Below are positions 1 through 64,000 of a stretch of 64,000 nucleotides of DNA, piece by piece (within the stretch, counting starts at the first letter, position 1; each line of letters begins with the position of its first letter). The notes beneath the pieces were generated by a model that had not been told where the DNA came from, ran no database searches, and saw nothing but the letters and a program-made list of their open reading frames with translations. The stretch is taken from the NCBI GenBank assembly GCA_001787755.1, contig MFYJ01000011.1, positions 1-64,000 on the forward strand, given 5' to 3'. The position numbers were made by a program, and so were the translations under genes. This stretch comes from Candidatus Peribacteria bacterium RIFOXYB1_FULL_54_35. Lineage in GTDB: Bacteria > Patescibacteriota > Gracilibacteria > Peribacterales > Peribacteraceae.

Positions 1-24
1 GAGCTGATTCTATGCCAAATTTTT

Positions 25-131
25 ACCCGTTCGACAAAGCGCGGCTGCTCTGCGGCCGCGTCATCAGAAAGTAATTCCTTCAGAGGCGGGCTCAGGGTGA
101 AGCGCGGAGGCTCTGCCTCCGCGTGCTTCAC
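25..131 (-). repeat. Dispersed repeat family R1, copy A
   Basis: Read on the minus strand this starts GTGAAGCACGCGG and ends CGAACGGGT, and matches the segment at 3894-4038 on the plus strand. Both contain a GC-rich hairpin (CGCGG...CCGCG), a central CTGAGCC stretch and an end GCAGCCGCGCTTTGTCGAACGGGT-like block. Copy A lacks about 38 nt present near the right end of copy B. No ORF is conserved, so it is a noncoding REP/MITE-like repeat. Boundaries were judged by eye. Confidence 0.75.
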
Positions 132-171
132 AAATCAGCCATCCAATGGCAAATTCTTGATCTCTTGGCCT

Positions 172-199
172 TTGCAAAATTTCTATTTTATGATATAAT
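172..199 (+). promoter_or_regulatory. Sigma70-type promoter with extended -10
   Basis: TTGCAA (172-177), 16-nt spacer, TATAAT (194-199) preceded by TGA, i.e. an extended -10. It lies about 60 nt upstream of the secreted-protein gene at 262. The leader before that ATG is pyrimidine-rich and has no Shine-Dalgarno sequence. Confidence 0.7.
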
Positions 200-261
200 G
201 TATCTGTTACATGGGATAACACCCACGAAACATACACATTCACATCCATTCCCCCCTTCCC

Positions 262-1014
262 ATGAAACATGCATTGCTTGCCCCCGGGCGACGTGTGCGC
301 GTCCTCTCTGTAGGACTCGCAGCCTCCGCGGGGCTCTATGTTCTCGTCGCGATGGTTGCAGAGCCCATGCGGGCATTTGGCGCAACCTCCGACTCGGAAA
401 CCGCGGTCGTGCAGATAGCACTCGGTGCCAGCATCGGCCTCAACTGCGATGCTAACGGAGGCGGCGCAGGCTCCGGTGAAACGCTCGCCCTCACGGGATT
501 CAACGATGCCGGCGATACCGGGCCACTCAACAGCTCCGTGACAATCGGCACCAATGCCGTACGCTGCAATGTGCGCACCAACAACACCACGGGGTACAAC
601 CTTGCATGGCGGGTAACTACCGGAAGCGGAGGTACCGGCACCGGGTACATGATCAACCAGTTCGAAGACAAACTGCATCCGTTCCGCTACACACAATCAG
701 ACGCGTACTCCACCCCCACCGCCTGGAACTCCACGGCAGTCCCCTCCACCGTCTCCGCCTGGGGCGGGCGCCTGGCAGCGGCAAGTGCCGGATATGCTGC
801 ATCTCCTGTGACCTGGAGCGCAGATGCCGCGACGAACGAGAAGTGGATGGCAGTTTCCACGGGAGCGACAACCACAATCGCACGGGAAAACACGGAAACC
901 GCCGAAACCGGCAACAACAATGATATCGGCTTCCGCGTGGAAGTCGGCGGCGACAAGATCCAGCCGACCGGAACGTATCGTGCAACCGTGACATTCACGG
1001 CGTCGACACAGTGA
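262..1014 (+). CDS. Secreted protein of unknown function (tandem paralog 1)
   Basis: 250 aa. The N-terminus has basic residues, a hydrophobic stretch (about residues 15-35) and an AFGA-type signal-peptidase site near residue 40. The mature part begins TSDSETAVVQ and is rich in Gly, Thr, Ser and Asn, with beta-type composition and the recurrent phrase SIGLNCDANGGGAGSGET. Two Cys are conserved with the next gene (GLNCD and V(R/N)CN), suggesting one disulfide. The last 30 residues (GFRVEVGGDKIQPTGTYRAT) are nearly identical in the two paralogs. No known domain recognised. An exported, possibly pilin- or surface-layer-like repeat-family protein is an inference from composition. It has its own promoter and terminator. 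Confidence 0.85.
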   Translation: MKHALLAPGRRVRVLSVGLAASAGLYVLVAMVAEPMRAFGATSDSETAVVQIALGASIGLNCDANGGGAGSGETLALTGFNDAGDTGPLNSSVTIGTNAVRCNVRTNNTTGYNLAWRVTTGSGGTGTGYMINQFEDKLHPFRYTQSDAYSTPTAWNSTAVPSTVSAWGGRLAAASAGYAASPVTWSADAATNEKWMAVSTGATTTIARENTETAETGNNNDIGFRVEVGGDKIQPTGTYRATVTFTASTQ

Positions 1015-1043
1015 TCATTCCTGTACTTTAACCCGGAAACTCT

Positions 1044-1068
1044 AAAAGCCAGCAAACGCTGGCTTTTT
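1044..1068 (+). terminator. Rho-independent terminator
   Basis: Perfect stem AAAAGCCAGC / GCTGGCTTTT with a short AAAC loop, running into T residues. It lies 30 nt after the stop of the first secreted-protein gene and just before the promoter of the second, so the two paralogs are separate transcription units. Confidence 0.85.
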
Positions 1069-1091
1069 AGCATTCTGAAGCCATTCTTTGT

Positions 1092-1120
1092 TTGACAAAA
1101 CATATAATTAATGTTATAAT
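1092..1120 (+). promoter_or_regulatory. Consensus sigma70 promoter
   Basis: TTGACA (1092-1097), 17-nt spacer, TATAAT (1115-1120) with an extended TGT just upstream. It is the best match to consensus in the window, so the downstream secreted protein may be strongly expressed. The predicted start point is about 20 nt before the chosen ATG at 1149. Confidence 0.85.
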
Positions 1121-1148
1121 ATTAACAAGAATTTACACAAACATTCAG

Positions 1149-1904
1149 ATGAAAACCACAAAAAGTACTCCCGTAAACCTCAACAGAGTTACCGTGCTCA
1201 CAGCTGTTGCTGCAGCATGCCTGTACACCCTCGTGGTGATGATTGCAGAACCCATGCAGGCGCTGGGAGCGACAACCGATACAGAAACGGCAGTTGTGCA
1301 ACTCACACTGGGAGCGAGTATCGGCCTCAACTGCGATGCAGATGGAGGCGGTGCAGGTTCCGGTGAAACGCTCTCCCTCACGGGTTTCAGCGATAGCGGC
1401 GATACCGGCCCACTCAACGGCTCCGTGACAGTCGGCACCAATGCCGTGAACTGTAATATCCGCACGAATAACACAGCAGGGTACAATCTCGCCTGGCGGG
1501 TGACTTCCGGGAGCGGAGGTGCCGGCACCGGCCACATGATCAACCAGTTCGAAGACAAGTTAAACCCGTTCCGCTACGCCGCAGGATCGGATTCCTACAC
1601 CACGCCCACAGCCTGGAATAGCACGAATGTGCCGAGCACTGTTGCCGCCTGGGGCGGCCGTATAGCGCAGTCCAGCTCCGGGCACGCTGTTTCTCCCGTC
1701 ACCTGGGGGAACGACGCTGCGACCGATGAGAAGTGGATGGCGGTCTCCACCGGTGCAACGACGACAATCGCAAGCGAGAATAATGCCTCGCAGGAAGCAG
1801 GCAGCAATAACCGCATCGGCTTCCGCGTGGAAGTCGGTGGCGACAAAATCCAGCCGACCGGAACATACCGCGCAACCGTGACGTTCACGGCGTCGACGAA
1901 GTAA
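1149..1904 (+). CDS. Secreted protein of unknown function (tandem paralog 2)
   Basis: 251 aa. ATG 1149 was chosen over the in-frame upstream start at 1092 because 1092 lies in the -35 box. Signal-peptide-like N-terminus (hydrophobic residues about 18-38, ending ALGA). The mature region aligns with the gene at 262 along its whole length, including two Cys, the GGGAGSGET block, W(R)VTSGSGG, INQFEDKL and the C-terminal GDKIQPTGTYRATVTF. Divergence is concentrated in the N-terminal leader and around residues 140-220. The pair therefore arose by tandem duplication. Function unknown; a strongly expressed exported surface component is suggested by the consensus promoter. Confidence 0.87.
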   Translation: MKTTKSTPVNLNRVTVLTAVAAACLYTLVVMIAEPMQALGATTDTETAVVQLTLGASIGLNCDADGGGAGSGETLSLTGFSDSGDTGPLNGSVTVGTNAVNCNIRTNNTAGYNLAWRVTSGSGGAGTGHMINQFEDKLNPFRYAAGSDSYTTPTAWNSTNVPSTVAAWGGRIAQSSSGHAVSPVTWGNDAATDEKWMAVSTGATTTIASENNASQEAGSNNRIGFRVEVGGDKIQPTGTYRATVTFTASTK

Positions 1905-1915
1905 GAACAGGCTTT

Positions 1916-2025
1916 CAGCTTTCAGGAGATAGCTTATTGGAATGAGCTGGTGCTTAGACCCCTAAGGTTTGAAGCCTTGAGGATCCAGGATTTCCTAAAA
2001 GCTATAAGCTATCTCCTGAAAGCTG
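1916..2025. repeat. Hairpin element H1 (21-bp perfect arms)
   Basis: Arms at 1916-1936 and 2005-2025 are perfectly complementary over 21 bp (CAGCTTTCAGGAGATAGCTT...), separated by 68 nt. It is located between the secreted-protein gene and tpiA. It could act as a terminator-like structure but lacks a T run. It belongs to the group of long hairpins with locus-specific arms seen at seven other places in this window. Confidence 0.8.
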
Positions 2026-2085
2026 TTCCCGCTTGATGCTCCTGGGAGAGCGGCCTAGACTGCATTTGTCTCCCCTCTCCCTTTT

Positions 2086-2796
2086 TTGTCACGCAGGTAT
2101 CTCATTGCAGCAAACTGGAAGATGCACCCCATCCCCGACGGGGCTCTTGCGGATGACTCTCCCTACAAGCCGCAAAAGGACATAGATATTCTCGTGTTCC
2201 CCACATTCCTGAGCCTGGGAACCTGCCTGGAGGCAGGTATTGCCACAGGGGCACAATGCGGGCATCCCGAACCGCACGGGGCGTACACCGGAGATGTAAG
2301 CATGGCAATGATCCGGAAAGCGGGATGTACGCATGTACTGTGCGGCCATTCGGAACGAAGGCTTTTCCACGGAGAGAACGATGAGAATGTCGCCGCACAG
2401 GCAACAGCCGCGCTGGAAGCAGGATTGCACCCTATCATTTGCATCGGAGAATCGGCGGAAGAGCGGGACGCCGGCGAGGCGGAACTGGTCGTGACCAGGC
2501 AGCTCGCCCCTCTTCCTTTGGGAAAAGACATCACTATCGCCTACGAGCCAGTCTGGGCCATTGGGACAGGCAATACCGCAACCCCGGAGCTTGCGCAGGA
2601 GATGCACGCGCTTATCCGCTCCCTCCTGCCCACAGGGCGCAGAGAGACAATACGTATCCTCTATGGTGGCTCTATGAAGCCGGAAAACGCAAGGGAGCTC
2701 CTCATGAAGCCGGATATCGACGGAGGCCTCGTAGGTGGCGCCTCATTGAAACCAGACGCATTCCGGGGGATTATTGCTGCAGTACGGTCCCTCTGA
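2086..2796 (+). CDS. tpiA: Triosephosphate isomerase
   Basis: 236 aa, slightly shorter than the usual 250. Interconverts dihydroxyacetone phosphate and glyceraldehyde 3-phosphate in the cytoplasm. Visible signatures: N-terminal AANWKM (active-site Asn and Lys), CGHSERR with the catalytic His, AYEPVWAIGTG with the catalytic Glu and the flexible loop, and LYGGSMKPEN plus GGLVGGASL phosphate-binding loops. TTG at 2086 is the only start that keeps the N-terminal strand; no ATG is available. A pyrimidine-rich stretch precedes it. The SPFH gene follows 20 nt later, so they may be co-transcribed. Confidence 0.95.
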   Translation: MSRRYLIAANWKMHPIPDGALADDSPYKPQKDIDILVFPTFLSLGTCLEAGIATGAQCGHPEPHGAYTGDVSMAMIRKAGCTHVLCGHSERRLFHGENDENVAAQATAALEAGLHPIICIGESAEERDAGEAELVVTRQLAPLPLGKDITIAYEPVWAIGTGNTATPELAQEMHALIRSLLPTGRRETIRILYGGSMKPENARELLMKPDIDGGLVGGASLKPDAFRGIIAAVRSL

Positions 2797-2816
2797 CTCC
2801 CTTTCCCCCTCCTGCC

Positions 2817-3572
2817 ATGGATCTCCTCGCTGTACTCCTCTTCGGGTGGCCTGTCCTCTTCCTCCTGCCAGTGTTCATCCGGCAGATCAACCAGTACGAG
2901 CGCGGGGTGGTTCTCACCATGGGCAAGTTCAGCACTGTCTGGAACCCGGGGTGGAAGATTCTCATTCCCATATTCCAGCGGGTGATAAAAGTGGACATCC
3001 GCGTGAAGGCAGTGGATGTCCCGGACCAGGAAGCAATCACGAAGGATAACATCCCCATACGCATCAACGCGGTGCTGTATTTCAGAGTGATGAATGCGGA
3101 AAAAGCTGTCCTGGAGGTCGAAGACTTCTTCTACGCAGTCTCGCAGCTCGCCCAGACAACCATGCGCAATGCTGTGGGAGAGGTGAAGCTGGATGAACTC
3201 CTGGCCCAGAAACAACAGGTAAGCGAGAGGATAAAGATAGTAGTGGATAAGGCGTCCGATCCCTGGGGCATCGACGTGCAGAGCGTGGAACTCAAGGACA
3301 TCGTGCTGCCGGAGAACCTCAAGCGCACCATTGCGAAGGTTGCCGAAGCAGAGCGCGAGAAGCAGGCCGTCATCATCAATTCTGAAGGTGAAGTGATCGC
3401 TTCGACGAACATGGCGAAGGCCGCGCAAACCCTCTCCCAGCAACCCGGCGCCCTGCACCTGCGCACTCTGCAGAGTGTCAATGACCTAAGTTCCGACCAG
3501 TCGAATACCGTCGTCTGGATGATCCCCATAGAGGCTCTCAAAGCATTGGAAGGCTTTGCAGTGAAGCGGTGA
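2817..3572 (+). CDS. SPFH-domain (slipin/stomatin-like) membrane protein
   Basis: 251 aa. One N-terminal transmembrane segment (residues about 3-20) followed by an SPFH/band-7 domain: INQYERGVVLTMGKF, NPGWKILIPI, VDVPDQEAITKDNIPIRINAVLYFRV, and the late LKDIVLPENLKRTIAKVAEAEREKQA coiled-coil arm. Slipins form oligomeric scaffolds in the cytoplasmic membrane and are often paired with an NfeD protease; no nfeD is adjacent here. ATG 2817 starts directly before the membrane segment and follows a CT-rich stretch. The long upstream in-frame extension overlaps tpiA and is rejected. Confidence 0.92.
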   Translation: MDLLAVLLFGWPVLFLLPVFIRQINQYERGVVLTMGKFSTVWNPGWKILIPIFQRVIKVDIRVKAVDVPDQEAITKDNIPIRINAVLYFRVMNAEKAVLEVEDFFYAVSQLAQTTMRNAVGEVKLDELLAQKQQVSERIKIVVDKASDPWGIDVQSVELKDIVLPENLKRTIAKVAEAEREKQAVIINSEGEVIASTNMAKAAQTLSQQPGALHLRTLQSVNDLSSDQSNTVVWMIPIEALKALEGFAVKR

Positions 3573-3690
3573 AAGTAAGAGGAAAGAGATAAGAGGAAAG
3601 AAAATAAGAGGATTCAGGTTCCTGACGTTCTCTAGGATTTATGTACTTTCCTCATTCCTCCTATTCTCATCCCTCTTATCTTATTCTCAT
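3573..3690. repeat. Hairpin element H2 (purine/pyrimidine arms)
   Basis: Begins at the SPFH stop codon. The left arm is made of AAGAGGAAA/GATAAGAGG units and the right arm of CCTCTTATC/TTCTC units, giving a long imperfect palindrome with a short loop around 3625-3640. Same design as H7 and H8, with arms of tandem short units rather than a unique sequence. Confidence 0.7.
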
Positions 3691-3702
3691 CACTTTTTGT
3701 TG

Positions 3703-3735
3703 TTGACTCCATAAGGTCCATCAGTAGAGTACAGT
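3703..3735 (+). promoter_or_regulatory. Promoter of the 46-aa ORF
   Basis: TTGACT (3703-3708) with TAGAGT (3725-3730, spacer 16) or TACAGT (3730-3735) as the -10. It is followed by a CT-rich tract and ATG 3757. The arrangement matches other promoters in the window. Confidence 0.5.
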
Positions 3736-3756
3736 CCTACTCCTTCCTTTCCTCTC

Positions 3757-3897
3757 ATGAAGATCCGACCCGACGAAGTAGAGACAGCAGAAGAAACCCC
3801 CGGTGCCATGCATCCTTTTGCAGAGCAGTTCAGATACGCACGGGAAGATGCTCGAGCCCCATGGGACGGCATACTGGAGAGGATCGACCAGCTGTGA
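3757..3897 (+). CDS. Small acidic protein, 46 aa, unknown
   Basis: Translates as an acidic, soluble peptide (MKIRPDEVETAEETPGAM... ending ILERIDQL). The middle (residues about 19-46) has helical character. Support comes from a plausible promoter 22-55 nt upstream and a CT-rich leader like those of neighbouring genes. The TGA stop coincides with the first bases of repeat R1 copy B (GTGAAGC), so the repeat abuts the gene end. No family recognised. It could still be a chance ORF. Confidence 0.45.
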   Translation: MKIRPDEVETAEETPGAMHPFAEQFRYAREDARAPWDGILERIDQL

Positions 3898-4038
3898 AGC
3901 ACGCGGGGACAAGCCCCCGCGCTTCACCCTGAGCCTGCCCCTGAAGGAACAACCTTTTATGACGCGGCTGCCGCTGTTCGAAGGCCCTGAGGGCCTCTCA
4001 GGCCCGAATTGGGAGCAGCCGCGCTTTGTCGAACGGGT
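3894..4038 (+). repeat. Dispersed repeat family R1, copy B
   Basis: Plus-strand counterpart of 25-131, including the GTGAAGCACGCGGGG...CCCCGCGCTTCACC hairpin and the terminal GTCGAACGGGTAA. It contains an extra block of about 38 nt with its own palindromes (GGCCCTGAGGGCC and GGCCTCTCAGGCC-like) that copy A lacks. It fills the gap before the convergent membrane-protein gene. Confidence 0.75.
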
Positions 4039-4084
4039 AACTGCCCTGCGCAGGAAACACAGAAAAGTGAGAACAGCCATTGCC

Positions 4085-4993
4085 TCAGCGAGAACGCTGC
4101 TCTGCTGGAAGTGACCGTAGCAGCACAAGAAGGAACGCCATGCAGAAGAAGACTGTGAGTTGCTGCACCAGTCCTCCGAGGAAGAACGCCCCCCCTTCGG
4201 AGAAACGGGCAACGGCAGAAACGCCTCCGCTCAGAAGAACATGGAGAAGCGTCATAAGAACACCCAGCACAAGCAGAGGACCCACAATGCGCCCCCAGTG
4301 CCCTTTGGAACGCCTGAGGCTCTCTCTCACAGCTCCAGCAGGACTGAGGCGCTCCTGCACGAGGAGAACCGGTGCAAACACCAGCAGAGGACCCATGACA
4401 ATAGCCGCCACACTGCTCACCAGCATGAGTACGGGCATCAGTATTGCGAGACCGGGCAAAAACCCCAGGAACACCACCCACCCAAAACTCCGGGCAAAGG
4501 CCCACAGCCAGACAACAAGCATGGGGAAGAACAGTATGCCGCACCTGCGCAAGACGTCGATGACATGTCCATGATCCTCTGCAAAGACAACAAGGCTCAC
4601 GAGGGCTCCGCAGAAGAGAAGAATGAGCGAAAACACCCCAAAGAGGAGAAAGTACGGCGAGAGAGCATCAGTCATGCTCCTCGCTCTCTCGAGCACATAC
4701 GTTTCTCTTTCCCCCTCAGTCATATGTTCCAGCTGCTCCGCGACCAGGCTGATTTCCTGCATCATTTCCATGGTCGCATCCCCGTCTCCTGTTTCCATTC
4801 TCCGCATGTACTCCTCATAGCGCTCCTCCGGTAACCCAAAACTCTGCGCCACCTTGGCAACATCATGATCCATGGCACGCGAGAGAAAAGTGACGAGGAG
4901 CGCATAGAGCACAGCAAGAACAACTGCACTGGCAAGAAGCAGGGCGAAGGATCGCACAAAGAGGTTCCAGCTGTTCCTGAAAAGACTCCACAT
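4085..4993 (-). CDS. Polytopic membrane protein (paralog of the 6333-7196 product)
   Basis: 302 aa. N-terminal membrane segment (about 12-38), a soluble acidic/Met-rich loop (about 40-108, with E-rich MEMMQEISLVAEQLEHM) and four or five further membrane segments. Layout and wording (SLRRSKGHWGRIVG versus SYARTSGYWGKILG; VFAPVLLVQERLS versus VPAPVLLLRDGKS) match the gene at 6333, so these are distant paralogs. The fold resembles the integral-membrane families annotated as DUF975 or glycerophosphodiester-phosphodiesterase membrane domain, but I cannot assign one. It ends 15 nt from the dprA stop side and is probably co-transcribed with dprA. Confidence 0.82.
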   Translation of the reverse strand: MWSLFRNSWNLFVRSFALLLASAVVLAVLYALLVTFLSRAMDHDVAKVAQSFGLPEERYEEYMRRMETGDGDATMEMMQEISLVAEQLEHMTEGERETYVLERARSMTDALSPYFLLFGVFSLILLFCGALVSLVVFAEDHGHVIDVLRRCGILFFPMLVVWLWAFARSFGWVVFLGFLPGLAILMPVLMLVSSVAAIVMGPLLVFAPVLLVQERLSPAGAVRESLRRSKGHWGRIVGPLLVLGVLMTLLHVLLSGGVSAVARFSEGGAFFLGGLVQQLTVFFCMAFLLVLLRSLPAEQRSR

Positions 4994-5008
4994 ACGTACA
5001 CACTCTAC

Positions 5009-6094
5009 TCAAACACGCACCCACAATCCATTGCCGGTGTTCTTCGCTGCTCCGGCAAGTTCCATCATGGTGAGTGCGGCATTCACAGAGGCCGCTTCCA
5101 GACCGGAACGTTCCCTCAGCTCAGAAACAGACTGTGGCATGCCGGTGAGTGCCCTGAGCACCACCCCCTCAGTGGGACTCTTGGGGAAGTACAGAGCCTG
5201 CTGGGCGCTCTTCTCTGATACAACAACGCCAATGTCTCCAAGAACTTCGATGCCGGAAGAAACGAGCTTCGCACGACCCTGAGCAATGCAGGCATGGCAT
5301 CCTGCCGCGTGCTCATCGAAAATCTGTCCCGGCACCGCAAACACCTCCCTGCCGTATTCCAAAGCCAGATCTGCCGTAATGAGCGCCCCGCTGCCCTCCC
5401 CCGCCTCCAGCACCACTGTACCCTTTGAGAGGCCTGCAATAATACGGTTGCGGGCAGGGAAGGTGAACTTATCTGGCGGGACATCCAGCGGAAACTCACT
5501 CAGAAGCAGACCTCCTTTCGCCACAATCTCCTCTGCAAGCACCGCATTGCTCCTGGGGTAAATGGAACCCATACCATGCCCGAGCACTGCCACGGTCTTC
5601 CCTCCTGCCGTAAGTGTCTCCCTGGCCACCTGTGCATCTATGCCGAGGGCAAGACCACTCACAGTCACCACTCCGGCCGATACCATTGGTGGCACGAAGA
5701 GTTCAGTGACGCGCTTGCCGTAACTGCTCATCCCGCGCGTCCCTACAAGGGCAACGCACGGCTGTTCAAGAATCTCAAGATCTCCCCTGTAGTACAGAAA
5801 AACCGGGGGATCTGCTATTTCCCGCAGCAGGCGGGGATAGAGGGCATCCTCAATACAGAGGACACCGATGTCTCTCTTCGCAAGTTCCTGCTCATACGCC
5901 TCCGGCTGGAACTCCTCGAGACGATTGAGGACAGTGAGGACGGTTTCTTCCCTGCAAGAGAGAGCCCTGAGCAGTGGCTGATCGACGTGTGAGAGGGCAC
6001 CCTCCAGAGAGCCGTATAACTGCAGCAGGGCATCGTAGCGCTTCTTAGAGAGAATATTGAGCCAGGACCAGGTAAGGGCAGTTGGACGATCCAT
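5009..6094 (-). CDS. dprA: DNA-processing protein DprA
   Basis: 361 aa. DprA binds incoming single-stranded DNA and loads RecA during natural transformation. Domains in order: N-terminal helical/SAM-like region (1-80), Rossmann-type DprA core (about 85-290) and a C-terminal winged helix (about 300-361). Core signatures: ALVGTRGMSSYGK, VSGLALGIDA, LGHGMGSIYPRSN, LLSEFP, FPARNRIIAGLS and ITADLALEYGREVFAVPG. The start at 6094 gives a normal N-terminus; the longer frame runs into the tRNA region. CPR bacteria commonly keep competence genes, consistent with uptake of DNA or nucleotides from neighbours. Lies directly downstream of tRNA-Thr. Confidence 0.95.
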   Translation of the reverse strand: MDRPTALTWSWLNILSKKRYDALLQLYGSLEGALSHVDQPLLRALSCREETVLTVLNRLEEFQPEAYEQELAKRDIGVLCIEDALYPRLLREIADPPVFLYYRGDLEILEQPCVALVGTRGMSSYGKRVTELFVPPMVSAGVVTVSGLALGIDAQVARETLTAGGKTVAVLGHGMGSIYPRSNAVLAEEIVAKGGLLLSEFPLDVPPDKFTFPARNRIIAGLSKGTVVLEAGEGSGALITADLALEYGREVFAVPGQIFDEHAAGCHACIAQGRAKLVSSGIEVLGDIGVVVSEKSAQQALYFPKSPTEGVVLRALTGMPQSVSELRERSGLEAASVNAALTMMELAGAAKNTGNGLWVRV

Positions 6095-6211
6095 AGGAGA
6101 GGGGAGTTTAGCACGAGGTTCACGAGAAAAAAACGCGCAGCGTTCGCAGAACTGCAGATGGCCGCGCCACGTGGGCGCGCAGCCACATAAAGTCGCTGGC
6201 GCGCCTTTACG

Positions 6212-6287
6212 TGGAGCCACCTTCGGGAATCGAACCCGAGACCTACGCGTTACGAGTGCGTCGCTCTACCAACTGAGCTAAGGTGGC
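6212..6287 (-). tRNA. tRNA-Thr (anticodon CGU)
   Basis: Minus strand, 76 nt with the 3' CCA encoded (discriminator U). Acceptor stem GCCACCU/AGGUGGC; D arm AGCUCAGUUGGUAGAGC; anticodon loop CUCGUAA giving CGU, which reads ACG; T arm with GGGUUCGAUUCCC. The last anticodon-stem pair (A-C) is unpaired, the only irregularity. Transcribed toward dprA, about 120 nt upstream of its start. Confidence 0.95.
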
Positions 6288-6332
6288 AGGTTTGTGCATT
6301 ATCTATGATCCATTTTCCATTTTCAATGAACC

Positions 6333-7196
6333 CTATGCAGCTTTTTGAGTATTTGCAGCCGCTGCAGGAACGAGAGGATTCTCAAGAACAGTGGCAGCGA
6401 GCGTAACAGTAAAAACACTGAAGTACGCAAAGAGGAGCTGGCTCGCAATGGACCCAATGACTCCTGCGAGCAGCAGCGAAACCGGACTCACGACCCTCAG
6501 CACCATACTGATTGCGACAAAGACCACAAACCCGCAGAGCATTGCCACAATGGTGTTCCCGAGGATCTTCCCCCAGTACCCGCTGGTTCGCGCATAGCTC
6601 ATGCTTGCACTCTCAAAGATGCTCTTTCCGTCTCTCAGGAGCAGCACCGGCGCAGGCACGAAGCGCGGCATGAGCATGATGCCAAAAACCACGCCAATGA
6701 ACGGAACCCAGACGAAGGACCGTACGCCGATCCAAATGCTCAGTCCAATGAGAGAAACAATCTTGCCCAACGTTTGCCGGAGTGCCTCGGCGGTGTTCAT
6801 GTGCCGCCCGGTGGCCACAACAAGGTAATAGTACGTGCCGATGATAGAGATCACCCACATCGCAAGCACAAACGTGAATATGGAGCCGACGAACGCAGCA
6901 GCAGCCGCAGGAGGAATAGCCCCCTCCTCTCCCATCATCTCTCCCATTCTCTGCATCGCTTCTCCGTCTCCCTGCTGCATGCGCATCATGAGGTCCTGCA
7001 GCTGCTCGGGATCTCCAGCAGCATTCTCCATGCCACCGATGAGGGTGCCGATTTCCTCTCCTACGCTCTTCTGAGCCCGGAAGGCAATGAGACCCAACAG
7101 AAGGCCAATGACGACCGCACCAACCATGAGAGGACGCAGGAGAGCACGAAAATCAGAGACACTCTTCTTCAGGAGCGGACCGAGCGGGAGCACCAT
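6333..7196 (-). CDS. Polytopic membrane protein with Met/Gly-rich loop
   Basis: 287 aa. Membrane segment at about 20-40, then a cytosolic or external loop with repeated GEEIG/GDPEQLQDLMMRMQQGDGEAMQRMGEM wording, followed by four or five membrane segments. Paralogous to the 4085-4993 product by architecture and the (S/R)GYWGKI-like motif before a membrane segment. ATG 7196 was preferred; an extension to 7283 would start inside the terminator of the upstream gene. Function unknown. The pair brackets dprA and tRNA-Thr on the same strand. Confidence 0.82.
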   Translation of the reverse strand: MVLPLGPLLKKSVSDFRALLRPLMVGAVVIGLLLGLIAFRAQKSVGEEIGTLIGGMENAAGDPEQLQDLMMRMQQGDGEAMQRMGEMMGEEGAIPPAAAAAFVGSIFTFVLAMWVISIIGTYYYLVVATGRHMNTAEALRQTLGKIVSLIGLSIWIGVRSFVWVPFIGVVFGIMLMPRFVPAPVLLLRDGKSIFESASMSYARTSGYWGKILGNTIVAMLCGFVVFVAISMVLRVVSPVSLLLAGVIGSIASQLLFAYFSVFTVTLAATVLENPLVPAAAANTQKAA

Positions 7197-7244
7197 GGAA
7201 AAAGGGGGAATTTTTCTCAGCGTAGCGTATTTGCACACCCACAC

Positions 7245-7277
7245 AAGAAAACAGCCTGACCAGTCAGGCTGTTTCTT
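7245..7277 (-). terminator. Rho-independent terminator of the 7324-8004 gene
   Basis: Symmetric hairpin AACAGCCTGAC / GTCAGGCTGTT flanked by AAGAAA and TTTCTT, so it can function in both directions. It lies 47 nt after the stop of the minus-strand lipoprotein-like gene. Confidence 0.75.
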
Positions 7278-7323
7278 GCTCATTCATGTGTCGGCGGCTG
7301 CTGGAAGGGATGCGTGGTCTTAC

Positions 7324-8004
7324 CTAAGGAACAAACGCCTCGAGGCTCCGAAGACGAGAGCGGTGCGGCCCGGGAGGGCCGACCGCCTCGCGGTTCGAAA
7401 TTCCGACGAGGCCACCCTTCACATCCTTCTCTTCGAACTTCGCTGTCAACGTTTGCCCGGCAATGCTGACAGTGACTGCCGTCACATCGCCTACGACCTC
7501 CACCTTATGCCACTTCCCCGCCGGGATTGCCGGCTTCTTTTCATCCTGTTCCAGCCGGATACGCTTTTCCTCCACCAGTCGCTCAACTTTACCTCCTGCG
7601 ACTTTGTGGATGTTCAGCGTGCCGTAGCCGGCGTCCAGGACGATGTAGATACCGTCCTCCGGCAGGAAGGGGCGTTTTTCAGACACGGACCCCGTTGCCC
7701 GGAGCAGGATGCAGAGGTGATCGGCGTATGCGACGCCGCCACCCATGTCCTCCCACTGCCACTGGAACCTCACTGTGAAGGCTCCCGGAAACTCCCTGCG
7801 CAGGAAAGCGTAGGCCCGGTTTCCGAGTACGAGCTGGCCGCCGTCCTTCTCTGTGACGAGCCGGCCGACGTTCCCGTACTGGTGGGGGAGATGGAAGCTC
7901 CAGTTTGAAAGCTTGGGATCCGCAAACTTCTCCTCGATGTACTGCGCCTGAGCGGTGCAGGCCGCCGCGAGGAGCACGGCGGCGGAAAGCAGAAACAATT
8001 TCAA
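7324..8004 (-). CDS. Lipoprotein-like secreted protein with LamG/concanavalin-type fold
   Basis: 226 aa from TTG 8004, chosen because it follows a strong Shine-Dalgarno (GGAGAGGG, 5-6 nt spacing) and opens a signal sequence KLFLLSAAVLLAAACTAQA with a lipobox-like LAAAC. The mature part (FADPKLSNWSF..., RFQWQWEDMGGGVAYADHLCILLRA, AGKWHKVEVVGDVTAVTVSIAGQTL, GLVGISNREA) reads like a jelly-roll laminin-G/DUF1080-type domain that binds or cleaves glycans in other bacteria. The GC content and codon choice (CGG, GGC, CTG) differ from neighbours and a canonical SD is otherwise nearly absent here, so transfer from another phylum is likely. Confidence 0.78.
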   Translation of the reverse strand: MKLFLLSAAVLLAAACTAQAQYIEEKFADPKLSNWSFHLPHQYGNVGRLVTEKDGGQLVLGNRAYAFLRREFPGAFTVRFQWQWEDMGGGVAYADHLCILLRATGSVSEKRPFLPEDGIYIVLDAGYGTLNIHKVAGGKVERLVEEKRIRLEQDEKKPAIPAGKWHKVEVVGDVTAVTVSIAGQTLTAKFEEKDVKGGLVGISNREAVGPPGPHRSRLRSLEAFVP

Positions 8005-8186
8005 GATCCCTCTCCTTTCCCCTTCTGTGTGTGCAGCCAACAATACAAATGAGCATGCGGGAATCGCAGTATCCTGCATTTCCCGGCTCTTGCAATTTTA
8101 TTGATTTATTATATAAATTGCAAACGGTTCCCCCTCTCTTCCGCTCTCTTCCTGCCTTCCTGAGGCTTCACACAGATCCCCAGGAG

Positions 8187-8195
8187 TGCTATAAT
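8187..8195 (+). promoter_or_regulatory. Extended -10 promoter element
   Basis: TGCTATAAT, an extended -10, about 52 nt upstream of ATG 8247. No convincing -35 hexamer is visible, as expected for extended -10 promoters. Confidence 0.6.
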
Positions 8196-8246
8196 GATAA
8201 GATTTCTCTCCGAGAAACCAACTCAAAAAAACTCACACACAAACTC

Positions 8247-8603
8247 ATGTCCATAGACGCCTGCATCGCTCATGCTATCCACAACGACCTGGATATCCTG
8301 GAGGCCCTCCCGGAAATTCACGATTTGCCCGTGGAGGAAATGGAAACGTACATAGAGAAGTACGTGTGCGATGTGCACCAGAAGATGCGGCAGGTCATCG
8401 TGGAGTACGGAGATGGTTTCGTCCGCTCCAAAGACGCTGCAGGACTCTGCGCAACCTGCCTGCAGCAGGGAATCCCCCTCCCCGCGCACATCCTACTTAA
8501 GATGTGCCAGACCATCGTACAGATGAGTGAAATCGACGCACGCTTCATCCTGGACACAGAGGATGGCAAGAGCCTGTACTACATGAAGATGCAGCTTGTT
8601 TGA
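8247..8603 (+). CDS. Small helical protein of unknown function
   Basis: 118 aa. Predicted to be soluble and mostly alpha-helical, with a string of acidic residues (residues 10-40: HNDLDILEALPEIHDLPVEE) and two Cys close together (LCATCLQQG). No signal peptide or known motif. It has its own extended -10 promoter and an AC-rich leader without SD. It stands alone between a divergent lipoprotein gene and the convergent rpsI end. Unrecognised family. Confidence 0.75.
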   Translation: MSIDACIAHAIHNDLDILEALPEIHDLPVEEMETYIEKYVCDVHQKMRQVIVEYGDGFVRSKDAAGLCATCLQQGIPLPAHILLKMCQTIVQMSEIDARFILDTEDGKSLYYMKMQLV

Positions 8604-8668
8604 GCAGTCGCTCACCCCTGGAGCTCTTAGGACATTTTGGCTGAGAGTTTTTGAACCTTTGTTGTATT

Positions 8669-8735
8669 AGCAAGAAGCGTATAGCGGGTAGCGTGTAGTA
8701 GCGGCTAGTCGCTACACGCTAATCGCTTTCTGCTT
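8669..8735. repeat. Hairpin element H3
   Basis: Left arm AGCAAGAAGCGTATAGCGGG... and right arm CTACACGCTAATCGCTTTCTGCTT are complementary with few mismatches, with a very short loop (TAGTAGCGGCTAGTCG). Arms are built of AGCG(T)TA-like units. It sits between two convergent genes and ends 2 nt before the rpsI stop, so it could terminate both. Confidence 0.75.
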
Positions 8736-8737
8736 TT

Positions 8738-9145
8738 CTAGCGCTTGCTGAACTGCGGCGCCCTGCGTGCACGCTTGAGTCCAGGCTTCTTCCGCTCCTT
8801 TACGCGTGCATCGCGCCTGAGGAACCCCTCCCGCTTGATCTGGGAACGGAGCTCCGGATCGAAGAGAAGGAGCGCACGGCTAATGCCATGGCGCATGGCA
8901 TCGGACTGCGCGGACTTCCCACCCCCAATGAGAAATACCTCCAGATCGAATTCGTTCTTCTTGCCCACGAGAGCAAGAGGTGCCAAAGCATTCTCAACCT
9001 GCACACCGGCAAAATAGTCTTTGATCTTCTTTCCGTTCACATGCGCCACACCCTCACCATTCACAAAAAGCCTCACGCGCGCGATGGCTGTTTTGCGCTT
9101 CCCCACGCTGTAGAAGTACTGCCGCTTGCTGTCTGCTTCTGCCAT
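8738..9145 (-). CDS. rpsI: Ribosomal protein uS9
   Basis: 135 aa. 30S head protein whose C-terminal tail contacts P-site tRNA. Signatures: YFYSVGKRKTAIARVRL, GGGKSAQSDAMRHGISRALL and the invariant basic C-terminus ending SKR. Last gene of the long minus-strand cluster, 5 nt after rplM, the classic L13-S9 pair. Confidence 0.97.
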   Translation of the reverse strand: MAEADSKRQYFYSVGKRKTAIARVRLFVNGEGVAHVNGKKIKDYFAGVQVENALAPLALVGKKNEFDLEVFLIGGGKSAQSDAMRHGISRALLLFDPELRSQIKREGFLRRDARVKERKKPGLKRARRAPQFSKR

Positions 9146-9150
9146 AGAAT

Positions 9151-9576
9151 TTACGGGAGGGAAAGTGTTACCGGCTTCTGTGCCTCATAATCATGGCGAC
9201 CATCGGCAAAGACATGTAAACGCTTCATCATCTGCGGACGCAGGCGATTGGCTGGGAGCATGCGCTTCACCGCAAGTTCGACCACCTTCTCCGGGCGCTC
9301 TTCCATCATGGTTCCCATGGTTTTCTCACGCAGATGCCCGAAGTACCCCGTGTGCTTCCTGTACATCTTCTGCGTGAGTTTCTTCTGAGGCACGGCCAGC
9401 TTCGCTGCATTGATGATCACCACGTGGTCTCCGCACAGCTGGTGAGGTGAAAAACTCGGGCGGTGTTTGCCACGCAGAACATGCGCAACGCGTGAAGCCA
9501 TACGGCCAAGGGACTTCCCTTCAGCATCAACAAGAACCCACAGGGGTGCCAATGGTGGAATAATGGAGGTTTTCAT
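9151..9576 (-). CDS. rplM: Ribosomal protein uL13
   Basis: 141 aa, normal length. Early-assembling 50S protein. Signatures: WVLVDAEGKSLGRMASRVAHVLRGK, DHVVIINAAKL, KKLTQKMYRKHTGYFGHL and VVELAVKRMLPANRL. Its ATG overlaps the rplQ stop by 4 nt, indicating translational coupling. Confidence 0.97.
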   Translation of the reverse strand: MKTSIIPPLAPLWVLVDAEGKSLGRMASRVAHVLRGKHRPSFSPHQLCGDHVVIINAAKLAVPQKKLTQKMYRKHTGYFGHLREKTMGTMMEERPEKVVELAVKRMLPANRLRPQMMKRLHVFADGRHDYEAQKPVTLSLP

Positions 9577-10121
9577 GATGCTGTTTTCTTTGAAGAAGAT
9601 TTTTTCTTGGGGTCATCTTTCTTCTCAATTTTCGTCTTCGTCTCTTTCATTTTCTTGGCTCCTGCCTCTGCTTTCTCTCCTGCCGGCCGGAGTCCGCTCT
9701 TGGCGGACGAAGGCTGGTTCTTTGCAGATCTCTTCTGCTCACCCTCCTGTGCACTGCCGAGAACAGCATCCACAAGGATGAGATCGACGAGTGAAGCCCC
9801 GTCCCCTTTGCGGGCACCGACCGGCGTGATGCGCGAAAGCCCGGAAGTGCGGTCAGCGTAACGCTTGCAGTACACCTCCATGATCTTCCGGCTCGCATTC
9901 TTGTCTGTCACGACACGATTGATATAGCGCACTGCCGTGTGTGGAGAATGCGACTTCGCGTAATGGATGAGGCGGTCAATAACCGGCTGTATGACCTTCG
10001 CGCGCTTCTTGGTGGTACGCACAGACTCATACAGCAGAAGAGACGTCACGAGATTGCGCTTGATCATCTTCGCATGACCTGGTTTCTGCTTGAGCCTGAG
10101 GCGGGAACGCTGATGTCGCAT
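9573..10121 (-). CDS. rplQ: Ribosomal protein bL17 with long C-terminal tail
   Basis: 182 aa, where about 120-130 is usual. The core (1-120) has MRHQRSRLRLKQKPGHAKMIKRNLVTSLLLYE and VRYINRVVTDKNAS...YADRTSGLSRITP(V)GARKGDGA. Residues about 125-182 form a Lys/Ala/Ser/Glu-rich disordered tail (EKAEAGAKKMKETKTK...). bL17 lies near the polypeptide exit tunnel. Similar tails occur on several other ribosomal proteins in this cluster. Confidence 0.95.
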   Translation of the reverse strand: MRHQRSRLRLKQKPGHAKMIKRNLVTSLLLYESVRTTKKRAKVIQPVIDRLIHYAKSHSPHTAVRYINRVVTDKNASRKIMEVYCKRYADRTSGLSRITPVGARKGDGASLVDLILVDAVLGSAQEGEQKRSAKNQPSSAKSGLRPAGEKAEAGAKKMKETKTKIEKKDDPKKKSSSKKTAS

Positions 10122-10175
10122 GAGAGAGTCAGAGTAAAGGCGAGAGAGTGGTGTGAATCAAGAAAAAGAAGGAGG

Positions 10176-11168
10176 TTATTCATCAACGTTTTCATCCGCG
10201 AGGGTAAGATTGCGTTCTTTGAGCGTTTCCTTCACTTCATCGAGCGCCTTCGCACCAAAACCGCGGAAGTTACTCAGCTGGGATTCTGTGCACTTCGTGA
10301 GCTGCTCGATACTCCCCACACCCGCATTGATGAGCGCATTGAGCGTGCGTGGTGAGAAGTTGAGGATTTCAATAGGTGTGTAGCTCTCCTTCACCGGGGC
10401 GGCATCGCCCTCTTCTTCACGTGCACTTGCACGGGAGAAATCGGCAATGAAGTCTGTCTCCACAACCTTGTCTTCGCTGGAGAAGTACTCGAAGTAGCTC
10501 TTGAGCAGCTGCGCTGCAAACTGCATGGCTTCCTCCGCCGTGAGAGCGCCATTGGTTTTGACATCAATCACAAGCTTCTCAAGATCGGTACGCTGGCCCA
10601 CACGGGCAGCTCCTACCTCAAATCGCACCTTCTCCACAGGACTGTATACCGCATCAATGTAGATGAGTGACGGCTCATTCTGCTTCTTGTTGCGTTCACT
10701 GGCAGGAGTGTACCCCACCCCCTTTTCAATCATCAGCTGCATATCGATTTCCCCTCCCCTCTCAAGAGTGCAAATCTCCTGGTCCGGATCGAGAACCTCA
10801 ATATCGGAAGAAACCCTGAGATCCTTCGCTTTGAGTGTCTTTGGCCCCTTCGCCGTGAGAGTGACTTCTTCTGCATCTTTGCTGAACTTGCGGAGTCTGA
10901 GCTGCTTTAAGTTGAGACAAATGTCTACAACCGACTCCACAACACCCTTCATGGCAACATACTCGTGCTGCACACCCTTGACGCGTATGGACGTCACGGC
11001 GACACCCGGGAGGCTGGAAAGCAGCACACGACGAAGTGCATTGCCAAGTGTCATCCCGTAACCAGGCGGCAGAGGCGCAATAGTGAAAATTGCATGGGAT
11101 TCATCACCTTCTGTGACGGGTACAACACTGAAGGTGGGTAGACCGATTTCCTCCTGAATAATATGCAT
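10176..11168 (-). CDS. rpoA: RNA polymerase alpha subunit
   Basis: 330 aa. N-terminal dimerisation domain (about 1-235; FTIAPLPPGYGMTLGNALRRVLLSSLPG, VDICLNLKQL, YTPASERNK, VYSPVEKVRFEV) and C-terminal DNA/activator-binding domain (about 260-330; FSPRTLNALINAGVGSIEQL, NFRGFGAKALDEVKETL). Start at 11168 (MHIIQEEIGLP) matches the family; the 8-residue extension to 11192 is less likely. Standard position between rpsD and rplQ. Confidence 0.97.
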   Translation of the reverse strand: MHIIQEEIGLPTFSVVPVTEGDESHAIFTIAPLPPGYGMTLGNALRRVLLSSLPGVAVTSIRVKGVQHEYVAMKGVVESVVDICLNLKQLRLRKFSKDAEEVTLTAKGPKTLKAKDLRVSSDIEVLDPDQEICTLERGGEIDMQLMIEKGVGYTPASERNKKQNEPSLIYIDAVYSPVEKVRFEVGAARVGQRTDLEKLVIDVKTNGALTAEEAMQFAAQLLKSYFEYFSSEDKVVETDFIADFSRASAREEEGDAAPVKESYTPIEILNFSPRTLNALINAGVGSIEQLTKCTESQLSNFRGFGAKALDEVKETLKERNLTLADENVDE

Positions 11169-11213
11169 ACGATTGAAGTGGGAAGAAAACACGAAGGAAA
11201 CATCCCTCGAGGA

Positions 11214-11831
11214 CTAGCGTCGGGAATAGAATTCAATAACCTGGCGAATGTCCACTGCCTGCTCGGCAGACTCCGCATCCGGAGCGGAGAGTATTTCCAC
11301 AGAAAGATTGTGCGCATCCACCTTCAGCCACTTTGGAGGCATGTATTTCTCGTGTTCCTGCAGAATAGGATTGAAAACGGGAGAAGTCTTGCTCCGTTCA
11401 CGGACAACAATTTTGTCTCCCCCCCGTACACGGTAGGAAGGCACAGTCACACGAACACCATTCACGGTGAAGAGGCCATGATTCACGAACTGACGGGATT
11501 GGGTGCGCGTGAGAGCGAACCCCGCCCGGTAAATAACGTTGTCGAGGCGACGCTCCAAGAGCTGTTTCATCATCTCACCGGTCTGTCCCACCACCGCAGC
11601 TGACTCCTTGTAGATACGGTGGAACTGCTTTTCTGAGAGGCCGTAGATGCTGCGTACTTTCTGCTTCTCAGCAAGCTGCTGCGCATATTCAGATTTGCGT
11701 CCCATGCGGTCGCGTGGCCCCTTCCCAGGCCCCTGTGGCTTGCGCTGCAGTATTTTGTCGTACTTATCGCTTCCGAAGAGATTCGTCCCGAATCGCCTGC
11801 AGATCTTTGCTTTTGGTCCTGTGTACTTCAT
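11214..11831 (-). CDS. rpsD: Ribosomal protein uS4
   Basis: 205 aa. Initiates 30S assembly and forms part of the mRNA entry helicase. Start at 11831 (MKYTGPKAKICRRFGTNLFG) is the conserved N-terminus; the longer frame would overlap rpsK. S4 RNA-binding domain visible (ERRLDNVIYRAGFALTRTQSRQFVNHGLFTVNG). Only one Cys in the N-terminal region, so the zinc-type C+ form is absent. Confidence 0.97.
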   Translation of the reverse strand: MKYTGPKAKICRRFGTNLFGSDKYDKILQRKPQGPGKGPRDRMGRKSEYAQQLAEKQKVRSIYGLSEKQFHRIYKESAAVVGQTGEMMKQLLERRLDNVIYRAGFALTRTQSRQFVNHGLFTVNGVRVTVPSYRVRGGDKIVVRERSKTSPVFNPILQEHEKYMPPKWLKVDAHNLSVEILSAPDAESAEQAVDIRQVIEFYSRR

Positions 11832-11856
11832 AGACGTTTGCTTGAGGAAGGGAAAA

Positions 11857-12252
11857 TTACACGCGGCGGCGCCTGCACGGACGACACCCTCCATGACGGA
11901 TGGGTGTGGTATCGATAATGGATTCCAGATTGATCCCCGCAGATTGTAAGCCACGGATAGCCTGCTCACGGCCTGGCCCAAGACCTTTCACCTCCACATG
12001 CACCGCCTCAATGCCATAGCCGGCAACAGCTGTCACGGCAGTTTCTGCAGCTACTTTTGCCGCGTAGGGAGTGGATTTGCGTGTCCCCTTGAAACCGGCA
12101 ACACCACAGCTGCTCCCGCCGATTTTATTTCCCTCGAGATCCGTGAACGTCACGATCGTGTTGTTCTCGCCTGCATGAATGCATACGCGCGCAACGGGAA
12201 GTCTCTGCTTGAGCTTCTTCTTACGACTTTTGACCTTCTTGACTTCAACCAT
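11857..12252 (-). CDS. rpsK: Ribosomal protein uS11
   Basis: 131 aa. 30S platform protein next to the mRNA exit. Signatures: ARVCIHAGENNTIVTFTDLEGN, SCGVAGFKGTRKSTPYAA, VEVKGLGPGREQAIRGL and TPIRHGGCRPCRRRRV; the last segment normally reads HNGCRPPKRRRV, so an extra Cys replaces Pro-Pro. Confidence 0.97.
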   Translation of the reverse strand: MVEVKKVKSRKKKLKQRLPVARVCIHAGENNTIVTFTDLEGNKIGGSSCGVAGFKGTRKSTPYAAKVAAETAVTAVAGYGIEAVHVEVKGLGPGREQAIRGLQSAGINLESIIDTTPIRHGGCRPCRRRRV

Positions 12253-12273
12253 AGGAACAGAAATGGAAAAAGA

Positions 12274-12654
12274 TTACGTCTTTGTCAGCGTGACACGGCC
12301 GGAGAGACCCGTCTTTTTCTTTCCGCGCCTCGTACGCGCATTCCGACGGGAAGTCTGCCCACGGACAGGGAGCTTGCGGCGGTGGCGGTACCCCCTCCAC
12401 GTGCCAATATCCTGCAGGCGCTTGATATCCATAGAAACACGACGAGTCAGTTCCCCTTCTATCTCCTCCATCTCCACCCGCGCACGCAGACGCCCCTGAT
12501 CTTCCTCGGAAAGTTTGTCTGCCTTCGTACCGGGATCGATGCGGAGTTCTTCCAGAATCTTCCGGGAGCGGGACTGACCAATGCCCTTAATGTACGTAAG
12601 AGCAATATGAATCGTCTTGTTGCCAGGGAGTGGAACACCTGCGATGCGCAGCAT
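12274..12654 (-). CDS. rpsM: Ribosomal protein uS13
   Basis: 126 aa. 30S head protein contacting P-site tRNA and 50S bridge B1. Start at 12654 (MLRIAGVPLPGNKTIHIALTYIKGIG) is canonical. Helix-two-turn-helix core plus C-terminal GYRHRRKLPVRGQTSRRNARTRRG and KKKTG. Longer upstream frame rejected because it overlaps rpmJ. Confidence 0.97.
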   Translation of the reverse strand: MLRIAGVPLPGNKTIHIALTYIKGIGQSRSRKILEELRIDPGTKADKLSEEDQGRLRARVEMEEIEGELTRRVSMDIKRLQDIGTWRGYRHRRKLPVRGQTSRRNARTRRGKKKTGLSGRVTLTKT

Positions 12655-12670
12655 AGTGAGAAGAAGGTAA

Positions 12671-12799
12671 CTAACCCTGACGCTGCTTGTGGCGCGGGTT
12701 CTTGCAGACAATACGACGCACTCTCTTGCCCATTCCGTTTCGACGGATGATGAGACGGCAGTCCTTACAAATGGGCTTTACTGATGCGCGTACTTTCAT
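12671..12799 (-). CDS. rpmJ: Ribosomal protein bL36
   Basis: 42 aa: [20 protein letters not shown]... with zinc ligands CKDC, a third Cys (IVCKNPRH) and His, so the zinc-binding C+ form. One to a few residues longer than the 37-38 usual. 34 nt downstream of infA and 16 nt before rpsM, the normal bacterial order. Confidence 0.97.
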
Positions 12800-12833
12800 G
12801 GAAGAAAAAAAAGATAATGATGAGCCCCGATTG

Positions 12834-13118
12834 CTATGCTTGGTTCTCTGGTGCCCCCTCTCCGTTCTCTCCGAGAGAAAGAGACTGATCGGAACGGAAA
12901 CGGTAGACAATGCGTCCTTTTTCCAGATCGTAGGGAGTCATTTCGACCTTCACACGATCCCCCGGCAGTATGCGAACGCGGTGTACCCGCATCCGTCCTG
13001 CGAGAGTGCAATGGAGCTCATGGTCCTTTGCCTGGGAGCTTATGACTTTGACGCGGAATGTGGCATTTGGAAAGGTTTCTTCGATAATGCCGATCAATTC
13101 AATGACGTCTTTAGACAC
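12834..13118 (-). CDS. infA: Translation initiation factor IF-1
   Basis: 94 aa: S1/OB-fold ([10 protein letters not shown]...[42 protein letters not shown]) with a 22-residue C-terminal extension ([20 protein letters not shown]) beyond the usual 72 aa. Binds the 30S A site during initiation. A separate promoter appears to lie just upstream. Confidence 0.97.
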
Positions 13119-13146
13119 AAGTCCTTAAACAAAGTAAAGCCGAAAA

Positions 13147-13175
13147 ATCCTACAGAGCGAAAGAGCCTGCAGCAA
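13147..13175 (-). promoter_or_regulatory. Putative promoter for infA-rpmJ-rpsM-rpsK-rpsD-rpoA
   Basis: On the minus strand TTGCTG (13175-13170), 17-nt spacer, TAGGAT (13152-13147), about 30 nt before the infA start. The 133-nt gap between map and infA is the largest in this half of the cluster, in keeping with a new transcription start. Confidence 0.5.
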
Positions 13176-13251
13176 GCGTTATCTCTGCAAAATTTCCTTC
13201 ACTCTCCTAAAATCTATTGTCAAAAACTTGTTTTAGTATATAGATGTAATC

Positions 13252-14001
13252 TCAGGCGATGACCTCGCATTTTTCGGCTTGCACAAGCACCGTATGCTCA
13301 AAATGAGCAGAGAGTGCACCATCCTGAATGGAGAGAGTCCACCCGTCGCTGCCCTCTCTGATCTCGTCGCTTCCCGCAGAAATAATGGGCTCAATGGCAA
13401 TGAGTGCACCGACCGGGATCGCCGCTCCCGTACCCGCCGACCCGAGATTCGGTATATCGGGAAATTGGTGCAGTGCCTTCCCGAGACCATGCCCGGTAAG
13501 AGAGCGAACCGGATGGAACCCTGCGCTTTCGACAATCTTCTGAATGGTGAAAGAAATGTCCCCCACCTTCGTGTCTTTGCGAATGATCTGCAGGGCGGCA
13601 TCAAGCGCATGCTGCGTGGCAGTGAGCAGACGCTCTGCCTCCCCACTCACCTTCCCCACGGGCACAGTGAGGCAGGCATCTGTGTAGAGACCCTCGAAAA
13701 GAACGCCGCAGTCAATGGAGATGATGTCCCCTTCCGTGAGCGCTCTTTCAGACGGAATGCCGTGCACGCACTGCTCATTGACGGATGTGCAGAGAGTTGC
13801 GGGAAACCCCTGGTATCCCTTGAAAGCGGGAACGGCACCCTCATGTGAGCGGATGAATGCTTCCGCCTTCTCATCGAGAAAGCGTGTGGTAACACCCGCC
13901 TCAACCAGGGAGGCAACGTAGTCCAGGCAGCCTCTCAGTATTTTCCCCCCACGGCGTGCGGATGCCTGCTCTTCTTCGGTGAGTATTTGGGTGGCACTCA
14001 T
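13252..14001 (-). CDS. map: Methionine aminopeptidase, type I
   Basis: 249 aa. Removes N-terminal Met from nascent proteins. The two-metal site is complete: Asp in SIDCGVLFEG, Asp in LYTDACLTVPVG, His in LTGHGLGKALHQ, Glu in IAIEPII and Glu in HFEHTVLV; substrate His in NEQCVHGIP. No zinc-finger extension, so type Ia. Placed between adk and infA, as in many bacteria. Confidence 0.97.
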   Translation of the reverse strand: MSATQILTEEEQASARRGGKILRGCLDYVASLVEAGVTTRFLDEKAEAFIRSHEGAVPAFKGYQGFPATLCTSVNEQCVHGIPSERALTEGDIISIDCGVLFEGLYTDACLTVPVGKVSGEAERLLTATQHALDAALQIIRKDTKVGDISFTIQKIVESAGFHPVRSLTGHGLGKALHQFPDIPNLGSAGTGAAIPVGALIAIEPIISAGSDEIREGSDGWTLSIQDGALSAHFEHTVLVQAEKCEVIA

Positions 14002-14023
14002 TTGTTGCAGAATAGAAGTCTTT

Positions 14024-14593
14024 CTACGCGAGCCCCAGCGCTTCCTTCAGTTTCTCGTAGAGAGTATCCACTGTGCCCTCTCCCGCAATCTCTATCATTC
14101 TCCCCTCCGCCTTATACTGCTTAATAACCGGTTCCGTCTTCTCATGAAATGTTGCCATGCGCTTGCGGACAATGGCTTCATTTGCATCATCTGTACGCCC
14201 CTGGTCTCTGGCGCGTTTGAGAATGCGCTGCAGGGCATCTTCCTCCTGGAGGAGGATGTGTACGCAGCGGAAATCCCTCCCCTCTTTCTTCATGATGGCT
14301 TGAAAATCCCGCTGCTGGTCTCTGTCCCGCGGGATGCCGTCAAAGAGGATCTTTTGACTCTCCTGCCGCTTCCCTATGGCTTCCTTCACCACCTGCATGA
14401 TGATCTTATGCGGGACGAGCTTGCCGACATCGATGTAGGACTGCACGGTCTCTCCGAGTTTTGAACCGGATGCTGCAATGGCACGGAGTTCCCCTCCTGC
14501 TTCAAAAATGCTGTACCCAAACTCCTGTGCGAGCTTCCTCGCCTGCGTGCCTTTACCGCTTCCCTGGATGCCGAAGAAAACGAGATCCATCAT
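14024..14593 (-). CDS. adk: Adenylate kinase
   Basis: 189 aa. Converts ATP + AMP to 2 ADP. P-loop GIQGSGKGTQARKLAQEFGY, NMP-binding region with FEAGGELRAIA (family usually has S(A/T)GDxLR), DGIPRDRDQQRDF, and a short LID (KRARDQGRTDDANEAIVRKR) without zinc Cys. The start MMDLVFFGIQG at 14593/14590 agrees with the family. The reading frame remains open upstream into a hairpin element; the first codons are duplicated at 14688-14709 on the other side of that element. Confidence 0.93.
   Translation of the reverse strand: MMDLVFFGIQGSGKGTQARKLAQEFGYSIFEAGGELRAIAASGSKLGETVQSYIDVGKLVPHKIIMQVVKEAIGKRQESQKILFDGIPRDRDQQRDFQAIMKKEGRDFRCVHILLQEEDALQRILKRARDQGRTDDANEAIVRKRMATFHEKTEPVIKQYKAEGRMIEIAGEGTVDTLYEKLKEALGLA
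14569..14590. repeat. 22-bp near-direct repeat, left copy (adk start)
   Basis: TGCCGAAGAAAACGAGATCCAT, the reverse complement of the first adk codons. It matches 14688-14709 (TGCCGAGAAAAACGAGATCCAT) at 20 of 22 positions. The two copies bracket hairpin element H4, as a target-site duplication would. Confidence 0.7.
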
Positions 14594-14609
14594 TGAGAAG
14601 GAAAAGAAG

Positions 14610-14687
14610 CACGCAGAATGTCGAATGTCGAATATGGAATGTTGGGATTTCCATATACCACATTCCATATGCCACATTCCCCTGAGT
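14610..14687. repeat. Hairpin element H4 inserted at the adk start
   Basis: Arms made of GAATGTCGAATGTCGAATATGGAATG and CATTCCATATGCCACATTCC units, folding around GGGATTTCCATATACC. Bounded on the right by a near-copy of the adk start codons (14688-14709). A minus-strand ORF that begins at that copy (MDLVFLGNSG...) reads through the element and stops after 39 codons: a relic of an interrupted adk 5' end. Confidence 0.7.
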
Positions 14688-14727
14688 TGCCGAGAAAAAC
14701 GAGATCCATACAGAGAGGGAGGAAATA

Positions 14728-15330
14728 CTATGCAACCCTGCGAACATTTTTTGGCTCACTGAGAGTGAGTGCTTGCTCAACGAGAGCGCGATCATCCGGC
14801 GGGAGTTGCACCATCTGGCTGATGCGGTTGATGACCGGCACCTGGGCATCCGGACCAACGGCCTCAGCAATCCGACTCCCCTCTGCAGCAAGCATTTGAT
14901 TGCATTTCGGCGTGCCGTTCCCATAGTGACTCACGCCGGCCCGCATACGCCCTACTGCATCATCCACTGTCCGGAGGATTTCCCTGGTGGATGCATCTTC
15001 CATGCTGAACGCAACTACCTGCCCTCCTTCTCCCCCTTCATAAATAGCTTTTGCCTGCGTATCTAAACGGCGGTACCGCTCTTTCACCCCTGGGTCTGAT
15101 TCCTGGAATGCGAAGTCCGCCCTGCCATGGAATTTGTGCGTGACCATATTCGCCGTCTCGACATACCACACAGCATCTGCCTGTCCCATGCCGCCAGTAA
15201 CAAGTTCATCGACCGTGCGCAAATGCATCTCCGTTCTGCGATGAGACATCTCTGCACTGCCCGGTTCAGGTCTCGGTGTTTCAGCTTGCCGTGCACCGAC
15301 TGGTGCTGCGGGTTCAGACAAGTTTCTCAT
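14728..15330 (-). CDS. Hypothetical protein between secY and adk
   Basis: 200 aa from ATG 15330, overlapping the secY stop in another frame (secY ends at 15314), which suggests coupling. N-terminal Pro/Ala/Glu-rich 30 residues, then a soluble alpha/beta-looking region with VDELVTGGMGQADAVWYVETANM, a middle GGEGGQVVAFSMEDASTREI and a C-terminal VINRISQMVQLPPDDRALVEQAL. One Cys (PKCNQ). No signal peptide or recognised domain. Its place in the secretion/translation operon is unusual, as secY-adk are normally adjacent. Confidence 0.8.
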   Translation of the reverse strand: MRNLSEPAAPVGARQAETPRPEPGSAEMSHRRTEMHLRTVDELVTGGMGQADAVWYVETANMVTHKFHGRADFAFQESDPGVKERYRRLDTQAKAIYEGGEGGQVVAFSMEDASTREILRTVDDAVGRMRAGVSHYGNGTPKCNQMLAAEGSRIAEAVGPDAQVPVINRISQMVQLPPDDRALVEQALTLSEPKNVRRVA

Positions 15331-16591
15331 AATCGTGCGCAAGGAGCTGCGCGTTGATCTGGCGGATGAGTTCCATCACAACTCCGACAACAATGATGAG
15401 TCCCGAACCGGAAATAATCAAATCCTGCGAACCCAGCGCCGAGTAGCGCGTGAAGAGGAGAGGGACAATGGCAACCACGGCGAGGAAGAGCCCGCCCCAC
15501 AGATTCATGCGGTTACTGACCTTGGCAAGAAGCTCTGCAGTCGGCTTGCCGGGACGCACACCGGGAATGAACCCGCCCCGCTTCTGGATGGTCTCTGCGA
15601 TGTCATCGGGCTTAAAGGTCACAGACACATAGAAGTAGGTGAAACCCATGACGAGCAGGAAATAGAGCGCCATGTACACCACGCTCGGATTCTGGGGATT
15701 GATGTAGATATTGATGAAATTCACCACAGGGCGGAACCGCTCTGCAGTGGAGAGGAACTGGGCAATGATCGCCGGAAGGGTGATGAGAGAGATGGCAAAG
15801 ATGATGGGGATCATTCCTGCCTGGTTGAGACGGATAGGGAGACTGGCCTGCACGCCGCGTCCTGCTCCCTGGTTCGCGTAGGTGATGGGGATGAGACGGT
15901 GTGCATCGGTAAAGAGCACCACCGCTACGAGCATAGCAAGCGATACAATGCTGAAGAGGTAGAACGCAGCCATTTTGCCTTCTCCGGCAATGAACATGGA
16001 ACTCACAACTGCGGGAATACCCGAAACGATTCCGGTGAAGATAATGAGGGAAATGCCGTTCCCTATGCCCTTCTCCGTAATGAGCTCTCCAAGCCACATG
16101 AGAAAGATGGAACCGGTAGTGACGAAGAGCATGGGACCAAGGACACCCGGGAAACTGAGATCCACCAGCCGTACCCCGCCCTGCCCGAGCAGGATGAGGA
16201 ACCCGTAGCTCTGTACGAAAGCAAGAGGGAGAGTGAGGTAGCGCGTGTATCGGTTGAGCTGTTGCTGGCCTGTTGCTCCTTCCTTACTGATTGCCTCGAG
16301 CTTAGGGAAGATGACAGTACAGAGCTGGATGATGATAGAAGCGTTAATGTAGGGAGAGAGCCCGAGCATTACGACGGAGAAGTTGTCTAAGGCTCCGCCG
16401 GTGAGGGCAGCAAATACCCCCACTGCACCTGCTCCTCCGCGTGAATCGAGAAACTGTGTGAGTGCGAACGTGTCCGCCCCAGGAACGGCGATATGCGCAA
16501 CAATGCGGTAGATAAAAAGCAGCCACAGCGTCACAAGGATGCGGCGTCGCAGTTCCTCAGATTGCCAGAGCTGTCGCAGATACCGGAACAT
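15314..16591 (-). CDS. secY: Preprotein translocase subunit SecY
   Basis: 425 aa with ten membrane segments. Forms the protein-conducting channel in the cytoplasmic membrane. Signatures: IYRIVAHIAVPGAD, plug-region MLGLSPYINASIIIQLC, WLGELITEKGIGNGISLIIF, and the cytoplasmic loop YANQGAGRGVQASLPIRLNQAGMIPIIFA followed by FKPDDIAETIQKRGGFIPGVRPGKPT. C-terminus normal. Downstream of rplO as in spc operons. Confidence 0.97.
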   Translation of the reverse strand: MFRYLRQLWQSEELRRRILVTLWLLFIYRIVAHIAVPGADTFALTQFLDSRGGAGAVGVFAALTGGALDNFSVVMLGLSPYINASIIIQLCTVIFPKLEAISKEGATGQQQLNRYTRYLTLPLAFVQSYGFLILLGQGGVRLVDLSFPGVLGPMLFVTTGSIFLMWLGELITEKGIGNGISLIIFTGIVSGIPAVVSSMFIAGEGKMAAFYLFSIVSLAMLVAVVLFTDAHRLIPITYANQGAGRGVQASLPIRLNQAGMIPIIFAISLITLPAIIAQFLSTAERFRPVVNFINIYINPQNPSVVYMALYFLLVMGFTYFYVSVTFKPDDIAETIQKRGGFIPGVRPGKPTAELLAKVSNRMNLWGGLFLAVVAIVPLLFTRYSALGSQDLIISGSGLIIVVGVVMELIRQINAQLLAHDYEKLV

Positions 16592-16660
16592 GATGAAGGA
16601 TGGAGCGCAGGAGAAATACCTCGCTTACAGGGCCATAGTCTCCTTAGTGGCCCTCCATTG

Positions 16661-17107
16661 TCAATTGGAGGAAGTGGTAACCTTGCCACCGGCCTTAGAA
16701 ACAGCCTCACGTGCCTTTGCGGAAGCCGCATCGACTGTGAGGGTGTACTTCTTGCTCACCTCTCCGCTCCCGAGCAGCTTAATGGGCCGCTTGGTGCGCA
16801 CAAGTCGCGCCGCACGAAGAGCCGACTGGTCGTAGTCCCCCGCCGGCAGTTTCTTCTCAAGCATCGAGAGGTTCACCACCTCGTACTCGGTACGGCCGAG
16901 GCTGGTAAATCCGCCGAATTTGGGCTGGCGGCGCAGGAGTGGCGTCTGGCCTCCCTCAAACCCGAAACGCTGTCCTTTCCCCGTACGGGCATGCTGCCCC
17001 TTGGTCCCGCGACCTGCTGTTGTCCCGCCACCGGCACTGTTGCCACGGGCAATGCGTTTGCGTGGTCTACGAGAACCCGGCGCTGGACGGAGCGTGTGGA
17101 GATTCAT
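16661..17107 (-). CDS. rplO: Ribosomal protein uL15
   Basis: 148 aa. 50S assembly protein. Start 17107 (MNLHTLRPAPGSRRPRKRIARG) is canonical; signatures GGGTTAGRGTKGQHARTGKG, RFGFEGGQTPLLRRQPKFGGF and the late VDAASAKAREAVSKAGGKV. rpmD (uL30), normally just upstream of rplO, is absent; instead the upstream neighbour is a divergent CAP-domain gene. Confidence 0.97.
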   Translation of the reverse strand: MNLHTLRPAPGSRRPRKRIARGNSAGGGTTAGRGTKGQHARTGKGQRFGFEGGQTPLLRRQPKFGGFTSLGRTEYEVVNLSMLEKKLPAGDYDQSALRAARLVRTKRPIKLLGSGEVSKKYTLTVDAASAKAREAVSKAGGKVTTSSN

Positions 17108-17304
17108 AGGAAATCTTTTGAATCGGGCACGCATGATAGTGGCTGCACAGCACCCCGACAAGAAAAAGTGGATAAAAATGGCCCATAGCTCTTCGCTATC
17201 AGGAATGAGTGAAGTGCTTAAGCAGTAAGACCGTAGGATGTAAATCAACCGTAAGGTCTCGCTGGAAGCTGGAAGGGCTGGAAGCTGCTAAAAAAGCCAT
17301 TCTG

Positions 17305-17313
17305 TGGTACAAT
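17305..17313 (+). promoter_or_regulatory. Extended -10 promoter element
   Basis: TGGTACAAT, 12 nt before ATG 17326. The very short distance implies a nearly leaderless transcript. The same TGGTACAAT occurs inside lysS before the HD-domain start codon. Confidence 0.5.
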
Positions 17314-17325
17314 AAGAGGATTTCT

Positions 17326-18552
17326 ATGCCTTCATTCCGGCACCAGACATCTTCTCTCCTCCTTGCAGGCCTCGTCTGTATCCTCTGCATCACCCCTGCA
17401 GAACGCTGCAATGCCCAGAACCGCGCACAGCAGGTGACATACGTCACGCGGTCAGAAGCAGCACAGTTTCTCCTGAAACGGAGCAATAGAGTCATCCCCT
17501 ACATCATGAATAACGGAAAGTATTCTGACGTCATAGACGGAGAACCATACGCAAGGTACGTTCTCTACGCAGCAGGAATAGGCATGTGGTCCCCTGACCC
17601 GGCAACAAATCGTCTCCACCCACACAAACCCATCAGCCGTGGTGAGTTCCTCCAGATGCTTGCCGCTGTATTCAATCTTCCCCTGAATATGGCACAGAAC
17701 TTCGAAGATGTGCAGGGGGGAGACTGGGATGCCCCCTACGCAGGGATTGCACGGAAGTACGGCATTTTCCATGACCCACGGGATGCACAGAGACTGCGCT
17801 CAGAACTGCCCGTGACACACGAGGAAGTAAGCACAAATCTCTCCACGCTCTTTGCTGAGCAGCCGGATTTGCGTCCTGTACAGCACATTCTCATCCACAA
17901 AGTGGTGTACGAGGACACGGACAGCAGACGCGCACAACCGGAGCAACCTGACCGAAACATGCTTTACTCCTACACCACAGTGACAAGCCGCAGCCAGATA
18001 CGCGAGTCTCTCCAGCAGATAAAGAATCTCGAACGGTCCAATGCCGATGTCATTCAGGACCAGATTATCATCGCAGTGAACAAGGAACGTGAGAAGGCGG
18101 GTCTTGCCTCCCTTTCAGTCAATATGCAACTAGAGGCAACTGCAGAGCAACACGCAAAAGACATGCAAGCACGGGGATACTTCAGCCACTTCACCCCTGA
18201 AGGAAAAAGTTTCGTCGACCGGATAAAAGACTCCGGCTACACCGACATAGACCCCATCGCCTGCGGCTGTACACAGGTGCTCACCGTTCCAAAGGGAAAG
18301 GAACAGCGCAGAGAAACCAAACCGGACTATGCGGTGTACTCCCGAGACGTCTGCCACTGCCAGCCGAAATTTGCACTGGGGGAAAACCTGGCACAGGGGC
18401 AACTCACTCCGGAGGAAGTTGTGCGCGACTGGATGAGATCAGAAGGACACCGGCAGAACATCCTGCAACCGGCATTCACTGAAATTGGTGTGGGCATCTT
18501 CCGGGACATGTGGGTGCAGAACTTCGGGAATTTTGAGCTTGTGCTTCCCTGA
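17326..18552 (+). CDS. Secreted SLH-like / CAP (SCP) domain protein
   Basis: 408 aa. Signal peptide (about 1-30, ending CNAQ). N-terminal part (about 38-190) holds SLH-like repeats (SEAAQFLLKRSNRVIPYIMNN, FEDVQGGDWDAPYAGIARKYGIFHDP). C-terminal part (about 255-405) is a CAP domain: NKEREKAGLASLSVNMQLEATAEQHAKDM, YFSHFTPEGKSFVDRI, LGENLAQGQ, WMRSEGHRQNILQPAFTEIGVGI. The CAP core is split by a Cys-rich insert (ACGCTQV...DVCHCQPKF). Likely exported and wall- or S-layer-associated. Paralog at 51886. Inserted, on the opposite strand, into the ribosomal operon between rplO and rpsE. Confidence 0.88.
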   Translation: MPSFRHQTSSLLLAGLVCILCITPAERCNAQNRAQQVTYVTRSEAAQFLLKRSNRVIPYIMNNGKYSDVIDGEPYARYVLYAAGIGMWSPDPATNRLHPHKPISRGEFLQMLAAVFNLPLNMAQNFEDVQGGDWDAPYAGIARKYGIFHDPRDAQRLRSELPVTHEEVSTNLSTLFAEQPDLRPVQHILIHKVVYEDTDSRRAQPEQPDRNMLYSYTTVTSRSQIRESLQQIKNLERSNADVIQDQIIIAVNKEREKAGLASLSVNMQLEATAEQHAKDMQARGYFSHFTPEGKSFVDRIKDSGYTDIDPIACGCTQVLTVPKGKEQRRETKPDYAVYSRDVCHCQPKFALGENLAQGQLTPEEVVRDWMRSEGHRQNILQPAFTEIGVGIFRDMWVQNFGNFELVLP

Positions 18553-18555
18553 ACA

Positions 18556-18608
18556 GGCCGTAGAGACGCACCGGCGTACAGACGCACCGGCGGTGCGTCT
18601 CTACGGCC
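18556..18608. terminator. 18-bp inverted repeat between convergent genes (bidirectional terminator)
   Basis: GGCCGTAGAGACGCACCG (18556-18573) and its exact complement at 18591-18608, with an additional GACGCACCGG copy in the loop. The right arm contains the TAG stop of the DJ-1/PfpI gene. GTAGAGACGC-type palindromes are common REP-like sequences in other bacteria. Confidence 0.7.
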
Positions 18609-19116
18609 GAATGCTCGCAATCGTTTTCCCAAACTCTTCCGCCGCATCAGGACCATTGGCTGTGACGACGATGCCATCGACTGTCACAAGTTCCCCCGTG
18701 TACTCCGCACCGTACTGCTCAAGAATTCCTGCCTGTTCACCGGCGCTATCCCACACTGTTGCGCGCCTCCCCTCAAGAACATGCGCTTTCGCAAGAATCG
18801 TCGGCGCAATGCAAATAGCGCCGAGAGGCTTGCCTGCCCGCACCGTCTCCTGCGCGAGATGCAGGGCATCGGGATCTGAGGCGAGGGAAGCTGCTCCCGG
18901 CCCTCCAATGAAAGCAACACGATCATAGTCGCCGACTTCCACATCACGGAGAGCAAGCGCAGCCTTCTCCTTGCCGCCAAATTTCCCCCGGCAGTCCCCC
19001 GCTTCTCTGCTTGCAAGTACAATGTCAAAACCAGCGCTGAGGAGCCCCTTCCGCGTTCCCTCAAGTTCCTTATCCTGATATCCCTCCTGTGCAATGATCA
19101 CAAGTACTTTGGACAT
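18601..19116 (-). CDS. DJ-1/PfpI family protein
   Basis: 171 aa, full-length single domain. Contains the nucleophile elbow GAICIAPTILAKA with Cys, an upstream acidic residue (GYQDKELEGT), FIGGPGAASLASDP and a late VTANGPDAAEEF. Family members act as glyoxalases/deglycases, chaperones or proteases; the exact activity cannot be read here. Cytoplasmic, no signal. Its stop codon is provided by an inverted repeat. Together with the CAP gene it separates rpsE from rplO. Confidence 0.92.
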   Translation of the reverse strand: MSKVLVIIAQEGYQDKELEGTRKGLLSAGFDIVLASREAGDCRGKFGGKEKAALALRDVEVGDYDRVAFIGGPGAASLASDPDALHLAQETVRAGKPLGAICIAPTILAKAHVLEGRRATVWDSAGEQAGILEQYGAEYTGELVTVDGIVVTANGPDAAEEFGKTIASIRP

Positions 19117-19152
19117 GTGCTCATTCTAACACGGAAAATGGAATTCGACACT

Positions 19153-19272
19153 GAGTAGCTTGTTAGCTTTTTAGCTTCATTAGCTGCATTAGGAAAGTAA
19201 CAAGATATCAGATCCAAAATCTGAATCCCTAATGAAGCTAATGAAGCTAATCATCTAATGAAGCTAATAAGC
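19153..19272. repeat. Hairpin element H5 (AGCTTCATT units)
   Basis: Left arm: tandem AGCTTGTT/AGCTTTTT/AGCTTCATT/AGCTGCATT units; right arm: CTAATGAAG units in reverse complement, repeated four times, ending 4 nt before the rpsE stop. The loop contains CAGATCCAAAATCTG. Its arm units are the same as those of the element inside the 23S gene (H6). Confidence 0.85.
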
Positions 19273-19275
19273 TCA

Positions 19276-19956
19276 TCAGCCAACGAGCGTGCCCTCTTCG
19301 TCGATGTCTCCCCTGGAAATTTCCCGTACCTCCACACCCTCCAGAGCGTCTTTGTCTGCCTGTGCAGCCTCCGCCTGCTCCACCTTCACTTCCTTCTTCT
19401 TGCGCTTCTTCCCTTCCTCGGGCTCCCCTGCTACTGCCGGTACAAACGGCGTTCCCGCTTCAGGTTGAAAATTGCCATGGAGTTTTTCAAGCGCCTTCAT
19501 AACACACTGCGCATTCACGAGCTTATTCGAAGTCCCAAAACGCTTGCTGAGCACATTCTTCACACCTGCATGTTCTAAAACAACGCGCAGTGCACCGCCG
19601 GCAATTACCCCCGTACCTTCGGAGGCCGGCAGGAGACGAATGCGAGCCGCCTTATGCTTCACATCTATCTCATGCGGGATGGTGCCGCCTACGAGGGGAA
19701 CGCGAATCATGTGGCGCTTGGCATCGGCCGTTGCTTTCCTCACTGCAGCCTGCACATCATTGGCTTTGCCAGTGCCAAGACCCACCTTGCCCTTCTTGTT
19801 GCCAATAACCACTACCGCGCGAAAGCGCATGCGGCGTCCACCGGCAACCACACGCGTCACACGGTCCACAGACAATGTCGCTTCCTCAAACTCTTGTGGT
19901 TCCCGCCGTGCTGAGCGGTTACCTCTGCGTCGTTCTGGCTGGGATGTTTTCGCCAT
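19276..19956 (-). CDS. rpsE: Ribosomal protein uS5 with C-terminal extension
   Basis: 226 aa versus about 167. N-terminal dsRBD-like domain (VDRVTRVVAGGRRMRFRAVVVIGNKKGKVGLGTGKA), C-terminal fold (LLPASEGTGVIAGGALRVVLEHAGVKNVLSKRFGTSNKLV), then about 55 residues rich in Lys/Glu (EEGKKRKKKEVKVEQAEAAQ). Acts in decoding fidelity and mRNA entry. Last gene of the upstream ribosomal block; followed by hairpin H5. Confidence 0.96.
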   Translation of the reverse strand: MAKTSQPERRRGNRSARREPQEFEEATLSVDRVTRVVAGGRRMRFRAVVVIGNKKGKVGLGTGKANDVQAAVRKATADAKRHMIRVPLVGGTIPHEIDVKHKAARIRLLPASEGTGVIAGGALRVVLEHAGVKNVLSKRFGTSNKLVNAQCVMKALEKLHGNFQPEAGTPFVPAVAGEPEEGKKRKKKEVKVEQAEAAQADKDALEGVEVREISRGDIDEEGTLVG

Positions 19957-19967
19957 GGAAAAAGGGA

Positions 19968-20312
19968 TTAGAAAGTGAGACCGCCACTGCGAGCGGCTTC
20001 GGCCAGTTCCTTCACGCGGCCATGATACTTGTAAGCATTGCGGTCAAAAACGACAGCGTCGATTTTTGCGTCCTTTGCCTTCTTCGCCACCGCCGCACCA
20101 AGCTTCTTTGCCCCTTCCATATTCGGCCGGGCCTTGAGTTCCTTAGTGCTCATTGCAATGAGTGTCTTGCCCGCGTCGTCATCGATGAGCTGGACTGTCA
20201 TCCTCGTGAGCGACCGGCTCACAGTCATACGCGGGCATACGGCACTGCCGCGCACCTTGCTGCGAATGCGATTCTTACGGGCGAGCCGATTCTGAAGTTT
20301 CTTCAGTCTCAT
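19968..20312 (-). CDS. rplR: Ribosomal protein uL18
   Basis: 114 aa. Binds 5S rRNA. Start 20312 (MRLKKLQNRLARKNRIRSKVRG) is canonical. AMSTKELKA, KLGAAVAKKAKDAKIDAVVFDRNAYKYHGRVKELAEAAR and GGLTF at the C-terminus. Of interest because the 5S locus in this window is duplicated and nested. Confidence 0.97.
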   Translation of the reverse strand: MRLKKLQNRLARKNRIRSKVRGSAVCPRMTVSRSLTRMTVQLIDDDAGKTLIAMSTKELKARPNMEGAKKLGAAVAKKAKDAKIDAVVFDRNAYKYHGRVKELAEAARSGGLTF

Positions 20313-20313
20313 A

Positions 20314-20895
20314 CTATGCGGCAGTAGTTTTGGCAGCGGCAGCTTTGCCGGGCTTGCGACGGACAAATTCATCCACGTAGCGGATACCTTTCCCCTTGTA
20401 GGGCTCCGGCGGCCGGTACCCGCGGATATCGGAAGCCACCTGCCCCACAAGCTGCTTGTCTATTCCCCTCACAATGAGAACGTTCTTATTCTGCTCCTCC
20501 TGCAAAATCTCAATGCCATCTGGCAGAGTGAAATTGATGGGATGTGAAAAGCCGAGATGGAGCGTGAGCATCTTTCCTTTCACCTGCGCTTTGTAGCCCA
20601 CTCCAATGATCTCCAGACGCTTCTCGTAGCCCTGATGCACACCCTGAACCATATTGGCAATGAGCTGGCGGGTGAGCCCATGGAGCGCACGGTGCTTATC
20701 TTCATCCCCCTTGCGGTCCACGAAAACCTGATTCCCCTCAACCTTCACCATAATCTCTGGCAGATACGCATAGGAAAGTGAGCCCTTTGGCCCCTTCACA
20801 GTAACAGTACCGCCCGAAGCGGGAGCCGTTGAGAGTTTGACCTCAACAGTCACGCCGGAGGGAAAAGCCACTGGTTTTTTTCCTATTCGAGACAT
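20314..20895 (-). CDS. rplF: Ribosomal protein uL6
   Basis: 193 aa. Two-domain 50S protein near the factor-binding site. MSRIGKKPVAFPSGVTV, VKGPKGSLS, LTRQLIANMVQGVHQGYEKRLEIIGVGYKAQVKG, and C-terminal GIDKQLVGQVASDIRGYRPPEPYKGKGIRY. Ends with a short Ala/Lys-rich tail. 1 nt upstream of rplR. Confidence 0.97.
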   Translation of the reverse strand: MSRIGKKPVAFPSGVTVEVKLSTAPASGGTVTVKGPKGSLSYAYLPEIMVKVEGNQVFVDRKGDEDKHRALHGLTRQLIANMVQGVHQGYEKRLEIIGVGYKAQVKGKMLTLHLGFSHPINFTLPDGIEILQEEQNKNVLIVRGIDKQLVGQVASDIRGYRPPEPYKGKGIRYVDEFVRRKPGKAAAAKTTAA

Positions 20896-20898
20896 GCA

Positions 20899-21288
20899 TT
20901 AAGAAATGGTACAGAGAACTTCCCCTCCAAGCTTGCGCTTGCGAGCCTCTTTATCAGTGAGCAGTCCTTCGCTCGTCGTGAGAACGGCCATGCCAAACCC
21001 GCGGAGTACAGGCTTGAGATCCTCATATCCTTTGTACGCGCGGCGCCCCGGCTTCGAAACTCTGGCAAGGGTAAGCCTGGGTTTCCCCTCCACAAATGCA
21101 ATAACAAGATGCTGCTTGGGTGCCTCTCCCTCCACTTGCACATCGGCTATCCAGCCTTCCGCCTTCAGAATATCGCACAACTGCTTCTTCAGCCTGGAAT
21201 GCGGCGCAGAGCAGGTAGTGTGGTTGGCCGCCTGTGCATTGCGCATGCGGGTGAGGAGGTCGCCGATGGGGTCTGTAACGTAGGTCAT
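20899..21288 (-). CDS. rpsH: Ribosomal protein uS8
   Basis: 129 aa. Central-domain 30S assembly protein. DPIGDLLTRMRNAQAANH, ILKAEGWIADVQ, SKPGRRAYKGYEDLKPVLRGFGMAVLTTSEGLLTDKEAR and GGEVLCTIS. In E. coli S8 also represses the spc operon; no such operator could be verified here. Confidence 0.97.
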   Translation of the reverse strand: MTYVTDPIGDLLTRMRNAQAANHTTCSAPHSRLKKQLCDILKAEGWIADVQVEGEAPKQHLVIAFVEGKPRLTLARVSKPGRRAYKGYEDLKPVLRGFGMAVLTTSEGLLTDKEARKRKLGGEVLCTIS

Positions 21289-21309
21289 AGTTGGGATCGG
21301 AGCGTGAGC

Positions 21310-21534
21310 TTACCAGGAAGACTTTTGCACACCAGGAATTTCACCATTGCTTGCAAGCTCACGGAAGCAGATACGGCAAATACTGAAGAAGCGCATGTAC
21401 CCGTGACGGCGGCCGCAGAGCTTGCAGCGGTTGTACACCCTCGTCGGAAATTTGGACTTGCGTCCTTCACTCTTCGCACGAAGGTATTTCTGTAGACTCT
21501 CGCGTTGCTTGTTCAGGAGGGCAGTACGGGCCAT
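21310..21534 (-). CDS. rpsN: Ribosomal protein uS14, zinc type
   Basis: 74 aa. Short zinc-binding (type Z) form with ligands CKLC and CRIC ([26 protein letters not shown]). The N-terminal 13 residues ([13 protein letters not shown]) are slightly longer than the usual 61-aa form. Between rplE and rpsH. Confidence 0.96.
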
Positions 21535-21552
21535 AGAGGAGGAAAAGGATTA

Positions 21553-22293
21553 CTAAGTATTAGGCTTTTTGGCTTTTCTTTCAATGGAAGCATCATTTTT
21601 CTGGCCGCCGGTTTCCTGTGTCTTGCCGGAAGCATCCGGTGCGGTTTCGGCTGTTGCAGAAGATGCTCTCTCCCGTGCGACAGCTTCTCTGGCCACTCGC
21701 TCTTCACGCCTCTTGCGCTCTTCTTCTTCCTCTTTCTTTTTCTCCCTCTCCGGCCTGAAAGGAACACCCATTTCCTTGAGAAGGGCAAATGCTTCCTCGT
21801 CACTTTCCGCAGTCGTCGTAATTTGCACTTGCAGACCGAAAATCTGCTTTGCATCCGCCGGTGGTACCTCCGGGAAAATCGAGTGGTCACGAATACCAAT
21901 GGCGTAATTGCCATGACCATCGAGTTTCCGCGGCAGTCCTCTGAAATCACGGATGCGCGGCAGCGCGTAGCTGAGGAGCCGGTCGAGGAACTGCTCCATA
22001 CGCTGCCCGCGCAGGGTGACAACGGAACCGACCACTATGCCTTTCTTCGTCTTGAAATTGGAAATAGCCGCACGAGCCCGGGTCATCACAGGCTTCTGTC
22101 CTGTGATCTTGGTGAGACATTCCGCAACGTACTCGCGCATTTCCTGGCTATCCATTTTGCTCTTATTGATTCCAACATTGACCACGACCTTCTCAAGACG
22201 CGGCAGCGCGTGGGGATTCTGTATCCCCAGCTCTTTTTCGAGAGCCTTGGTAATTGGACCACGGAGCCGCTTATGGAGAGAATCGTATGCCAT
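21553..22293 (-). CDS. rplE: Ribosomal protein uL5 with C-terminal extension
   Basis: 246 aa versus about 180. 5S rRNA-binding protein. Core: LEKVVVNVGINKS, ITGQKPVMTRARAAISNFKTKKG, VTLRGQRMEQFLDRLLSYALPRIRDFRGL, GNYAIGIRDHSIFPEV and TTTAESDEEAFALLKEMGVPF. Residues about 182-246 are a highly charged EKKKEEEEERKRREER then Ala/Ser/Thr-rich tail. Confidence 0.96.
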   Translation of the reverse strand: MAYDSLHKRLRGPITKALEKELGIQNPHALPRLEKVVVNVGINKSKMDSQEMREYVAECLTKITGQKPVMTRARAAISNFKTKKGIVVGSVVTLRGQRMEQFLDRLLSYALPRIRDFRGLPRKLDGHGNYAIGIRDHSIFPEVPPADAKQIFGLQVQITTTAESDEEAFALLKEMGVPFRPEREKKKEEEEERKRREERVAREAVARERASSATAETAPDASGKTQETGGQKNDASIERKAKKPNT

Positions 22294-22313
22294 GTATACA
22301 AAGAGGAATTACA

Positions 22314-22877
22314 TCATCCGCCACGCTCATGGGAAATGAGATCCGGGATCTTCCCTTGCGCCGGTACTGCATGATCCTTGCCACTCTTTCTCGCGTCAGA
22401 CATCTCATCGGTCCCCGCCTCTGCCGCCTCTCCTGCACCAAAACTTACCTTCTTCCAGAAGGGTTTCTTCTCCGGCTTCTCCACCTTCTGCACATCACCC
22501 TTCTTCGCTGCCTTTGCTTTTTCTCCCGCACCTGCACCCTGCTTGGGAGCCGTGGATTTCGCAACTGTGTGAGTGACCACTTCTCCGCTCCTCTTCGCAA
22601 TGCGCTCCTTCTTCCCCTTCTCACTGATCCTCACGCCCATCCGGGTACGCTTCCTGGTCTTCGGATCCACAACCATCACATTACTCACTGCAATGCTTGC
22701 CTCGTACTGCAGGCGGCGTCCGGGTTGCTGTGATGTAGCTTTCACATGCTTCGTGCGCATGTTGATGCCAGCAACAATGATGCGCCGGGTAGTGGAAAGG
22801 ACACGGAGCACTGCCCCTGTCTTGCCCTTGTCTTTGCCGGTGATCACGACGACATGGTCGCCAGTATGGATTTTCAT
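22314..22877 (-). CDS. rplX: Ribosomal protein uL24 with long C-terminal extension
   Basis: 187 aa versus about 104. KOW motif ([22 protein letters not shown]), [26 protein letters not shown] and [18 protein letters not shown]. From about residue 105 a Lys/Ala/Gly/Pro-rich tail that ends ISHERGG. Overlaps rplN by 4 nt. Confidence 0.95.
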
Positions 22878-23242
22878 AGGACGTCGGGAGCAAGAGAAAT
22901 GATTTTCTGGAAACCTTTGGCACGCAGCTCTCTCGCAACAGGCCCGAACACGCGGGTGCCCTTGGGCAACAGATCTCCTCCAATGATCACACAGGCGTTG
23001 TCGTCGAAGCGGATACCGCTTCCATCTTTACGTCGTGTGAGGGTTTTCATGCGGACAATCACTGCGCGCTGCACAGACTTCTTTCTCACGGTCCCACGGG
23101 GAGCAGCATCCTTCACTGCAACGACAATAACATCTCCCACATACGCGTAACGTCTCCGGGTACCGCCGAGCACTTTAATGCACTGGACACTCTTCGCACC
23201 CGTGTTATCTGCCACATTGAGATAGCTCTGCACCTGAATCAT
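22874..23242 (-). CDS. rplN: Ribosomal protein uL14
   Basis: 122 aa, standard. [58 protein letters not shown] and [32 protein letters not shown]. Intersubunit face of the 50S. 4-nt overlaps at both ends with rpsQ and rplX. Confidence 0.98.
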
Positions 23243-23601
23243 GACTGCTTGGGGGAAGATTCTTCCGGTGCATTCCCTTTCTTCTTCTCCGGTACCGGCG
23301 GTGCAACCTTCTCGCGATGTATCACCTTCTCCACTTCCGCCTCCGTTGTGACTTCTTCAACCTCTACCGCTTTCTTGACGATCTCAAGCACCTTAAAGTG
23401 CTTGCGCTTGCTGAGAGGACGGCACTCGCCGATCACTACAAGATCTCCCTCATGCACCTGATGCCCCGCAGGATCTGCGAGGAACTTCTTACTCACTTTG
23501 AAGCGCTTCTTGTACTTTGGATGAAACGCCAGCGAGTCCACAGTCACCGTTACGGTGCCTGTCATCTTCGTGGAGGTAATGGTGCCTTTCTTCTTTCTCA
23601 T
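23239..23601 (-). CDS. rpsQ: Ribosomal protein uS17 with C-terminal extension
   Basis: 120 aa versus about 85. OB-fold: [61 protein letters not shown]. Residues about 80-120 are Glu/Lys/Pro-rich. Start 23601 overlaps the rpmC stop by 4 nt; the upstream extension covers rpmC and is rejected. Confidence 0.96.
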
Positions 23602-23888
23602 GATTTCTTGGAGGGGGAATGCGCATGTTTTGCTGCGCTTTTCTGGGAGACGGATACTGTACTTCCTGGCTTCTGAGCGGGCAACTCCTCTGTCTGCTTT
23701 TCTGCCAGCACAGTACACATGCGTGCGAGCTGCCTTTTTTCACCCCTGTACTTGGCCGTATCCTTCTCCTTGCGCAACTTCACACCAAGACGCAGCTTGC
23801 TCACCGTGTGTTCCTGCGCACGTATCTCACCCAGCAGATCTTTGATCTGCATTCTTCTGAGCTCGGCAATGGAGGTCTGCTTTGTCAT
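23598..23888 (-). CDS. rpmC: Ribosomal protein uL29
   Basis: 96 aa versus about 65. Helical hairpin with IAELRRMQIKDLLGEIRAQEHTVSKLRLGV and KYRGEKRQLARMCTVLAEK; Ser/Lys-rich tail of about 30 residues. Exit-tunnel protein that helps bind trigger factor and SRP. 4-nt overlaps with rplP and rpsQ. Confidence 0.94.
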   Translation of the reverse strand: MTKQTSIAELRRMQIKDLLGEIRAQEHTVSKLRLGVKLRKEKDTAKYRGEKRQLARMCTVLAEKQTEELPAQKPGSTVSVSQKSAAKHAHSPSKKS

Positions 23889-24307
23889 GAGTGCGCTATG
23901 CGGGTAACAACTTTCGTCTTGAATGGGAGTTTAAAGCCAGCGAGACGCAGTGCCTCACGGGCAGCGTCCACGGAGAGGCCATCCATCTCAAAGAGAATGG
24001 TCCCTGCTTTTACAACGCGGGCCCAATACTCCGGCGTTCCTTTTCCGGAACCCATAGGCACCTCCGCAGCCTTCTTGGTCACTGGCACATCAGGGAAAAC
24101 GCGAACCCAGATCTTTCCCCCGCGCTGCACACTGTGCGTCATGGCACGGCGTGCTGCCTCAATCTGACGCGCAGTAATCTCCCCGTTGCTCATAGCTTTC
24201 AGACCAACGGAGCCAAACGCGAGAGAGGTCTCACGATGCGCCGTGCCGGAGAACATGCCACGGCGTCTGTGCTGCTTCCGGTGTTTTGCTTTTTTCGGCT
24301 CAAGCAT
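23885..24307 (-). CDS. rplP: Ribosomal protein uL16
   Basis: 140 aa. MLEPKKAKHRKQHRRRGMFSG, EITARQIEAARRAMTH, GGKIWVRVFPDVPVTKKAAEVPMGSGKGTPEYWARVV. Contacts A-site tRNA near the peptidyl-transferase centre. The arginine-containing MGSGKG(x)PE loop typical of the family is intact. Confidence 0.97.
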   Translation of the reverse strand: MLEPKKAKHRKQHRRRGMFSGTAHRETSLAFGSVGLKAMSNGEITARQIEAARRAMTHSVQRGGKIWVRVFPDVPVTKKAAEVPMGSGKGTPEYWARVVKAGTILFEMDGLSVDAAREALRLAGFKLPFKTKVVTRIAHS

Positions 24308-24309
24308 AG

Positions 24310-24972
24310 CTAAAGAGTGAGGGAGGCAGACTGCGCTTCTCGTACCTTCTTAAACACCATTCCTTTGTAGATCCATACTTTCACGCCGATGGTACCGAAC
24401 GTTGTCACGGCGTGACGCCTGGCAAACTGCACATCTGCCCGGAGGGTCTGCAGAGGAATGTTGCCTTCTTTAAAGAGCTCGCTCCGCGCGATATCCGCAC
24501 CATTCAGGCGTCCTGCAACCAAAATTTTTATTCCTTTCGCCCCACCCTGTATTGCTTTCTCCATCGCCATCTTCGCTGCTCTGCGGTAGGGCATGCGCCG
24601 CTGAATCTGCCCCTGAATGGTTTCAGCAATAACTTCTGCATCGCCATCCGGATTACGGATTTCCTGAATGTTCACCTCGAAAGAACCGCCGAATGCCTTC
24701 TCAAGATCCTTGCGTAACTCCTCAATGGCTGCCCCCTGCTTCCCGATAATAACACCGGGCTTGGAGGTGTGGATGGTGATGGATGTCTTCTTGCTGCGTT
24801 CAATTTCTATGGAACTGATGCCGGCCTCCTTCAGGCGCTTCTTGATATGCTCCCGGATGCGCACATCCTGAACAAGGAGATCACGGTACTTGCGCCCCGA
24901 AGCAAACCAGGTACTGGGCCACGAGTGTGTAATACCCAGTCGCATGCCGTTGGGATTTACTTTCTGACCCAT
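24310..24972 (-). CDS. rpsC: Ribosomal protein uS3
   Basis: 220 aa. GQKVNPNGMRLGITHSW, KH domain with TSKPGVIIGKQGAAIEELRKDL, and C-terminal QIQRRMPYRRAAKMAMEKAIQGGAKGIKILVAGRLNGADIARSE. Part of the mRNA entry channel. 2-nt gaps on both sides. Confidence 0.97.
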   Translation of the reverse strand: MGQKVNPNGMRLGITHSWPSTWFASGRKYRDLLVQDVRIREHIKKRLKEAGISSIEIERSKKTSITIHTSKPGVIIGKQGAAIEELRKDLEKAFGGSFEVNIQEIRNPDGDAEVIAETIQGQIQRRMPYRRAAKMAMEKAIQGGAKGIKILVAGRLNGADIARSELFKEGNIPLQTLRADVQFARRHAVTTFGTIGVKVWIYKGMVFKKVREAQSASLTL

Positions 24973-24974
24973 AG

Positions 24975-25505
24975 TTACTTGAGAGCAGGAGAAGAGGAAG
25001 AGGAATCCCCTTTCGCAGAGGATGCCTTTGGAACTGTCTTCGTCGTCGTTTTCGTATTCTTCATTCCTGAAGGTTTCTTCGGTTTCGACGCAGTTGACGC
25101 CTCTGTTTGTACCGTTTTTTTCGTGTTCTGTGAAGCTGATTGCCCCCGTTTCTTCGTTGCAGGCTTCTCTCCCTCCTGCTCCGGGTACCCCAGCTGGAGT
25201 GTGACGTGGCTCAAGAACTTGCGGAAGATGCGCTGGCGTCCCCGCGCCATTGGAACGCCGCGGTAGTACGCCTGCGCCTTATTGACGATGAGGGACTTCA
25301 CAATCATTTCCTCAGGCTTCTGCTTGTCGTTGTGGCCAGCATTCGCCATAGCGGAACGGACAAGCCCCTCCAGGAGCCTCGCTGCCTTCTTGTTCGTCCG
25401 CTCCAGCGCAGCAATTGCTTCTGGCACAGGCTTCCCACGAACCATCTTGGCTATGAGATTTACCTTCTGGGGAGCGATGCGAACGGAGCGTAGTGAAGCT
25501 TTCAT
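24975..25505 (-). CDS. rplV: Ribosomal protein uL22 with long C-terminal extension
   Basis: 176 aa versus about 110. Core: LRSVRIAPQKVNLIAKMVRGKPVPEAIAALE, LLEGLVRSAMANAGHN and MARGRQRIFRKFLSHVTLQL. The last 65 residues are Lys/Thr/Ser-rich. The beta-hairpin of uL22 lines the nascent-chain tunnel; the added tail should lie on the ribosome surface. Confidence 0.95.
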   Translation of the reverse strand: MKASLRSVRIAPQKVNLIAKMVRGKPVPEAIAALERTNKKAARLLEGLVRSAMANAGHNDKQKPEEMIVKSLIVNKAQAYYRGVPMARGRQRIFRKFLSHVTLQLGYPEQEGEKPATKKRGQSASQNTKKTVQTEASTASKPKKPSGMKNTKTTTKTVPKASSAKGDSSSSSPALK

Positions 25506-25525
25506 AGAGTGGGAAAAACAGAAGA

Positions 25526-25825
25526 TTATGATGCTGGAGCAGCGGCCTTTGTCTCGGCATCGGCCATTTTCCCGCCGTGTATTTTAAATTTGGTGGTCCA
25601 GGCAAACTCACCAAGCTTGTGGCCGACCATCTGCTCAGTGACATAGACGGGAATGAACTCCTTCCCATTGTGTACAGCGAACGTGAAGCCCACAAATTCC
25701 GGTGGGATATCACAGTCACGCGCCCACGTTTTCATGATTTTCTTCTCGCCAGCTTCCACCTGCCTCATTACCTTCCTGAGAAGTTTCTCATTTACGTAGG
25801 GACCTTTCTTGAGTGATCGAGCCAT
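25526..25825 (-). CDS. rpsS: Ribosomal protein uS19
   Basis: 99 aa. [63 protein letters not shown]. 30S head, bridge B1a. Short Ala-rich C-terminus. Confidence 0.97.
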
Positions 25826-25839
25826 GGGAGAAATGGGAA

Positions 25840-26691
25840 CTAACGGCGCTTGCGCTTCTTATTCGCACGCGAACGGATAATGAGACGATTGGAATGCTTG
25901 TTGTATTTGCGGGTCCTCACTCCCAGTGCTTTCTTGCCCCACGGTGTCTTTGGGGCCTTCAGACCAATGGGCGAATGCCCCTCTCCACCTCCATGCGGAT
26001 GGTCCACGGCGTTCATGGACTTCCCGAGTACTTTCGGACGACGACCGCACCACCGCTGACGGCCCGCTTTGCCGATGCACACAAGATTGTGTTCGGGATT
26101 GCTCACAGTCCCGATGGTCGCGTAGCATTCCATGTGGACACGACGCACTTCTCCACTGGGCATTTCCACCACACCATACTTGCCGTCACCTCCGACCAGT
26201 GTGGCAGCAGCTCCTGCAGAACGTACGGAACAGCCGCCACGACCAACATTTATCTCTAAGTCGTAGATCTTGTATCCGGAGGGAACATACTTCAGCTTCA
26301 TGCGGTTCCCGATCTTGACCTTGGTACGCTCTGCACAGACAACTTCGTCACCTTCTTTCAGTCCTTCTGCAGCCAGAATGTACCGCTTGTCACCATCGGC
26401 ATAGTGGAGCAACGCAATCCGCGCAGAGCGGTTTGGATCGTACTCCAGGGACATCACCGTTGCCGGCACCCCCTGCTTATCGGTGCGGTTGAAGTCGATT
26501 GCCCGGTACAGCCGCTTGTGGCCGCCGCCGCGGCGGCGGATGGTGATACTCCCGCTGCGTGAACGTCCTGAAATACGTTTCTTGCCGGAGGAGAGATTTT
26601 TCTCCGGGCGCTTCTTCGTCAGACCAGAGAAATCTGCGATCGTCATTCCACGTCGTCCCGCGCTCGTTGGTTTTACTATCTTTATCGGCAT
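25840..26691 (-). CDS. rplB: Ribosomal protein uL2
   Basis: 283 aa. Start 26691 ([21 protein letters not shown]). [35 protein letters not shown]-type segment, [22 protein letters not shown] and the universally conserved [13 protein letters not shown] loop with the His near the peptidyl-transferase centre. Basic C-terminus. Confidence 0.98.
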
Positions 26692-26692
26692 A

Positions 26693-26989
26693 TTACTTGA
26701 GTGCAGTAAGATCAAGCGCCTTGCTCTCTGGCGCAAGCTGAACAATGGCTTTCTTGTAAGGATGGCGCTTCTGCATTGTGCGTGCGCGCCCAAAAGCACG
26801 GGTCTTGCCTCCCGTGCGGATGATACGGACAGAGACGGTGTCTACATCGTATATTCTCTTCAGCGCAGCCTGGATATCCACCTTGGTTGCCTGTGAGGAA
26901 ACGCGCAGCGCATAGGTCTTCGCACCGACCTTCTGGTGTTCTGCCTTCTCCGTGACAACGGGGCCGAGAATGACGCGTGTGAGATCCAT
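26693..26989 (-). CDS. rplW: Ribosomal protein uL23
   Basis: 98 aa. VILGPVVTEKAEHQKVGAKTYALRV, KVDIQAALKRIYDVDTVSVRII and GKTRAFGRARTMQKRHPYKKAIVQL. Exit-tunnel docking site for trigger factor and SRP. Its ATG abuts the rplD stop (1-nt overlap). Confidence 0.96.
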   Translation of the reverse strand: MDLTRVILGPVVTEKAEHQKVGAKTYALRVSSQATKVDIQAALKRIYDVDTVSVRIIRTGGKTRAFGRARTMQKRHPYKKAIVQLAPESKALDLTALK

Positions 26990-27753
26990 TACTTCTTGGC
27001 TTTAGGAGTAGATGTCTTCTTTGCTGCTTTCGGTTTCTTCTCAATGGCAGGCGGCTGGCTGCCAGCGTCCTTCGGCAAGCTCAGGGTGACACGCTTACCG
27101 CTGAGCACTGCCCGTTTCCCGCTCTTTGTGCCGAACACCTCCTCTGCCCTCTCCAGAGCATCGACGAGAAAAATGAGGTGATGCGCGGAAAGCACATCCT
27201 CCGGATTCAAGTACGCAGCCTGAATGCTCTTCACATTGGGAATGTTCCGAATGGAAAGAGCGAGATGAGAATGGGTCTTCGGCAACACAAACACTATCTT
27301 GCGACCGTACTCTACCGGCAACTTTCTGAGGAGCTCCGCTGCCTTCTTCGTCTTGCGTTCCTCGGGGTACCCCTCCAGCCCCAGAATCCTCCCGTTCTTC
27401 GCCTGGAGGGAAAGGCAGCTTCTCAGGGCAGCATGACGCATACCCTGCGGCATATTCTTGGTGAAATTCGCGTTCTTACGCGGGCCGAAACTCTTCCCGC
27501 CTCCACGCAGCAGCGGACTCCTCACAGAACCGCGGCGTGCGCGGCCTGTTCCCTTCTGCTGGTAGAGTTTACGGGTGGAACCGCGCACCTCCCCGCGGTT
27601 TTTCACATGGGCTACAGGCGTACGGCGGTTGCTGCGCTGCCGGACGAGCGCCTGGTGCATGAGCCCCTCATTAATAGGAGCTTCAAAGAGTGCAGCAGGC
27701 AGATCGACTGTGCCCTTCTTGGCGCCGGTGGCAGTGTAGACATCTATTTTCAT
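26989..27753 (-). CDS. rplD: Ribosomal protein uL4 with C-terminal extension
   Basis: 254 aa versus about 205. APINEGLMHQALVRQRSNRR, HVKNRGEVRGSTRKLYQQKGTGRARRGSVRSPLLRGGGKSFGP and IPNVKSIQAAYLNPEDVLSAHHLIFLVDALERAEEVF. The tail beyond residue about 220 includes residues encoded by a CTTCGGCAAGCTCAGGGTGA repeat (27070-27092 region) and a Lys/Ala-rich end. uL4 represses the S10 operon in E. coli. Confidence 0.96.
   Translation of the reverse strand: MKIDVYTATGAKKGTVDLPAALFEAPINEGLMHQALVRQRSNRRTPVAHVKNRGEVRGSTRKLYQQKGTGRARRGSVRSPLLRGGGKSFGPRKNANFTKNMPQGMRHAALRSCLSLQAKNGRILGLEGYPEERKTKKAAELLRKLPVEYGRKIVFVLPKTHSHLALSIRNIPNVKSIQAAYLNPEDVLSAHHLIFLVDALERAEEVFGTKSGKRAVLSGKRVTLSLPKDAGSQPPAIEKKPKAAKKTSTPKAKK
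27069..27092 (+). repeat. REP-like CTTCGGCAAGCTCAGGGTGA inside rplD
   Basis: The core CCTTCGGCAAGCTCAGGGTGA lies in the rplD tail coding region (encoding SLPKD in reverse). Related cores: CCTTCGACAAGCTCAGGACAGG in the 23S intron (60760-60783) and CCCTTCGTCAGTGCTCAGGGTGA at about 48178-48200. This family of short palindromes is widespread in environmental genomes. Confidence 0.7.
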
Positions 27754-28364
27754 GAGCCTGCGCTAGGAAGAGATTCCACAGTGACATAGACGAGACCGCC
27801 ATTCGGGCCCGGAATAGGCCCCTTTACACCAATAATGCCTTTCTCGCGGTCACAGACCAGTACCGGTCTACCGCGGAGGGTGACAGTGCCTCCCCCCATA
27901 TGACCGGGCATGCGCTTTCCCTTCATAATACGGCCTGGCTTTTCACGCATCCCTACAGACCCCGGACGACGATGGATGTGCGAACCGTGGGTTGCGGGGC
28001 CACCCTGAAAGTTATATCTCCGCATCACCCCCTGAAAGCCCTTCCCCTTACTCAGGGCACAGACAGTGACGATACTCCGCTCCTGGACAGTATCGGCAGT
28101 GAGTGCTTTCCCGGGTTCCATCCCCTCCAGGCTCTCCATGCGCCACTCCTTCTGGGCCCTGTAACGGACGTGCTCCTTGCCCTTGCGGGTCCTCCATTTC
28201 TTTGGCTCTATGCCCAATACAACGGCATTGTAGCCGTCTTTCCCCTCGGTCTTCGTACGCACGATGGTATTGGGCTGCACCTGAAGGTACGTGACAGCAA
28301 CAGCTTCACCATCCTCAAGAAAGATGCGGGACATGCCGACTTTTTTGGCAATGATTCCAGACAT
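27750..28364 (-). CDS. rplC: Ribosomal protein uL3
   Basis: 204 aa. GIIAKKVGMSRIF, VTYLQVQPNTIV, SKGKGFQGVMRRYNFQGGPATHGSHIHRRPGSVGMRE and GRIMKGKRMPGHMGGGTVTLRG. First gene of the cluster; rpsJ (uS10), which normally precedes it, is not present upstream. 4-nt overlap with rplD. Confidence 0.97.
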   Translation of the reverse strand: MSGIIAKKVGMSRIFLEDGEAVAVTYLQVQPNTIVRTKTEGKDGYNAVVLGIEPKKWRTRKGKEHVRYRAQKEWRMESLEGMEPGKALTADTVQERSIVTVCALSKGKGFQGVMRRYNFQGGPATHGSHIHRRPGSVGMREKPGRIMKGKRMPGHMGGGTVTLRGRPVLVCDREKGIIGVKGPIPGPNGGLVYVTVESLPSAGS

Positions 28365-28473
28365 AGGGAGCTTGGAGGTTCATCGGGTCCGCTTGGTCAT
28401 CCGCGTCTCTCCCCGGAAACCCGCCAAGAGCAGGAAAGGGGGAAACTTGGGACAGCAGACTGGAACATAAGCT

Positions 28474-28493
28474 TCTGGTCTCCAAGGACCAGA
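28474..28493 (-). promoter_or_regulatory. Leader hairpin of the ribosomal-protein operon
   Basis: CTGGTCTCCAAGGACCAG-type inverted repeat in the leader, downstream of the predicted start point and about 110 nt before rplC. A stem in this position could be an autoregulatory (for example uL4-binding) site; that role is an inference. Confidence 0.35.
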
Positions 28494-28509
28494 AAACTAA
28501 AGCGGAAGC

Positions 28510-28538
28510 ACTCTACGGATGGAAATTTGAAGAGTCAA
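28510..28538 (-). promoter_or_regulatory. Putative promoter of the ribosomal-protein operon
   Basis: Minus strand TTGACT (28538-28533), 17-nt spacer, TAGAGT (28515-28510). It gives a leader of about 140 nt before rplC. The remaining 28540-28702 stretch separates it from the divergent zinc-ribbon gene; no ORF or RNA gene was recognised there. Confidence 0.55.
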
Positions 28539-28702
28539 TGTTTTTCCGTGTCTTCTCTACAACATAAAGATCTGGAAAAAAGTATTGCATTTCGATAATT
28601 CCTACGTACCCTTTTAGCAAACAGCGTCCTTTCGTACGGAAGTATCGGTTTCGAGAAACCTGGAAGGAACCTGTAGTACTTATTTTCCTTCACTTCTTTC
28701 TT

Positions 28703-28987
28703 ATGGCCGATCAGGAGATCACCTGCCGCGATTGCGGCGCCACTTTTATCTTCACGGAGGGCGAACAGGAGTTTTACAGCTCCAAGAACCTCAGTGCCCC
28801 CCAGCGTTGCAAGGAATGCCGCGCTGCAGCCAAAGCCAAGCGCATGTCTGAGCGCCAAATGCACGATGCTGTCTGCGCCAAGTGCGGTGCTGAGTGCCAG
28901 GTCCCTTTCAAACCACGTTCTGTGGAAGAGGGAGGCAAGCCCGTGCTGTGCCGTGAATGCTTCATGGCGGAGCGCGGCAATCAGTAG
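28703..28987 (+). CDS. Zinc-ribbon protein
   Basis: 94 aa with two Cys4 clusters: CRDCGATF...CKECR (residues about 8-38) and CAKCGAECQVPFKP...VLCRECF (about 57-88). This double-ribbon layout, with VPFKPR then CRECF, is common in CPR and related phyla as a small DNA/RNA-associated zinc protein of unknown role. Cytoplasmic. Followed by a strong terminator. Confidence 0.88.
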   Translation: MADQEITCRDCGATFIFTEGEQEFYSSKNLSAPQRCKECRAAAKAKRMSERQMHDAVCAKCGAECQVPFKPRSVEEGGKPVLCRECFMAERGNQ

Positions 28988-28995
28988 AGCACCTA

Positions 28996-29029
28996 GAAAA
29001 AAAGAGCGGCTGGCAGCCGCTCTTTTTTT
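28996..29029 (+). terminator. Rho-independent terminator
   Basis: AGAGCGGCTG / CAGCCGCTCT stem with A-run upstream and seven T downstream. It ends the zinc-ribbon gene 9 nt after its stop; the next promoter (TACAAT at 29033-29038) begins at its T run. Confidence 0.92.
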
Positions 29030-29050
29030 GAGTACAATTTCAGAAATCCC

Positions 29051-30055
29051 ATGCGACGGAATCTCCTCATCAACGGCGCTCTGTTGCTCTGCTCCATAGC
29101 TGTGTACTTTGTTGCATCCGAACTCATTACGCGTGTGTGCTTCTTCGGGTGGGACAGCCTGCACCCGGCTGTGCTCTCAAGCGTGCACTTCTTCAAGAGA
29201 AGCGATCCAATCGGACGCAGGAGCGCGATTGCGGGACTGCCTTACGAACTTATCCCGAATATGAGCACCCTGTACAAGAAGGTGCCTTTCCTCACGAATG
29301 GGGATGGCATGCGGGACCAATCGTACACACTCAGGAAACCCGAGAGGACATTCCGCGTCGCAGTGGTCGGAGACTCACTCACGCTGCCGGACGGGGTCGC
29401 GATAGAAGATGCATACCATTCTCTCCTGGAGGAAAGGTTCAACGGACTTCAAAACGGCATGCACTACGAATTCCTGAATTTTGGAGTCGGTGGGTACGAC
29501 CCGAGGGACTACCTCATCGTCATGCAGAAAAAAGTAATGAAGTACGATCCCGATCTCATCCTCATCGGGTACTGTCTTTGGAACGACCACAAAATCGACT
29601 ACGTAGAAACTGGAGGGGCAGAGAAAATCTCTCGATCCGTCTTCCTCGCCACTCTCTCAGCAGAGCTGAAAGGAGAAAGAAGAAATTGGATGCCGAGGAA
29701 ACCGAAGAAGGAATTGATTGTGCCTGTGACGAAAAATTTGGAGCCACGCATCGATACGCTGGCCCAAGTCCTCACGGAGATCGATGGGTTCGGGAGAGAA
29801 CAGCACATCCCCATTGTTATCACCTCACTCGACTACCGGAAACCGAACGAGAAGCTCGTCGCGCTGTTTGGAGAACACGAAAGGAAGAATAGCTTCATAT
29901 TCTTCGATACTTCAGAATATTTCCCGGAGGACATGAACACGGGGGACTACATCCTCTACCGCGGAGACAACCACACGAACGACGGAGCGAACCGCGTATT
30001 CGCCGATGCACTCTACGGCTTCCTCACGGAGAAGAAACTGGTCCCCACCAGTTAG
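29051..30055 (+). CDS. Membrane-anchored SGNH/GDSL hydrolase
   Basis: 334 aa. One N-terminal membrane segment (about 5-30), then an SGNH fold: block I VAVVGDSLTLPDG with the nucleophile Ser, block II Gly in NFGVGGYDPRDY, block III Asn in LIGYCLWNDH, and block V GDNHTNDGANR with Asp and His. The active domain should lie outside the membrane. Such enzymes esterify or deacetylate surface glycans. TACAAT lies 13 nt upstream of ATG. It overlaps the convergent cysC by 4 nt. Confidence 0.88.
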   Translation: MRRNLLINGALLLCSIAVYFVASELITRVCFFGWDSLHPAVLSSVHFFKRSDPIGRRSAIAGLPYELIPNMSTLYKKVPFLTNGDGMRDQSYTLRKPERTFRVAVVGDSLTLPDGVAIEDAYHSLLEERFNGLQNGMHYEFLNFGVGGYDPRDYLIVMQKKVMKYDPDLILIGYCLWNDHKIDYVETGGAEKISRSVFLATLSAELKGERRNWMPRKPKKELIVPVTKNLEPRIDTLAQVLTEIDGFGREQHIPIVITSLDYRKPNEKLVALFGEHERKNSFIFFDTSEYFPEDMNTGDYILYRGDNHTNDGANRVFADALYGFLTEKKLVPTS

Positions 30056-30552
30056 ACCTTCGCCAGTGAGACAATGCAGACATTCTCCATGATGTATTCT
30101 CTCAGCATTTTTCGGCCTTCTTCGATGGAAAGAACATCATTGTCTATGGTGAGATCCGGATGCTCCGGTGGTTCATACGGCTTCTCTGGCCCCCCAAGAC
30201 CGCTGCGCTTCACGAAGACCCAGTGAGGATCGCACAGCACGTCTATTTCCTCGCGCACTCCTGCGAACGGAGCAATGACTGCAACAATGACGAGGAAACC
30301 GTGGTCGCTCAGCAGGTTCGCAAGCCGCGCGACGCGGAGGTTGTGCTTGCGTCGGTCCTCAGGCGAAAGTCCCTCGTCACGGGAAACCGTTGCACGCATT
30401 TCGTCGCCGTCCAGAACCACCACCCGGCGATCAGCGGAAGAACCGCTGGCTTCCCGCTCGTTGAAGAAGTGTCTCATGCCCTCGGCGAGAGTGCTTTTGC
30501 CTGCACCGGTATTGCCGGTAAGCCAGATGACCGGAAAACGTTTAGTGTGCAT
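30052..30552 (-). CDS. cysC: Adenylylsulfate (APS) kinase
   Basis: 166 aa. Phosphorylates APS to PAPS, the sulfate donor of sulfotransferases. P-loop GNTGAGKSTLAEG, LDGDEMRATVSRDEGLSPEDRRKHNLRVARLA (the DGDxxR and N-R(R)-hallmark region), PFAGVREE, and a lid-like KRSGLGGPEKPYEPPEHPDLTID near the C-terminus. Start 30552 overlaps the upstream methyltransferase-like gene by 11 nt. No recognisable ATP sulfurylase lies nearby. Three sulfotransferases follow upstream on the same strand, so its product is probably used for sulfation, not sulfate assimilation. Confidence 0.92.
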   Translation of the reverse strand: MHTKRFPVIWLTGNTGAGKSTLAEGMRHFFNEREASGSSADRRVVVLDGDEMRATVSRDEGLSPEDRRKHNLRVARLANLLSDHGFLVIVAVIAPFAGVREEIDVLCDPHWVFVKRSGLGGPEKPYEPPEHPDLTIDNDVLSIEEGRKMLREYIMENVCIVSLAKV

Positions 30553-31261
30553 GCTGAGAAAAGAGAAAGGCAACCCCATTGAAAGCCCTCGTACCAGGGA
30601 ACTTTCCACAGTCCTTCGTCCACTGTAGATAAAAACCAAGTTCTTGCATATGTGAAATGAGATCACCATCTGTGATACCCCACTGCCAGTACACACCAAA
30701 GTTTTTCCTCAGCAGTCCTGTCTTATCGAGCTTTTCATCCGGCTGATCAAACAGGAGATTGATGTCGTGCTTATTCTGTGCAACAGGTACCTGCCTGAAG
30801 TACTTCTTCTTCCCCAATTCGGGAAGGCGCACTGTATGGGGAGTAATGCGATACTGAGGATTGTAGATGAGAAAATGAGATGTGAATGGCACATAGAGCC
30901 GCAGTATCTCACGCCAGTCCGGGCTGACCTGGTGCAGAAGCACGTCGAAAAGAAACAGACAATCCACAGGTCGCACTTCTCCGCTCAAAATATGCTGGTG
31001 AAAGCTTGTTTCCACCAGCGTGAGTTCTGGGTACTGCTTTGCCCGATTTTTGACTTCATCATAGATATGGATGTCCACTAAATATGCCTGATCTATGGGA
31101 AAGTGATCCAGCGTATAGAATGTGTAGTACCCGTTCACTCCCCACACGCCACCCAGATCGGCAAATGATCTGCATTGGCAGGCAGAGAATGCCTCATGAA
31201 TACAGTCGACCTTTCCTTGGATGAATGGAACGGGCTTGGAGCAAGTGGAGGCTTGGCTCAT
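30542..31261 (-). CDS. Methyltransferase-like protein
   Basis: 239 aa. SAM-binding-type pattern: FADLGGVWGVNGYYTFY (motif I-like), YLVDIHIYDEV (acidic strand 2 end), VDCLFLFDVLLHQVSPDWREIL (motif IV/V). C-terminal DLISHMQELGFYLQW is typical of class I methyltransferases. The glycine motif is degenerate, so activity is uncertain. Overlaps cysC at one end and the nucleotidyltransferase by 4 nt at the other, so these three form one transcript. Confidence 0.75.
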   Translation of the reverse strand: MSQASTCSKPVPFIQGKVDCIHEAFSACQCRSFADLGGVWGVNGYYTFYTLDHFPIDQAYLVDIHIYDEVKNRAKQYPELTLVETSFHQHILSGEVRPVDCLFLFDVLLHQVSPDWREILRLYVPFTSHFLIYNPQYRITPHTVRLPELGKKKYFRQVPVAQNKHDINLLFDQPDEKLDKTGLLRKNFGVYWQWGITDGDLISHMQELGFYLQWTKDCGKFPGTRAFNGVAFLFSQHAH

Positions 31262-31635
31262 TTGACCTTCAGTGGAGCATCTCTATCGTACTCCTTGCCC
31301 GCCTCTTCGTAGAGTTTCTTCCGGATGTCCGTGGCGGAAATGGCTTCTGTCTGCTCGTCGAGCTGGATGAGTTCGTAGCCGACGTCGCGCCCGATGTAGA
31401 CAGCCAGTTCCGCACCGGGATCCTGAAAATCCGTGATGATCACTTGTTCCGCGTCTGGAAATTCGGCACGGATCATCGCCCTCCTCTTCTCCAGATCAAA
31501 AGGGTTTTTCTCTGTCTTCCCTGTTTCGCGCATCATCACAATGCACCGATCGCATTGCTCCAAAATCTTCTGGATGCACTTGCGGTGCCCGTCGTGGAAA
31601 GGCTGGAAACGGCCGATGAAGATACCGGTTTTCAT
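31258..31635 (-). CDS. HIGH-type nucleotidyltransferase
   Basis: 125 aa, single cytidylyltransferase-like domain. GRFQPFHDGH (HxGH motif), RETGKTEKNPFDLEKRRAMI, and ISATDIRKKL (ISSTxxR-like motif). Resembles short NMN/phosphopantetheine-type adenylyltransferases. The start at 31635 agrees with the canonical KTGIFIGRFQPFH. ATP sulfurylase belongs to the same superfamily, and none is otherwise present next to cysC, so a role in making APS is a testable guess; NAD or glycan-nucleotide synthesis are alternatives. Confidence 0.82.
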   Translation of the reverse strand: MKTGIFIGRFQPFHDGHRKCIQKILEQCDRCIVMMRETGKTEKNPFDLEKRRAMIRAEFPDAEQVIITDFQDPGAELAVYIGRDVGYELIQLDEQTEAISATDIRKKLYEEAGKEYDRDAPLKVK

Positions 31636-31681
31636 TAGAATGCAATCGTAGTGCACTCCGGTGGAAAGGCACAATAAAATT

Positions 31682-31845
31682 GTGAAGCTCCACGGCCTTA
31701 CGGCCGTGGCATCTCTTTGATGCGCCGCCGCAAAGCGGCGGCGGAACCCGGCGCAGCGGGAGGCCACTTCGCCCTTCGGGCTTCGCGGCTTCACCCGCAT
31801 TCCTCCACGGGCTTACGCCCGTGGCCTCCTGCGGAGTCGGGTGAC
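31682..31845 (+). repeat. 164-bp repeat R2, copy 1
   Basis: Starts GTGAAGCTCCACGG and ends GGAGTCGGGTGAC. Contains at least four hairpins (CCACGGCCTTACGGCCGTGG, GCCGCCGCAAAGCGGCGGC, CGCCCTTCGGGCTTCGCGG-like, CCACGGGCTTACGCCCGTGG). Copy 2 at 48277-48440 is the same length and orientation and differs by about one base. Only noncoding content. The two copies bracket the sulfotransferase-lysS-glycosyltransferase region. Confidence 0.93.
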
Positions 31846-31856
31846 TTGGGTCCGGG

Positions 31857-31950
31857 GAGGAAACAGAAGAAACAGAGGAGTAAGAGGAATATTTTTCTCC
31901 ACCTTTTTCCTCTGTTTCTTCTTACTCCTCTATTTCCTCTATTCCCTCTA
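31857..31950. repeat. Hairpin element H7
   Basis: Left arm GAGGAAACAGAAGAAACAGAGGAGTAAGAGG, right arm CCTCTGTTTCTTCTTACTCCTC plus CCTCTA, with a T/A-rich loop (AATATTTTTCTCC). The arm units GAGGAAACAG also occur in H8 (36112-36217). The right end contains the stop codon of sulfotransferase 1. Confidence 0.85.
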
Positions 31951-32556
31951 ATAACCATACCCATACTTCTCCACCGCCTCACGCTCTGAGGCAAGGAGCT
32001 GCGCTCGCAGCTCTGGGGTGTACTCACATTTGCCGTTCATATCCGCACTCTGAGAACCGAGGTTCTCCGGAGGGGTATTCCGGAGCGCATGTTCATCAAA
32101 CTCCTCTCCAGCCATGTGGAGTGCACGCACCAGATCTTCCTCGAGACACTCGTACTTCCCGACAAAATCTACATCGTAGAGTGCGTAGAGCTGCGAGAGG
32201 AAACCCGGCAGCCGCTTGATGCAGTAACGAATAAAATCCTGGAAATTCTCTGCACGGCAATCTGTGACCAGCGGTCCTTTGCCCACCCACCCGGTGCGCA
32301 TCTGGTAGGCCCACTGCGACTGGTACCAGCTCAAGGGGTTCCGCACAAACGCAAAGGTAAAGCGCCCTTGAGGATGGATATCCTGCACGTTCGCATGGTA
32401 GATGCCGTGCCGGAGTTCCCATGTATCCTTGAAGCGGAACATGTCATTGCCAATCTCATGCGTCGGCACACCCGAATTTTTGAGAGCAGACCGCACCCAC
32501 ATCCCGCCAGTCTTGGGGACATGGAAGAAAATCGATCGGGAAAGGAGAACAGCCAT
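31948..32556 (-). CDS. Sulfotransferase family protein 1
   Basis: 202 aa. PAPS-binding signatures: 5'-phosphosulfate loop FHVPKTGGMWVR near the N-terminus and 3'-phosphate site FAFVRNPLSWYQSQWAY. Residues 170-202 carry the ELRAQLLASEREAVEKYGY end shared with the others. Cytoplasmic, no signal. Third of three tandem paralogs; the start codon (32556) abuts the stop of the next one. The TAG stop lies in the arm of hairpin H7. Confidence 0.9.
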   Translation of the reverse strand: MAVLLSRSIFFHVPKTGGMWVRSALKNSGVPTHEIGNDMFRFKDTWELRHGIYHANVQDIHPQGRFTFAFVRNPLSWYQSQWAYQMRTGWVGKGPLVTDCRAENFQDFIRYCIKRLPGFLSQLYALYDVDFVGKYECLEEDLVRALHMAGEEFDEHALRNTPPENLGSQSADMNGKCEYTPELRAQLLASEREAVEKYGYGY

Positions 32557-33257
32557 TAGGAACGCGTGGAATGGTTGGTAGCAGGCAGTGGACTATGTTT
32601 CCTCTGGTCCAGAAAACAAGAGAGATCTTCCCGGTCATACCCAAGGGAACGCATTGCGTGCCCTTCCGACTGCATCATCTCCCACAGCAGTTCCGCCGTA
32701 TACAGGCACCGGTGCTGGAAATCGTCCAACCGAGCTGCCAGATTGGCGGGAGGCGTCCTGCGGATGGATGTCTCGTCGAACGTCTCCCCTGCCATCCGCA
32801 GTGCCAGGATGAGATCCTCCACTAGTCGTTCCTGCCTGCCAACGAAGCCCCCCGGCAGTGTGTACTCCTCTCCCAGATATCCCCTGTACATGTTTGAGAC
32901 TCCTCCGGGGAAATAGGTGAGAGCATTGCGCAAAAACTGATGGAAATTATCGGAGGCACATTGCCGTTCGAAAGGATTGTGCTCGTTCCACCGTTTATTC
33001 TTTGTGCAGTACGCCCAATGGGACTGGTACCAGCTCAAAGGGTTCCGCACGAATGTGAAAGCGAACATCTGTAGGGGAACAGCCTGCGGTGTCGCATGGA
33101 GGAACAACCCGCGGGAATCAATCAGCGGCATATCCACCGGACCGAGTACCCCAACCTCATTCGTGGGAATCCCTGCTTTCTGAATTGCACCCCTCACCCA
33201 TGATCCCCCCGTTTTGGGGATGTGATAGAACACCGAGTGTGGGAGGAGAAGCGCCAT
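32556..33257 (-). CDS. Sulfotransferase family protein 2
   Basis: 233 aa. FYHIPKTGGSWVRGAI and FTFVRNPLSWYQSHWAYCTKNK give the PAPS-binding elements. The C-terminal part diverges (EDLSCFLDQRKHSPLPATNHSTRS). Middle AYFPGGVSNMYRGYLGE replaces the helical segment of the other copies. Overlaps paralog 1 by one base, hence co-translated. Confidence 0.9.
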   Translation of the reverse strand: MALLLPHSVFYHIPKTGGSWVRGAIQKAGIPTNEVGVLGPVDMPLIDSRGLFLHATPQAVPLQMFAFTFVRNPLSWYQSHWAYCTKNKRWNEHNPFERQCASDNFHQFLRNALTYFPGGVSNMYRGYLGEEYTLPGGFVGRQERLVEDLILALRMAGETFDETSIRRTPPANLAARLDDFQHRCLYTAELLWEMMQSEGHAMRSLGYDREDLSCFLDQRKHSPLPATNHSTRS

Positions 33258-33280
33258 GATTCAAAGTGAAAGGAAATGTA

Positions 33281-33934
33281 TCACTCCGCACTGCAAACCG
33301 GCCGCCCCAGAATGACCGGATCTTCTGCATATCCATACTTCTCCACCGCTTCCCGCTCCACTTCCAGAACAAGCTTCCTGAGCGTTTCCGGGTACTGGCA
33401 CTTTTCTCGCAAACCCGGATCTCGGGAAGCCGTATTCGCAGGGGGCGCTGAGCACAGGAGCTGTTCATCGAATGTCTCCCCTGCCATATGGAGCGCGCAC
33501 ACGAGATCGTCTGCAAGGGATTCATAGTGCCCGATAAAATCCGCACTCTCGAAAAGGCGGTACATCTGCGAGATGTACGCCGGCCTGTACGCAATGACCT
33601 TGCGGACAAACTCTTCAAAATTCTCCGACCGGACTTTGCGGATGAACGGCCCGTTGTCCGGCCAGTTGTTCTTCATGTTGTGTGCCCACTGGGACTGGTA
33701 CCACGTGAGCGGGTGCCGCACGAAGCAGAAGCTGAACTTGTCCTGCAGTAAGATATTGTGGGGAGATGCATGGTAGAAAGCATATCGTAGCTCCTGGAGC
33801 GTTTCTTTCCCGCACACATCGCTGGCCGCGATTTCATTCACCGGTATGCCGGCACGGTGAGTAGCCTCACGCACCCACACTCCCCCCGTCTTGGGGATGT
33901 GGTAGAACACCGAATGAGGCAGCTGGAGAGCCAT
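33281..33934 (-). CDS. Sulfotransferase family protein 3
   Basis: 217 aa. FYHIPKTGGVWVREATHRAGIPVNEI, CFVRHPLTWYQSQWAHNMKNNWPD. Opens the tandem array 47 nt from the divergent lysS. The three paralogs share the same domain order but only moderate identity, so they may act on different acceptors such as glycan or tyrosyl hydroxyls. Confidence 0.9.
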   Translation of the reverse strand: MALQLPHSVFYHIPKTGGVWVREATHRAGIPVNEIAASDVCGKETLQELRYAFYHASPHNILLQDKFSFCFVRHPLTWYQSQWAHNMKNNWPDNGPFIRKVRSENFEEFVRKVIAYRPAYISQMYRLFESADFIGHYESLADDLVCALHMAGETFDEQLLCSAPPANTASRDPGLREKCQYPETLRKLVLEVEREAVEKYGYAEDPVILGRPVCSAE

Positions 33935-33981
33935 GGGAAGTACCTGAGCTTACAGAATCCTCCTTCCAAGAGGAAGCCAAC

Positions 33982-36111
33982 ATGGGTATTCTTTGGGTGA
34001 TGGACGAATTCCGCCTGAAGAAAGCAGAGACACTCCGCAAAAAGGGCACCCCCCCCTATGCGGCAACATTTGACCGCACTCACATGCTGGGAGAAGGGCG
34101 AAACCTGAGTGACGGAACCAAGATCCGCGCCGCCGGGCGCGTGATGCTCTTCCGGGAGATGGGCGGGATGATCTTCGCAACCCTGCAGGACCATACCGGC
34201 CGTCTGCAGGTAGCGTGGAAAGCGGATGAAATTCCGGAGGAAGAGTTCAGAAATGTTCTGGAGTTCGTGGACCTCGGAGACATCATCGGCATCTCCGGCG
34301 AGCGCTTCACCACGAAGAAAGGCGAACCAACTATTCTTGTGAAAGAATGGACCATGCTCTCCAAGGCTCTCCGCCAGCCTCCGGAGAAGTGGCATGGCAT
34401 CGCCGACCAGGAGACAGCCTGGCGGCAGCGGTACCTGGATCTCATGAGCAACCGGGAGACGTATGACCGCTTCCTCTTCCGAAGCTTATTTCTCAGGCGG
34501 TTGCGTGAATTCTACTGGGCACACGATTTCATAGAGGTAGAAACGCCCGTCCTCACCAATGCGGCCTCCGGCGCTCTTGCTACTCCGTTCGTCACACACC
34601 ACAAAGGGTACGATCTGGATGTCTTCCTGCGCATTGCCGCAGGGGAGACATTCCAGAAGGAATGCCTTGTCGGCGGGTTTGACCGCACGTTCGAAGTGGC
34701 ACGCTGCTTCCGGAACGAAGGGCTCGATCCCAGTCACCTCCAGGACTTCACGATGGTGGAGCACTACGCTGCATACTGGGACTACGAGCAGAACATGGCA
34801 TTCACGGAAGAAATGCTCAGTATAATCCTCAAAGATCTGATGGGAACGACAAAGCTCCAGATCCCCAACCGCGAGGGGAAGCTTCTGGCAGTGGATTTTA
34901 AGCCGCCATGGCCGCGCGCGAGCATCGCGGAACTGATTCAGCACGACTGTGGCATAGATATTCGTTCCACCGCAACAGCGGATGACCTCCGGAAAGAAAT
35001 CACCCGGAAGAAGATCCACCTGGAAGTGGATATTGCCTCACTCGAACGCGGAAATCTGATCGACCAGCTCTACAAGAAAGTAAGCCGCCCGAAGATCGTG
35101 CAACCGACCTTCCTCACGAACCACCCCACCGATCTCTCCCCGCTCGCACGGCTCAATGACGATGATCCGGCCATCACCGACCGGTTCCAGCTGGTGGTAG
35201 GCGGATGGGAGATTGTGAATGCGTACTCCGAGCTCATTGATCCTGTGGACCAGGCACGGCGCTTTGAGGAGCAGGCGAAAGCACGCGCAAAGGGTGACAC
35301 GGAAGCACACCGAAAAGATGATGAGTTTGTGAAGGCACTGGAGTACGGCTGCCCGCCGTGTTCCGGTCTCGGCATGGGCATAGACCGTATTGTTGCCCTG
35401 CTCACACGACAGACAAACCTGCGCGATGTTGTGCTTTTCCCACTCATGAAACCTCTGCAGAAGGAACCGAATGGATCTGGTACAATTCCCTCCTCGTCCT
35501 CTCCACACACTATGTCAGACATTCCCCTGCTCCAGCATGCCGACTATGGCCACATGCTTCCTGCAGCGCATGGCCTCCTCAAAGCCCACGCTCTGCAGAC
35601 CCATGCCCACCTCATCGCGACTGGTGCCGCAATGGAAGCCTTCGCAAAGAAATTTGGGGGGCATCCCGAGACATGGAAAGTCGCAGGAATGCTGCATGAC
35701 TTGGACTGGGACAAACTCGATAAAGATTTTGAGCAACACTGCGGAAAACCCCTTGAGGAAATGCTCCGTACCGTTGAAGCACCGCAGGAGCTCCTCGCAG
35801 ATATCCGCGCACACTACGCAGAGAAATACGGCGCGGAATACCCTCTCAACTCGATGCTCCGGAAGTGCCTCTACTGCGTCGATGAACTCACGGGGTTCAT
35901 CATTGCCGTTGCACTCGTCCGTCCAAGTAAAAAACTTGCAGATGTGGAAGTGAAGAGCGTGAAGAAGAAACTCAAGGAAAAATCCTTTGCCGCACAGGTG
36001 AGACGCGAGCAGATCATGGCATGTGAGGAGATGCTCAAGATGCCCCTAGATGAGTTCATCGCGCTCACGCTGGATGCCATGAAGAAGGTTGCTGGTGAAC
36101 TGGGGCTCTAG
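33982..36111 (+). CDS. lysS: Lysyl-tRNA synthetase fused to an HD-domain protein
   Basis: 709 aa. Residues about 1-495: class II LysRS with OB-fold anticodon domain (AAGRVMLFREMGGMIFATLQD), motif 2 FRNEGLDPSHLQDFTMVEHY, and motif 3 GLGMGIDRIVALL ending LRDVVLFPLMKP, where the family normally stops. A Ser/Pro linker (about 496-510) leads in frame to MSDIPLLQHADYGHML (residue 511), an HD hydrolase with GMLHDLDWDKL. A TGGTACAAT extended -10 and a CT-rich leader precede that Met, so the HD protein (199 aa) may also be made separately. ATG 34000 is an alternative start. Confidence 0.9.
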   Translation: MGILWVMDEFRLKKAETLRKKGTPPYAATFDRTHMLGEGRNLSDGTKIRAAGRVMLFREMGGMIFATLQDHTGRLQVAWKADEIPEEEFRNVLEFVDLGDIIGISGERFTTKKGEPTILVKEWTMLSKALRQPPEKWHGIADQETAWRQRYLDLMSNRETYDRFLFRSLFLRRLREFYWAHDFIEVETPVLTNAASGALATPFVTHHKGYDLDVFLRIAAGETFQKECLVGGFDRTFEVARCFRNEGLDPSHLQDFTMVEHYAAYWDYEQNMAFTEEMLSIILKDLMGTTKLQIPNREGKLLAVDFKPPWPRASIAELIQHDCGIDIRSTATADDLRKEITRKKIHLEVDIASLERGNLIDQLYKKVSRPKIVQPTFLTNHPTDLSPLARLNDDDPAITDRFQLVVGGWEIVNAYSELIDPVDQARRFEEQAKARAKGDTEAHRKDDEFVKALEYGCPPCSGLGMGIDRIVALLTRQTNLRDVVLFPLMKPLQKEPNGSGTIPSSSSPHTMSDIPLLQHADYGHMLPAAHGLLKAHALQTHAHLIATGAAMEAFAKKFGGHPETWKVAGMLHDLDWDKLDKDFEQHCGKPLEEMLRTVEAPQELLADIRAHYAEKYGAEYPLNSMLRKCLYCVDELTGFIIAVALVRPSKKLADVEVKSVKKKLKEKSFAAQVRREQIMACEEMLKMPLDEFIALTLDAMKKVAGELGL
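35478..35486 (+). promoter_or_regulatory. Internal extended -10 before the HD-domain start codon
   Basis: TGGTACAAT within the linker-coding part of lysS, 26 nt before the in-frame ATG 35512. The downstream pyrimidine tract (CCCTCCTCGTCCTCTCC) resembles leaders of other genes in the window. It suggests that the linker was once an intergenic promoter region. Confidence 0.5.
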
Positions 36112-36217
36112 ATGAGGAAACAGAAGAAACAGAGGAATTGAGAGAAAACAGAGGAGAAATCCAAAGCTTCCAATCTTCTAAATCCTCTGTTTCTTCTGTT
36201 TCTCCTATTTCCTCTTC
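36112..36217. repeat. Hairpin element H8
   Basis: Starts directly at the lysS stop. Left arm GAGGAAACAGAAGAAACAGAGGAATTGAG, right arm CCTCTGTTTCTTCTGTTTCTCC, loop around CCAAAGCTTCC. Arms share GAGGAAACAGAAGAAACAGAGG with H7, so these two are closely related. Confidence 0.85.
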
Positions 36218-36237
36218 CGTTGTATCCTGCTCCTCCT

Positions 36238-39200
36238 ATGTACCGGTTCTGGGGAAGCATCACCAAACAGGTCTTTGAGGCCCTAAAGCCGCAATGCATT
36301 GTGGAAATCGGCTGCGAGGACGGGAGGAACACCAGCAATATACTCCAGTACTGTGTCAGGAACAGCGCAGAAATCCATGCCATAGATGTGCAGCCGCTCT
36401 TCGACGCAGAAATTTGGGGACAGAGGCATGCAGGAAGACTGCATGTGCACAGAGGGAAAAGCCTGGATATCCTCCCGCGACTCACAACGTATGACGCCGT
36501 CCTGATAGACGGGGACCATAACTGGTACACCGTCTATCACGAACTCCGCTGCATTGAGCAACACATGGTTCAGCACGGCACCGATGTGCTCATTGTGCTG
36601 CACGACGTGGATTGGCCATATGCCCGCCGGGACATGTACTACAACCCCGAGGATATTCCCCCGGAGTACAGGCAGCCGCACTGCCGCGGTGGACTCACAC
36701 CGGAAAGGAGGGAACCACTGGAAGACCGCGGCTTCAACCCGCAGCACTTTCACGCCGTCCTGGAAGGAGGTGAGCGCAACGGCGTGCTTACCGCAGCGGA
36801 GGATTTTCTGAAGCAGTCCACGTACTCCTGGAAGCTCATCTGCATTCCCGGTATGAGCGGACAAGGCATTCTCGCAACCGAGCACCTTCTCCGAACCCAT
36901 CCTGCACTGAATGAACTCCTCTCTTCGCTGGAAATACCTGCTGCTCTCAAGCCACACCTGCAGCTGCTTTTGGATGATAGCGTAAAAAACTTCCTCAGTG
37001 CTCTGGACAGTAATATCCACAGAACAAAAACCGTCCATTCCATCGGGAGCGCACTTGCCCTGCACGTACGGCAAACGCTTCCCAATGGACAACGGGTGCT
37101 CCTGCGCTCAACGAGCAACAATGGCGAGCTCTGGGATGCATTCAGCGAGCACCGCTTTCTTGTCAGGCGTTGTGAGACTCGGGAGGAAATACCGGAGCAG
37201 CAGTATGACGTGAGTGTGTACACCGAACAGGCGCTGAGAAAAGAGAAGAATCTCTGTACTCCATACGAAGAAGCTCCTACAGGGAGCCTGCTGTGTCTTC
37301 TCGCTCAGGAATGGCCCTCTCCCCTTGCAAAACAGGATGCAATGCTGGTTGAGCAACTTACCTTCCATGGATGGGTACCGGCAGAAGAATACTCCTACCC
37401 GGGAACCACCTTGTTCTGGAAGACACGCCCTGTGGACATCGTGATTCCCATTCATGACGCCTACAAGCAGACTCGGCGGTGCGTGGAAAGCGTCCTGCAA
37501 AATTCGAAGGATGTTCCGTATCATATTGTGCTCATCGACGATTGCAGCACCGATGCCCGCATATTCCCATATCTGCGGTCCGTAGCGAACACCCACCCCA
37601 ACGTCACACTCATAGTACAGAAGGAGAATCTTGGGTTCGTACGGACTGCGAACGTTGGGCTCTCACTCAATGCAGACCACGATGTTGTGCTCCTGAACAG
37701 TGATGTAGAAGTCACAGAAGGGTGGCTGCGCCGTCTCACACTCACAGCCTACGAAAAACCGGACTGTGCGAGTGCGATTCCTCTCTCCAACGAAGCGTCT
37801 ATCTATTCATTGTTCTGGGAACACATAGGCATGATAAAGCAGAAAATAGGACCCAAAAATTTCGCAAGGATCATTGCGAAGCACTCCCTGAAGCTCAGAC
37901 CTGAAATACCTACCTCTGTGGGATTCTGCATGTTCCTGAAGAGAGATGTTCTCAAGACAATCGGCGTTTTTGATACGTCGTACGGCATGGGTTACGGCGA
38001 AGAGAATGACTGGTGTATGCGCGCCCGGCGGGCAGGCTACCGGCACTATCTCGCAGATGATTGCTTCATGTATCACGAAGGACAGGTATCCATGCGTGCA
38101 GCAGGCCATGTGCAGAAGGGACAAACCACAGATCCACGAAACGAAGCGATGCTCTCTGCGCGCTTCCCTGAATACCAACCGCTCATCGAGGCGTATCTGC
38201 AGCAGGACCGGAGCAGGCTCGCCATCCGCAATCAGTACTGCAGAGTGCTCATAAAAGCCCTCACAGTCGGCAGGAAACGCGTGGCTCACCTCCTCCACTT
38301 GAATCCATTCAGCAACATCGGAGGAACACAGCGGAATGTGCAGGACCTCATGACACAGTCAGGAGACGACTACTGCTCGCTCGCGATTTTCCCGGAGCTG
38401 GACCAGGAGAGACTGACAGTACTGGAGTACGCAGACGGCTTACAGTGCTGCAGCCATTTCCCTCTGGCACCGGAGAGTGGGGAACGCGGTCTCCGCGAAG
38501 TATTCGGAGAAATCCTGAAAAAGTACTCTGTAGACCTCCTGCACGTGCATCACTGCATGCACACTTCCTTCGGCCTCATAGAGGTGGCAAAGAAGTTGCA
38601 TATCCCGGTGGTCTTTAGCGTGCACGACTACTATGCACTCTCTCCCAATTTCAATCTCCTGCAGAGAGATGGGACGTACCATGGCATACCGAAGGATGAG
38701 GAATACTACGACGAGTTCCTCTCACTGAGTTACGGTGTGTGGCGCAGGCCTATAAGACAGGCTCTCAGCCAGACTGATGGCATTGTGGCGCCATCCCGCT
38801 CGGCACTGGCACTCTTCGACCAGGTGTACGGTGACATCGGAGGGCCGCGCTTCGTCATAGAACACGGAACGGACCCCTTATGGATACGAAAACCTGAGTA
38901 CCAGAAAGGTAGTACCGGCCCCATCTGCTTCCTGGGAAGTACACAGAGAAACGTAAAGGGGAAACAACTTGCCGAACAGGTCGCTCTGGAACTCGCCCGC
39001 CGTGGCCAGGAAGTTGTATTCCTCGGGACAGAGGAACACCACTGGCCGGTCCTGCAAGGGCAGCCTGGCATTCACTTCCGCGGCCTCTACAGACCGGACC
39101 AACTCTCAGAGAAACTGCAGCAGATACACCCCCGGCTCGTCTGCCTGCTCTCGAACTGGCCGGAAACATTCGGCTACACCCTCTCAGAAGCCTGGGCAGC

Positions 39201-39471
39201 AGGCATCCCCGCCTACGTCACAGACGTTGGCGCTCTCGGTGAGCGCATGCGGAGAGAGCAATGCGGTCGTCTTGCCCCCACCGAGGACCCTGTACATATG
39301 GCAGAAGATATCTGTGCATTTCTCGTCAGTGAGGACTACCAGAAAGCCTTACACAGAATCCAGCTTCTCCGGCTCCCTACTTGCAGAACAATGTGGCAGT
39401 CGTACCAGCGTCTCTACGATTCCCTGCTGGAAAAAACATTTTCCCACCTCGCACCCACCGTTCCACAGTAG
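36238..39471 (+). CDS. Three-domain methyltransferase-GT2-GT4 glycosyltransferase
   Basis: 1077 aa from ATG 36238. N-terminal (about 1-230) class I methyltransferase-like domain: CIVEIGCEDGRNTSNILQY, DAVLIDGDHNWYTVYHEL. Middle (about 395-640) GT2/GT-A: VDIVIPIHDAYKQTRRCVES, LIDDCSTD, NSDVEVTEGW, GYGEENDWCMRARRAGYR. C-terminal (about 680-1077) GT4/GT-B: LNPFSNIGGTQRNVQDLM, LHVHHCMHTSFG, CLLSNWPETFGYTLSEAWAAGIP. Probably assembles and caps a surface glycan in the cytoplasm. First gene of a plus-strand run of six. Confidence 0.92.
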   Translation: MYRFWGSITKQVFEALKPQCIVEIGCEDGRNTSNILQYCVRNSAEIHAIDVQPLFDAEIWGQRHAGRLHVHRGKSLDILPRLTTYDAVLIDGDHNWYTVYHELRCIEQHMVQHGTDVLIVLHDVDWPYARRDMYYNPEDIPPEYRQPHCRGGLTPERREPLEDRGFNPQHFHAVLEGGERNGVLTAAEDFLKQSTYSWKLICIPGMSGQGILATEHLLRTHPALNELLSSLEIPAALKPHLQLLLDDSVKNFLSALDSNIHRTKTVHSIGSALALHVRQTLPNGQRVLLRSTSNNGELWDAFSEHRFLVRRCETREEIPEQQYDVSVYTEQALRKEKNLCTPYEEAPTGSLLCLLAQEWPSPLAKQDAMLVEQLTFHGWVPAEEYSYPGTTLFWKTRPVDIVIPIHDAYKQTRRCVESVLQNSKDVPYHIVLIDDCSTDARIFPYLRSVANTHPNVTLIVQKENLGFVRTANVGLSLNADHDVVLLNSDVEVTEGWLRRLTLTAYEKPDCASAIPLSNEASIYSLFWEHIGMIKQKIGPKNFARIIAKHSLKLRPEIPTSVGFCMFLKRDVLKTIGVFDTSYGMGYGEENDWCMRARRAGYRHYLADDCFMYHEGQVSMRAAGHVQKGQTTDPRNEAMLSARFPEYQPLIEAYLQQDRSRLAIRNQYCRVLIKALTVGRKRVAHLLHLNPFSNIGGTQRNVQDLMTQSGDDYCSLAIFPELDQERLTVLEYADGLQCCSHFPLAPESGERGLREVFGEILKKYSVDLLHVHHCMHTSFGLIEVAKKLHIPVVFSVHDYYALSPNFNLLQRDGTYHGIPKDEEYYDEFLSLSYGVWRRPIRQALSQTDGIVAPSRSALALFDQVYGDIGGPRFVIEHGTDPLWIRKPEYQKGSTGPICFLGSTQRNVKGKQLAEQVALELARRGQEVVFLGTEEHHWPVLQGQPGIHFRGLYRPDQLSEKLQQIHPRLVCLLSNWPETFGYTLSEAWAAGIPAYVTDVGALGERMRREQCGRLAPTEDPVHMAEDICAFLVSEDYQKALHRIQLLRLPTCRTMWQSYQRLYDSLLEKTFSHLAPTVPQ

Positions 39472-39489
39472 TAGGATACCGCTCCTGTC

Positions 39490-41169
39490 ATGAACCATGT
39501 GCCACACAACCCACAGGCAGAGAAAACACTCATGGATGACCTCGCATTCCTGGAACACAAGTTGGAGGAACTAAAACGGGAAAAACAGGAACTCTATGAC
39601 AAACTTCAGCATCAACACATGCTCACCAGTGGGCTGCAGACTGAACTGGATCGCATCTACCGATCAAAGAGCTGGCGCTGGACTGCCTGCATGCGCAGGT
39701 ACGGAGAGCAGTATCGGCGGAGTGTGTACGGTTTGCTCGCGCACATAAAGAAATTGTGGGAAGAGATGGGCAGTCCATGCCCCCGGCTCGTTCGCTTCTG
39801 CCGCCACACACTGCTCGGCAGGTTCTGGCCTGTGAGGGAACACCCTTCCTCCTACTCCTCTGCACCCACTCCTCTTGAACCCGCACGGGCAACTGCGGAT
39901 GTCGCCGCGGTTGTCCTCTGTGCAGAGAGCGCAGCGCATGCGGCGGAGGCGCTGCAGAGCGTGCTCAGCCAGACTATGCCACCGAGGGAAATCCTCCTGA
40001 TAGATGCAACTCCGGAGCATTCCGCAGAGGACACAGCACAGAATTACGCTGCCCAAAATGTGCAGTATCTGCCCACTGCCGATTCCCAAACTCTGCATGG
40101 AACTGCCCTGGAGAGAACCGATGCAGGTACGCTCCTCTTCCTGCCCGAGAAGAACGTGCTCCATCCTGAGTTCATTCGTTGTGGCATGGATCTCCTCAAA
40201 CACTCACCGGGCCCAAGTCTGTGCTACTCGACACAGTGGTCCTTCGGGGCTGAGCAGAAGCAGCTGCAGACCCCTGCCGAACTCTCGGCAGCACAGGCAC
40301 ACATCCTCTCAGAAGGATGTATGGTGAAGCGGGAAACGCTCGCATCTGTGCGGGCTGCATCCAGTTTGCCCGCCGCCTTTGAGCAGCTGCTCTCTGCGGG
40401 GCATCGCTCAGCGCAAAGCCAGGGGATGTGTTTCGTCCGTACGGAAAAGCAGCAAAGTTCACACGGCCTTAAGCATGCTGTGCTCTGTATTCCCCTCTCC
40501 GGGAGAACCTGGGCCTGGCCTCTCACCACCTCGTTCCTGGAACAGCAGACGTATCCGCACGACCTGATCGACCTGGTCGTACTCGATACCTCCCAGAACA
40601 ATGCATTTGGAACACAGGTCAAAGGGTGGCTTTCGCAGTGCGACTACCGTTCACACACCTACCTCCAGGAAGCAGTGGGTGAACCGGGCATTGCCGATCT
40701 GCCGCGGGCCCAGATGACCGATGCAGTCTGTGACGCATGCGTGCGCATCTTCAACTGCCTCCGGCCGTACTGCACCGCCCCCGTCGCCCTCTTCCTGGAA
40801 GACGACGTGGTGCCGCCGCAGGACGCGTACACCCGGCTCTCCGCCCTCCTCGGGAAAGAAGTAGTGAGCGCATCAGGTCTCTACCGCCACCGGGGCAACA
40901 GGAAACCGGTCGCATGGAACTGGGATGAGCACGGCTTCCCCTCCTTTCCAAAGGAGAACAGAGGGATCACAACTATCGGAGGGAGCGGGTTCGGCTGCAT
41001 TGCCACCAGAGGCGACGTTGTGCGATCGTTCCAATTCTCCAGTGAACAACCCTTTCTCAACTACGACCATATGTTCTTCCGCGCAATGGTGCGGGATGGG
41101 CCGTGGCAGGCACTCCTCGATTGGTCCTGCGTATGCCGGCACTACTCAAGTACACAGTCATGGGTATAA
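39490..41169 (+). CDS. Glycosyltransferase with coiled coil and two degenerate GT-A modules
   Basis: 559 aa. N-terminal coiled coil (about 10-55, LEHKLEELKREKQELYDKL) and the IYRSKSWRWTACMR motif typical of polysaccharide glycosyltransferases, then a GT2-like domain (about 135-300) whose acidic motif is weak (LLIDATPEHSAED). The C-terminal module (about 330-559) has VVLDTSQNNAFGTQVKGWL, ALFLEDDVVPP and ITTIGGSGFGC, shared with the products at 42091 and 46487. N-terminal LLGRFWP is also shared with 46487. Stop overlaps the next start. Confidence 0.85.
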   Translation: MNHVPHNPQAEKTLMDDLAFLEHKLEELKREKQELYDKLQHQHMLTSGLQTELDRIYRSKSWRWTACMRRYGEQYRRSVYGLLAHIKKLWEEMGSPCPRLVRFCRHTLLGRFWPVREHPSSYSSAPTPLEPARATADVAAVVLCAESAAHAAEALQSVLSQTMPPREILLIDATPEHSAEDTAQNYAAQNVQYLPTADSQTLHGTALERTDAGTLLFLPEKNVLHPEFIRCGMDLLKHSPGPSLCYSTQWSFGAEQKQLQTPAELSAAQAHILSEGCMVKRETLASVRAASSLPAAFEQLLSAGHRSAQSQGMCFVRTEKQQSSHGLKHAVLCIPLSGRTWAWPLTTSFLEQQTYPHDLIDLVVLDTSQNNAFGTQVKGWLSQCDYRSHTYLQEAVGEPGIADLPRAQMTDAVCDACVRIFNCLRPYCTAPVALFLEDDVVPPQDAYTRLSALLGKEVVSASGLYRHRGNRKPVAWNWDEHGFPSFPKENRGITTIGGSGFGCIATRGDVVRSFQFSSEQPFLNYDHMFFRAMVRDGPWQALLDWSCVCRHYSSTQSWV

Positions 41170-42056
41170 CCAGACCCCATGCACGGCCTCATATTCTCCT
41201 GCTCATCGACCAGCATCACTGGGCCTTTGGAACGCTCGCACGGGCAATCAGGCAGCACCTCAGTGACCACTTTGCATTCACAATAGCAGCGGTGAAAGAC
41301 CGCCCACTGATCGATGACACACAGTTCGACATCCTGCATGTGTTCTTTGAGGCAGAGACCTACCACCATCGGTTTCTCACAGGGCATGCCAAAGTCGTCA
41401 AAGGCGTGTACAGCCATAAATGGGAAAAAGAGAGGGGGCTTTCTGCCCAGGAGCTCTACCACCACTACTTACGTGAAGCTCATGCGATTGTTATTCCCAA
41501 TACGAAACTGCTCCATAGCCTCGCTGAGATCCCGCCACCTGTCTACCTGATACCGGAGGGTGTGGATACTGATGTCTTCATTCCCACTTCCCATAGATCC
41601 GGTCCATTGAAAGTTGGTTGGGCAGGCAAGCCTAACCGGGATATCAAACGTCTCCCTTGGCTCCAGCAGGCATGCGAAGGACTCTGTGAGCTCTCTCTCG
41701 CCACTGGCGACCTCACACAGGAGGATATGGTGCATTTTTACAATACGATTGATATCATTGCCTGCAGCTCAGAAGCGGAGGGCAGTCCCCGGCCTCTCAT
41801 AGAAGGCATGGCGTGCGGAGCATTCCCCGTGAGTTTCGATGTCGGCATCGCAAGGGAACTGATCGATTCAGAAGTGAACGGCCTTCTCATTGAGGAGGAA
41901 TCTGTCCGATCCCTCCGCAAAGCCCTGCAGTGGTGCAAAAGCCATACGGAATACATCCGGAGCACTGCTGGGAAGAATGTCGAACTTATGCGGGCCACCC
42001 GCAGCTGGCAGAGTACCCTGCCACGCCTGGCTGAAGTGTATTCTTCCCTGCTCTAA
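41160..42056 (+). CDS. GT4-family glycosyltransferase
   Basis: 298 aa, ATG 41160 overlapping the previous stop by 10 nt. Short GT-B protein: IVIPNTKLLHSL, YLIPEGVDTDVFIPT, LKVGWAGKPNRDIKRL and IDIIACSSEAEGSPRPLIEGMACGAFPVSFDVGIARELI (donor-binding E-x7-E). Cytoplasmic. Likely adds a sugar during surface glycan synthesis. Confidence 0.93.
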   Translation: MGITRPHARPHILLLIDQHHWAFGTLARAIRQHLSDHFAFTIAAVKDRPLIDDTQFDILHVFFEAETYHHRFLTGHAKVVKGVYSHKWEKERGLSAQELYHHYLREAHAIVIPNTKLLHSLAEIPPPVYLIPEGVDTDVFIPTSHRSGPLKVGWAGKPNRDIKRLPWLQQACEGLCELSLATGDLTQEDMVHFYNTIDIIACSSEAEGSPRPLIEGMACGAFPVSFDVGIARELIDSEVNGLLIEEESVRSLRKALQWCKSHTEYIRSTAGKNVELMRATRSWQSTLPRLAEVYSSLL

Positions 42057-42090
42057 TCGTTCTTCCTGCGCACAGGATACCTAAAAAAAT

Positions 42091-44421
42091 ATGGCAAATC
42101 CCGCAGGGAATGGAAGTATGATGTGTGGCATGTCCTGGACACAGGAACTCTTCACCGCCCTCGCGGAGGTAGGACCGCGTGATATCCTGCGCATAGGACC
42201 GGAAGCAGAATGCGCGGAGAAGCTGCGGAAACTCTGCAGGAAGAACAATACGAAGCTCACAGAGTTGGAACCGTTCAGGCAGAAGAAAAATACCTACCTC
42301 CTCCTGCGGGATGCTCTGCTCGCGCATGACATCGTGTGCACCAATGCAGACCAGAACCGATCTGAACTCTACGAACTGCTCCTCTTCTGCGAAGAGTGTA
42401 TGAAGGAACAGGGAATCCACCCGGTGTTTGCTTTCTGCAATGGTGCTGAGAGTGATTTTAGCGCCATCGCCGAGGAATTCCTGGAACACACCCGGTACGA
42501 GCTCTACGTGAACAAAGAGATGAACATGGTGATGATGGTTGCTCCGGCCACTCTTGCTCAGAAGAAAAAACTTGCAGCACATCTCAGGGGTTCCGGATGG
42601 GAGAAGGAAGTAATCGTGCACAGAAAAGAGGGCAATGACTGGGTGTTACAGAAAACCGAGGCCCGCTTACACTTTACGGAATCCATGCGGGAAAAAGAAA
42701 TTCTGGACTTCGGGTGGGCATGGGAAATTGCACGGAGAGAGCAGGGAGTCTCCCGCGCGGATTGGGAAGCACTGGAGGAGGAAAACAAAGATCTACAGAG
42801 GAAGCTGCACAGGCTTCGAAAGCCACGGGAGAGGCTGCAGTACGACCTTGACCGCATGCTGCGGTCGAAGAGCTGGAAACTCACGGCGCCACTGAGGGAG
42901 ATGGAAGCCTGGCTCCGCAGACGCCTCCGGGAGAATCCGGAGACCATGCATGATGCAAGGAGAGCACAGGAATGCTCACCGGCAACGGAGGCAGGAGAAA
43001 AACAAGAGAAGGGCATTGCAGTGGTCATCCCCTGTCATAACTACGGCAAGTACCTCGCGGAATGCATAGAGAGTGTACTCGGGCAAACCCACGCTCCAGA
43101 CGAGATTCTCGTCGTGGACGATTCCTCGGAAGATGACACTCCGACTGTCGCGAAAGCATTTGCCGACCGTGGTGTTCGGTACCTGCACGGAGAGTGGGCG
43201 GACGTCTGTAAAGCACGCAATGCCGGCGCGCTCGCCACAAGCGCACCTTACCTCGTATTCCTGGATGCAGATGATCTCCTTTCAGCAGACTACGTTGAGC
43301 GGTGCCTGATGAAGATGCAGGATCCCTCCGTTGCCATTGCGTACGGATACCCCCTGCGGTTCGGGGACCGCAACCACCTCGTGGCAGTACCAGAATACGA
43401 CGAGGACATGCTCATGCGGAGAAACTTCATCACATCGAATGCCATGATACGGAGACAGGCGTTCGACATGGCAGGAGGATATCTGTCGCGCCACCACACA
43501 CATCAGGACTGGGATCTCTACAGACGCATGCTCCGGCTGCCGTGGAAAGCTGCCCGTGCGCATACCCATTTTCTCTATCGCGCCCATGACGGCAGCAACT
43601 TCTTACGCTCGCTCAAAACAGAAGGCTGGCAGTACGCACAGAGAGCAACTCTGCACCATCATCCCATGAGTATCTTCACTCTGTTCACCGGACGAGAGGC
43701 TGTACTTGAGCGTCACATTGATGCACTGCGCGCGCTTGATTTTGACCCGAAACTTCTGCAACTCCACTGCTTTGACATGAGCAGCAATGCTGCGTTTGGC
43801 CAACGACTGAGGAATGCACTTGCACAATCGGTCTTCGGACGCATGGCATACTCCAATGCGCTGCCACCTGAGAACTGGAGACCGGCCTCGGATGAAACTG
43901 GGAATCACATCATGAGCAGTACACAGACTGCACAGTACAGAAATGATCTGGCTATCACATACGCATACAACCAGTTCCTCAAGACATGTGACACGGAATT
44001 CGTCCTGGCAGTTGCTGATGATGTCCTGCCCGCGCCAGCTTCACTCAAAACACTGCTGAATACGGTAGAAGAGGATGTTGTGGCTGTTGCGGCGCCCTGC
44101 CCCAGCCGGACGCAGCATTGCTGGGACATCTGGAACACAGACCCTGCAGATAAAAAAGTGCACCTCAAGACACCGGGAAAGGGTACTGAAGAAATTGGAG
44201 GCTCAGAGTTCGGATGCGTGCTCTTCCGTATGAGCGCGCTGAAAAAGGTGTCCATCAGCACAGGCGCACGGTGGAATCCGGAGCGGCGGTACGATCGCCT
44301 GGTGTTTGACCAACTGTGGAATCAGGGGAGAGTGCTCTGTAATTGGGATGCCCAGGCGGAACGTGTGTATACTGGGCACTGTCAAGCATGCGGGGACAAG
44401 GCGCAGAACGCCTCGTCGTAA
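42091..44421 (+). CDS. Large modular GT2 glycosyltransferase
   Basis: 776 aa. Residues about 1-205 look like a degenerate methyltransferase-type domain (RDILRIGPEAECAEKLRKL). Coiled coil at about 230-280 ends in MLRSKSWKLTAPLREME. A GT2 domain (about 310-540) has VVIPCHNYGKYLAECIES, LVVDDSSEDDT, LVFLDADDLLS and HQDWDLYRRML. The C-terminal module (about 545-760) has HCFDMSSNAAFGQRL, VADDVLP and EEIGGSEFGCVLFR, as in the two related proteins. Likely elongates a surface polysaccharide. Confidence 0.9.
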   Translation: MANPAGNGSMMCGMSWTQELFTALAEVGPRDILRIGPEAECAEKLRKLCRKNNTKLTELEPFRQKKNTYLLLRDALLAHDIVCTNADQNRSELYELLLFCEECMKEQGIHPVFAFCNGAESDFSAIAEEFLEHTRYELYVNKEMNMVMMVAPATLAQKKKLAAHLRGSGWEKEVIVHRKEGNDWVLQKTEARLHFTESMREKEILDFGWAWEIARREQGVSRADWEALEEENKDLQRKLHRLRKPRERLQYDLDRMLRSKSWKLTAPLREMEAWLRRRLRENPETMHDARRAQECSPATEAGEKQEKGIAVVIPCHNYGKYLAECIESVLGQTHAPDEILVVDDSSEDDTPTVAKAFADRGVRYLHGEWADVCKARNAGALATSAPYLVFLDADDLLSADYVERCLMKMQDPSVAIAYGYPLRFGDRNHLVAVPEYDEDMLMRRNFITSNAMIRRQAFDMAGGYLSRHHTHQDWDLYRRMLRLPWKAARAHTHFLYRAHDGSNFLRSLKTEGWQYAQRATLHHHPMSIFTLFTGREAVLERHIDALRALDFDPKLLQLHCFDMSSNAAFGQRLRNALAQSVFGRMAYSNALPPENWRPASDETGNHIMSSTQTAQYRNDLAITYAYNQFLKTCDTEFVLAVADDVLPAPASLKTLLNTVEEDVVAVAAPCPSRTQHCWDIWNTDPADKKVHLKTPGKGTEEIGGSEFGCVLFRMSALKKVSISTGARWNPERRYDRLVFDQLWNQGRVLCNWDAQAERVYTGHCQACGDKAQNASS

Positions 44422-44437
44422 TTTCCTGAAAACTGCA

Positions 44438-46450
44438 ATGAAGAAACTTTTGAAAGCCATCCAATCCGGGAAAACCCGAACAATCACAGTCGATATTTTC
44501 GACACGGTACTCCTCAGAAAAATCTACCCGGAAGAACTGCAGTTCCTCAGGCACGCTGAACGTGCCAGTGCTCTCCTGAAGAAGCAATGGAACAGAGATA
44601 TTTCGCCATTCTGCTTCTACTCGTTCCGGCAGTATGTCCGCCAGGTACTTGCCAACATGCAGTACTCCCGGACAAAGGAGCGGGAAGTCTCTATCCGGGA
44701 CATTTTCGCGCAGACACTCGAAAGCATCGCACAGAAGGAATCTGTCCGGCTGGAGCAGAAAGCGAGAGATGCGCTGGTTGATCTCCTCATGCAGGAGGAA
44801 CTGGAGATAGAGAAGAAATCCCTCAAACCCAACCACAAGCTTATCTCTGTACTCCGCGCCTTCAGGGGAAAAGGACTGCACGTCTTCTTCGTCTCAGACA
44901 TGTACCTGGAGACCGAGCACATACAGAAACTCCTCAAGCACTTCGGCATCGATGACGCATTCGATGGCGGGATCTCTTCCGCATCTGCTGGATGCTGTAA
45001 ATGGAGCGGCGGACTCTTCGCTGCGCTCCTGAAAAAAAATCTCATCCCCGGTTTCTCCTATGAGAACAATCTGCATATCGGAGATAACAGGCATGCAGAT
45101 GTCCGGGCAGCGCGTGCGCTCAAAATGAAAGCAATCCACTACCGGTCATTCCACACGCTCGTACGGAGACCTGTTTCCCACATGATCGGCACTCTGAAGC
45201 GGAAGATGCTCCTGCGGCCACATACGACATCCATGCAAAGAGAAATGGCACAGTTCCTGGAAAAGCACACTGCCGTGCTTGGTGCGGAAGAGCAGTGCCT
45301 GTTCAAAGTCGGATTCACTCTCGCGCCGGCAATTGCCCACTATCTAAGCTATGTCGACATCTGGAGCCGTGTCTCACGGCGCCCCGTGTACTTCATCTCG
45401 AGTGAAGCAGCAACATTGCACCACTTGAGCAAAATGCTCAACTCCGGAAGCACCATGCACACGCTCCCCGCACTGGACAGGCTGAAGGCTCTCCATCAGT
45501 TCCTGCATCTCGGCCTTGAAGAAACGCAGGAATACGATCCCGTCCCGGTCTTGTGGTTCTTAAACCTCGGAATAAGACAGATAAGCTTCTCCAGCATTCT
45601 GGAACGAATCGGCATTAAGCCCGAGGATCTGCCGTTCCCAAAGGCCATCTATGAAGAACTGCCTCGAAGTACCCAGCTTGAAAGCATAGGTAAACTCATC
45701 AAGTACAAGCCTCTGCTCGTAAAGCATCTGCAGGAGGCACACAATTACGTTCTCCACAGTCTGCAACGGAGCTCATTCTTGAGTGCGCGCAAAGTCATCA
45801 TCGCAGATATCGGGTGGAGCGGCACCATCCAGGGATTGCTGGAAGGAAGTATGGAGCTTCTCCACCAAGACATCGATATCCAGGGAATCTACCTCGGACG
45901 GAGAATCTTTAACACTATTCCCTGGATGCCCCCGAAGAAAGCACACGGAACCCTCTTCCAGGGCGAAAGTGAAAAACTGGGGGCAGAGCTGCTCGTAGAG
46001 GAGATCTGGGAATACGCCATCTGTGAATCCAGAGAGAATAAACACCTGACCATCCTCCGGGGGATGGAATACTTCTTTGAACTGTATGGATCGCACATGA
46101 AGAGCGCTCCTGACTTTGTGCTTGGAACTCTCCTCCAGCCGCTCCGAAAGCTTTTCAGCAGACCAAGCCTCCTGGAAGCAGAACTCATTGGCAGTATCAA
46201 ACACCACGCAGACGTGGGAAGCTCATTCTCTCAGTCCATCGTACAATCCCCGTTCACGAGAAAGGAACTGCTCAGAGCATTCTTCTTCGATCCGCCCCTG
46301 TTCCACTCACAGCGCATCAATCAGTTCTGGCGGGAAGGCTTCCTCACAAAATACCGCCTGCGCCATCTGCGACCATTCTTCGGCCTACATGGACAAATCG
46401 CCTCTGTCATAGAACAATCGAGGAGAAAAAAATGGCAGAGATTCGTCTAA
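44438..46450 (+). CDS. HAD-superfamily protein of surface-glycan clusters
   Basis: 670 aa from ATG 44438. HAD motif I VDIFDTVLLRK, motif II VFFVSDMYLET, a Cap-like helical insert and motif IV-like NNLHIGDNRHADVRAA lie in residues about 18-260. The remaining 400 residues have no recognised domain (YFISSEAATLHHLSKML, VIIADIGWSGTIQGLLEGSM, LLVEEIWEYAICE). This resembles the large predicted HAD hydrolases found in polysaccharide loci of other bacteria (COG5610-type, from memory). Substrate unknown; sits between two glycosyltransferases on one transcript. Confidence 0.85.
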   Translation: MKKLLKAIQSGKTRTITVDIFDTVLLRKIYPEELQFLRHAERASALLKKQWNRDISPFCFYSFRQYVRQVLANMQYSRTKEREVSIRDIFAQTLESIAQKESVRLEQKARDALVDLLMQEELEIEKKSLKPNHKLISVLRAFRGKGLHVFFVSDMYLETEHIQKLLKHFGIDDAFDGGISSASAGCCKWSGGLFAALLKKNLIPGFSYENNLHIGDNRHADVRAARALKMKAIHYRSFHTLVRRPVSHMIGTLKRKMLLRPHTTSMQREMAQFLEKHTAVLGAEEQCLFKVGFTLAPAIAHYLSYVDIWSRVSRRPVYFISSEAATLHHLSKMLNSGSTMHTLPALDRLKALHQFLHLGLEETQEYDPVPVLWFLNLGIRQISFSSILERIGIKPEDLPFPKAIYEELPRSTQLESIGKLIKYKPLLVKHLQEAHNYVLHSLQRSSFLSARKVIIADIGWSGTIQGLLEGSMELLHQDIDIQGIYLGRRIFNTIPWMPPKKAHGTLFQGESEKLGAELLVEEIWEYAICESRENKHLTILRGMEYFFELYGSHMKSAPDFVLGTLLQPLRKLFSRPSLLEAELIGSIKHHADVGSSFSQSIVQSPFTRKELLRAFFFDPPLFHSQRINQFWREGFLTKYRLRHLRPFFGLHGQIASVIEQSRRKKWQRFV

Positions 46451-46486
46451 CAGTGCATTCTATTTCTCCTGGTACCGTATCCATGT

Positions 46487-48118
46487 ATGGTTCCTTCCAT
46501 CCGCATCAATCTCAGGAGATTCCCCTACGTTGTGTTCAGGGTATGCAAGACCCTCTGGCGAGCCTGCGGATCGCCATTCCCGGGAATTGTACGCATATTC
46601 CGGCACAATTTTCTCGGCAGGTTCTGGCCTGCAGAACAGTTCGCCGCACCGTTCATAACCCACAACTCGGCCCCACTCTGGTGGAAGAACCGGAGGAGCA
46701 ATGTTTCTGTCGTCATTCCCTGCCACAACTACGGTGTCTACCTTGCAGAGGCACTGGAGAGTGTTCTTGCGCAGACCATGCCGCCTGCAGACGTTGTCGT
46801 GGTGGATGATGCTTCGGAGGACAACACAAAAGAAATCACTCAATCCTATGGGGAAAAAGGTGTGCGGTACCTCCGTGGCGAGTGGAAATCTGTTTCTCAT
46901 GCACGGAACGCAGGCGCAAAAACCACGTTCACGGATTTCATCCTCTTCGTGGATGCAGATGACATCCTCCCCCAAAACTACATCGAGAAGTGTCTGGAGC
47001 AAATGCGGGATCCCCGCGTGGGTATTGCCTACGGTGATATGCACCGTTTCGGCAACGACGGCATCATTGAGCGTGCACAGCCATTCAATAAGGAAAACCT
47101 CTTCAGATTGAACTTCATTTCCTCACATGCCCTCATGAGACGACAGGCATTCGACCTGGCGGGAGGGTACCGGTCCCTGAAGAGCGTACCCGAAGACTGG
47201 GACCTCTACCGGCGCATCCTCAGTTATCCATGGATCGCCGCAAAAGCAGACACGCACGTGCACTACCGGGTACATGATGGCAGCCGTCTGCACACCATCC
47301 TGCGTGAGTACGCCGGCTCCTACTGGAAAATCGCATCTCTCCTCCGGAACCCCATTACCATTTTCACCCCATTTGCGGGGCGTACGAGCACATTTGAGAG
47401 ATATGTGCAGGGACTTAAGGATCTGGATTTCGACCACTCACTCATCCACCTCCACTGGTTCGATACGAGCGGGAAACCGGAGTTCGGACACATGCTGAAG
47501 AATGCACTGGCAGCGATGGATGTGGGCCGTGCGACCTACACGAAGGCTCCTCTCCCCGAGCTCTGGGGGCATACGCCACAGACCCTCATAGAGGGGCGCG
47601 TGCGGAACATCAACAATGCTCAGTACTACTATGAAATGGCTGTCATCTACGCCTACAACACGCTGCTCACCTGCTGCCCGACGGAATTCGTACTGGTGAT
47701 CGAGGATGATATTGTCCCGGAGCCGGCAGCACTCAAGAAGATGCTCAAGACTGTCGATGCACACACGGCAGCCGTAGTGGCGCACTATGAGTGCCACATC
47801 CTTGGGCATTCGCTGGTGTGGTACACAACCAAGAAGGGGGATGTGCACTTCCCGAAAAGGAGAAAAGGGATTGAAGAGGTGGGAGGCTCAGGTTTCGGCT
47901 GCTCCCTCTTCCGTGTGAGCGACTTACGCAAAAACCCATTCTATACACGGGTGCACCACACTCCTCCCGAGTGGTATGACCACATCACTTACAAAGCTCT
48001 CCGGAAGTACGGGAAAGTGCTGTGCAATTGGGACGTCGCTGTCGAGCACCTGCGGACCGAACGGTACCTCCATGGCCCCAGGAAGGAAGCGGCCCCTTCG
48101 CCAGTCACTGGTCGCTAG
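46487..48118 (+). CDS. GT2 glycosyltransferase with second GT-A-like module
   Basis: 543 aa. Short basic N-terminus with NFLGRFWPAEQ shared with 39490. GT2 domain (about 70-300): VSVVIPCHNYGVYLAEALES, VVVDDASEDNT, ILFVDADDILP, PEDWDLYRRIL. C-terminal module (about 310-530): LHWFDTSGKPEFGHMLKNAL, FVLVIEDDIVPEP, EEVGGSGFGCSLFR, CNWDVAVEHL. The stop codon (48116-48118) is inside an arm of a noncoding inverted repeat. Last gene of the glycan run. Confidence 0.92.
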   Translation: MVPSIRINLRRFPYVVFRVCKTLWRACGSPFPGIVRIFRHNFLGRFWPAEQFAAPFITHNSAPLWWKNRRSNVSVVIPCHNYGVYLAEALESVLAQTMPPADVVVVDDASEDNTKEITQSYGEKGVRYLRGEWKSVSHARNAGAKTTFTDFILFVDADDILPQNYIEKCLEQMRDPRVGIAYGDMHRFGNDGIIERAQPFNKENLFRLNFISSHALMRRQAFDLAGGYRSLKSVPEDWDLYRRILSYPWIAAKADTHVHYRVHDGSRLHTILREYAGSYWKIASLLRNPITIFTPFAGRTSTFERYVQGLKDLDFDHSLIHLHWFDTSGKPEFGHMLKNALAAMDVGRATYTKAPLPELWGHTPQTLIEGRVRNINNAQYYYEMAVIYAYNTLLTCCPTEFVLVIEDDIVPEPAALKKMLKTVDAHTAAVVAHYECHILGHSLVWYTTKKGDVHFPKRRKGIEEVGGSGFGCSLFRVSDLRKNPFYTRVHHTPPEWYDHITYKALRKYGKVLCNWDVAVEHLRTERYLHGPRKEAAPSPVTGR

Positions 48119-48265
48119 GCAGTGTTCACATAAAGCGTGTCATGGTGAGCTCTGACGAACCATGACGCGCGATGTCGCCCTTCGTCAGTGCTCAGGGTGA
48201 CATCGCTTGTGTATGAGGAAAAAGCGGATATGTAAACACTACCTAGTCACTCGTCGAGACCAGTG
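48104..48265. repeat. Large inverted-repeat element after the glycan genes
   Basis: Left arm CACTGGTCGCTAGGCAGTGTTCACATA (48106-48132) and right arm TATGTAAACACTACCTAGTCACTCGTCGAGACCAGTG are complementary with one 8-nt bulge. Between them lie a CATGGTGAGCTCTGACGAACCATG stem and the REP-like GATGTCGCCCTTCGTCAGTGCTCAGGGTGACATC stem. It is followed 11 nt later by R2 copy 2, so the glycan operon ends in stacked repeats. Confidence 0.7.
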
Positions 48266-48276
48266 ACCTTTGACCA

Positions 48277-48440
48277 GTGAAGCTCCACGGCCTTACGGCC
48301 GTGGCATCTCTTTGATGCGCCGCCGCAAAGCGGCGGCGGAACCCGGCGTAGCGGGAGGCCACTTCGCCCTTCGGGCTTCGCGGCTTCACCCGCATTCCTC
48401 CACGGGCTTACGCCCGTGGCCTCCTGCGGAGTCGGGTGAC
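48277..48440 (+). repeat. 164-bp repeat R2, copy 2
   Basis: Same sequence, orientation and length as 31682-31845, with one visible substitution (CGGCGTAGC for CGGCGCAGC). Its right end encodes, on the minus strand, the last 12 or so residues and the stop codon of the ABC transporter ATPase gene, so the coding region has been extended or truncated by the repeat. Confidence 0.93.
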
Positions 48441-49277
48441 AAGTGGCTGGCAAACCCCGGCAGGCTGCTCATTCGCACGCATGGAACGCAATAATTTCGT
48501 TCTGCACTCCCACCTAAAGCGCGAACGCAAAGCCGTAAGCTGACGGTGCACACGCAGTACCTCTTCGCCATAGTGGTCCTTCCTCGTGCGAACTTTTACC
48601 TTCCTCCCCTTCTCCAGGTACATGATGCGGTCGCAGAATTGCTCGAGCTGTTCCTCGGAATGATTCACGAGTAGAACAGTTTTCCCGCGCTCCTTGAGAG
48701 ACCGCATATGCCTGATACACTTCTGTCTAAACTGTTCATCACCAACCGCAAGGATTTCATCGAAGAGGTATACATCGGAGTCAACATGCGCTGCAGCAGC
48801 ATACGCCAGGCGCGCACGCATACCTGTGCTGTAACACTTCAGTGGGAGATCGAGGTGGGCATCAATCTCCGCAAACTCGAGGATTTTTTCTGTCATCTTT
48901 CTGATCTCCTGCCGGGACATGCCATGCAGGAGCCCATGCAGATAGATGTTTTCCTCTGCCCCCTTCTCATCGTGGAACCCCACTCCCAGCGTGAAGAAGC
49001 AGGATATGCTCCCGCACCGAAACACCTCCCCTTCGTCCGGCGGCAGCAAACCCGCCAAGATCTGCAGGAGTGTTGTTTTGCCGCTGCCGTTCGGCCCGTA
49101 TATACCCAGCCACTCACCCCGTTGCACAAGCAAGGAAACACCATCCAATGCCTGAATTGCGCGTTTCCTTCTATGAATCCTCCAGTGGATGACATGATCC
49201 TGGAGCAGGTGTGTCGGCAGCGTGTACTGCTCGTATATTTTGGAAATACCCCTGCATGAGAGAATGACTCTGGGCAT
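48408..49277 (-). CDS. ABC-2 polysaccharide exporter, ATP-binding subunit (Wzt-like)
   Basis: 289 aa. Walker A GIYGPNGSGKTTLL, Q-loop region, signature YSTGMRARLAYA, Walker B DVYLFDEILAVGDE and H-loop VLLVNHSEEQ. The N-terminal VILSCRGISKIYEQYTLPTHLL is typical of Wzt/TagH ATPases. No C-terminal carbohydrate-binding domain; instead the tail (VTRLRRRPRA) is encoded in repeat R2, so the original C-terminus was probably lost. Start overlaps the permease stop. Confidence 0.93.
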   Translation of the reverse strand: MPRVILSCRGISKIYEQYTLPTHLLQDHVIHWRIHRRKRAIQALDGVSLLVQRGEWLGIYGPNGSGKTTLLQILAGLLPPDEGEVFRCGSISCFFTLGVGFHDEKGAEENIYLHGLLHGMSRQEIRKMTEKILEFAEIDAHLDLPLKCYSTGMRARLAYAAAAHVDSDVYLFDEILAVGDEQFRQKCIRHMRSLKERGKTVLLVNHSEEQLEQFCDRIMYLEKGRKVKVRTRKDHYGEEVLRVHRQLTALRSRFRWECRTKLLRSMRANEQPAGVCQPLVTRLRRRPRA

Positions 49278-50119
49278 CAGTACTCTTGGAGGAAAAGTGT
49301 ACTCCTTCGTAAGTAAGCCGCTGCACCGACAAGGAAAATAACGAGGCAGACGGCAGTTGCCCCCCCGATATGCACAAGCGTGGGCAGGCCGATATCCTCG
49401 TAGTACAGGAGGACTCTCCGTGCGTCCTGCATGAGCATAGAGACAGGCTGGAGACGGATGAATGCGTCGAAGAAACCCCACAGGTTCTGCGGACCTCCGC
49501 CCGTAAGCAGACCCACGGCTGTCCTGGAAATCGGGGCTTCCATTTCCTTAAAGTACATGATGGGAGTAAGCCAGAAGAGGACTTGGAGCAGTACAGACCA
49601 TAAATGGCTGACATCTCTGAACTTCAGAGAGTACGCACTGAGGAACATCCCTATGCCCAGCGCAAGCAGGCTCATTTGGACAAAGAGGAAGGGGAAGTAG
49701 ATATACCCTGCTCCGGGGAGAGGACCGAGGAAGAATGTGATGCAAAGGAAGAGCAAAAATTCGGTGGCGCAGATAATCGCCTGCTGGCAGCCCACTGCAA
49801 ACATGAGGAGAATACGGGGAAAATTCACTTTCTGGATGATTGCCGATTTGCTCTCGAGAGCGGAAATGCACCCGGAAGTGACTCCGCAGAAGTGCTGCCA
49901 GATAATGAGACCCAAAAACAGGTAGAGCGGGTAGTATGGCACCTCCTCTCCCACAAACGGCCGGAAAATGTGAAAGATAACCAGGAACCGGACAATCATA
50001 GGCACAAAAGACCACAGGTACCCCAGGAACGACCCGCGATATTTCATCACAAAATCAGACCATCCGATCGCCCAGACGACGAGAACCATCTGCCGCCAGG
50101 TATAACGCTTCACCGGCAT
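49277..50119 (-). CDS. ABC-2 polysaccharide exporter, permease (Wzm-like)
   Basis: 280 aa, six membrane segments. N-terminal RYTWRQMVLVVWAIGWSDFVMKYRGSFLGYLWSFVPM and the GLIIWQHFCGVTSGCISALESKSAIIQKVNFPR loop are hallmarks of ABC-2 O-antigen/teichoic exporters; FRDVSHLWSVLLQVLFWLTPIMY near the end. Partner of the ATPase downstream (1-nt overlap). Probably moves the glycan made by the neighbouring glycosyltransferases across the membrane. Confidence 0.94.
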   Translation of the reverse strand: MPVKRYTWRQMVLVVWAIGWSDFVMKYRGSFLGYLWSFVPMIVRFLVIFHIFRPFVGEEVPYYPLYLFLGLIIWQHFCGVTSGCISALESKSAIIQKVNFPRILLMFAVGCQQAIICATEFLLFLCITFFLGPLPGAGYIYFPFLFVQMSLLALGIGMFLSAYSLKFRDVSHLWSVLLQVLFWLTPIMYFKEMEAPISRTAVGLLTGGGPQNLWGFFDAFIRLQPVSMLMQDARRVLLYYEDIGLPTLVHIGGATAVCLVIFLVGAAAYLRRSTLFLQEY

Positions 50120-50205
50120 AGCTGTATGCTAGCTTACTTTCCTTCGGTCAACATTATCTACCGCAGGAGGAGCAGACAGCACAACCGTCATTCTCCCCGC
50201 AGAAG

Positions 50206-51606
50206 TTACACTTCTATCTCCTCCCCCCGCTCCGGCAGAGAAATGCCAAGATCACCCCGCACATGCTGCAGGCGTTCGGCAAACGGCTTCATCTGTTCTA
50301 TTTCTCCATGAACGAGGATGACCCTCTTCAGACCTTTTACACTGCAGACAAAATTATCGAGATCCGCCATATCCGCGTGGCCGGAGTATGCGTTAATGTA
50401 CACCGTCTTTGCCTTCTTCTCGTACACCTCCCCAAAGATCTTCACTTCAGAAATCTCGGGTTCCATGAGGCTGCGACCGAGCGTGTTCTCAGCCATGTAC
50501 CCTACCGCGACAATGGTATTGCGGACGTCCTCAAGGTTATTGCGCAGGTGGTGCCGAATGCGCCCGGCCTCGCACATCCCGGCACCTGCCATGATGACCA
50601 TAGGACCGGGAGTCCCATTGAGTTCCTTACTTTCCTCCGCACTCTCGGTGTACCTCACAAGTGAGAACTGGAACGGGTTGTGTGCCCTGGCTAAAAATTT
50701 CTCATACATGTCTTTGTCGTAGCACTCCGGATGCCTCATGAAGACACCCGTCACGCGTGAAGCGAGGGGCGAGTCGATGATAATGGGTACCGCAGGAATT
50801 TCCTTCGCATCCCACAGCACATGCAAGTCATAGACAATCTCCTGCGTCCTCTCGAGTGAGAAAGCAGGAATGATGATCTTTCCGCCGCGCTTTGACGTAC
50901 TGACTATAATCTCCTGGAGAGCATGCTTCGCCGTTTGAATGCCTTCATGCTCGCGGTTGCCGTACGTACTCTCACAGATGAGCGTTTCAACGGGTGGCAT
51001 ATCCGCCGGATCCCGGATGATTGGCAGCATGTTGCGCCCGAGATCGCCTGTAAAACCTACACGGTGCACTCTGCTGCCTTCCACAATTTCCAGCACAATC
51101 ATTGCAGCCCCCACGATGTGTCCTGCCTCAAGAAACTGCGCCTGCACTCCGTCGCAGACAGTAAACCACTCACCATAGTTCTGCCCCTGGAAGATCTCCA
51201 TGCAATCTATGGCATCCTGCTGCGTGTAGAGCGGCCCTTCGCACGCAAGCATCGTATCCGGCAGGTGCTTACGAAAGTATTCTTCGTCCTTCTCCTGAAT
51301 GTAGCCACTGTCCTGGAGCATCACATCAGCGAGATCCTTCGTTGCATAAGTACAGTACACCTTCCCTCTGTATCCCCTCTTGTAAAGCAATGGTATCCGG
51401 CCCACGTGGTCTGCGTGTGCATGGGAAAGGATCACAGCATCTATCTCCGCAGGCTCGAAAGAAAATTGCGAGTTCTTTGTGACAGCCTCTTTGCGATGCC
51501 CCTGGAAAAGCCCGCAGTCCAAAAGAATGCGCTTCCCGTTCGCAAGTTGAATTTCATGGCACGTGCCTGTCACCTCTCGTGCCGCACCATGGGAAATAAT
51601 CTTCAT
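50206..51606 (-). CDS. MBL-fold beta-CASP RNase/metallo-hydrolase
   Basis: 466 aa. HxHxDH metal motif SHAHADHVGRIP (about 57-68), further metal ligands VGFTGDLG and the C-terminal VHGE, beta-CASP inserts (SKRGGKIIIPAFSLERTQEIVYDL, IIIDSPLASRVTGVF, IMAGAGMCEAGRIRHHL, INAYSGHADMADLDNF). The domain plus the RNA-specificity end match COG1236-type (CPSF/YSH1-like) nucleases. No KH domains. Role in RNA turnover or processing inferred, possibly including rRNA. Confidence 0.93.
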   Translation of the reverse strand: MKIISHGAAREVTGTCHEIQLANGKRILLDCGLFQGHRKEAVTKNSQFSFEPAEIDAVILSHAHADHVGRIPLLYKRGYRGKVYCTYATKDLADVMLQDSGYIQEKDEEYFRKHLPDTMLACEGPLYTQQDAIDCMEIFQGQNYGEWFTVCDGVQAQFLEAGHIVGAAMIVLEIVEGSRVHRVGFTGDLGRNMLPIIRDPADMPPVETLICESTYGNREHEGIQTAKHALQEIIVSTSKRGGKIIIPAFSLERTQEIVYDLHVLWDAKEIPAVPIIIDSPLASRVTGVFMRHPECYDKDMYEKFLARAHNPFQFSLVRYTESAEESKELNGTPGPMVIMAGAGMCEAGRIRHHLRNNLEDVRNTIVAVGYMAENTLGRSLMEPEISEVKIFGEVYEKKAKTVYINAYSGHADMADLDNFVCSVKGLKRVILVHGEIEQMKPFAERLQHVRGDLGISLPERGEEIEV

Positions 51607-51885
51607 GAATCTTCAGGGAACTAGTGTAAAGATAGAGACCCCTCGAAGCTCGCAAGAGCGAAGTGGGGCTGGGCCGCTCCATGGGGAATTATTTTCATAC
51701 GGATGGCATGGTAGGGCAGAGAGGAAAAGAATGCCACCTCCACCCATGCTCACGGCGGCAAAAACATGTAAAAATGTGACTTCCACGCCTTCAGAATGTA
51801 TGTTCTCCCCATGTACGGGACCTCAGAAACTCCGGAACGTCTGAGTACAGGCCTCGGAAAACACTGCTCAGTTCGGAGACACCTC
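51607..51885. other. Divergent intergenic region
   Basis: 279 nt between the beta-CASP gene and the second CAP gene. GC-moderate, no convincing ORF, terminator or long repeat. It should hold two divergent promoters, but no clear -10/-35 pair was found. GGACCTCAGAAACTCCG...GGCCTCGG near 51830-51860 is weakly symmetric. Confidence 0.5.
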
Positions 51886-52824
51886 ATGGCACAGACTACT
51901 GCCATATGTGTGATTATTTTCACCGCGGCAATACCCGCAGCTGCACTTGCACCCTCCTCACCAGAATCCACAGCGGGGGTGATATCTGTGATCCGGCGCG
52001 TCTTCGAACGAAGCAGATGGACAACAGCAGAACAACCACCAACACGCACACCGCCTCAGATGTCTCCGCAGGAACGGGCGGATTTCTACCAGCGAGTGCT
52101 GAACCGCCGTGAGGAGAGGCAACGCATTCTGGATGTAGCAGAAAAACAGGAACCTGGAATGCCACAGGCACAGAGCCTGGAGGAAATGCTCACAAACCGC
52201 CAAAGGAGCAGTACTCAGCAACAAGAGGAAATACTGCCAACCTCGCGCGAGGAGCTCCTGAACAATATTGAACAACGGCGAAAGTTGAGAGAAGCGGAAC
52301 AGGAGCAAGTACGCCGCGGAGAAGAGGAACAAAAAGAAAAACTAGATGTACAGAAAAGGCTTCGGGAGCAACGCGCGGAAATTGCGGCAAAGAGAAGACA
52401 GTACGACACACTGCGTATGGCAATGCTGGATGCAATCAATAGGGAACGCTTGGCGGAGAATCTCCCTCCACTCACCTCCAACAAGAACCTGGAACTGGCG
52501 GCACAGCTCCACGCGGAGGATATGTTCATCCGGAAGTACTTCGATCATTTCAGTCCGGAGGGCCTGAGTTACATAGACCGGATTCAGAACATCGGCTACA
52601 CCGATGTGGAGAAAGAAACCTGCAATTGCACAGCATTCAAAGCCATGCTCGGGGAGAATCTCGCAAAAGGGCAACGCAGCGTGAACTGGGCAATCAATGA
52701 GCTGATGGAATCACCATCGCACAGGCAAAATATTCTCTCCGGGTATTTCAAGGAGGTGGGAATAGGCATCTCTGAGAACATTTGGGTACAGAACTTCGGT
52801 GCAATCGAATACACCACCCGTTAG
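51886..52824 (+). CDS. Secreted CAP (SCP) domain protein with coiled coil
   Basis: 312 aa from ATG 51886 (MAQTTAICVIIFTAAIPAAALA signal peptide). Residues about 60-180 are a charged Glu/Gln/Arg coiled coil (RRKLREAEQEQVRRGEEEQKE). C-terminal CAP domain (about 185-310): AMLDAINRERLAENLPPL, HAEDMFIRKYFDHFSPEGLSYIDRI, LGENLAKGQ, ELMESPSHRQNILSGYFKEVGIGI, WVQNFG. Paralog of the protein at 17326, sharing the CxC pair (CNC here, CGC and CHC there). Overlaps the convergent pseudouridine synthase by 4 nt. Confidence 0.9.
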   Translation: MAQTTAICVIIFTAAIPAAALAPSSPESTAGVISVIRRVFERSRWTTAEQPPTRTPPQMSPQERADFYQRVLNRREERQRILDVAEKQEPGMPQAQSLEEMLTNRQRSSTQQQEEILPTSREELLNNIEQRRKLREAEQEQVRRGEEEQKEKLDVQKRLREQRAEIAAKRRQYDTLRMAMLDAINRERLAENLPPLTSNKNLELAAQLHAEDMFIRKYFDHFSPEGLSYIDRIQNIGYTDVEKETCNCTAFKAMLGENLAKGQRSVNWAINELMESPSHRQNILSGYFKEVGIGISENIWVQNFGAIEYTTR

Positions 52825-53600
52825 AGAGCCCCCTTCTGCATAGTGCGCTCCAGAACGCCGGATCGCTCCTCCTCGGTGAGCGGACGCAACTCCCCTTCTC
52901 TGAGCACAGAATCTGTAATGTTCTCTATCCGCACACGCTTCAGAGCGACTACGGGGCTCCCCACCTTCTGGCACATACGCCGGATTTGGCGGTTTCTCCC
53001 CTCGGTGAGAGTGATGCGGAATGTATTGTTGGCAAGCCTTTTTACTCTGGCAGGTTTGGTTTTCGTCCCGGAGAGAGAAATGCCCTTCTGCAGCTTCTGC
53101 AGGGCTCCATCGAAAATCGCCCCCTTCACAGTCACCTCGTATTCCTTCTCATGATCGAACTTGGGATGTGTGAGCCGGTACGCAAGCACTCCGTCATTCG
53201 TAAGAAGGAGAAGGCCGGAGGTATCTTTGTCCAAGCGGCCAACCGGAAATACCTTCCCCCGAAGATGTTGGGGAAGCAGATCTCGAACCGTCCGCTGCCC
53301 TTGCCTGTTTGCATTCGTCGTCACAATCCCCACGGGCTTATGAAGGAGGTAGTAGAGAAGATCTTTCCGTGCTTCTACTACCTGTCCATCCACCTCGACG
53401 GTATCTGTTTCCGGATCGGCCTTCTGGCCGAGTAACGCCACTTTGCCATTCACCTTCACAAGACCACTGCGGATGTACTCCTCAGCCTTGCGACGCGAAC
53501 AGATGCCACGAGCCGAGAGAATCTTCTGCAAACGCTCTTCCACCTCCTCAGTATAGCGTCGCTCTGAGCGGCATCCCACTCCATTCCCACCGCTGCTCAC
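52821..53600 (-). CDS. RsuA/RluB-family pseudouridine synthase
   Basis: 259 aa if GTG 53600 is used; GTG 53543 (MEERLQKILS...) preceded by GAGGAG is an alternative start. N-terminal S4 RNA-binding domain (LQKILSARGICSRRKAEEYIRSGLVKVNGKV), catalytic domain with VGRLDKDTSGLLLLTND (active-site Asp), GRNRQIRRMCQKVG and LKRVRIENI. Modifies a uridine in 23S (RluB-like) or 16S rRNA. C-terminal tail ELRPLTEEERSGVLER. Confidence 0.93.
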   Translation of the reverse strand: MSSGGNGVGCRSERRYTEEVEERLQKILSARGICSRRKAEEYIRSGLVKVNGKVALLGQKADPETDTVEVDGQVVEARKDLLYYLLHKPVGIVTTNANRQGQRTVRDLLPQHLRGKVFPVGRLDKDTSGLLLLTNDGVLAYRLTHPKFDHEKEYEVTVKGAIFDGALQKLQKGISLSGTKTKPARVKRLANNTFRITLTEGRNRQIRRMCQKVGSPVVALKRVRIENITDSVLREGELRPLTEEERSGVLERTMQKGAL

Positions 53601-53617
53601 AGCAGTTCAAACCTCAC

Positions 53618-54427
53618 CTACAGCGAGGCAATATTCGTATTCATTGCCTGTCTCTTCAGAGACTCATAAATGATTTTTGCCGCCTCTGCGCGGTTCACAG
53701 GATCATCGGGACGAAAGGCTCCCGTAGGATTCCCATACCGATCTGTATCTCCGCCCACAACACCATTCACAGTGGCGTAGGCAATGTCCGCCTCGAGCGG
53801 ATGCCCTGCCGTGTCTGAGTAGTTCGAGAAGAGTGGCAGCACCTGAATACCAAAGGCATCATGAATAATGGAAAGCACCTCTGCACGGCGTGCGCTGCGG
53901 TCAAGGGGGGTCTGTTGCGTGGGAACCATCAGACGCACACCCATTTCCTCCGCACACGCAACATAAATCCCCGCCCAGTGGTTCTGCGCATAGGGATTGG
54001 CTGGCTGCTGCACACAACCTCCTTTTTCTACCTGCGCGGCCTCCAAGGACATTTTCAGGATCTCTGCAACTGTAACGGGATCCCCCGGATGGAACTCCCC
54101 TGTGGGCTGTCCGCTCGTATCTTTGTATCCGGAAACTATATTCCACTCAGCAAGAGAGGAAACGTATGGATTATACCAATCATCCTCCGACACATCCCGA
54201 AACACCGGTGCCGAGAAATCCTCCAAACGACTCACAATATCGCTGAAATCTGCCCTGTTGTTTTTCTGCCACTGCTCCAATTCTGCTTTCAGCACAACCA
54301 CCTCGTCATAGAATGCTCCCACCACAGACACAACAAGTAGTGCTGCTATGATCCCAATCAGAGTCAGAAAACGATGCATATGTTTATTTTGTATGCTCAT
54401 TATATCATTTTGAGGTTTTTTCATCAA
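53618..54427 (-). CDS. Membrane-anchored SLH-domain protein
   Basis: 269 aa. N-terminal membrane segment (about 18-40, FLTLIGIIAALLVVSVVGAF), short coiled stretch, then three SLH-type repeats: FRDVSEDDWYNPYVSSLAEWNIVSGY...FHPGDPVTVAEILKMSL, WAGIYVACAEEMGVRL, IAYATVNGVVGG...FRPDDPVNRAEAAKIIYESL. One Cys pair (GCVQQ, VACAEE). Exported, probably bound to the envelope. Its start overlaps the histidine-kinase stop by 4 nt, so they are co-translated. Confidence 0.88.
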   Translation of the reverse strand: MMKKPQNDIMSIQNKHMHRFLTLIGIIAALLVVSVVGAFYDEVVVLKAELEQWQKNNRADFSDIVSRLEDFSAPVFRDVSEDDWYNPYVSSLAEWNIVSGYKDTSGQPTGEFHPGDPVTVAEILKMSLEAAQVEKGGCVQQPANPYAQNHWAGIYVACAEEMGVRLMVPTQQTPLDRSARRAEVLSIIHDAFGIQVLPLFSNYSDTAGHPLEADIAYATVNGVVGGDTDRYGNPTGAFRPDDPVNRAEAAKIIYESLKRQAMNTNIASL

Positions 54428-56505
54428 TGTTGAGTCTTGCTCTTCGCAAGAGGAATGCGGTACGTAAAGGTGCTACCTACATCCACTGTGGATTCAACGG
54501 TCACGCTCCCTCCCTGGATTTCCATGAACTTCTTTGCAATGTAGAGGCCAAGACCCGTGCTCCTCTCCGGACTCGCACTCCCCCCGAGTATCTGGTTCCG
54601 CGTAAAGAGCTTCTTCACAATCTCAGGAGGAATGCCCCTGCCCGTGTCTCTGACCTCAATAATCCCACAATCCCCTTCCTGTCTCAGGCAGATGGTAATT
54701 CCTCCTTCCTGTGTGTATTTCACGGCATTGCTGATGGCATTTGCCACTGCCTCTGCCGCTTTCTCTCTATCGGCAAGGACAGTGATCTCCTGTCCTACAT
54801 CCTCAAAACCGAGTGAAAGACCTGCTTTCTCTGCCGCTTGACGGTAGTCCCGCACGGCATCTTCAGCCACTGTCTGAAGCGAAACAGGTTGAAGATCTAC
54901 TGCGATAACCCCCCTCTCAATGCGAGAAGCATTGAGAATATCCGTGATGAGATGATAGTTGTCTGCATTAATAGACTTGAGATCCAGCATTGCTTCGCGG
55001 AGTTCGGGCGGCAACGTGCCAAAATCGCCGTCAAGAATCTGTTCCAGTATCCAGCGTATCCCTGTGACTGGTGCCTTGAGCTGATGAGAAACAAACGAAA
55101 TGAAATCGTTCCTTATTTGTTCTATCTCCTTCTGCTCCGTAATGTCGCGGTCTATGGAAGAAGCGACCACAGCAGTCTGTTCTCCGTCGTCGACAGTAGA
55201 GATGGTAACGGAAACTGGAATATGTGTTCCATCCCTCCTCACTCGTTCCGTCTCATAAGCTTCTACTCCTTCTCTATTCTGTATCTTCTTCAGGAGCTCT
55301 ATCATTTCCTCTCTGCGGTTCTCTGGAATAAGAGGGGCAATGGAGTGGCCAATCATCTCCTTCTCTGAGTAACCATACATTTTTTCTGCACTCCTGTTCC
55401 AGCTGGTTACGGTGCCGTTGAACGCCAACCCGATAATTGCATCACTGGAATAGTACACAATGGAAGCAAGCTCATGCAGTTGGAGATTTATCTCCTGCAA
55501 CTTCCTGTTCAGGTGCACATTTTTCGCATCAATACGCGCAACAACAATAACCATGGCAAGGGTGAATATCGTCATCATCGCTCCCATAAGACCAATATGT
55601 ATCCTCACATGATTCAACTCGGCATAGGCACTCCTCACGGGCTGCTGTGCAATAACAACCCACAGATTTTTCCCAACCGATACGGGCTGGAATGTGGCGA
55701 TCATCCTGGTTCGGGACAATGGGTCTGTGTATTCGCTCATATGGAATGTTCCTCTCAAAGCTTCCTGAATGTCTGCTTGCCCCCTGTATCCTGTATAGAG
55801 AGGATCATCTTGCTTGCTGTCGGGATGGGCAACAAGCGTGCCGTCCTGGTCCACAAGTAAAAGATACCCATCGTGGGAGAGACTGATATTGCGAAGCCAC
55901 TGCACAATTTGGGTGGTGGGATACTCAAAAACCAAAATACCAAGCACAGTACCGTCTCCGTCTCTGATGGGAGCTACAATGGCAATGGCAGGTTTGTCGC
56001 GGGCGCTGCGCTGGTAGATGCCTGAAATATGCGGTTTCCAGTCCTTTGATAGCCGGATGTACCAGGCAGACCGTGACAGATCCAATCCCTGGATGGAAGT
56101 CGTCTGCGGGTGCTCCTCCCAAAGCACACCATCGGGATAGGTGACGTACGCACGATCCACCTGAGGATACGCAACAGTAACCGCCTTCAGACGGGCACGG
56201 ATGGCAAATTGGTCGCGGCGTTTCACTGCATCTATGGTTCCCGGTACGGAAGACACTGCATTCACAAGATCCAACCCGTCTTTGAGATCCGCTGTGAGTA
56301 ACTGCATGAGGTTACTTGCCGCAGAAATATGCTCCGTCTGGAGGAGCGCGCGCATAGAGCCGGAAGCAATGCGGTACGAGTAGAGGCTGATGAGCACAAT
56401 GGGCAGAAACGCCGCAAAAAAGGGAAGACACCACTTGAGAGTACTTCTCTTCTCCGCTGTAGCGGCATGGAAAGCCGGTGCAGAATTTTTGTGTCCCCGT
56501 GCCAT
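54424..56505 (-). CDS. Sensor histidine kinase (dCache-PAS-HisKA-HATPase)
   Basis: 693 aa. Membrane segment (about 28-48), extracytoplasmic double-Cache-like domain (about 50-295; VDRAYVTYPDGVLWEEHP, GDGTVLGILVFEY, GYLLLVDQDGTLVAHPDS), second membrane segment (about 300-325), PAS domain (about 345-465; DAIIGLAFNGTVTSWNRSAEKMYGYSEKEMIG), HisKA with FVSHQLKAPVTGIRW (His near 475), and HATPase with NAISNAVKYTQ, DTGRGIPPE and GLGLYIAKK. No response regulator is adjacent. Coupled to the SLH protein downstream, hinting at envelope sensing. Confidence 0.95.
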   Translation of the reverse strand: MARGHKNSAPAFHAATAEKRSTLKWCLPFFAAFLPIVLISLYSYRIASGSMRALLQTEHISAASNLMQLLTADLKDGLDLVNAVSSVPGTIDAVKRRDQFAIRARLKAVTVAYPQVDRAYVTYPDGVLWEEHPQTTSIQGLDLSRSAWYIRLSKDWKPHISGIYQRSARDKPAIAIVAPIRDGDGTVLGILVFEYPTTQIVQWLRNISLSHDGYLLLVDQDGTLVAHPDSKQDDPLYTGYRGQADIQEALRGTFHMSEYTDPLSRTRMIATFQPVSVGKNLWVVIAQQPVRSAYAELNHVRIHIGLMGAMMTIFTLAMVIVVARIDAKNVHLNRKLQEINLQLHELASIVYYSSDAIIGLAFNGTVTSWNRSAEKMYGYSEKEMIGHSIAPLIPENRREEMIELLKKIQNREGVEAYETERVRRDGTHIPVSVTISTVDDGEQTAVVASSIDRDITEQKEIEQIRNDFISFVSHQLKAPVTGIRWILEQILDGDFGTLPPELREAMLDLKSINADNYHLITDILNASRIERGVIAVDLQPVSLQTVAEDAVRDYRQAAEKAGLSLGFEDVGQEITVLADREKAAEAVANAISNAVKYTQEGGITICLRQEGDCGIIEVRDTGRGIPPEIVKKLFTRNQILGGSASPERSTGLGLYIAKKFMEIQGGSVTVESTVDVGSTFTYRIPLAKSKTQH

Positions 56506-56600
56506 AGTGACCCCCTATTATACCACACTCTCGGCTTCTGTGTGAGCCCTTTCACCTGTAGGAGCAATACTGGCCACTGGCTACAGAACAAGAATTTCTG

Positions 56601-56606
56601 TATAAT
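56601..56606 (+). promoter_or_regulatory. -10 element TATAAT
   Basis: TATAAT directly preceded by TG (TTCTGTATAAT), 23 nt before ATG 56630. No clear -35 hexamer. The 56506-56629 gap also holds the divergent start of the histidine kinase. Confidence 0.6.
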
Positions 56607-56629
56607 GGTGTTGAAAACAGAAAACAATC

Positions 56630-58804
56630 ATGAATGTACGTCGCTTTGCTTTGTTCATCGCTCTCGTGTGCCTCAGCACGGCTTCTGCCGTGGTAGGCAC
56701 CTACGCAACAGCCGGATTGCTGGCTTTCGATACCGGAGGCAACGGCAGCCCACCGTGCTATGCAGAAAAATGCTGCTATATCTGTGACAGAGATGGGCTG
56801 GGCGGATCTGCCATCTGTAAACAAGTGGAATGGTTCTCTGATTACGGAGTGGATTTTGACATGCACTGTAACGAAGCAAGTTACGCAGAGGGTAGTGGAG
56901 GGAAGTACTGGCTCACCATGATGGCCTGCGGAACATCCGGGGAGTGTTTTAGTGGTGGTGGAGGGGGAGGGCAAGGTAAGTCCGGGAATTCCAGCACACC
57001 GAGCAATACCACCTGTGGTGACGGGCAGGATAATGAGGGGGACGGGTTTATAGATTGGGATGATCCTGATTGCATGGGAGGGTGGCCCACAGGCGAGAAT
57101 AATTTCAATGGATCAAGTTCCTCAAGCCCCTCTTCAACCTGTGGCGACGGAATAGACAATGAGGGAGATGGGTTTATAGATTGGGATGATCCTGATTGCA
57201 TGGGAGGGTGGCCCACAGGCGAGAATAATTTCAATGGATGGAGTTCCTCAAGTCTTCCTCCCACCTGCAACGACGAGCAGGATAATGACGGGGACGGGTT
57301 CATAGACTGGAATGACCCCGACTGTCCCCAGATGGGCGGCTCTGCCGGCGGAGAGATACATGACAACAGAAACAATGGCTCGGGCGGTGGTACTGGAGGA
57401 AGTAGTGGGCAAGGTGGTGGAGGTGCTGGGGGAAGAAGCTCCAGCGGAGTCTCAACATGCTTTGACGGGCAAGACAATGATACGGATGGATTTGCTGACG
57501 GTAACGACCCTGACTGCTACACAAATGGCAGAGGACAGGAGGGAAACTCCACTGATGCCGCAGATCTGATGGTAAACATCTTCGGCCCAGAGAAACTTGA
57601 GCAGGGAGAAGTGGTGTCGTACGCCGTCGTCGTCGAAAACCGGGGAACAGCATTCGCCAACGGCATCGATGCCTATGCCACCCTGGCGAATAATGTGACG
57701 TATATTGGAGATGGAAACATCCCGTGTAACAGGAATGGCAATACATTCCACTGTACATTCACCCTCCAGCCATCGGAAAACAGAAGGATACTCTTCCAGT
57801 TACTGGTCAATGACCAGCAACTACAGACCGACTGCGGGAAAAGCATCTCTGCAATCGAAGTATCGACTTTCACCACGACGAAAGAGAACAACCGTGCAAA
57901 TAATGCTGCAGCAGCTGCATCTCCGCTGCAATGCAGGCAAAGTACACAGCAGAGTTCTTCGCAGCAGGGTGTGCGATCCCAAAACAATGAGCAACAGCGA
58001 ATTGAGGAACTCCAGCAGCACCTCCAGATGCAACAGCTGCAAAATGCAGTACAAAATCCCCCGCTTGCACCCCCCCAGCCGGATCTCGGCTGTTTTACTG
58101 TAAATGGCTTGTGGACTTCAGAGCGCACTCTCTGCGACGAAAATCAGGGCAAGCACGTGCAGGAGCAAACCGAGCAGTCTCCACCTTCACCCGCCCCATC
58201 GGACAGGACCGTAGAACAAATGCAAAAGGTACTTCACCGGCGCTTTATGCCCACAGAGAAGCACCAAATGCTCCTGAACACTATTTATGAATCACGTGAT
58301 AAGCTCCTGTACATTCAGGAACAATTCAATCTCCAGGAAAAAGACCGACAGTTCGTACAATACAACATCAATTGGCTGAACGGTCAGACATCATTCTTCA
58401 CCTCGCAGAACTATACGCAACAGAACATGAACGTGCTCATGGAAAGCATCCACCACATTGCATCAGAAACGGAGAGAATGCTCCACCCTGCTGAGCAGCC
58501 GGGACCCGATATCGCCACAATTATTTCCCAGACCTGGAACTTGCTCCAAAAGACATACAATGTCTTCCAGGTGCTCTTCCGTGAGCAGATCCCTGTCAAT
58601 CCGTCTCTCATAGCTGAGTTTCAGCGAGCAAACACCTTGCTTGTCGATGTACAAAGCCGATGCCTCGCCGATGCAAGTTCTTGCGGTGATTTAAGCGAGG
58701 TGCTTACAGTCATTGAACCCCTATTGAAAGAATTGAATGCGATCGTTGAATCATCCAATAATCCTGCCATCGCGGAGGAGGTCTCACGGATATTCGCCCA
58801 ATAA
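56630..58804 (+). CDS. Secreted protein with Asp-rich repeats and DUF11-like domain
   Basis: 724 aa. Signal-like N-terminus (about 1-32). Residues about 40-110 Cys-rich, Gly runs (GGGGGG). Then four repeats of C-x-DGxDNxxDGFxDxxDPDC type (about 126, 170, 212 and 285), thrombospondin-3/dockerin-like calcium loops. A DUF11-like beta domain (about 315-410; EVVSYAVVVENRGTAFANGIDAYATL), Gln-rich stretch and a helical C-terminal third. Two of the repeats are near-identical in DNA (57040-57110 and 57166-57236), showing recent duplication. Cell-surface adhesion is inferred. Confidence 0.88.
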   Translation: MNVRRFALFIALVCLSTASAVVGTYATAGLLAFDTGGNGSPPCYAEKCCYICDRDGLGGSAICKQVEWFSDYGVDFDMHCNEASYAEGSGGKYWLTMMACGTSGECFSGGGGGGQGKSGNSSTPSNTTCGDGQDNEGDGFIDWDDPDCMGGWPTGENNFNGSSSSSPSSTCGDGIDNEGDGFIDWDDPDCMGGWPTGENNFNGWSSSSLPPTCNDEQDNDGDGFIDWNDPDCPQMGGSAGGEIHDNRNNGSGGGTGGSSGQGGGGAGGRSSSGVSTCFDGQDNDTDGFADGNDPDCYTNGRGQEGNSTDAADLMVNIFGPEKLEQGEVVSYAVVVENRGTAFANGIDAYATLANNVTYIGDGNIPCNRNGNTFHCTFTLQPSENRRILFQLLVNDQQLQTDCGKSISAIEVSTFTTTKENNRANNAAAAASPLQCRQSTQQSSSQQGVRSQNNEQQRIEELQQHLQMQQLQNAVQNPPLAPPQPDLGCFTVNGLWTSERTLCDENQGKHVQEQTEQSPPSPAPSDRTVEQMQKVLHRRFMPTEKHQMLLNTIYESRDKLLYIQEQFNLQEKDRQFVQYNINWLNGQTSFFTSQNYTQQNMNVLMESIHHIASETERMLHPAEQPGPDIATIISQTWNLLQKTYNVFQVLFREQIPVNPSLIAEFQRANTLLVDVQSRCLADASSCGDLSEVLTVIEPLLKELNAIVESSNNPAIAEEVSRIFAQ

Positions 58805-58971
58805 TTCTCCGATTCCCGGAGTCTTCCCACGAGAGAGAACTCTTCCTTTCGTCTTGCCCCTTACATTCCCGAAAAAAATTTCTACGACGAAAACCCACCC
58901 CCTGCGGGGCAGGCAACTTCTCCGAAGCACACGATATTGTCAGCGTACCTCGTGTTCTGTGAAGACATTGT
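58805..58971. other. Intergenic region between surface protein and 5S locus
   Basis: 167 nt. Contains CCCTGCGGGGCAGG (58910-58925), a stem that could terminate the minus-strand rRNA transcript (followed, in sense, by a weak T-run GGGTTTTCG), and an A-run AAAAAAATTT. No ORF or RNA gene recognised. Confidence 0.4.
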
Positions 58972-59113
58972 CTTGGCATCGACCTACTCTCGCACCCACA
59001 GGGGGCACTACCACCCCACACCACTCACTTCGTTCGGGTGCGGGGCAGGTCGGCGCTTGCCCTGCACCGGAGCGAAGCGACTGGTGCAGGGCTGGAGGGC
59101 TTAACTGCTGTGC
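58972..59113 (-). rRNA. 5S rRNA, split outer copy, 3' part with an internal insertion
   Basis: In sense the 3' part runs from CACAGCAGUUAAGCCCUCCAGC (near 59113) to GAGAGUAGGUCGAUGCCAAG (58972). Between CCAGC and GUGGUAGU it contains an extra block of about 72 nt forming two hairpins (CCUGCACC...GGUGCAGG and CCCCGCACC...GGUGUGGGG). Removing the block and joining to 59293-59332 yields a 110-nt 5S with a complete helix I (CUUGGUAUC / GAUGCCAAG). It is probably a disrupted copy, but the flanking arms suggest it might still fold. Confidence 0.8.
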
Positions 59114-59146
59114 CCGCCCCATACCAAGCGGCACAGAGTACAGGGT

Positions 59147-59259
59147 CCTGGCATCGACCTACTCTTGCACGATTGTATCGTACTACCATCGGCGCTGGTG
59201 GGCTTAACTGCTGTGTTCGGGATGGGAACAGGTGTAGCCCCACCGCTAGAGACACCAGG
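59147..59259 (-). rRNA. 5S ribosomal RNA, intact inner copy
   Basis: 113 nt on the minus strand, CCUGGUGUCUCUAGCGGUGG... to ...GAGUAGGUCGAUGCCAGG. Helix I CCUGGUGUC / GAUGCCAGG, loop C CCCAUCCCGAACACAGCAGUUAAGCCC, and loop E/helix IV GCCGAUGGUAGUACGAUACAAUCGUGCAAGAGUAGGUCGAU are all present. Flanked by complementary sequences AGAGUAUAGAGUCCUGG and CCAGGACCCUGUACUCU, which extend helix I. This is the functional candidate. Confidence 0.93.
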
Positions 59260-59292
59260 ACTCTATACTCTTGAGCTTTGGTACGGGGTGAA

Positions 59293-59332
59293 GGATGGGA
59301 ACAGGTGTACCCCCTCCACTGGAGATACCAAG
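59293..59332 (-). rRNA. 5S rRNA, split outer copy, 5' part
   Basis: 40 nt in sense: CUUGGUAUCUCCAGUGGAGGGGGUACACCUG..., ending UUCCCAUCC where the intact copy continues CGAACACAG. The break lies in loop C. Immediately after it come ACCCCGUACCAAAGC and later AGAGUAUAGAGUCC, which pair with GCUUGGUAUGGGG and the CCUGUACUCU on the other side of the inner 5S. Confidence 0.8.
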
Positions 59333-59370
59333 ACAATACCTTCAAAGATCAATAATCAATACGAGTGGGC

Positions 59371-59406
59371 ATCTCCTGCCCGCTCGCAGTGACACGTAAA
59401 CAGTGT
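59371..59406 (-). promoter_or_regulatory. 23S processing stem, 3' strand
   Basis: In sense ACUGUUUACGUGUCACUGCGAGCGGGCAGGAGA, complementary to the 5' flank of 23S (63552-63583) with few mismatches. The resulting long duplex brings both 23S ends together, as in RNase III processing stems. Confidence 0.8.
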
Positions 59407-59766
59407 ACCATGGAGTACGTGCGTCGCACGACTACATAGAAATAGGCCCTGTAGTGCAGGCAAACGCCTGGCCACAGGAAAAGAAAAAACGTTCAATCGC
59501 CCGTTCGTACCACTCAGCTTAACACGTTACCGTGCGTACACCTGTGGCCGATCTAACCGGTCGTCTTCCGGCGGGCTTATGGAGAAACGCTATCTCAGGA
59601 GGGGCTTCCCGCTTAGATGCCTTCAGCGGTTATCCTTGCCGAACATAGCTATCCTGCTTTGCCGCTGACGCGACAACAGGTACACCAGAGGTTCGTCCAC
59701 TCCGGTCCTCTCGTACTAGGAGCAGCTTCCTTCACGTTTCTAAATGACCACGGAGGATAGAGGCCA

Positions 59767-59808
<42 letters not shown>

Positions 59809-59824
59809 GATTGGCGAACAGCCA

Positions 59825-59871
<47 letters not shown>

Positions 59872-60161
59872 TACTTCATCCATACTTTCATATGGTGCAG
59901 ACTATATCTTTTTCCTGCAATCGATCGTAGGTTGTAAGTTTTACAACCAAAACCTGATTTAATGGAGCAGGAATCGGCGTGTTAGCCCTTAATGTAATAA
60001 GGACTCTCCCCTTTCGGGTCAGTCGTTACGGGGTCACCCCGCATGTGCGAGGGACTTCCCACGGTATTACCGGCGGGCACGCATTTTCACAATGCCCGTG
60101 ACGGTTCCACCGTTATAAGCCGAATTTTTGGTACAGGATCACTCCTGCAGCACCCCGATTG
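59872..60161 (-). other. Group I intron in 23S at about E. coli U2500 (peptidyl-transferase loop)
   Basis: 290 nt. Exons join as GGCACCU + CGAUGUCGGCUC. The 5' exon GCACCU pairs with the internal guide GGGUGC (U-G at the splice site). Core elements: R-like CGUAACGACUGACC (60030-60018) and S-like AAGAUAUAGUC (59910-59900), forming P7. No ORF. The base before CGAUG is A, not the usual terminal G, so the 3' junction is uncertain by one or two bases. Confidence 0.85.
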
Positions 60162-60735
60162 AGGTGCCAAACCGCTCCGTCGCTGTGGGCGCTTGGGAGC
60201 GATCAGCCTGTTATCCCTAGAGTAACTTTTATCCGTTGAGCGACACCCCACCCACGTGGAACGACACCAATAAATTAGTGTCAAGGTGCCGGATCACTAT
60301 CACCGACTTTCGTCTCTGCTCGGCCTGTAAGCCTCACAGTCAGGCCCACTTGTGCGATTACACGACGACGCCGATTTCCATCCGGCGCTAGTGGACCATT
60401 GCGCGCCTCCGTTACATTTTAGGAGGCAACCGCCCCAGTTAAACTACCCAGCAAACACTGTCCCCCGCTCTGTTTCAGAGACGAGGTGAGTACTGCCAGA
60501 ACGCAGAGGTGGTATCTCAAGGGTGGCTCCACGAGGGCTAGCGCCCCCGCTTCAAAGCCTCCCACCTATCCTGCATATGCAAACCGACAATACAATGTCA
60601 GCCTATAGTAAAGCTTCATAGGGTCTTTTCGTCCTTCCGTAGTCTACCCGGCATTTGCACCGGGATTGCAATTTCACCGAGCTCCGCGTCGAGACAGTGC
60701 TCAGACCGTTGTACCATTCGTGCGGGTCGGAACTT

Positions 60736-61204
60736 CAATTTCGTGAGAGACAAACCTATCCTTCGACAAGCTCAGGACAGGCTTATTTTCTCTCACGGGC
60801 TCTCTTTTCCCTTCAGTGGTGGCGCTCCAGACAGGCAGAGCCTGTCTTCGCGCATCATCTGATTTGGATAAGATCCCCCGTTCCACGTTCGTTTTTTAGC
60901 CATAGAACGATTTCTCTACACCCCATGTCGCCATGGGGATCGGACTCTATCATCATCCCACTTTACTCAAGTGAGCTCTGTGGGAGCATGGCGTATAGTC
61001 TCTGAGGATCCCTCTTACTTAAGGTTTCCTGCTGATTGTCCGCAGAAGTCACATTCTCACATACTAATTTTCCATTTTAATTAGTACGTAGTGCTCCATA
61101 CCCGGATGTTCCAGCATATAGCCACGTTTTGCACTGAATATGCCATTCACGGAATTCCCCAGTGCTCCCGCTTACGCGGGATTCGGGCAAGTTGCTTATC
61201 GACC
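60736..61204 (-). other. Group I intron in 23S at about E. coli U1951
   Basis: 469 nt. Exons join as UUGUCGGGU + AAGUUCCGACC, matching the bacterial consensus exactly. The 5' exon CGGGU pairs with guide GCCCG (U-G at the splice site) and the intron ends in G. R-like AGAGACUAUACG (61003-60992) and S-like GAUGAUAGAGUCCGA (60957-60940) form P7. No ORF. The 3' peripheral region carries the REP-like CCTTCGACAAGCTCAGGACAGG palindrome. Confidence 0.88.
60758..60785 (+). repeat. REP-like palindrome within the second 23S intron
   Basis: AACCTATCCTTCGACAAGCTCAGGACAGGCTT contains CCTTCGACAAGCTCAGGACAGG, which matches the core of the repeat found in the rplD tail and near 48180. In sense it forms a peripheral hairpin (CCUGUCC...GGAUAGG) in the 3' half of the intron. 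Confidence 0.7.
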
Positions 61205-61258
<54 letters not shown>

Positions 61259-62034
61259 TCAGGGCTTAGATCAAGGGCATACACCCTCTCACGTGACCTT
61301 CTGACACTGGGCAGGCATCAGCCCCTATACGTTGTCTTGCGACTTTGCAGGGACCTGTGTTTTTGGTAAACAGTCGCCTGAGCTCTTTTGCTGCGGGCCC
61401 TGTACCAGAAGGTACAGGGTCAGTCCTTATCCCGAAGTTACGGACGCTGTTTTGCCGAGTTCCTTAACGCGGAATTACTCGTTCGCCTTGGTCTACTCGA
61501 CCACCCCACCGGTGTTGGTTTGCGGTACGGTCTCACAAAACTCTCGAAGCGACGGTTTTCTTGGAAACAGAACCAGCCAGACTTATCCGCCAAAGGCGGA
61601 CATTTGGGATCCACGCTCAGCTCTCCTGACGGATTTGCCTGTCAGGATCAACGCTTCACGTGTTCCACGTGCAGTCAATACACACGCTCTGGTGCTCCCG
61701 CTCCGTTACGCCGCTTCTAGCGTACCACTCGCCTTTCTGGAGAACATGCACCCCACCGAAGTGGGATACAGAGGCTCTTAAGACTCTTGGGTGGTACTCT
61801 TGGGCGATTTTTATGAGGTACAGGAATATTTACCTGTTGTCCATCGGTTACGCCTTTCGGCCTCACCTTAGGCCCGACTAACCCCACGCCGATTGCCGTT
61901 ACGTGGGAAACCTTGGGGATTCGGCGGGCAGGGTTTTCACCTGCCTAGTAGTTACTCATGCCAACATTCTCACTTCCGTCCGCTCCACCCCGTCTCGCGA
62001 CGAAGCTTCACTGCTGAACGGAACGCTCCTCTAC

Positions 62035-62263
62035 AATGTATGGGGTCGCTTCTGGCTTCGGGAATCCTAAGAGATATATTTCCAGTCCTTGAGAAGCTTT
62101 TAGCTTGTTAGCTTCATTAGCTGATTAGGGATCTGGTTTTTTTAGATATGATCCCTTGTTTCCCTTTCTAACGCAGCTAATGAAGCTATAAACCTAATAA
62201 GCTCCAAAGGAACAAGGACAATAAATCCCAGCTCCACAGAATCCAAAAGTGACCCCACACATT
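62035..62263 (-). other. Helix-45 extension in 23S rRNA
   Basis: Inserted between GAAGCAGUG and GUAGAGGAGCGUUC of domain II. The base is a long stem AAUGUGUGGGGUC (62263 inward) with GACCCCAUACAUU (62035 inward). It carries within it dispersed hairpin H6 (about 62096-62205), whose arms consist of AGCTTNNTT units. It could be excised by a double-strand RNase, leaving a fragmented 23S. Confidence 0.85.
62096..62205. repeat. Hairpin element H6 inside the 23S gene
   Basis: Left arm TTTAGCTTGTTAGCTTCATTAGCTGATTAGGGATC, right arm GCAGCTAATGAAGCTATAAACCTAATAAGCT. The AGCTTGTT and AGCTTCATT units match H5 (19153-19272) upstream of the rpsE stop, linking the rRNA insertion to the intergenic element family. 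Confidence 0.85.
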
Positions 62264-62345
62264 CACTGCTTCGGTTGTCCGTTTTGCCCCGTTGAATTTT
62301 CGGCGCATAAATGCAATAGACCAGTGAGCTGTTACGCTTTCTTTA

Positions 62346-62376
<31 letters not shown>

Positions 62377-63551
62377 TTGTCCATGCATCTACACCTCCTT
62401 CTACACTGAACGGACATTTGGGACCTTAGCAAATGATCTGGGCTCTTTCCCTTTCGACGATGGCGCTTTGCCGTCACCGTCTCACTCCCGTCTCCTAAGG
62501 ATGGGTATTCGGAGTTTGCCAGGATTTGGCAGGTCGAGGTGACCCCCGCATCCAAACAGTAGCTCTACCCCCCATCTTGCGAGACGAGGCTGCCCCTAAA
62601 GGCATTTCGAGGAGAACCAGCTATCTCCGGGTTCGATAGGCTTTTCACCCCTACCCACAGGTCATCCCTAAGTCTTGTGACACTTAATGGTTCGGGCCTC
62701 CAGACGTCTTCCGACGCCCTTCACCCTGCCCATGGGTAGCTCACCCGGTTTCGGGTCTAGTGCCAGCGACTATGTACGCCTTATTTAAGACTCGCTTTCG
62801 CTCTGGCTCCGGCTAACTCTGCCTTAACCAGCCACTGACAACTAACTCGTTGGCTCATTATGCAAAAGGCACGCGGTCACCCCGCAACAAGTGCAGGGCT
62901 CCCACTCCTTGAACGCAATACATTTCAGGGTCTATTTCATCCCCCTTCCGGGGTACTTTTCACCGTTCCCTCGCGGTACTATTCACTATAGATCTCTGTA
63001 CCTGTTTAGGCTTGGGTAGTGGTCCACCCAGATTCAGGCCGGATTTCACGTGTCCGACCCTACTCAGGGACACCCTACCGTGTTTCTACATTTCGGCTAC
63101 GGGGCTCTCACCCACTTTGGCCGCCCGTTCCAGGGTCGTTCGTCTATGCAGAAACAATCGGATATTGGGGCCCTACAACCCCCCACCAATAAAACAGTGG
63201 GGTTTGGCCTGTTCCCATTTCGCTCGCCACTACTTTGGGAATCTCTATTGATTTCTTTTCCTCTGCTACTGAGATGTTTCAGTTGTCAGAGTAACCTCCC
63301 TGTACCTTACGGTTCAGGGTCATCTCCCATAACGGAGATGGAGTTTCCTCATTCGGAAATCCCCGGCTATAGCGCCTGCCTAGCGGCTTACCGAGGCTTA
63401 TCGCAGCTGGCCACGTCCTTCTTCGGAGTACAGAGTCGAGGCATCCATGTAATGCGTATGAGTAACGTTTTTTCTTGCCCTGAAGTCATGCAAAGCATGT
63501 GCTTCGGGGCTTCCTACCACACAGTACGTGCTTGCGCACGGCTGCGTGATT

Positions 63552-63583
63552 AACTGTTCACGTGTCACCGAGCGGGCAGGACA
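63552..63583 (-). promoter_or_regulatory. 23S processing stem, 5' strand
   Basis: In sense TGTCCTGCCCGCTCGGTGACACG TGAACAGT (reading 63583 to 63552), near-perfect complement of 59371-59406. With the 3' strand it encloses the whole 23S with its introns. Confidence 0.8.
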
Positions 63584-63746
63584 TGCTCACACGGCAACCG
63601 TGAAAAAAAATTGCAATATACTTTCATCTTCAGTGCCTGTGCTGTGAAGGATCACACGCTTTCACCCTTCGATGTGCTCGCCTTTTGGGCTCGCTTACTC
63701 AGGGTTATCTCAGTTTCGGCTCGCTACGCTCGCACGTCACTGAGAT

Positions 63747-63776
63747 AAAAAAAGCGGGTGGCTCACGCACACCCGC
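63747..63776 (-). terminator. Terminator with competing upstream hairpin
   Basis: In sense GCGGGTGTGCGTGAGCCACCCGC followed by seven T. The GCGGGTG strand can alternatively pair with an upstream CACCCGC at the base of a long hairpin (63769-63828, with TTTCTCC/GGGAGAAA inside). The alternative structures resemble an attenuator, or simply a compound terminator of the upstream gene. Confidence 0.65.
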
Positions 63777-63923
63777 AGAATCCGGTTCCTTTCTCCCTCT
63801 TTAGGAGAAATTCGATTCCTGCGGGTGGGCACGAGAACACATAGAGCCTACAGATTGTAATGAGACTCTCTCAGGAATCAAGTGGAAAAAGGCACCTCGC
63901 AGTAAAATTGCCGACTTTTTTTT

Positions 63924-64000
63924 CTATGACTCAGGCACGTCCTCAGAAGGCGCTGATGCATCGCTTCCCTGCGGCACATCGCCCGACGCAACTGGATCCC
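63924..64000 (-). CDS. Partial CDS, C-terminal end
   Basis: Minus-strand frame open to the window edge, ending DPVASGDVPQGSDASAPSEDVPES then TAG at 63924-63926. The composition (Pro, Ser, Asp, Glu) fits a disordered acidic C-terminal tail. About 25 residues are visible, too few to identify. It shows that a protein gene, not 16S rRNA, lies upstream of 23S. Confidence 0.5.
   Translation of the reverse strand, partial: DPVASGDVPQGSDASAPSEDVPES

Follow-up and report, generated by a model that had tools for sequence, protein, structure and literature searches.

Integrative elements, which carry an integrase, enter the chromosome at the ends of genes and restore the interrupted gene with sequence from attP. 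A different way of exchanging the end of a gene has been described in fungal mitochondria, where mobile open reading frames (ORFs) swap the termini of atp6, atp9, cox2 and nad3 in Glomus and of atp6 in Allomyces (PLoS One 2013, PMC3630166). According to the available text of that paper, the inserted, diverged terminus is the one that works, the native one is displaced and yet stays near the sequence of the sister species, and the protein is better conserved than the DNA; the insert carries a homing endonuclease ORF, and the cases described are 3’ ends. In bacteria, REP elements and their RAYT transposases are known for palindromes tagged with GTAG or CGTC, which are found near and in genes (PMC3733652, PMC8266576). 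The parts of these two papers available to us do not mention the duplication of gene termini with REPs, and ‘duplicat’ is absent from the main text of PMC3733652. PMC3733652 also mentions the Rickettsia palindromic elements, which are palindromes within coding sequence. Finally, in homology-facilitated illegitimate recombination one end is joined by homology and the other illegitimately (PMC3240628), which would be expected to give partial duplications with foreign DNA; the available text of this source does not mention a hairpin at the junction. Searches of the open-licence PMC literature have returned no description, for bacteria, of the architecture presented here, in which a small hairpin accompanies a doubling of the opening or closing codons of an ordinary gene, with one copy working and one left over.

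The locus that first drew attention to this architecture lies in a window of 64,000 nucleotides (contig MFYJ01000011.1, positions 1 to 64,000) of Candidatus Peribacteria bacterium RIFOXYB1_FULL_54_35, a genome referred to below as G000. In gene direction, the order is secY (identified by its Pfam match), a 204-codon ORF, an outer copy of the adk start, a hairpin, a spacer and an inner copy that opens adk (Table 1). An earlier note on this DNA had reported that the two copies match at 20 of 22 positions and that the inner one begins the real gene. Both statements are borne out, the first by a repeat search and the second by the coincidence of the inner copy with the start of the Pfam-supported adk. 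Because adk is encoded on the minus strand, from 14590 down to 14024, the copy at 14569-14590 is the real gene start and the one at 14688-14709 lies upstream. The 22-nt copies are 91% identical and have a spacing of 119, with 97 nt inserted between them. The copies lie inside a longer repeat, for the two flanks of the hairpin can be aligned for 41 nt, beginning some 12 nt ahead of the ATG and reaching some 29 nt into the gene, with a score of 22; a score of at least 18 is expected from shuffled partners at 0.2 of the 286 hairpins of G000. Chance as the sole origin of the repeat is rejected by this shuffled-flank alignment, by the comparison of family loci and by the strict scan with control windows, both of which are given below.

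Other elements of the first description have to be revised. The copies had been said to bracket the hairpin exactly, but its arms (14623-14642 and 14660-14679 in the repeat search) leave gaps of 8 nt on the side of the outer copy and 32 nt on the side of the inner copy. By eye, this hairpin is an array of 7-mer-like units, and the stretch from the relic start to the real start folds at -31.3 kcal/mol. The outer copy opens the ORF MDLVFLGNSGECGIWNVVYGNPNIPYSTFDILRASFPSQ, which is at frame offset 2 relative to adk and had been called dead; with 39 codons and a TGA whose last base is common with the real ATG, that label is unsupported. The 204-codon ORF between secY and adk (14728-15342, minus strand) has no Pfam match, and the gap between these two genes ranges across the family from 2 nt to more than 2 kb. 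Elsewhere in the window, a repeat with a 126-nt period lies within an ORF at 57018-57318.

Table 1. Coordinates, in the window, of the features at the two loci with a duplicated gene start.
Feature	Position	Strand	Basis or remark
adk, adenylate kinase	14024..14590	-	Pfam ADK, E 3.6e-34
Inner copy, real adk start	14569..14590	-	repeat reaches 14562-14602
Spacer, hairpin to real adk start	14591..14622	-	about 32 nt, from sequence
Hairpin at adk	14623..14679	.	20-nt arms, 90% complementary, 17 nt between arms
Outer (relic) adk start	14688..14709	-	repeat reaches 14680-14720
Leader ORF, relic adk start through hairpin	14590..14709	-	39 codons, stop overlaps real ATG (TGATG)
Beta-CASP/MBL-fold hydrolase gene, real start MKIISHGAA at 51606	50206..51606	-	Pfam PF10996, E 5.4e-39
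Relic start MKIIPHGAA of the beta-CASP metallo-hydrolase gene	51672..51698	-	scan for peptide-level start copies
REP-like hairpin after MBL relic, CCCCACTTCGC..GCTTCGAGGGG	51639..51668	-	same codon position in six relatives
MBL leader ORF	51621..51698	-	25 codons, stop begins 17 nt before real ATG

Matches to adk are found in 70 of the 74 family genomes, and 69 family loci have been compared over the secY-adk interval or, if no secY was identified, over at most 1.5 kb upstream. Four genomes among these loci have another adk start that departs from the first at no more than 5 of 22 positions, namely G000 (2 mismatches), G004 (two relics, 5 and 5), G029 (5) and G089 (5), and the best second-start match has at least 8 mismatches at all other judgeable loci (G008 has masked N at its start and is not judgeable, and G011 and G082 have less than 300 nt upstream). 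None is present within 5 mismatches in ten genomes from other families of the class, where the best match has 7. All four family loci with two starts carry an insert between them, and both copies without a hairpin were not encountered among the 69. The empty site that the earlier note had suggested looking for is seen in G073, which has a single copy at the locus that is duplicated in G004. By eye, a REP-like hairpin follows directly after codon 8 at adk of G004 (-83), G029 and G089. Furthermore, a pattern scan of genome contigs gave four matches, with G004 (JACOTD010000004.1, Candidatus Peregrinibacteria) and what is probably G089 (JAHISE010000053.1) among them; a Candidatus Peribacteria record (L112) provides a fifth adk case, and the fourth match, a tandem repeat in a gammaproteobacterial record, looks unrelated.

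Several other features of these adk regions are worth recording. G004 has a further relic of the adk start (L023:689-1300) of 29 codons, followed by apparent toxin–antitoxin genes (by eye), and its upstream context equals that of the single adk in G073. In G088 (L047), the last secY codons (HDYEKLV and stop) are repeated about 100 nt upstream of adk and about 300 nt past the real secY end. Two tandem adk-like genes are found in each of G006, G028 and G042. In G044, G048, G055 and G057, which belong to other families of the class, TGA codons lie in frame within the adk matches, as they would if TGA were read as sense in these genomes.

The window holds a second case, at the gene for a beta-CASP/MBL-fold hydrolase (MBL), where the relic start lies 92 nt upstream of the real one. 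The protein is matched in 67 of the 74 family genomes, a few of them weakly, and the DNA has been examined in 31 genomes (the 30 best loci and G033). Relic and hairpin are present at the same codon boundary in 7 of these 31 (G000, G002, G033, G063, G011, G079 and G086), in the form of tandem units in G079 and G086, and a single start within 400 nt is found in 24. The same insertion codon is thus affected in several genomes, codon 10|11 in MBL and codon 8 in adk, which suggests either a site preference or the spread of one unit.

Duplications at other hairpins, for which the earlier note had also advised a search, are present at other elements, the affected genes being named from Pfam matches and tRNA calls. 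In 852 kb of G000, the 5’ cases comprise POR, a glycosyltransferase, gatB, HIT (with two relics), lepA and a PD-(D/E)XK protein; other genomes contribute trmD and a glycosyltransferase (G029), L313 (G091) and tRNA-Val (G089). The 3’ cases include uvrB, RNase J, genes ending in CYLxxV[HY] and others, together with the 3’ ends of tRNA-Glu, tRNA-Phe and tRNA-Pro; the RNase J end, the CYLxxV[HY] genes and tRNA 3’ ends count among the cases in G000. The arrangement at 5’ ends is relic, hairpin, spacer and working tip, and at 3’ ends working tip, spacer, hairpin and relic, so that the hairpin adjoins the relic in both (by eye). The uvrB duplication occurs in 2 of the 30 genomes examined, and the other 28 have a single copy. 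Four CYLxxV[HY] genes at L195, L196 and L219 of G000 each have a displaced copy of their terminus behind a hairpin, and one gene of this type, when tested, gave a treble-clef zinc-finger match below the curated cut-off.

A strict scan over 40-190 nt returned 23 matches (14 in G000, 2 in G029, 4 in G089 and 3 in G091), compared with 9 in three more distant windows of the same width, although it misses known cases (window adk, gatB, uvrB) and some of its matches look like other repeats (L205, L210, L222, L232:11402). In 200 kb of E. coli K-12, all four windows of the same scan were empty. At hairpins with 9-nt arms, a test that misses REPs with imperfect arms, flank repeats score at least 14 at 4 of 286 hairpins in G000 (0.8 expected), 0 of 96 in G029 and 1 of 136 in G089 (0.6 expected), and most hairpins are therefore without such a duplication. 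Two scans for start copies passed over frame-0 copies that lack a stop, and likewise pairs in which ATG opens neither copy. Some repeats include non-coding DNA, as at RNase J (L203, 59 nt), L232 (about 64 nt) and tRNA-Glu (L231, about 56 nt), with lengths taken by eye. Two further observations in G000 concern a 65-nt repeat at L205:15433-15675, the second copy of which overlaps a tRNA-Met at 15619-15694, and a REP-like hairpin of 36 nt at L116 (G000:C1:22923-22958), which by eye lies apparently in frame inside a gene and has no duplication.

The relic and the working copy differ mostly at synonymous sites. Synonymous codon differences number 52 and nonsynonymous ones 5 in 11 3’ cases, and in 14 5’ cases the numbers are 43 and 12, gatB giving no codon count since its working copy is one codon longer. 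Over the 22 cases with at least 6 codons, the nonsynonymous share is 17/109. If half of the changes had fallen on an unconstrained relic, a share of 0.30 (0.21-0.39) would be predicted, and if a quarter had, 0.09-0.27; the pooled share fits the latter model, while the 3’ set (5/57) lies far below the former and the 5’ set (12/55) within its range. By eye, many copies cease to resemble each other beyond the start or stop codon, their non-coding neighbours being unlike. This is the pattern of two diverged functional genes and not of a decaying duplicate, with L203, L231, L232 and, in part, the window adk as exceptions in which non-coding DNA is similar as well.

A close pair of genomes, G087 and G091, offers a view of the gene bodies next to such inserts, as identity over the uvrB and secY-adk regions compared is about 90% (87-92% for the individual pieces). 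An insert follows uvrB in G087; between secY and adk, G091 has a hairpin-bearing stretch of 86 nt, and the corresponding gap in G087 is 2 nt. In the 15-codon bins beside the inserts, 11 synonymous differences are counted at the end of secY, 8 at the start of adk and 11 at the end of uvrB; bins elsewhere have 0-8, with one far adk bin also reaching 8 and a patchy distribution in uvrB. In the first 36 nt of adk, G087 pairs with G088, and G091 with G090, at 4 of 4 informative sites, whereas 68 of the 74 informative sites in the rest of the gene group G087 with G091; the secY and uvrB tails hold too few informative sites for the same comparison of tip and body.

Comparison with congeners indicates which copy is the native one. 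At the four loci where alignment to a congener is informative, the surroundings of the relic are native, unlike those of the working copy. The local scores of the outer flank, for relic versus working copy, are 20 vs 6 at MBL of G000 and 19 vs 8 at MBL of G002 (both against G001), 54 vs 6 at the first adk relic of G004 against G073, and 50 vs 5 at uvrB of G087 against G091, where the 99.9% level of a null from shuffled adk upstream regions is 13. The copies themselves follow the same direction: the relic shows 5 differences to the congener and the working copy 7 at MBL of G000, 3 vs 7 at MBL of G002, and 6 vs 13 at uvrB, and at adk of G004 the two relics show 3 and 2 and the working copy 5. 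A working terminus that has diverged from the sister species and a displaced native one close to it, as in the fungal systems, are thus found at uvrB of G087, MBL of G002 and G000 and adk of G004. Other loci give less direction. At MBL of G063 the relic is again the closer copy (7 vs 9 differences), with flank scores of 8 vs 11, the second relic of G004 has flank scores of 6 vs 6, and adk of G089 ties overall against four congeners (relic/working 5/5, 4/6, 5/5 and 5/4). At the window adk, the counts are 6/6 against G001 and 8/6 against G002, the relic being if anything further away, and its outer copy would be the native one by analogy with the other loci.

These results bear on the proposal of the earlier note that an insertion had duplicated about 22 bp of the adk 5’ end. 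Insertion with duplication of the gene start is retained, with single-copy sites in relatives; a plain target-site duplication of about 22 bp is not, as repeat lengths vary, the working copy lies outside its native context at the informative loci and the differences are mostly synonymous. At the window adk itself, where the congeners give no direction and the repeat continues some 12 nt upstream of the ATG, a true duplication may have taken place. A classical transposon would be flanked by flush repeats of fixed length that are identical at first, with both copies in native flank. The window adk has gaps of 8 and 32 nt, and at the four informative loci the relic alone continues natively.

With regard to the 5’ relics, the ORF that starts from the relic tends to end at the working start. 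Such a leader ORF stops at most 8 nt from the working ATG in 16 of 21 cases (4/5 at adk, 4/7 at MBL and 8/9 at other genes), a limit that was chosen after the cases had been seen; these cases (5 adk, 7 MBL, 9 others) are not independent, and two of the source scans left out frame-0 cases that lack a stop. When the frame is shifted by one or two positions, such a stop is found in 3 of 42 (Fisher p 4e-8), and in 1 of 23 (p 8e-7) when the gene’s own frame is left out, as a stop after the ATG is impossible there. Gene callers should take note that the gene does not begin at the first ATG of such a locus.

On balance, it seems probable, if by no means assured, that hairpin-marked gene termini are swapped in, so that the imported tip works and the native tip is left behind as a relic. 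The incoming DNA, derived from diverged relatives, would bring a hairpin, a short spacer and a version of the gene’s own tip that differs in sequence yet serves the same function. Its body side would join by homology within the gene and its hairpin end, at the outer edge, somewhere in the final 20-50 nt of the native tip. From then on, the gene would run from the imported tip, with the severed native tip remaining as a relic beyond the hairpin; at 5’ ends the relic would keep the native upstream region and become a translated leader through the hairpin. Since the leader ORF stops at the imported start, it is proposed that ribosomes can re-initiate there, and the simplest reading would be that they begin translation at the native start, unwind the hairpin, terminate and start again at the imported one. 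Once established, units may spread further through ordinary homologous exchange; this would explain why one and the same codon is affected in several genomes, and it is only through such later transfer that the swap model covers the shared insertion codons. A homologue of the ComEC family (DNA uptake) is present in G000. For adk, the gene tried, no donor of the working tips was found among the upstream regions compared. A more far-reaching form of this explanation, which is put forward tentatively, would see here gene-less bacterial mobile units, each bound to one host gene and made up of hairpin, spacer and recoded tip, that move between species by replacing the native tips of housekeeping genes; at gene starts, the severed native start would become a translated leader coupled to the new start.

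The main rival explanation, which appears rather unlikely, holds that a hairpin element transposes with a long target-site duplication (about 40-65 bp) and that the copies then diverge. It would account for the repeats that include non-coding DNA on both sides of the hairpin at L203, L232 and L231, for the 41 nt at the window adk, where the copies differ by only 2 of 22 and the repeat runs about 12 nt upstream of the ATG, and for the tandem MBL units in G086 and G079. REP-like hairpins and Y1 transposases (PF01797) occur together in G004 (2 matches), G029 (6) and G089 (2), and speak for it too, but G000 has no PF01797 match in a genome that is 97.85% complete. The same explanation is opposed by the native flank of the relic and the non-native flank of the working copy at four loci, by the mostly synonymous differences and by repeats that often end at a start or stop codon (by eye) and are not constant in length. 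As for the nature of the hairpins, GCTAC/GTAGC cores are seen by eye at adk of G004, G029 and G089, at a tRNA and at several MBL sites, and palindromes of 20-40 bp with a GTAG or CGTC tag, also by eye, at these three adk loci and the tRNA; the tag is absent from the window adk hairpin, which, unlike REPs, is a 7-mer array. RAYT-driven transposition as the sole explanation in G000 is rejected, there being no PF01797 match.

It is more doubtful still that a duplication of any origin was followed by recoding of the working copy, through selection for re-initiation or against recombination between the repeats. The clustering of leader stops at the real ATG would agree with this, as would a K2R change in three MBL working copies (G033, G063 and G011) and the working starts of trmD, lepA and adk of G004, G029 and G089, which look more A+T-rich than their relics (by eye). 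However, 3’ termini are recoded equally strongly, with no initiation involved, and the adk tip tree differs from the body tree in G087, G088, G090 and G091.

That difference between tip and body also weighs against hypermutation beside hairpins in replication or repair, filtered by purifying selection, which is decidedly improbable even though the divergence between G087 and G091 climbs towards the insert in uvrB, secY and adk. Short imported tips would explain the conflict in adk of this pair, and hypermutation would not. Moreover, 3’ relics, which lie beside the hairpin, are nearly without nonsynonymous change (5/57, where the half-on-relic model gives 0.21-0.39 for the whole set). That the window repeat is what is left of an ancient tandem duplication of adk and has nothing to do with the hairpin is scarcely credible and as a sole explanation is rejected, for although tandem adk-like genes exist in G006, G028 and G042, the second gene is 39% and 30% identical in G006 and G028 and lies downstream, and the same architecture recurs at many unrelated genes.

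Among the described systems, the fungal mitochondrial mobile ORFs provide a close parallel to the swapping of hairpin-marked tips, but no endonuclease is involved here: most of the listed inserts, at about 40-100 nt, have no room for one. Where the fungal elements carry an ORF at 3’ ends, a gene-less hairpin and spacer are found here at 5’ ends, 3’ ends and tRNAs of a bacterial chromosome. Integrative elements (ICE/IME) resemble the present cases in that insertion occurs at a gene end, the working terminus is restored and the native one is severed; conversely, no integrase is present, the window insert between the copies has 97 nt and the inserts are gene-less. Rickettsia palindromic elements stay in frame inside the protein, whereas here the leader ORF ends and the gene restarts, the window leader being out of frame with adk and stopping at its ATG. 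With regard to the one-sided homology of homology-facilitated illegitimate recombination, the four genomes with discordant adk tip and body trees stand beside the adk donor that was not found.

If the reading of these hairpins as tip-swapping units is true, such units would keep the host gene working and could therefore invade even essential genes. It would show how palindromic repeats enter the ends of essential genes in compact bacterial genomes without killing, and would explain sharp rises in synonymous divergence at gene tips. Furthermore, it would provide a bacterial counterpart to the terminus-swapping elements of mitochondria and an instance in which re-initiation after a severed start codon can be put to the test.

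Follow-up and report, generated by a model that had tools for sequence, protein, structure and literature searches.

A complete 5S rRNA gene lies inside loop C of a second, split 5S rRNA gene in a genome of the Peribacteraceae (CPR/Patescibacteria), and the same plan is found in a genome of another genus, STB_179. The explanation that best accounts for the whole of the evidence, and that we regard as fairly probable, is that a working inner 5S unit was inserted into loop C of an outer 5S that is now dead, and that it would be cut out of a rod-shaped transcript with two stems.

Anatomy of the nested locus

The nest is encoded on the minus strand of the window, the 64,000-nucleotide stretch of DNA analysed here, at the usual 5S site downstream of the 23S rRNA gene (59484-63471, -). 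In sense order, the 5' part of the outer 5S (59332-59293) is followed by the complete inner 5S (59259-59146) and then by the 3' part of the outer 5S (59112-58971), with linkers separating the inner gene from both outer parts (Table 1). A first-pass annotation had claimed this order, and it is borne out by the sequence, by the Rfam match of the inner copy and by blastn matches of the outer copy. The inner gene matches RF00001 above the gathering threshold over model positions 1-120 (92.8 bits, E 9.6e-19), and a search of its genome, which is 97.85% complete, finds it to be the sole 5S match above threshold. Neither outer half matches RF00001, even at E<=10; as the model is blind to these halves, their identity as 5S is taken from family sequence. 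Three blastn matches, in correct order and strand, connect the outer pieces to the inner 5S, with E-values of 1.5e-7 (42 nt, 85.7%), 2.7e-4 (26 nt, 92%) and 0.003 (22 nt, 95%), and the outer 5S fits the family alignment end to end with CGAA in loop C (E. coli positions 43-46) as its sole gap. The break previously placed in loop C is indeed there, with the loss confined to CGAA and the outer 3' end at 58971 rather than 58972.

The outer halves have a private helix I (CUUGG/CCAAG, versus CCUGG/CCAGG in the inner copy), past which their pairing runs for a further 11-12 bp (GAAGGUAUUGU / ACAAUGUCUUC). Because the outer breakpoints do not overlap and the outer halves have this private helix I, insertion is the better reading of the locus. 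The first-pass statement that a tandem duplication cannot give such an order goes too far, since three tandem 5S copies, the first without its 3' half and the third without its 5' half, could in principle produce it, and partial repeats of the 5S 3' end do occur downstream of 5S in three family loci (L058, L083 and L089). We nevertheless consider such a history very improbable: in helix I and flank each outer half complements the other, the two differ from the inner unit, together they cover a single 5S without overlap and with a loss of only 4 nt, and the same plan is seen again in a second genus. In the three loci mentioned, the extra partial copies comprise the 5S 3' end together with the sequence that follows it, downstream of an intact 5S, which would suggest that local duplication recurs at the 5S locus within the family.

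The 3' part of the outer copy contains two hairpins of opposite orientation, which could also pair with each other and which flank the outer copy's own GCGCCGA. What had been described as a 72-nt two-hairpin insertion does consist of two hairpins, split by this outer segment and not forming one unique insertion. Both belong to a palindromic repeat, CCCYGYACC...GGTRCRGGGCAAG, that recurs in many relatives, where it often lies between 23S and 5S (examples are at 59014-59090 of the window and in L097, L098, L010, L014, L071 and L080), and the connector CCCCGUACC/GGUAUGGGG is probably a member of the same repeat. Like REP elements, the hairpins are interspersed palindromic repeats; a Y1 transposase (RAYT/REP) was considered as their mover and rejected, as PF01797 has no match in the window genome or STB_179. 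Intron models have no match within the nest. The group I intron core model RF00028 matches the 23S gene only, and both nested genomes carry a group I intron in their 23S rRNA (window 60921-61199, -; STB_179, L195 2996-3253).

Table 1. Features of the nested 5S rRNA locus in the window, in sense order on the minus strand.
Feature	Position	Strand	Evidence and remarks
Outer precursor stem, 5' strand GAAGGUAUUGU	59333..59343	-	Pairs with 58961-58971; fold p 0.91-1.0; 21/21 pairs including helix I
Outer 5S, 5' part: helices I, II, III 5' and loop C to CCCAUCC (E. coli-like positions <=42)	59293..59332	-	blastn E 1.5e-7; family alignment
Connector, 5' arm CCCCGUACCAAAGC	59275..59288	-	Partner 59117-59129 (p 0.62-1.0); similar to an arm of the family palindromic repeat
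Inner precursor stem, 5' strand AGAGUAUAGAGU	59260..59271	-	11/12 positions paired
Inner complete 5S rRNA gene	59146..59259	-	RF00001 92.8 bits; 0/58 conserved columns violated
Inner precursor stem, 3' strand CCCUGUACUCU	59135..59145	-	Flank pairing and fold
Connector, 3' arm GCUUGGUAUGGGG	59117..59129	-	Fold
Outer 5S, loop C remainder, helix III 3' and helix II 3' CACAGCAGTTAAGCCCTCCAGC	59091..59112	-	95% identity to the matching inner stretch
Palindromic hairpin element 1 of the outer copy	59057..59090	-	Family-wide repeat; perfect 30/30 match in G006; matches in many relatives
Outer 5S, helix V 5' strand GCGCCGA	59050..59056	-	Family alignment
Palindromic hairpin element 2, opposite orientation	59014..59049	-	Site of insertion (E. 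coli A73/U74) shared with STB_179 (L068)
Outer 5S, 3' part: loop E, helix IV, helix V 3', helix I 3'	58971..59013	-	blastn and family alignment
Outer precursor stem, 3' strand CAAUGUCUUC	58961..58970	-	Stem pairing and fold

Occurrence and history of nested 5S genes

Among related genomes, the same nested plan was found in STB_179 (G096; locus L068/L131), which belongs to another genus and was assembled independently: on contig JAQTSD010000020.1 (27,044 bases), loop C of one 5S contains another 5S in full. The nest points of the two genomes fall within 1-2 nt of each other in loop C, and the linkers and hairpins differ. Here too the single RF00001 match is the inner copy (90.4 bits). The outer copy of STB_179 has three hairpins, one of which stands between GCCGA and TGGTAG with site and orientation exactly as in the window. 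The contig carries an rpoC-like gene with 97% identity to that of the genus mate G014 and therefore belongs to the STB_179 genome. Since the same plan recurs in a second, independently assembled genus, an assembly error is unlikely. The named relatives are metagenome assemblies, and the STB_179 contig has a coverage of about 4; an artefact of assembly or binning is nonetheless scarcely credible when two separate assemblies give one plan in different sequence with complementary linkers, on contigs of 238 kb (window genome) and 27 kb, the latter tied to its genome by the rpoC-like gene.

Nests are rare. 5S is present in 58 of the 74 family genomes and nested in two of these 58, the window genome and STB_179; the remaining 5S-bearing genomes have one ordinary 5S each within the stretches examined, and in G001 and G002, from the same genus as the window genome, it occupies the same site after the 23S. 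Fifteen of the 16 family genomes without a 5S match also have no match to the 23S 3' end and one (G025) has a partial match, so that rRNA is largely absent from those bins. Of 353 genomes screened class-wide by pattern, at least 146 contained the 5S 5' motif, and two such motifs in close succession (73 and 120 nt apart) occurred only in the two nested genomes among the matches listed. Scanning 84,980 GTDB r220 genomes with an exact pattern, which nests with other spacings would escape, gave no further nest of the same spacing: of 34 matches only L131, the same contig as L068, is nested, and the rest are either unrelated DNA or ordinary 5S genes that happen to be preceded by CCCATC. A phage collection yielded ordinary 5S matches only, and the nested pattern was not found in viral contigs.

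The rpoC-like gene served as species marker, LysRS having given only a weak partial match in STB_179. The rpoC-like protein tree, whose row for G020 represents a wrong reading frame, places the window genome together with G002 and G001 and at a great distance from STB_179. Two origins are favoured by this species tree and by the dissimilarity of the inner copies, linkers and most hairpins. Alternatively, the nest was transferred between lineages as a unit, with the window's outer copy coming from a relative in the G087/G013/g13 group and wrapping a native inner 5S, a course of events that we deem unlikely but of some weight. It would accommodate the hairpin shared in site and orientation by both outer copies, the near-coincident nest points and the two changes that the rpoC-like tree requires for the nested state. 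Furthermore, the fewest differences separate the window's outer copy from G087 (9/110) and its inner copy from G002 (11/114), a split kept in 90% of bootstrap trees, and the similar outer flank GAAGGYAUUGU is consistent with transfer or with shared descent of the outer copy. Against transfer, the 5S tree is poorly resolved with few columns, the inner copies, linkers and most hairpins differ between the nests, and the 23S 3' end of the window genome follows vertical descent, being closest to G001 (96.7%). The 114 nt of a 5S carry too little signal to decide between two origins and transfer. As a separate observation on the synthetase, the LysRS of the window (33982-36111, +; 709 aa) has about 200 extra C-terminal residues, and this stretch matches a separate reading frame of about 200 aa in G013, G072, G094 and G030.

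Conservation, precursor stem and processing

Over 55 ordinary family 5S sequences, 58 columns are conserved at >=95%. The inner copies of both nests break none of them. The window's outer 5S breaks five (the four deleted in CGAA and one substitution) and that of STB_179 breaks 13, all by deletion; CGAA of loop C is missing from both, and STB_179 also lacks the 3' strands of helices III and II. Position 42-43 of 5S contacts uL5, and an insert there would clash (PMC7812874). With conserved columns broken and this contact presumably blocked, the outer copy would most likely be dead as a ribosomal 5S, in agreement with the earlier suggestion of a pseudogene and with the inner copy alone scoring above threshold, and the inner 5S would most likely be the one in use, freed from a precursor stem that is doubly nested. 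What remains of the outer copies is barely decayed: their retained conserved columns show one change only, and helix I, loop E, helix IV and the precursor stem are intact in both genomes. Such preservation would point to a fairly young event or to continued constraint, and the outer copy may have arisen more recently than supposed or may still be under selection.

The same preservation bears on the possibility that the outer 5S is still functional, the inner one being excised like an rRNA intervening sequence and the halves staying together as a two-piece 5S, with two kinds of ribosome or a role in assembly as the outcome. Intervening sequences of other rRNAs are known to be excised by RNase III. 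Expanded 5S rRNA can also occur in ribosomes, as that of Halococcus morrhuae does (PMC7530397). In keeping with functional expanded 5S rRNAs, the insert forms its own helix, made of connector and inner stem with most pairs at p>0.9, but the core is not intact, with 5 and 13 conserved columns broken. Given the absence of CGAA from both outer copies, the further losses in STB_179, the poor pairing of outer helix II with its own 3' strand (see below) and the intact 5S sitting inside, we judge a functional outer 5S improbable. A broader version, in which both 5S RNAs are processed, a matured outer 5S-like RNA (two-piece or expanded) acts in ribosomes or their assembly, and the nest is heritable and has spread between lineages, is in our view quite improbable as well.

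Ordinary 5S units of the family have a flanking stem that extends a median of 12.5 bp beyond helix I, against a 95% limit of 4 for shuffled sequence. Flank pairs are formed in 595 of 648 cases (91.8%), compared with 62.6% (maximum 68.4%) after random exchange of 3' flanks between genomes, and most stem positions show several pair types, that is, covariation across the family. Two flank pairs are near-invariant in the family loci (L004-L094), A-U at -10 (56/58) and Y-G at -6 (54/58), and may constitute a processing signal. All four units of the two nests, inner and outer, carry the family precursor stem, and in both outer copies 21/21 stem pairs form, including pairs changed on both sides between the genomes. 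In thermodynamic folding, the window nest is predicted to adopt a single rod (-198.5 kcal/mol, z -7.4) and the STB_179 nest reaches -229.6 kcal/mol (z -9.7); this fold and the recurrence of the plan in STB_179 lend support to the long rod-like precursor proposed in the first-pass annotation. Both helices I and both flanks have predicted pair probabilities close to 1, with the exception of one A-C mismatch in the inner flank. The 5' strand of outer helix II is predicted to pair mostly with the linker (GUGGAGG/CCUUCAC; most pairs at p about 0.7) and with its own 3' strand at p about 0.16. A local substitute for helix II is common to both nests, with chance odds of 5-8% each, and any meaning it may have is only suggestive.

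The enzymes that usually mature 5S rRNA are RNase E/G and RNase M5. In the four genomes tested (the window genome, STB_179, G001 and G002), RNase E/G gave no significant match, and RNase M5 gave one match in the window genome, at 20.6 bits versus a cutoff of 110.65, and none in the other three; each of the four has an RNase III gene, which in the window genome lies at C10:13050-13700. Retention of RNase J, RNase III and PNPase has been reported for CPR bacteria (PMC12641178). With RNase III present and RNase E/G and RNase M5 not found, RNase III would be the natural candidate for cutting the stem. The window also encodes a beta-CASP metallo-ribonuclease (50206-51606, -) that is nearer to archaeal aCPSF1 and NF045584 than expected for a bacterium; its score against NF045584, a type VII CRISPR protein model, is 382 bits, below the cut-off of 800.

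On the preferred reading, a working 5S within a dead one, a complete 5S unit with its own 11-bp precursor stem would have been inserted into loop C of an older 5S standing at the normal site after the 23S. The inner copy would then have become the working 5S, and the outer one, with loop C broken and hairpin repeats inserted, would have died as a ribosomal 5S, its helix I and precursor stem still folding around the inner unit. The transcript would form a single rod with two processing stems in series, of which the outer is perhaps cut first; the inner 5S would be freed by cuts at its own stem, as in the family's ordinary single genes, most plausibly by RNase III, and the outer pieces would be discarded. 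The first-pass annotation had suggested that the outer copy could be a processing scaffold or that 5S could be released from a dsRNA-like precursor. Both are conceivable, and as the precursor stem is common to nearly all ordinary family 5S units, cutting in a long stem would be the family norm and not specific to the nest.

Significance and relation to known systems

Few RNAs are as constrained as 5S rRNA, and a genome whose only intact 5S lies inside another tests how far maturation depends on the precursor stem. The covarying 21-bp pre-5S stem, found together with RNase III where RNase E/G and RNase M5 were not found, makes the question of the enzyme testable. If the inner copy is the working one, ribosome assembly would depend on cutting a good 5S out of a broken 5S. 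Standard annotation shows the inner gene only, so that nested loci are overlooked, and surveys that discard internal duplications would lose them.

A literature search limited to open-licence papers found no earlier report of a 5S within a 5S, and the nested arrangement appears not to have been described before. Interrupted 5S as such is already known; new here is an interrupted 5S whose insert would itself be the working 5S. Expanded 5S rRNAs have inserts of 13-109 nt, up to three per gene, in five orders (Stepanov & Fox 2021, PMC7812874), identified in a screen that threw out sequences with internal duplication. As in these RNAs, a 5S is interrupted by base-paired extra sequence, and loop C is among the known sites. 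However, the known inserts are not 5S and keep the core, whereas here the insert is a whole 5S unit and conserved loop C residues are gone, and Patescibacteria are not among the orders listed. The same study describes 5S pseudogene remnants at operon ends, which resemble the nest in that a broken 5S with inserts lies beside a working 5S; those remnants stand downstream of a normal gene, each after a putative terminator, whereas here the remnant surrounds the gene taken to be working. The rRNA genes of CPR bacteria often carry insertions, and none of >=100 bp was seen in 645 CPR 5S genes (Tsurumaki et al. 2024, PMC11270868). The group I introns in the 23S of both nested genomes conform to this pattern; unlike the 5S genes of that survey, a 5S here holds a whole-5S insert, without an intron-model match. 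Finally, the nest resembles rRNA intervening sequences in its hairpin-like insert, its long flanking stem and its occurrence in a lineage with RNase III, but the functional molecule here would be the insert and not the host RNA.
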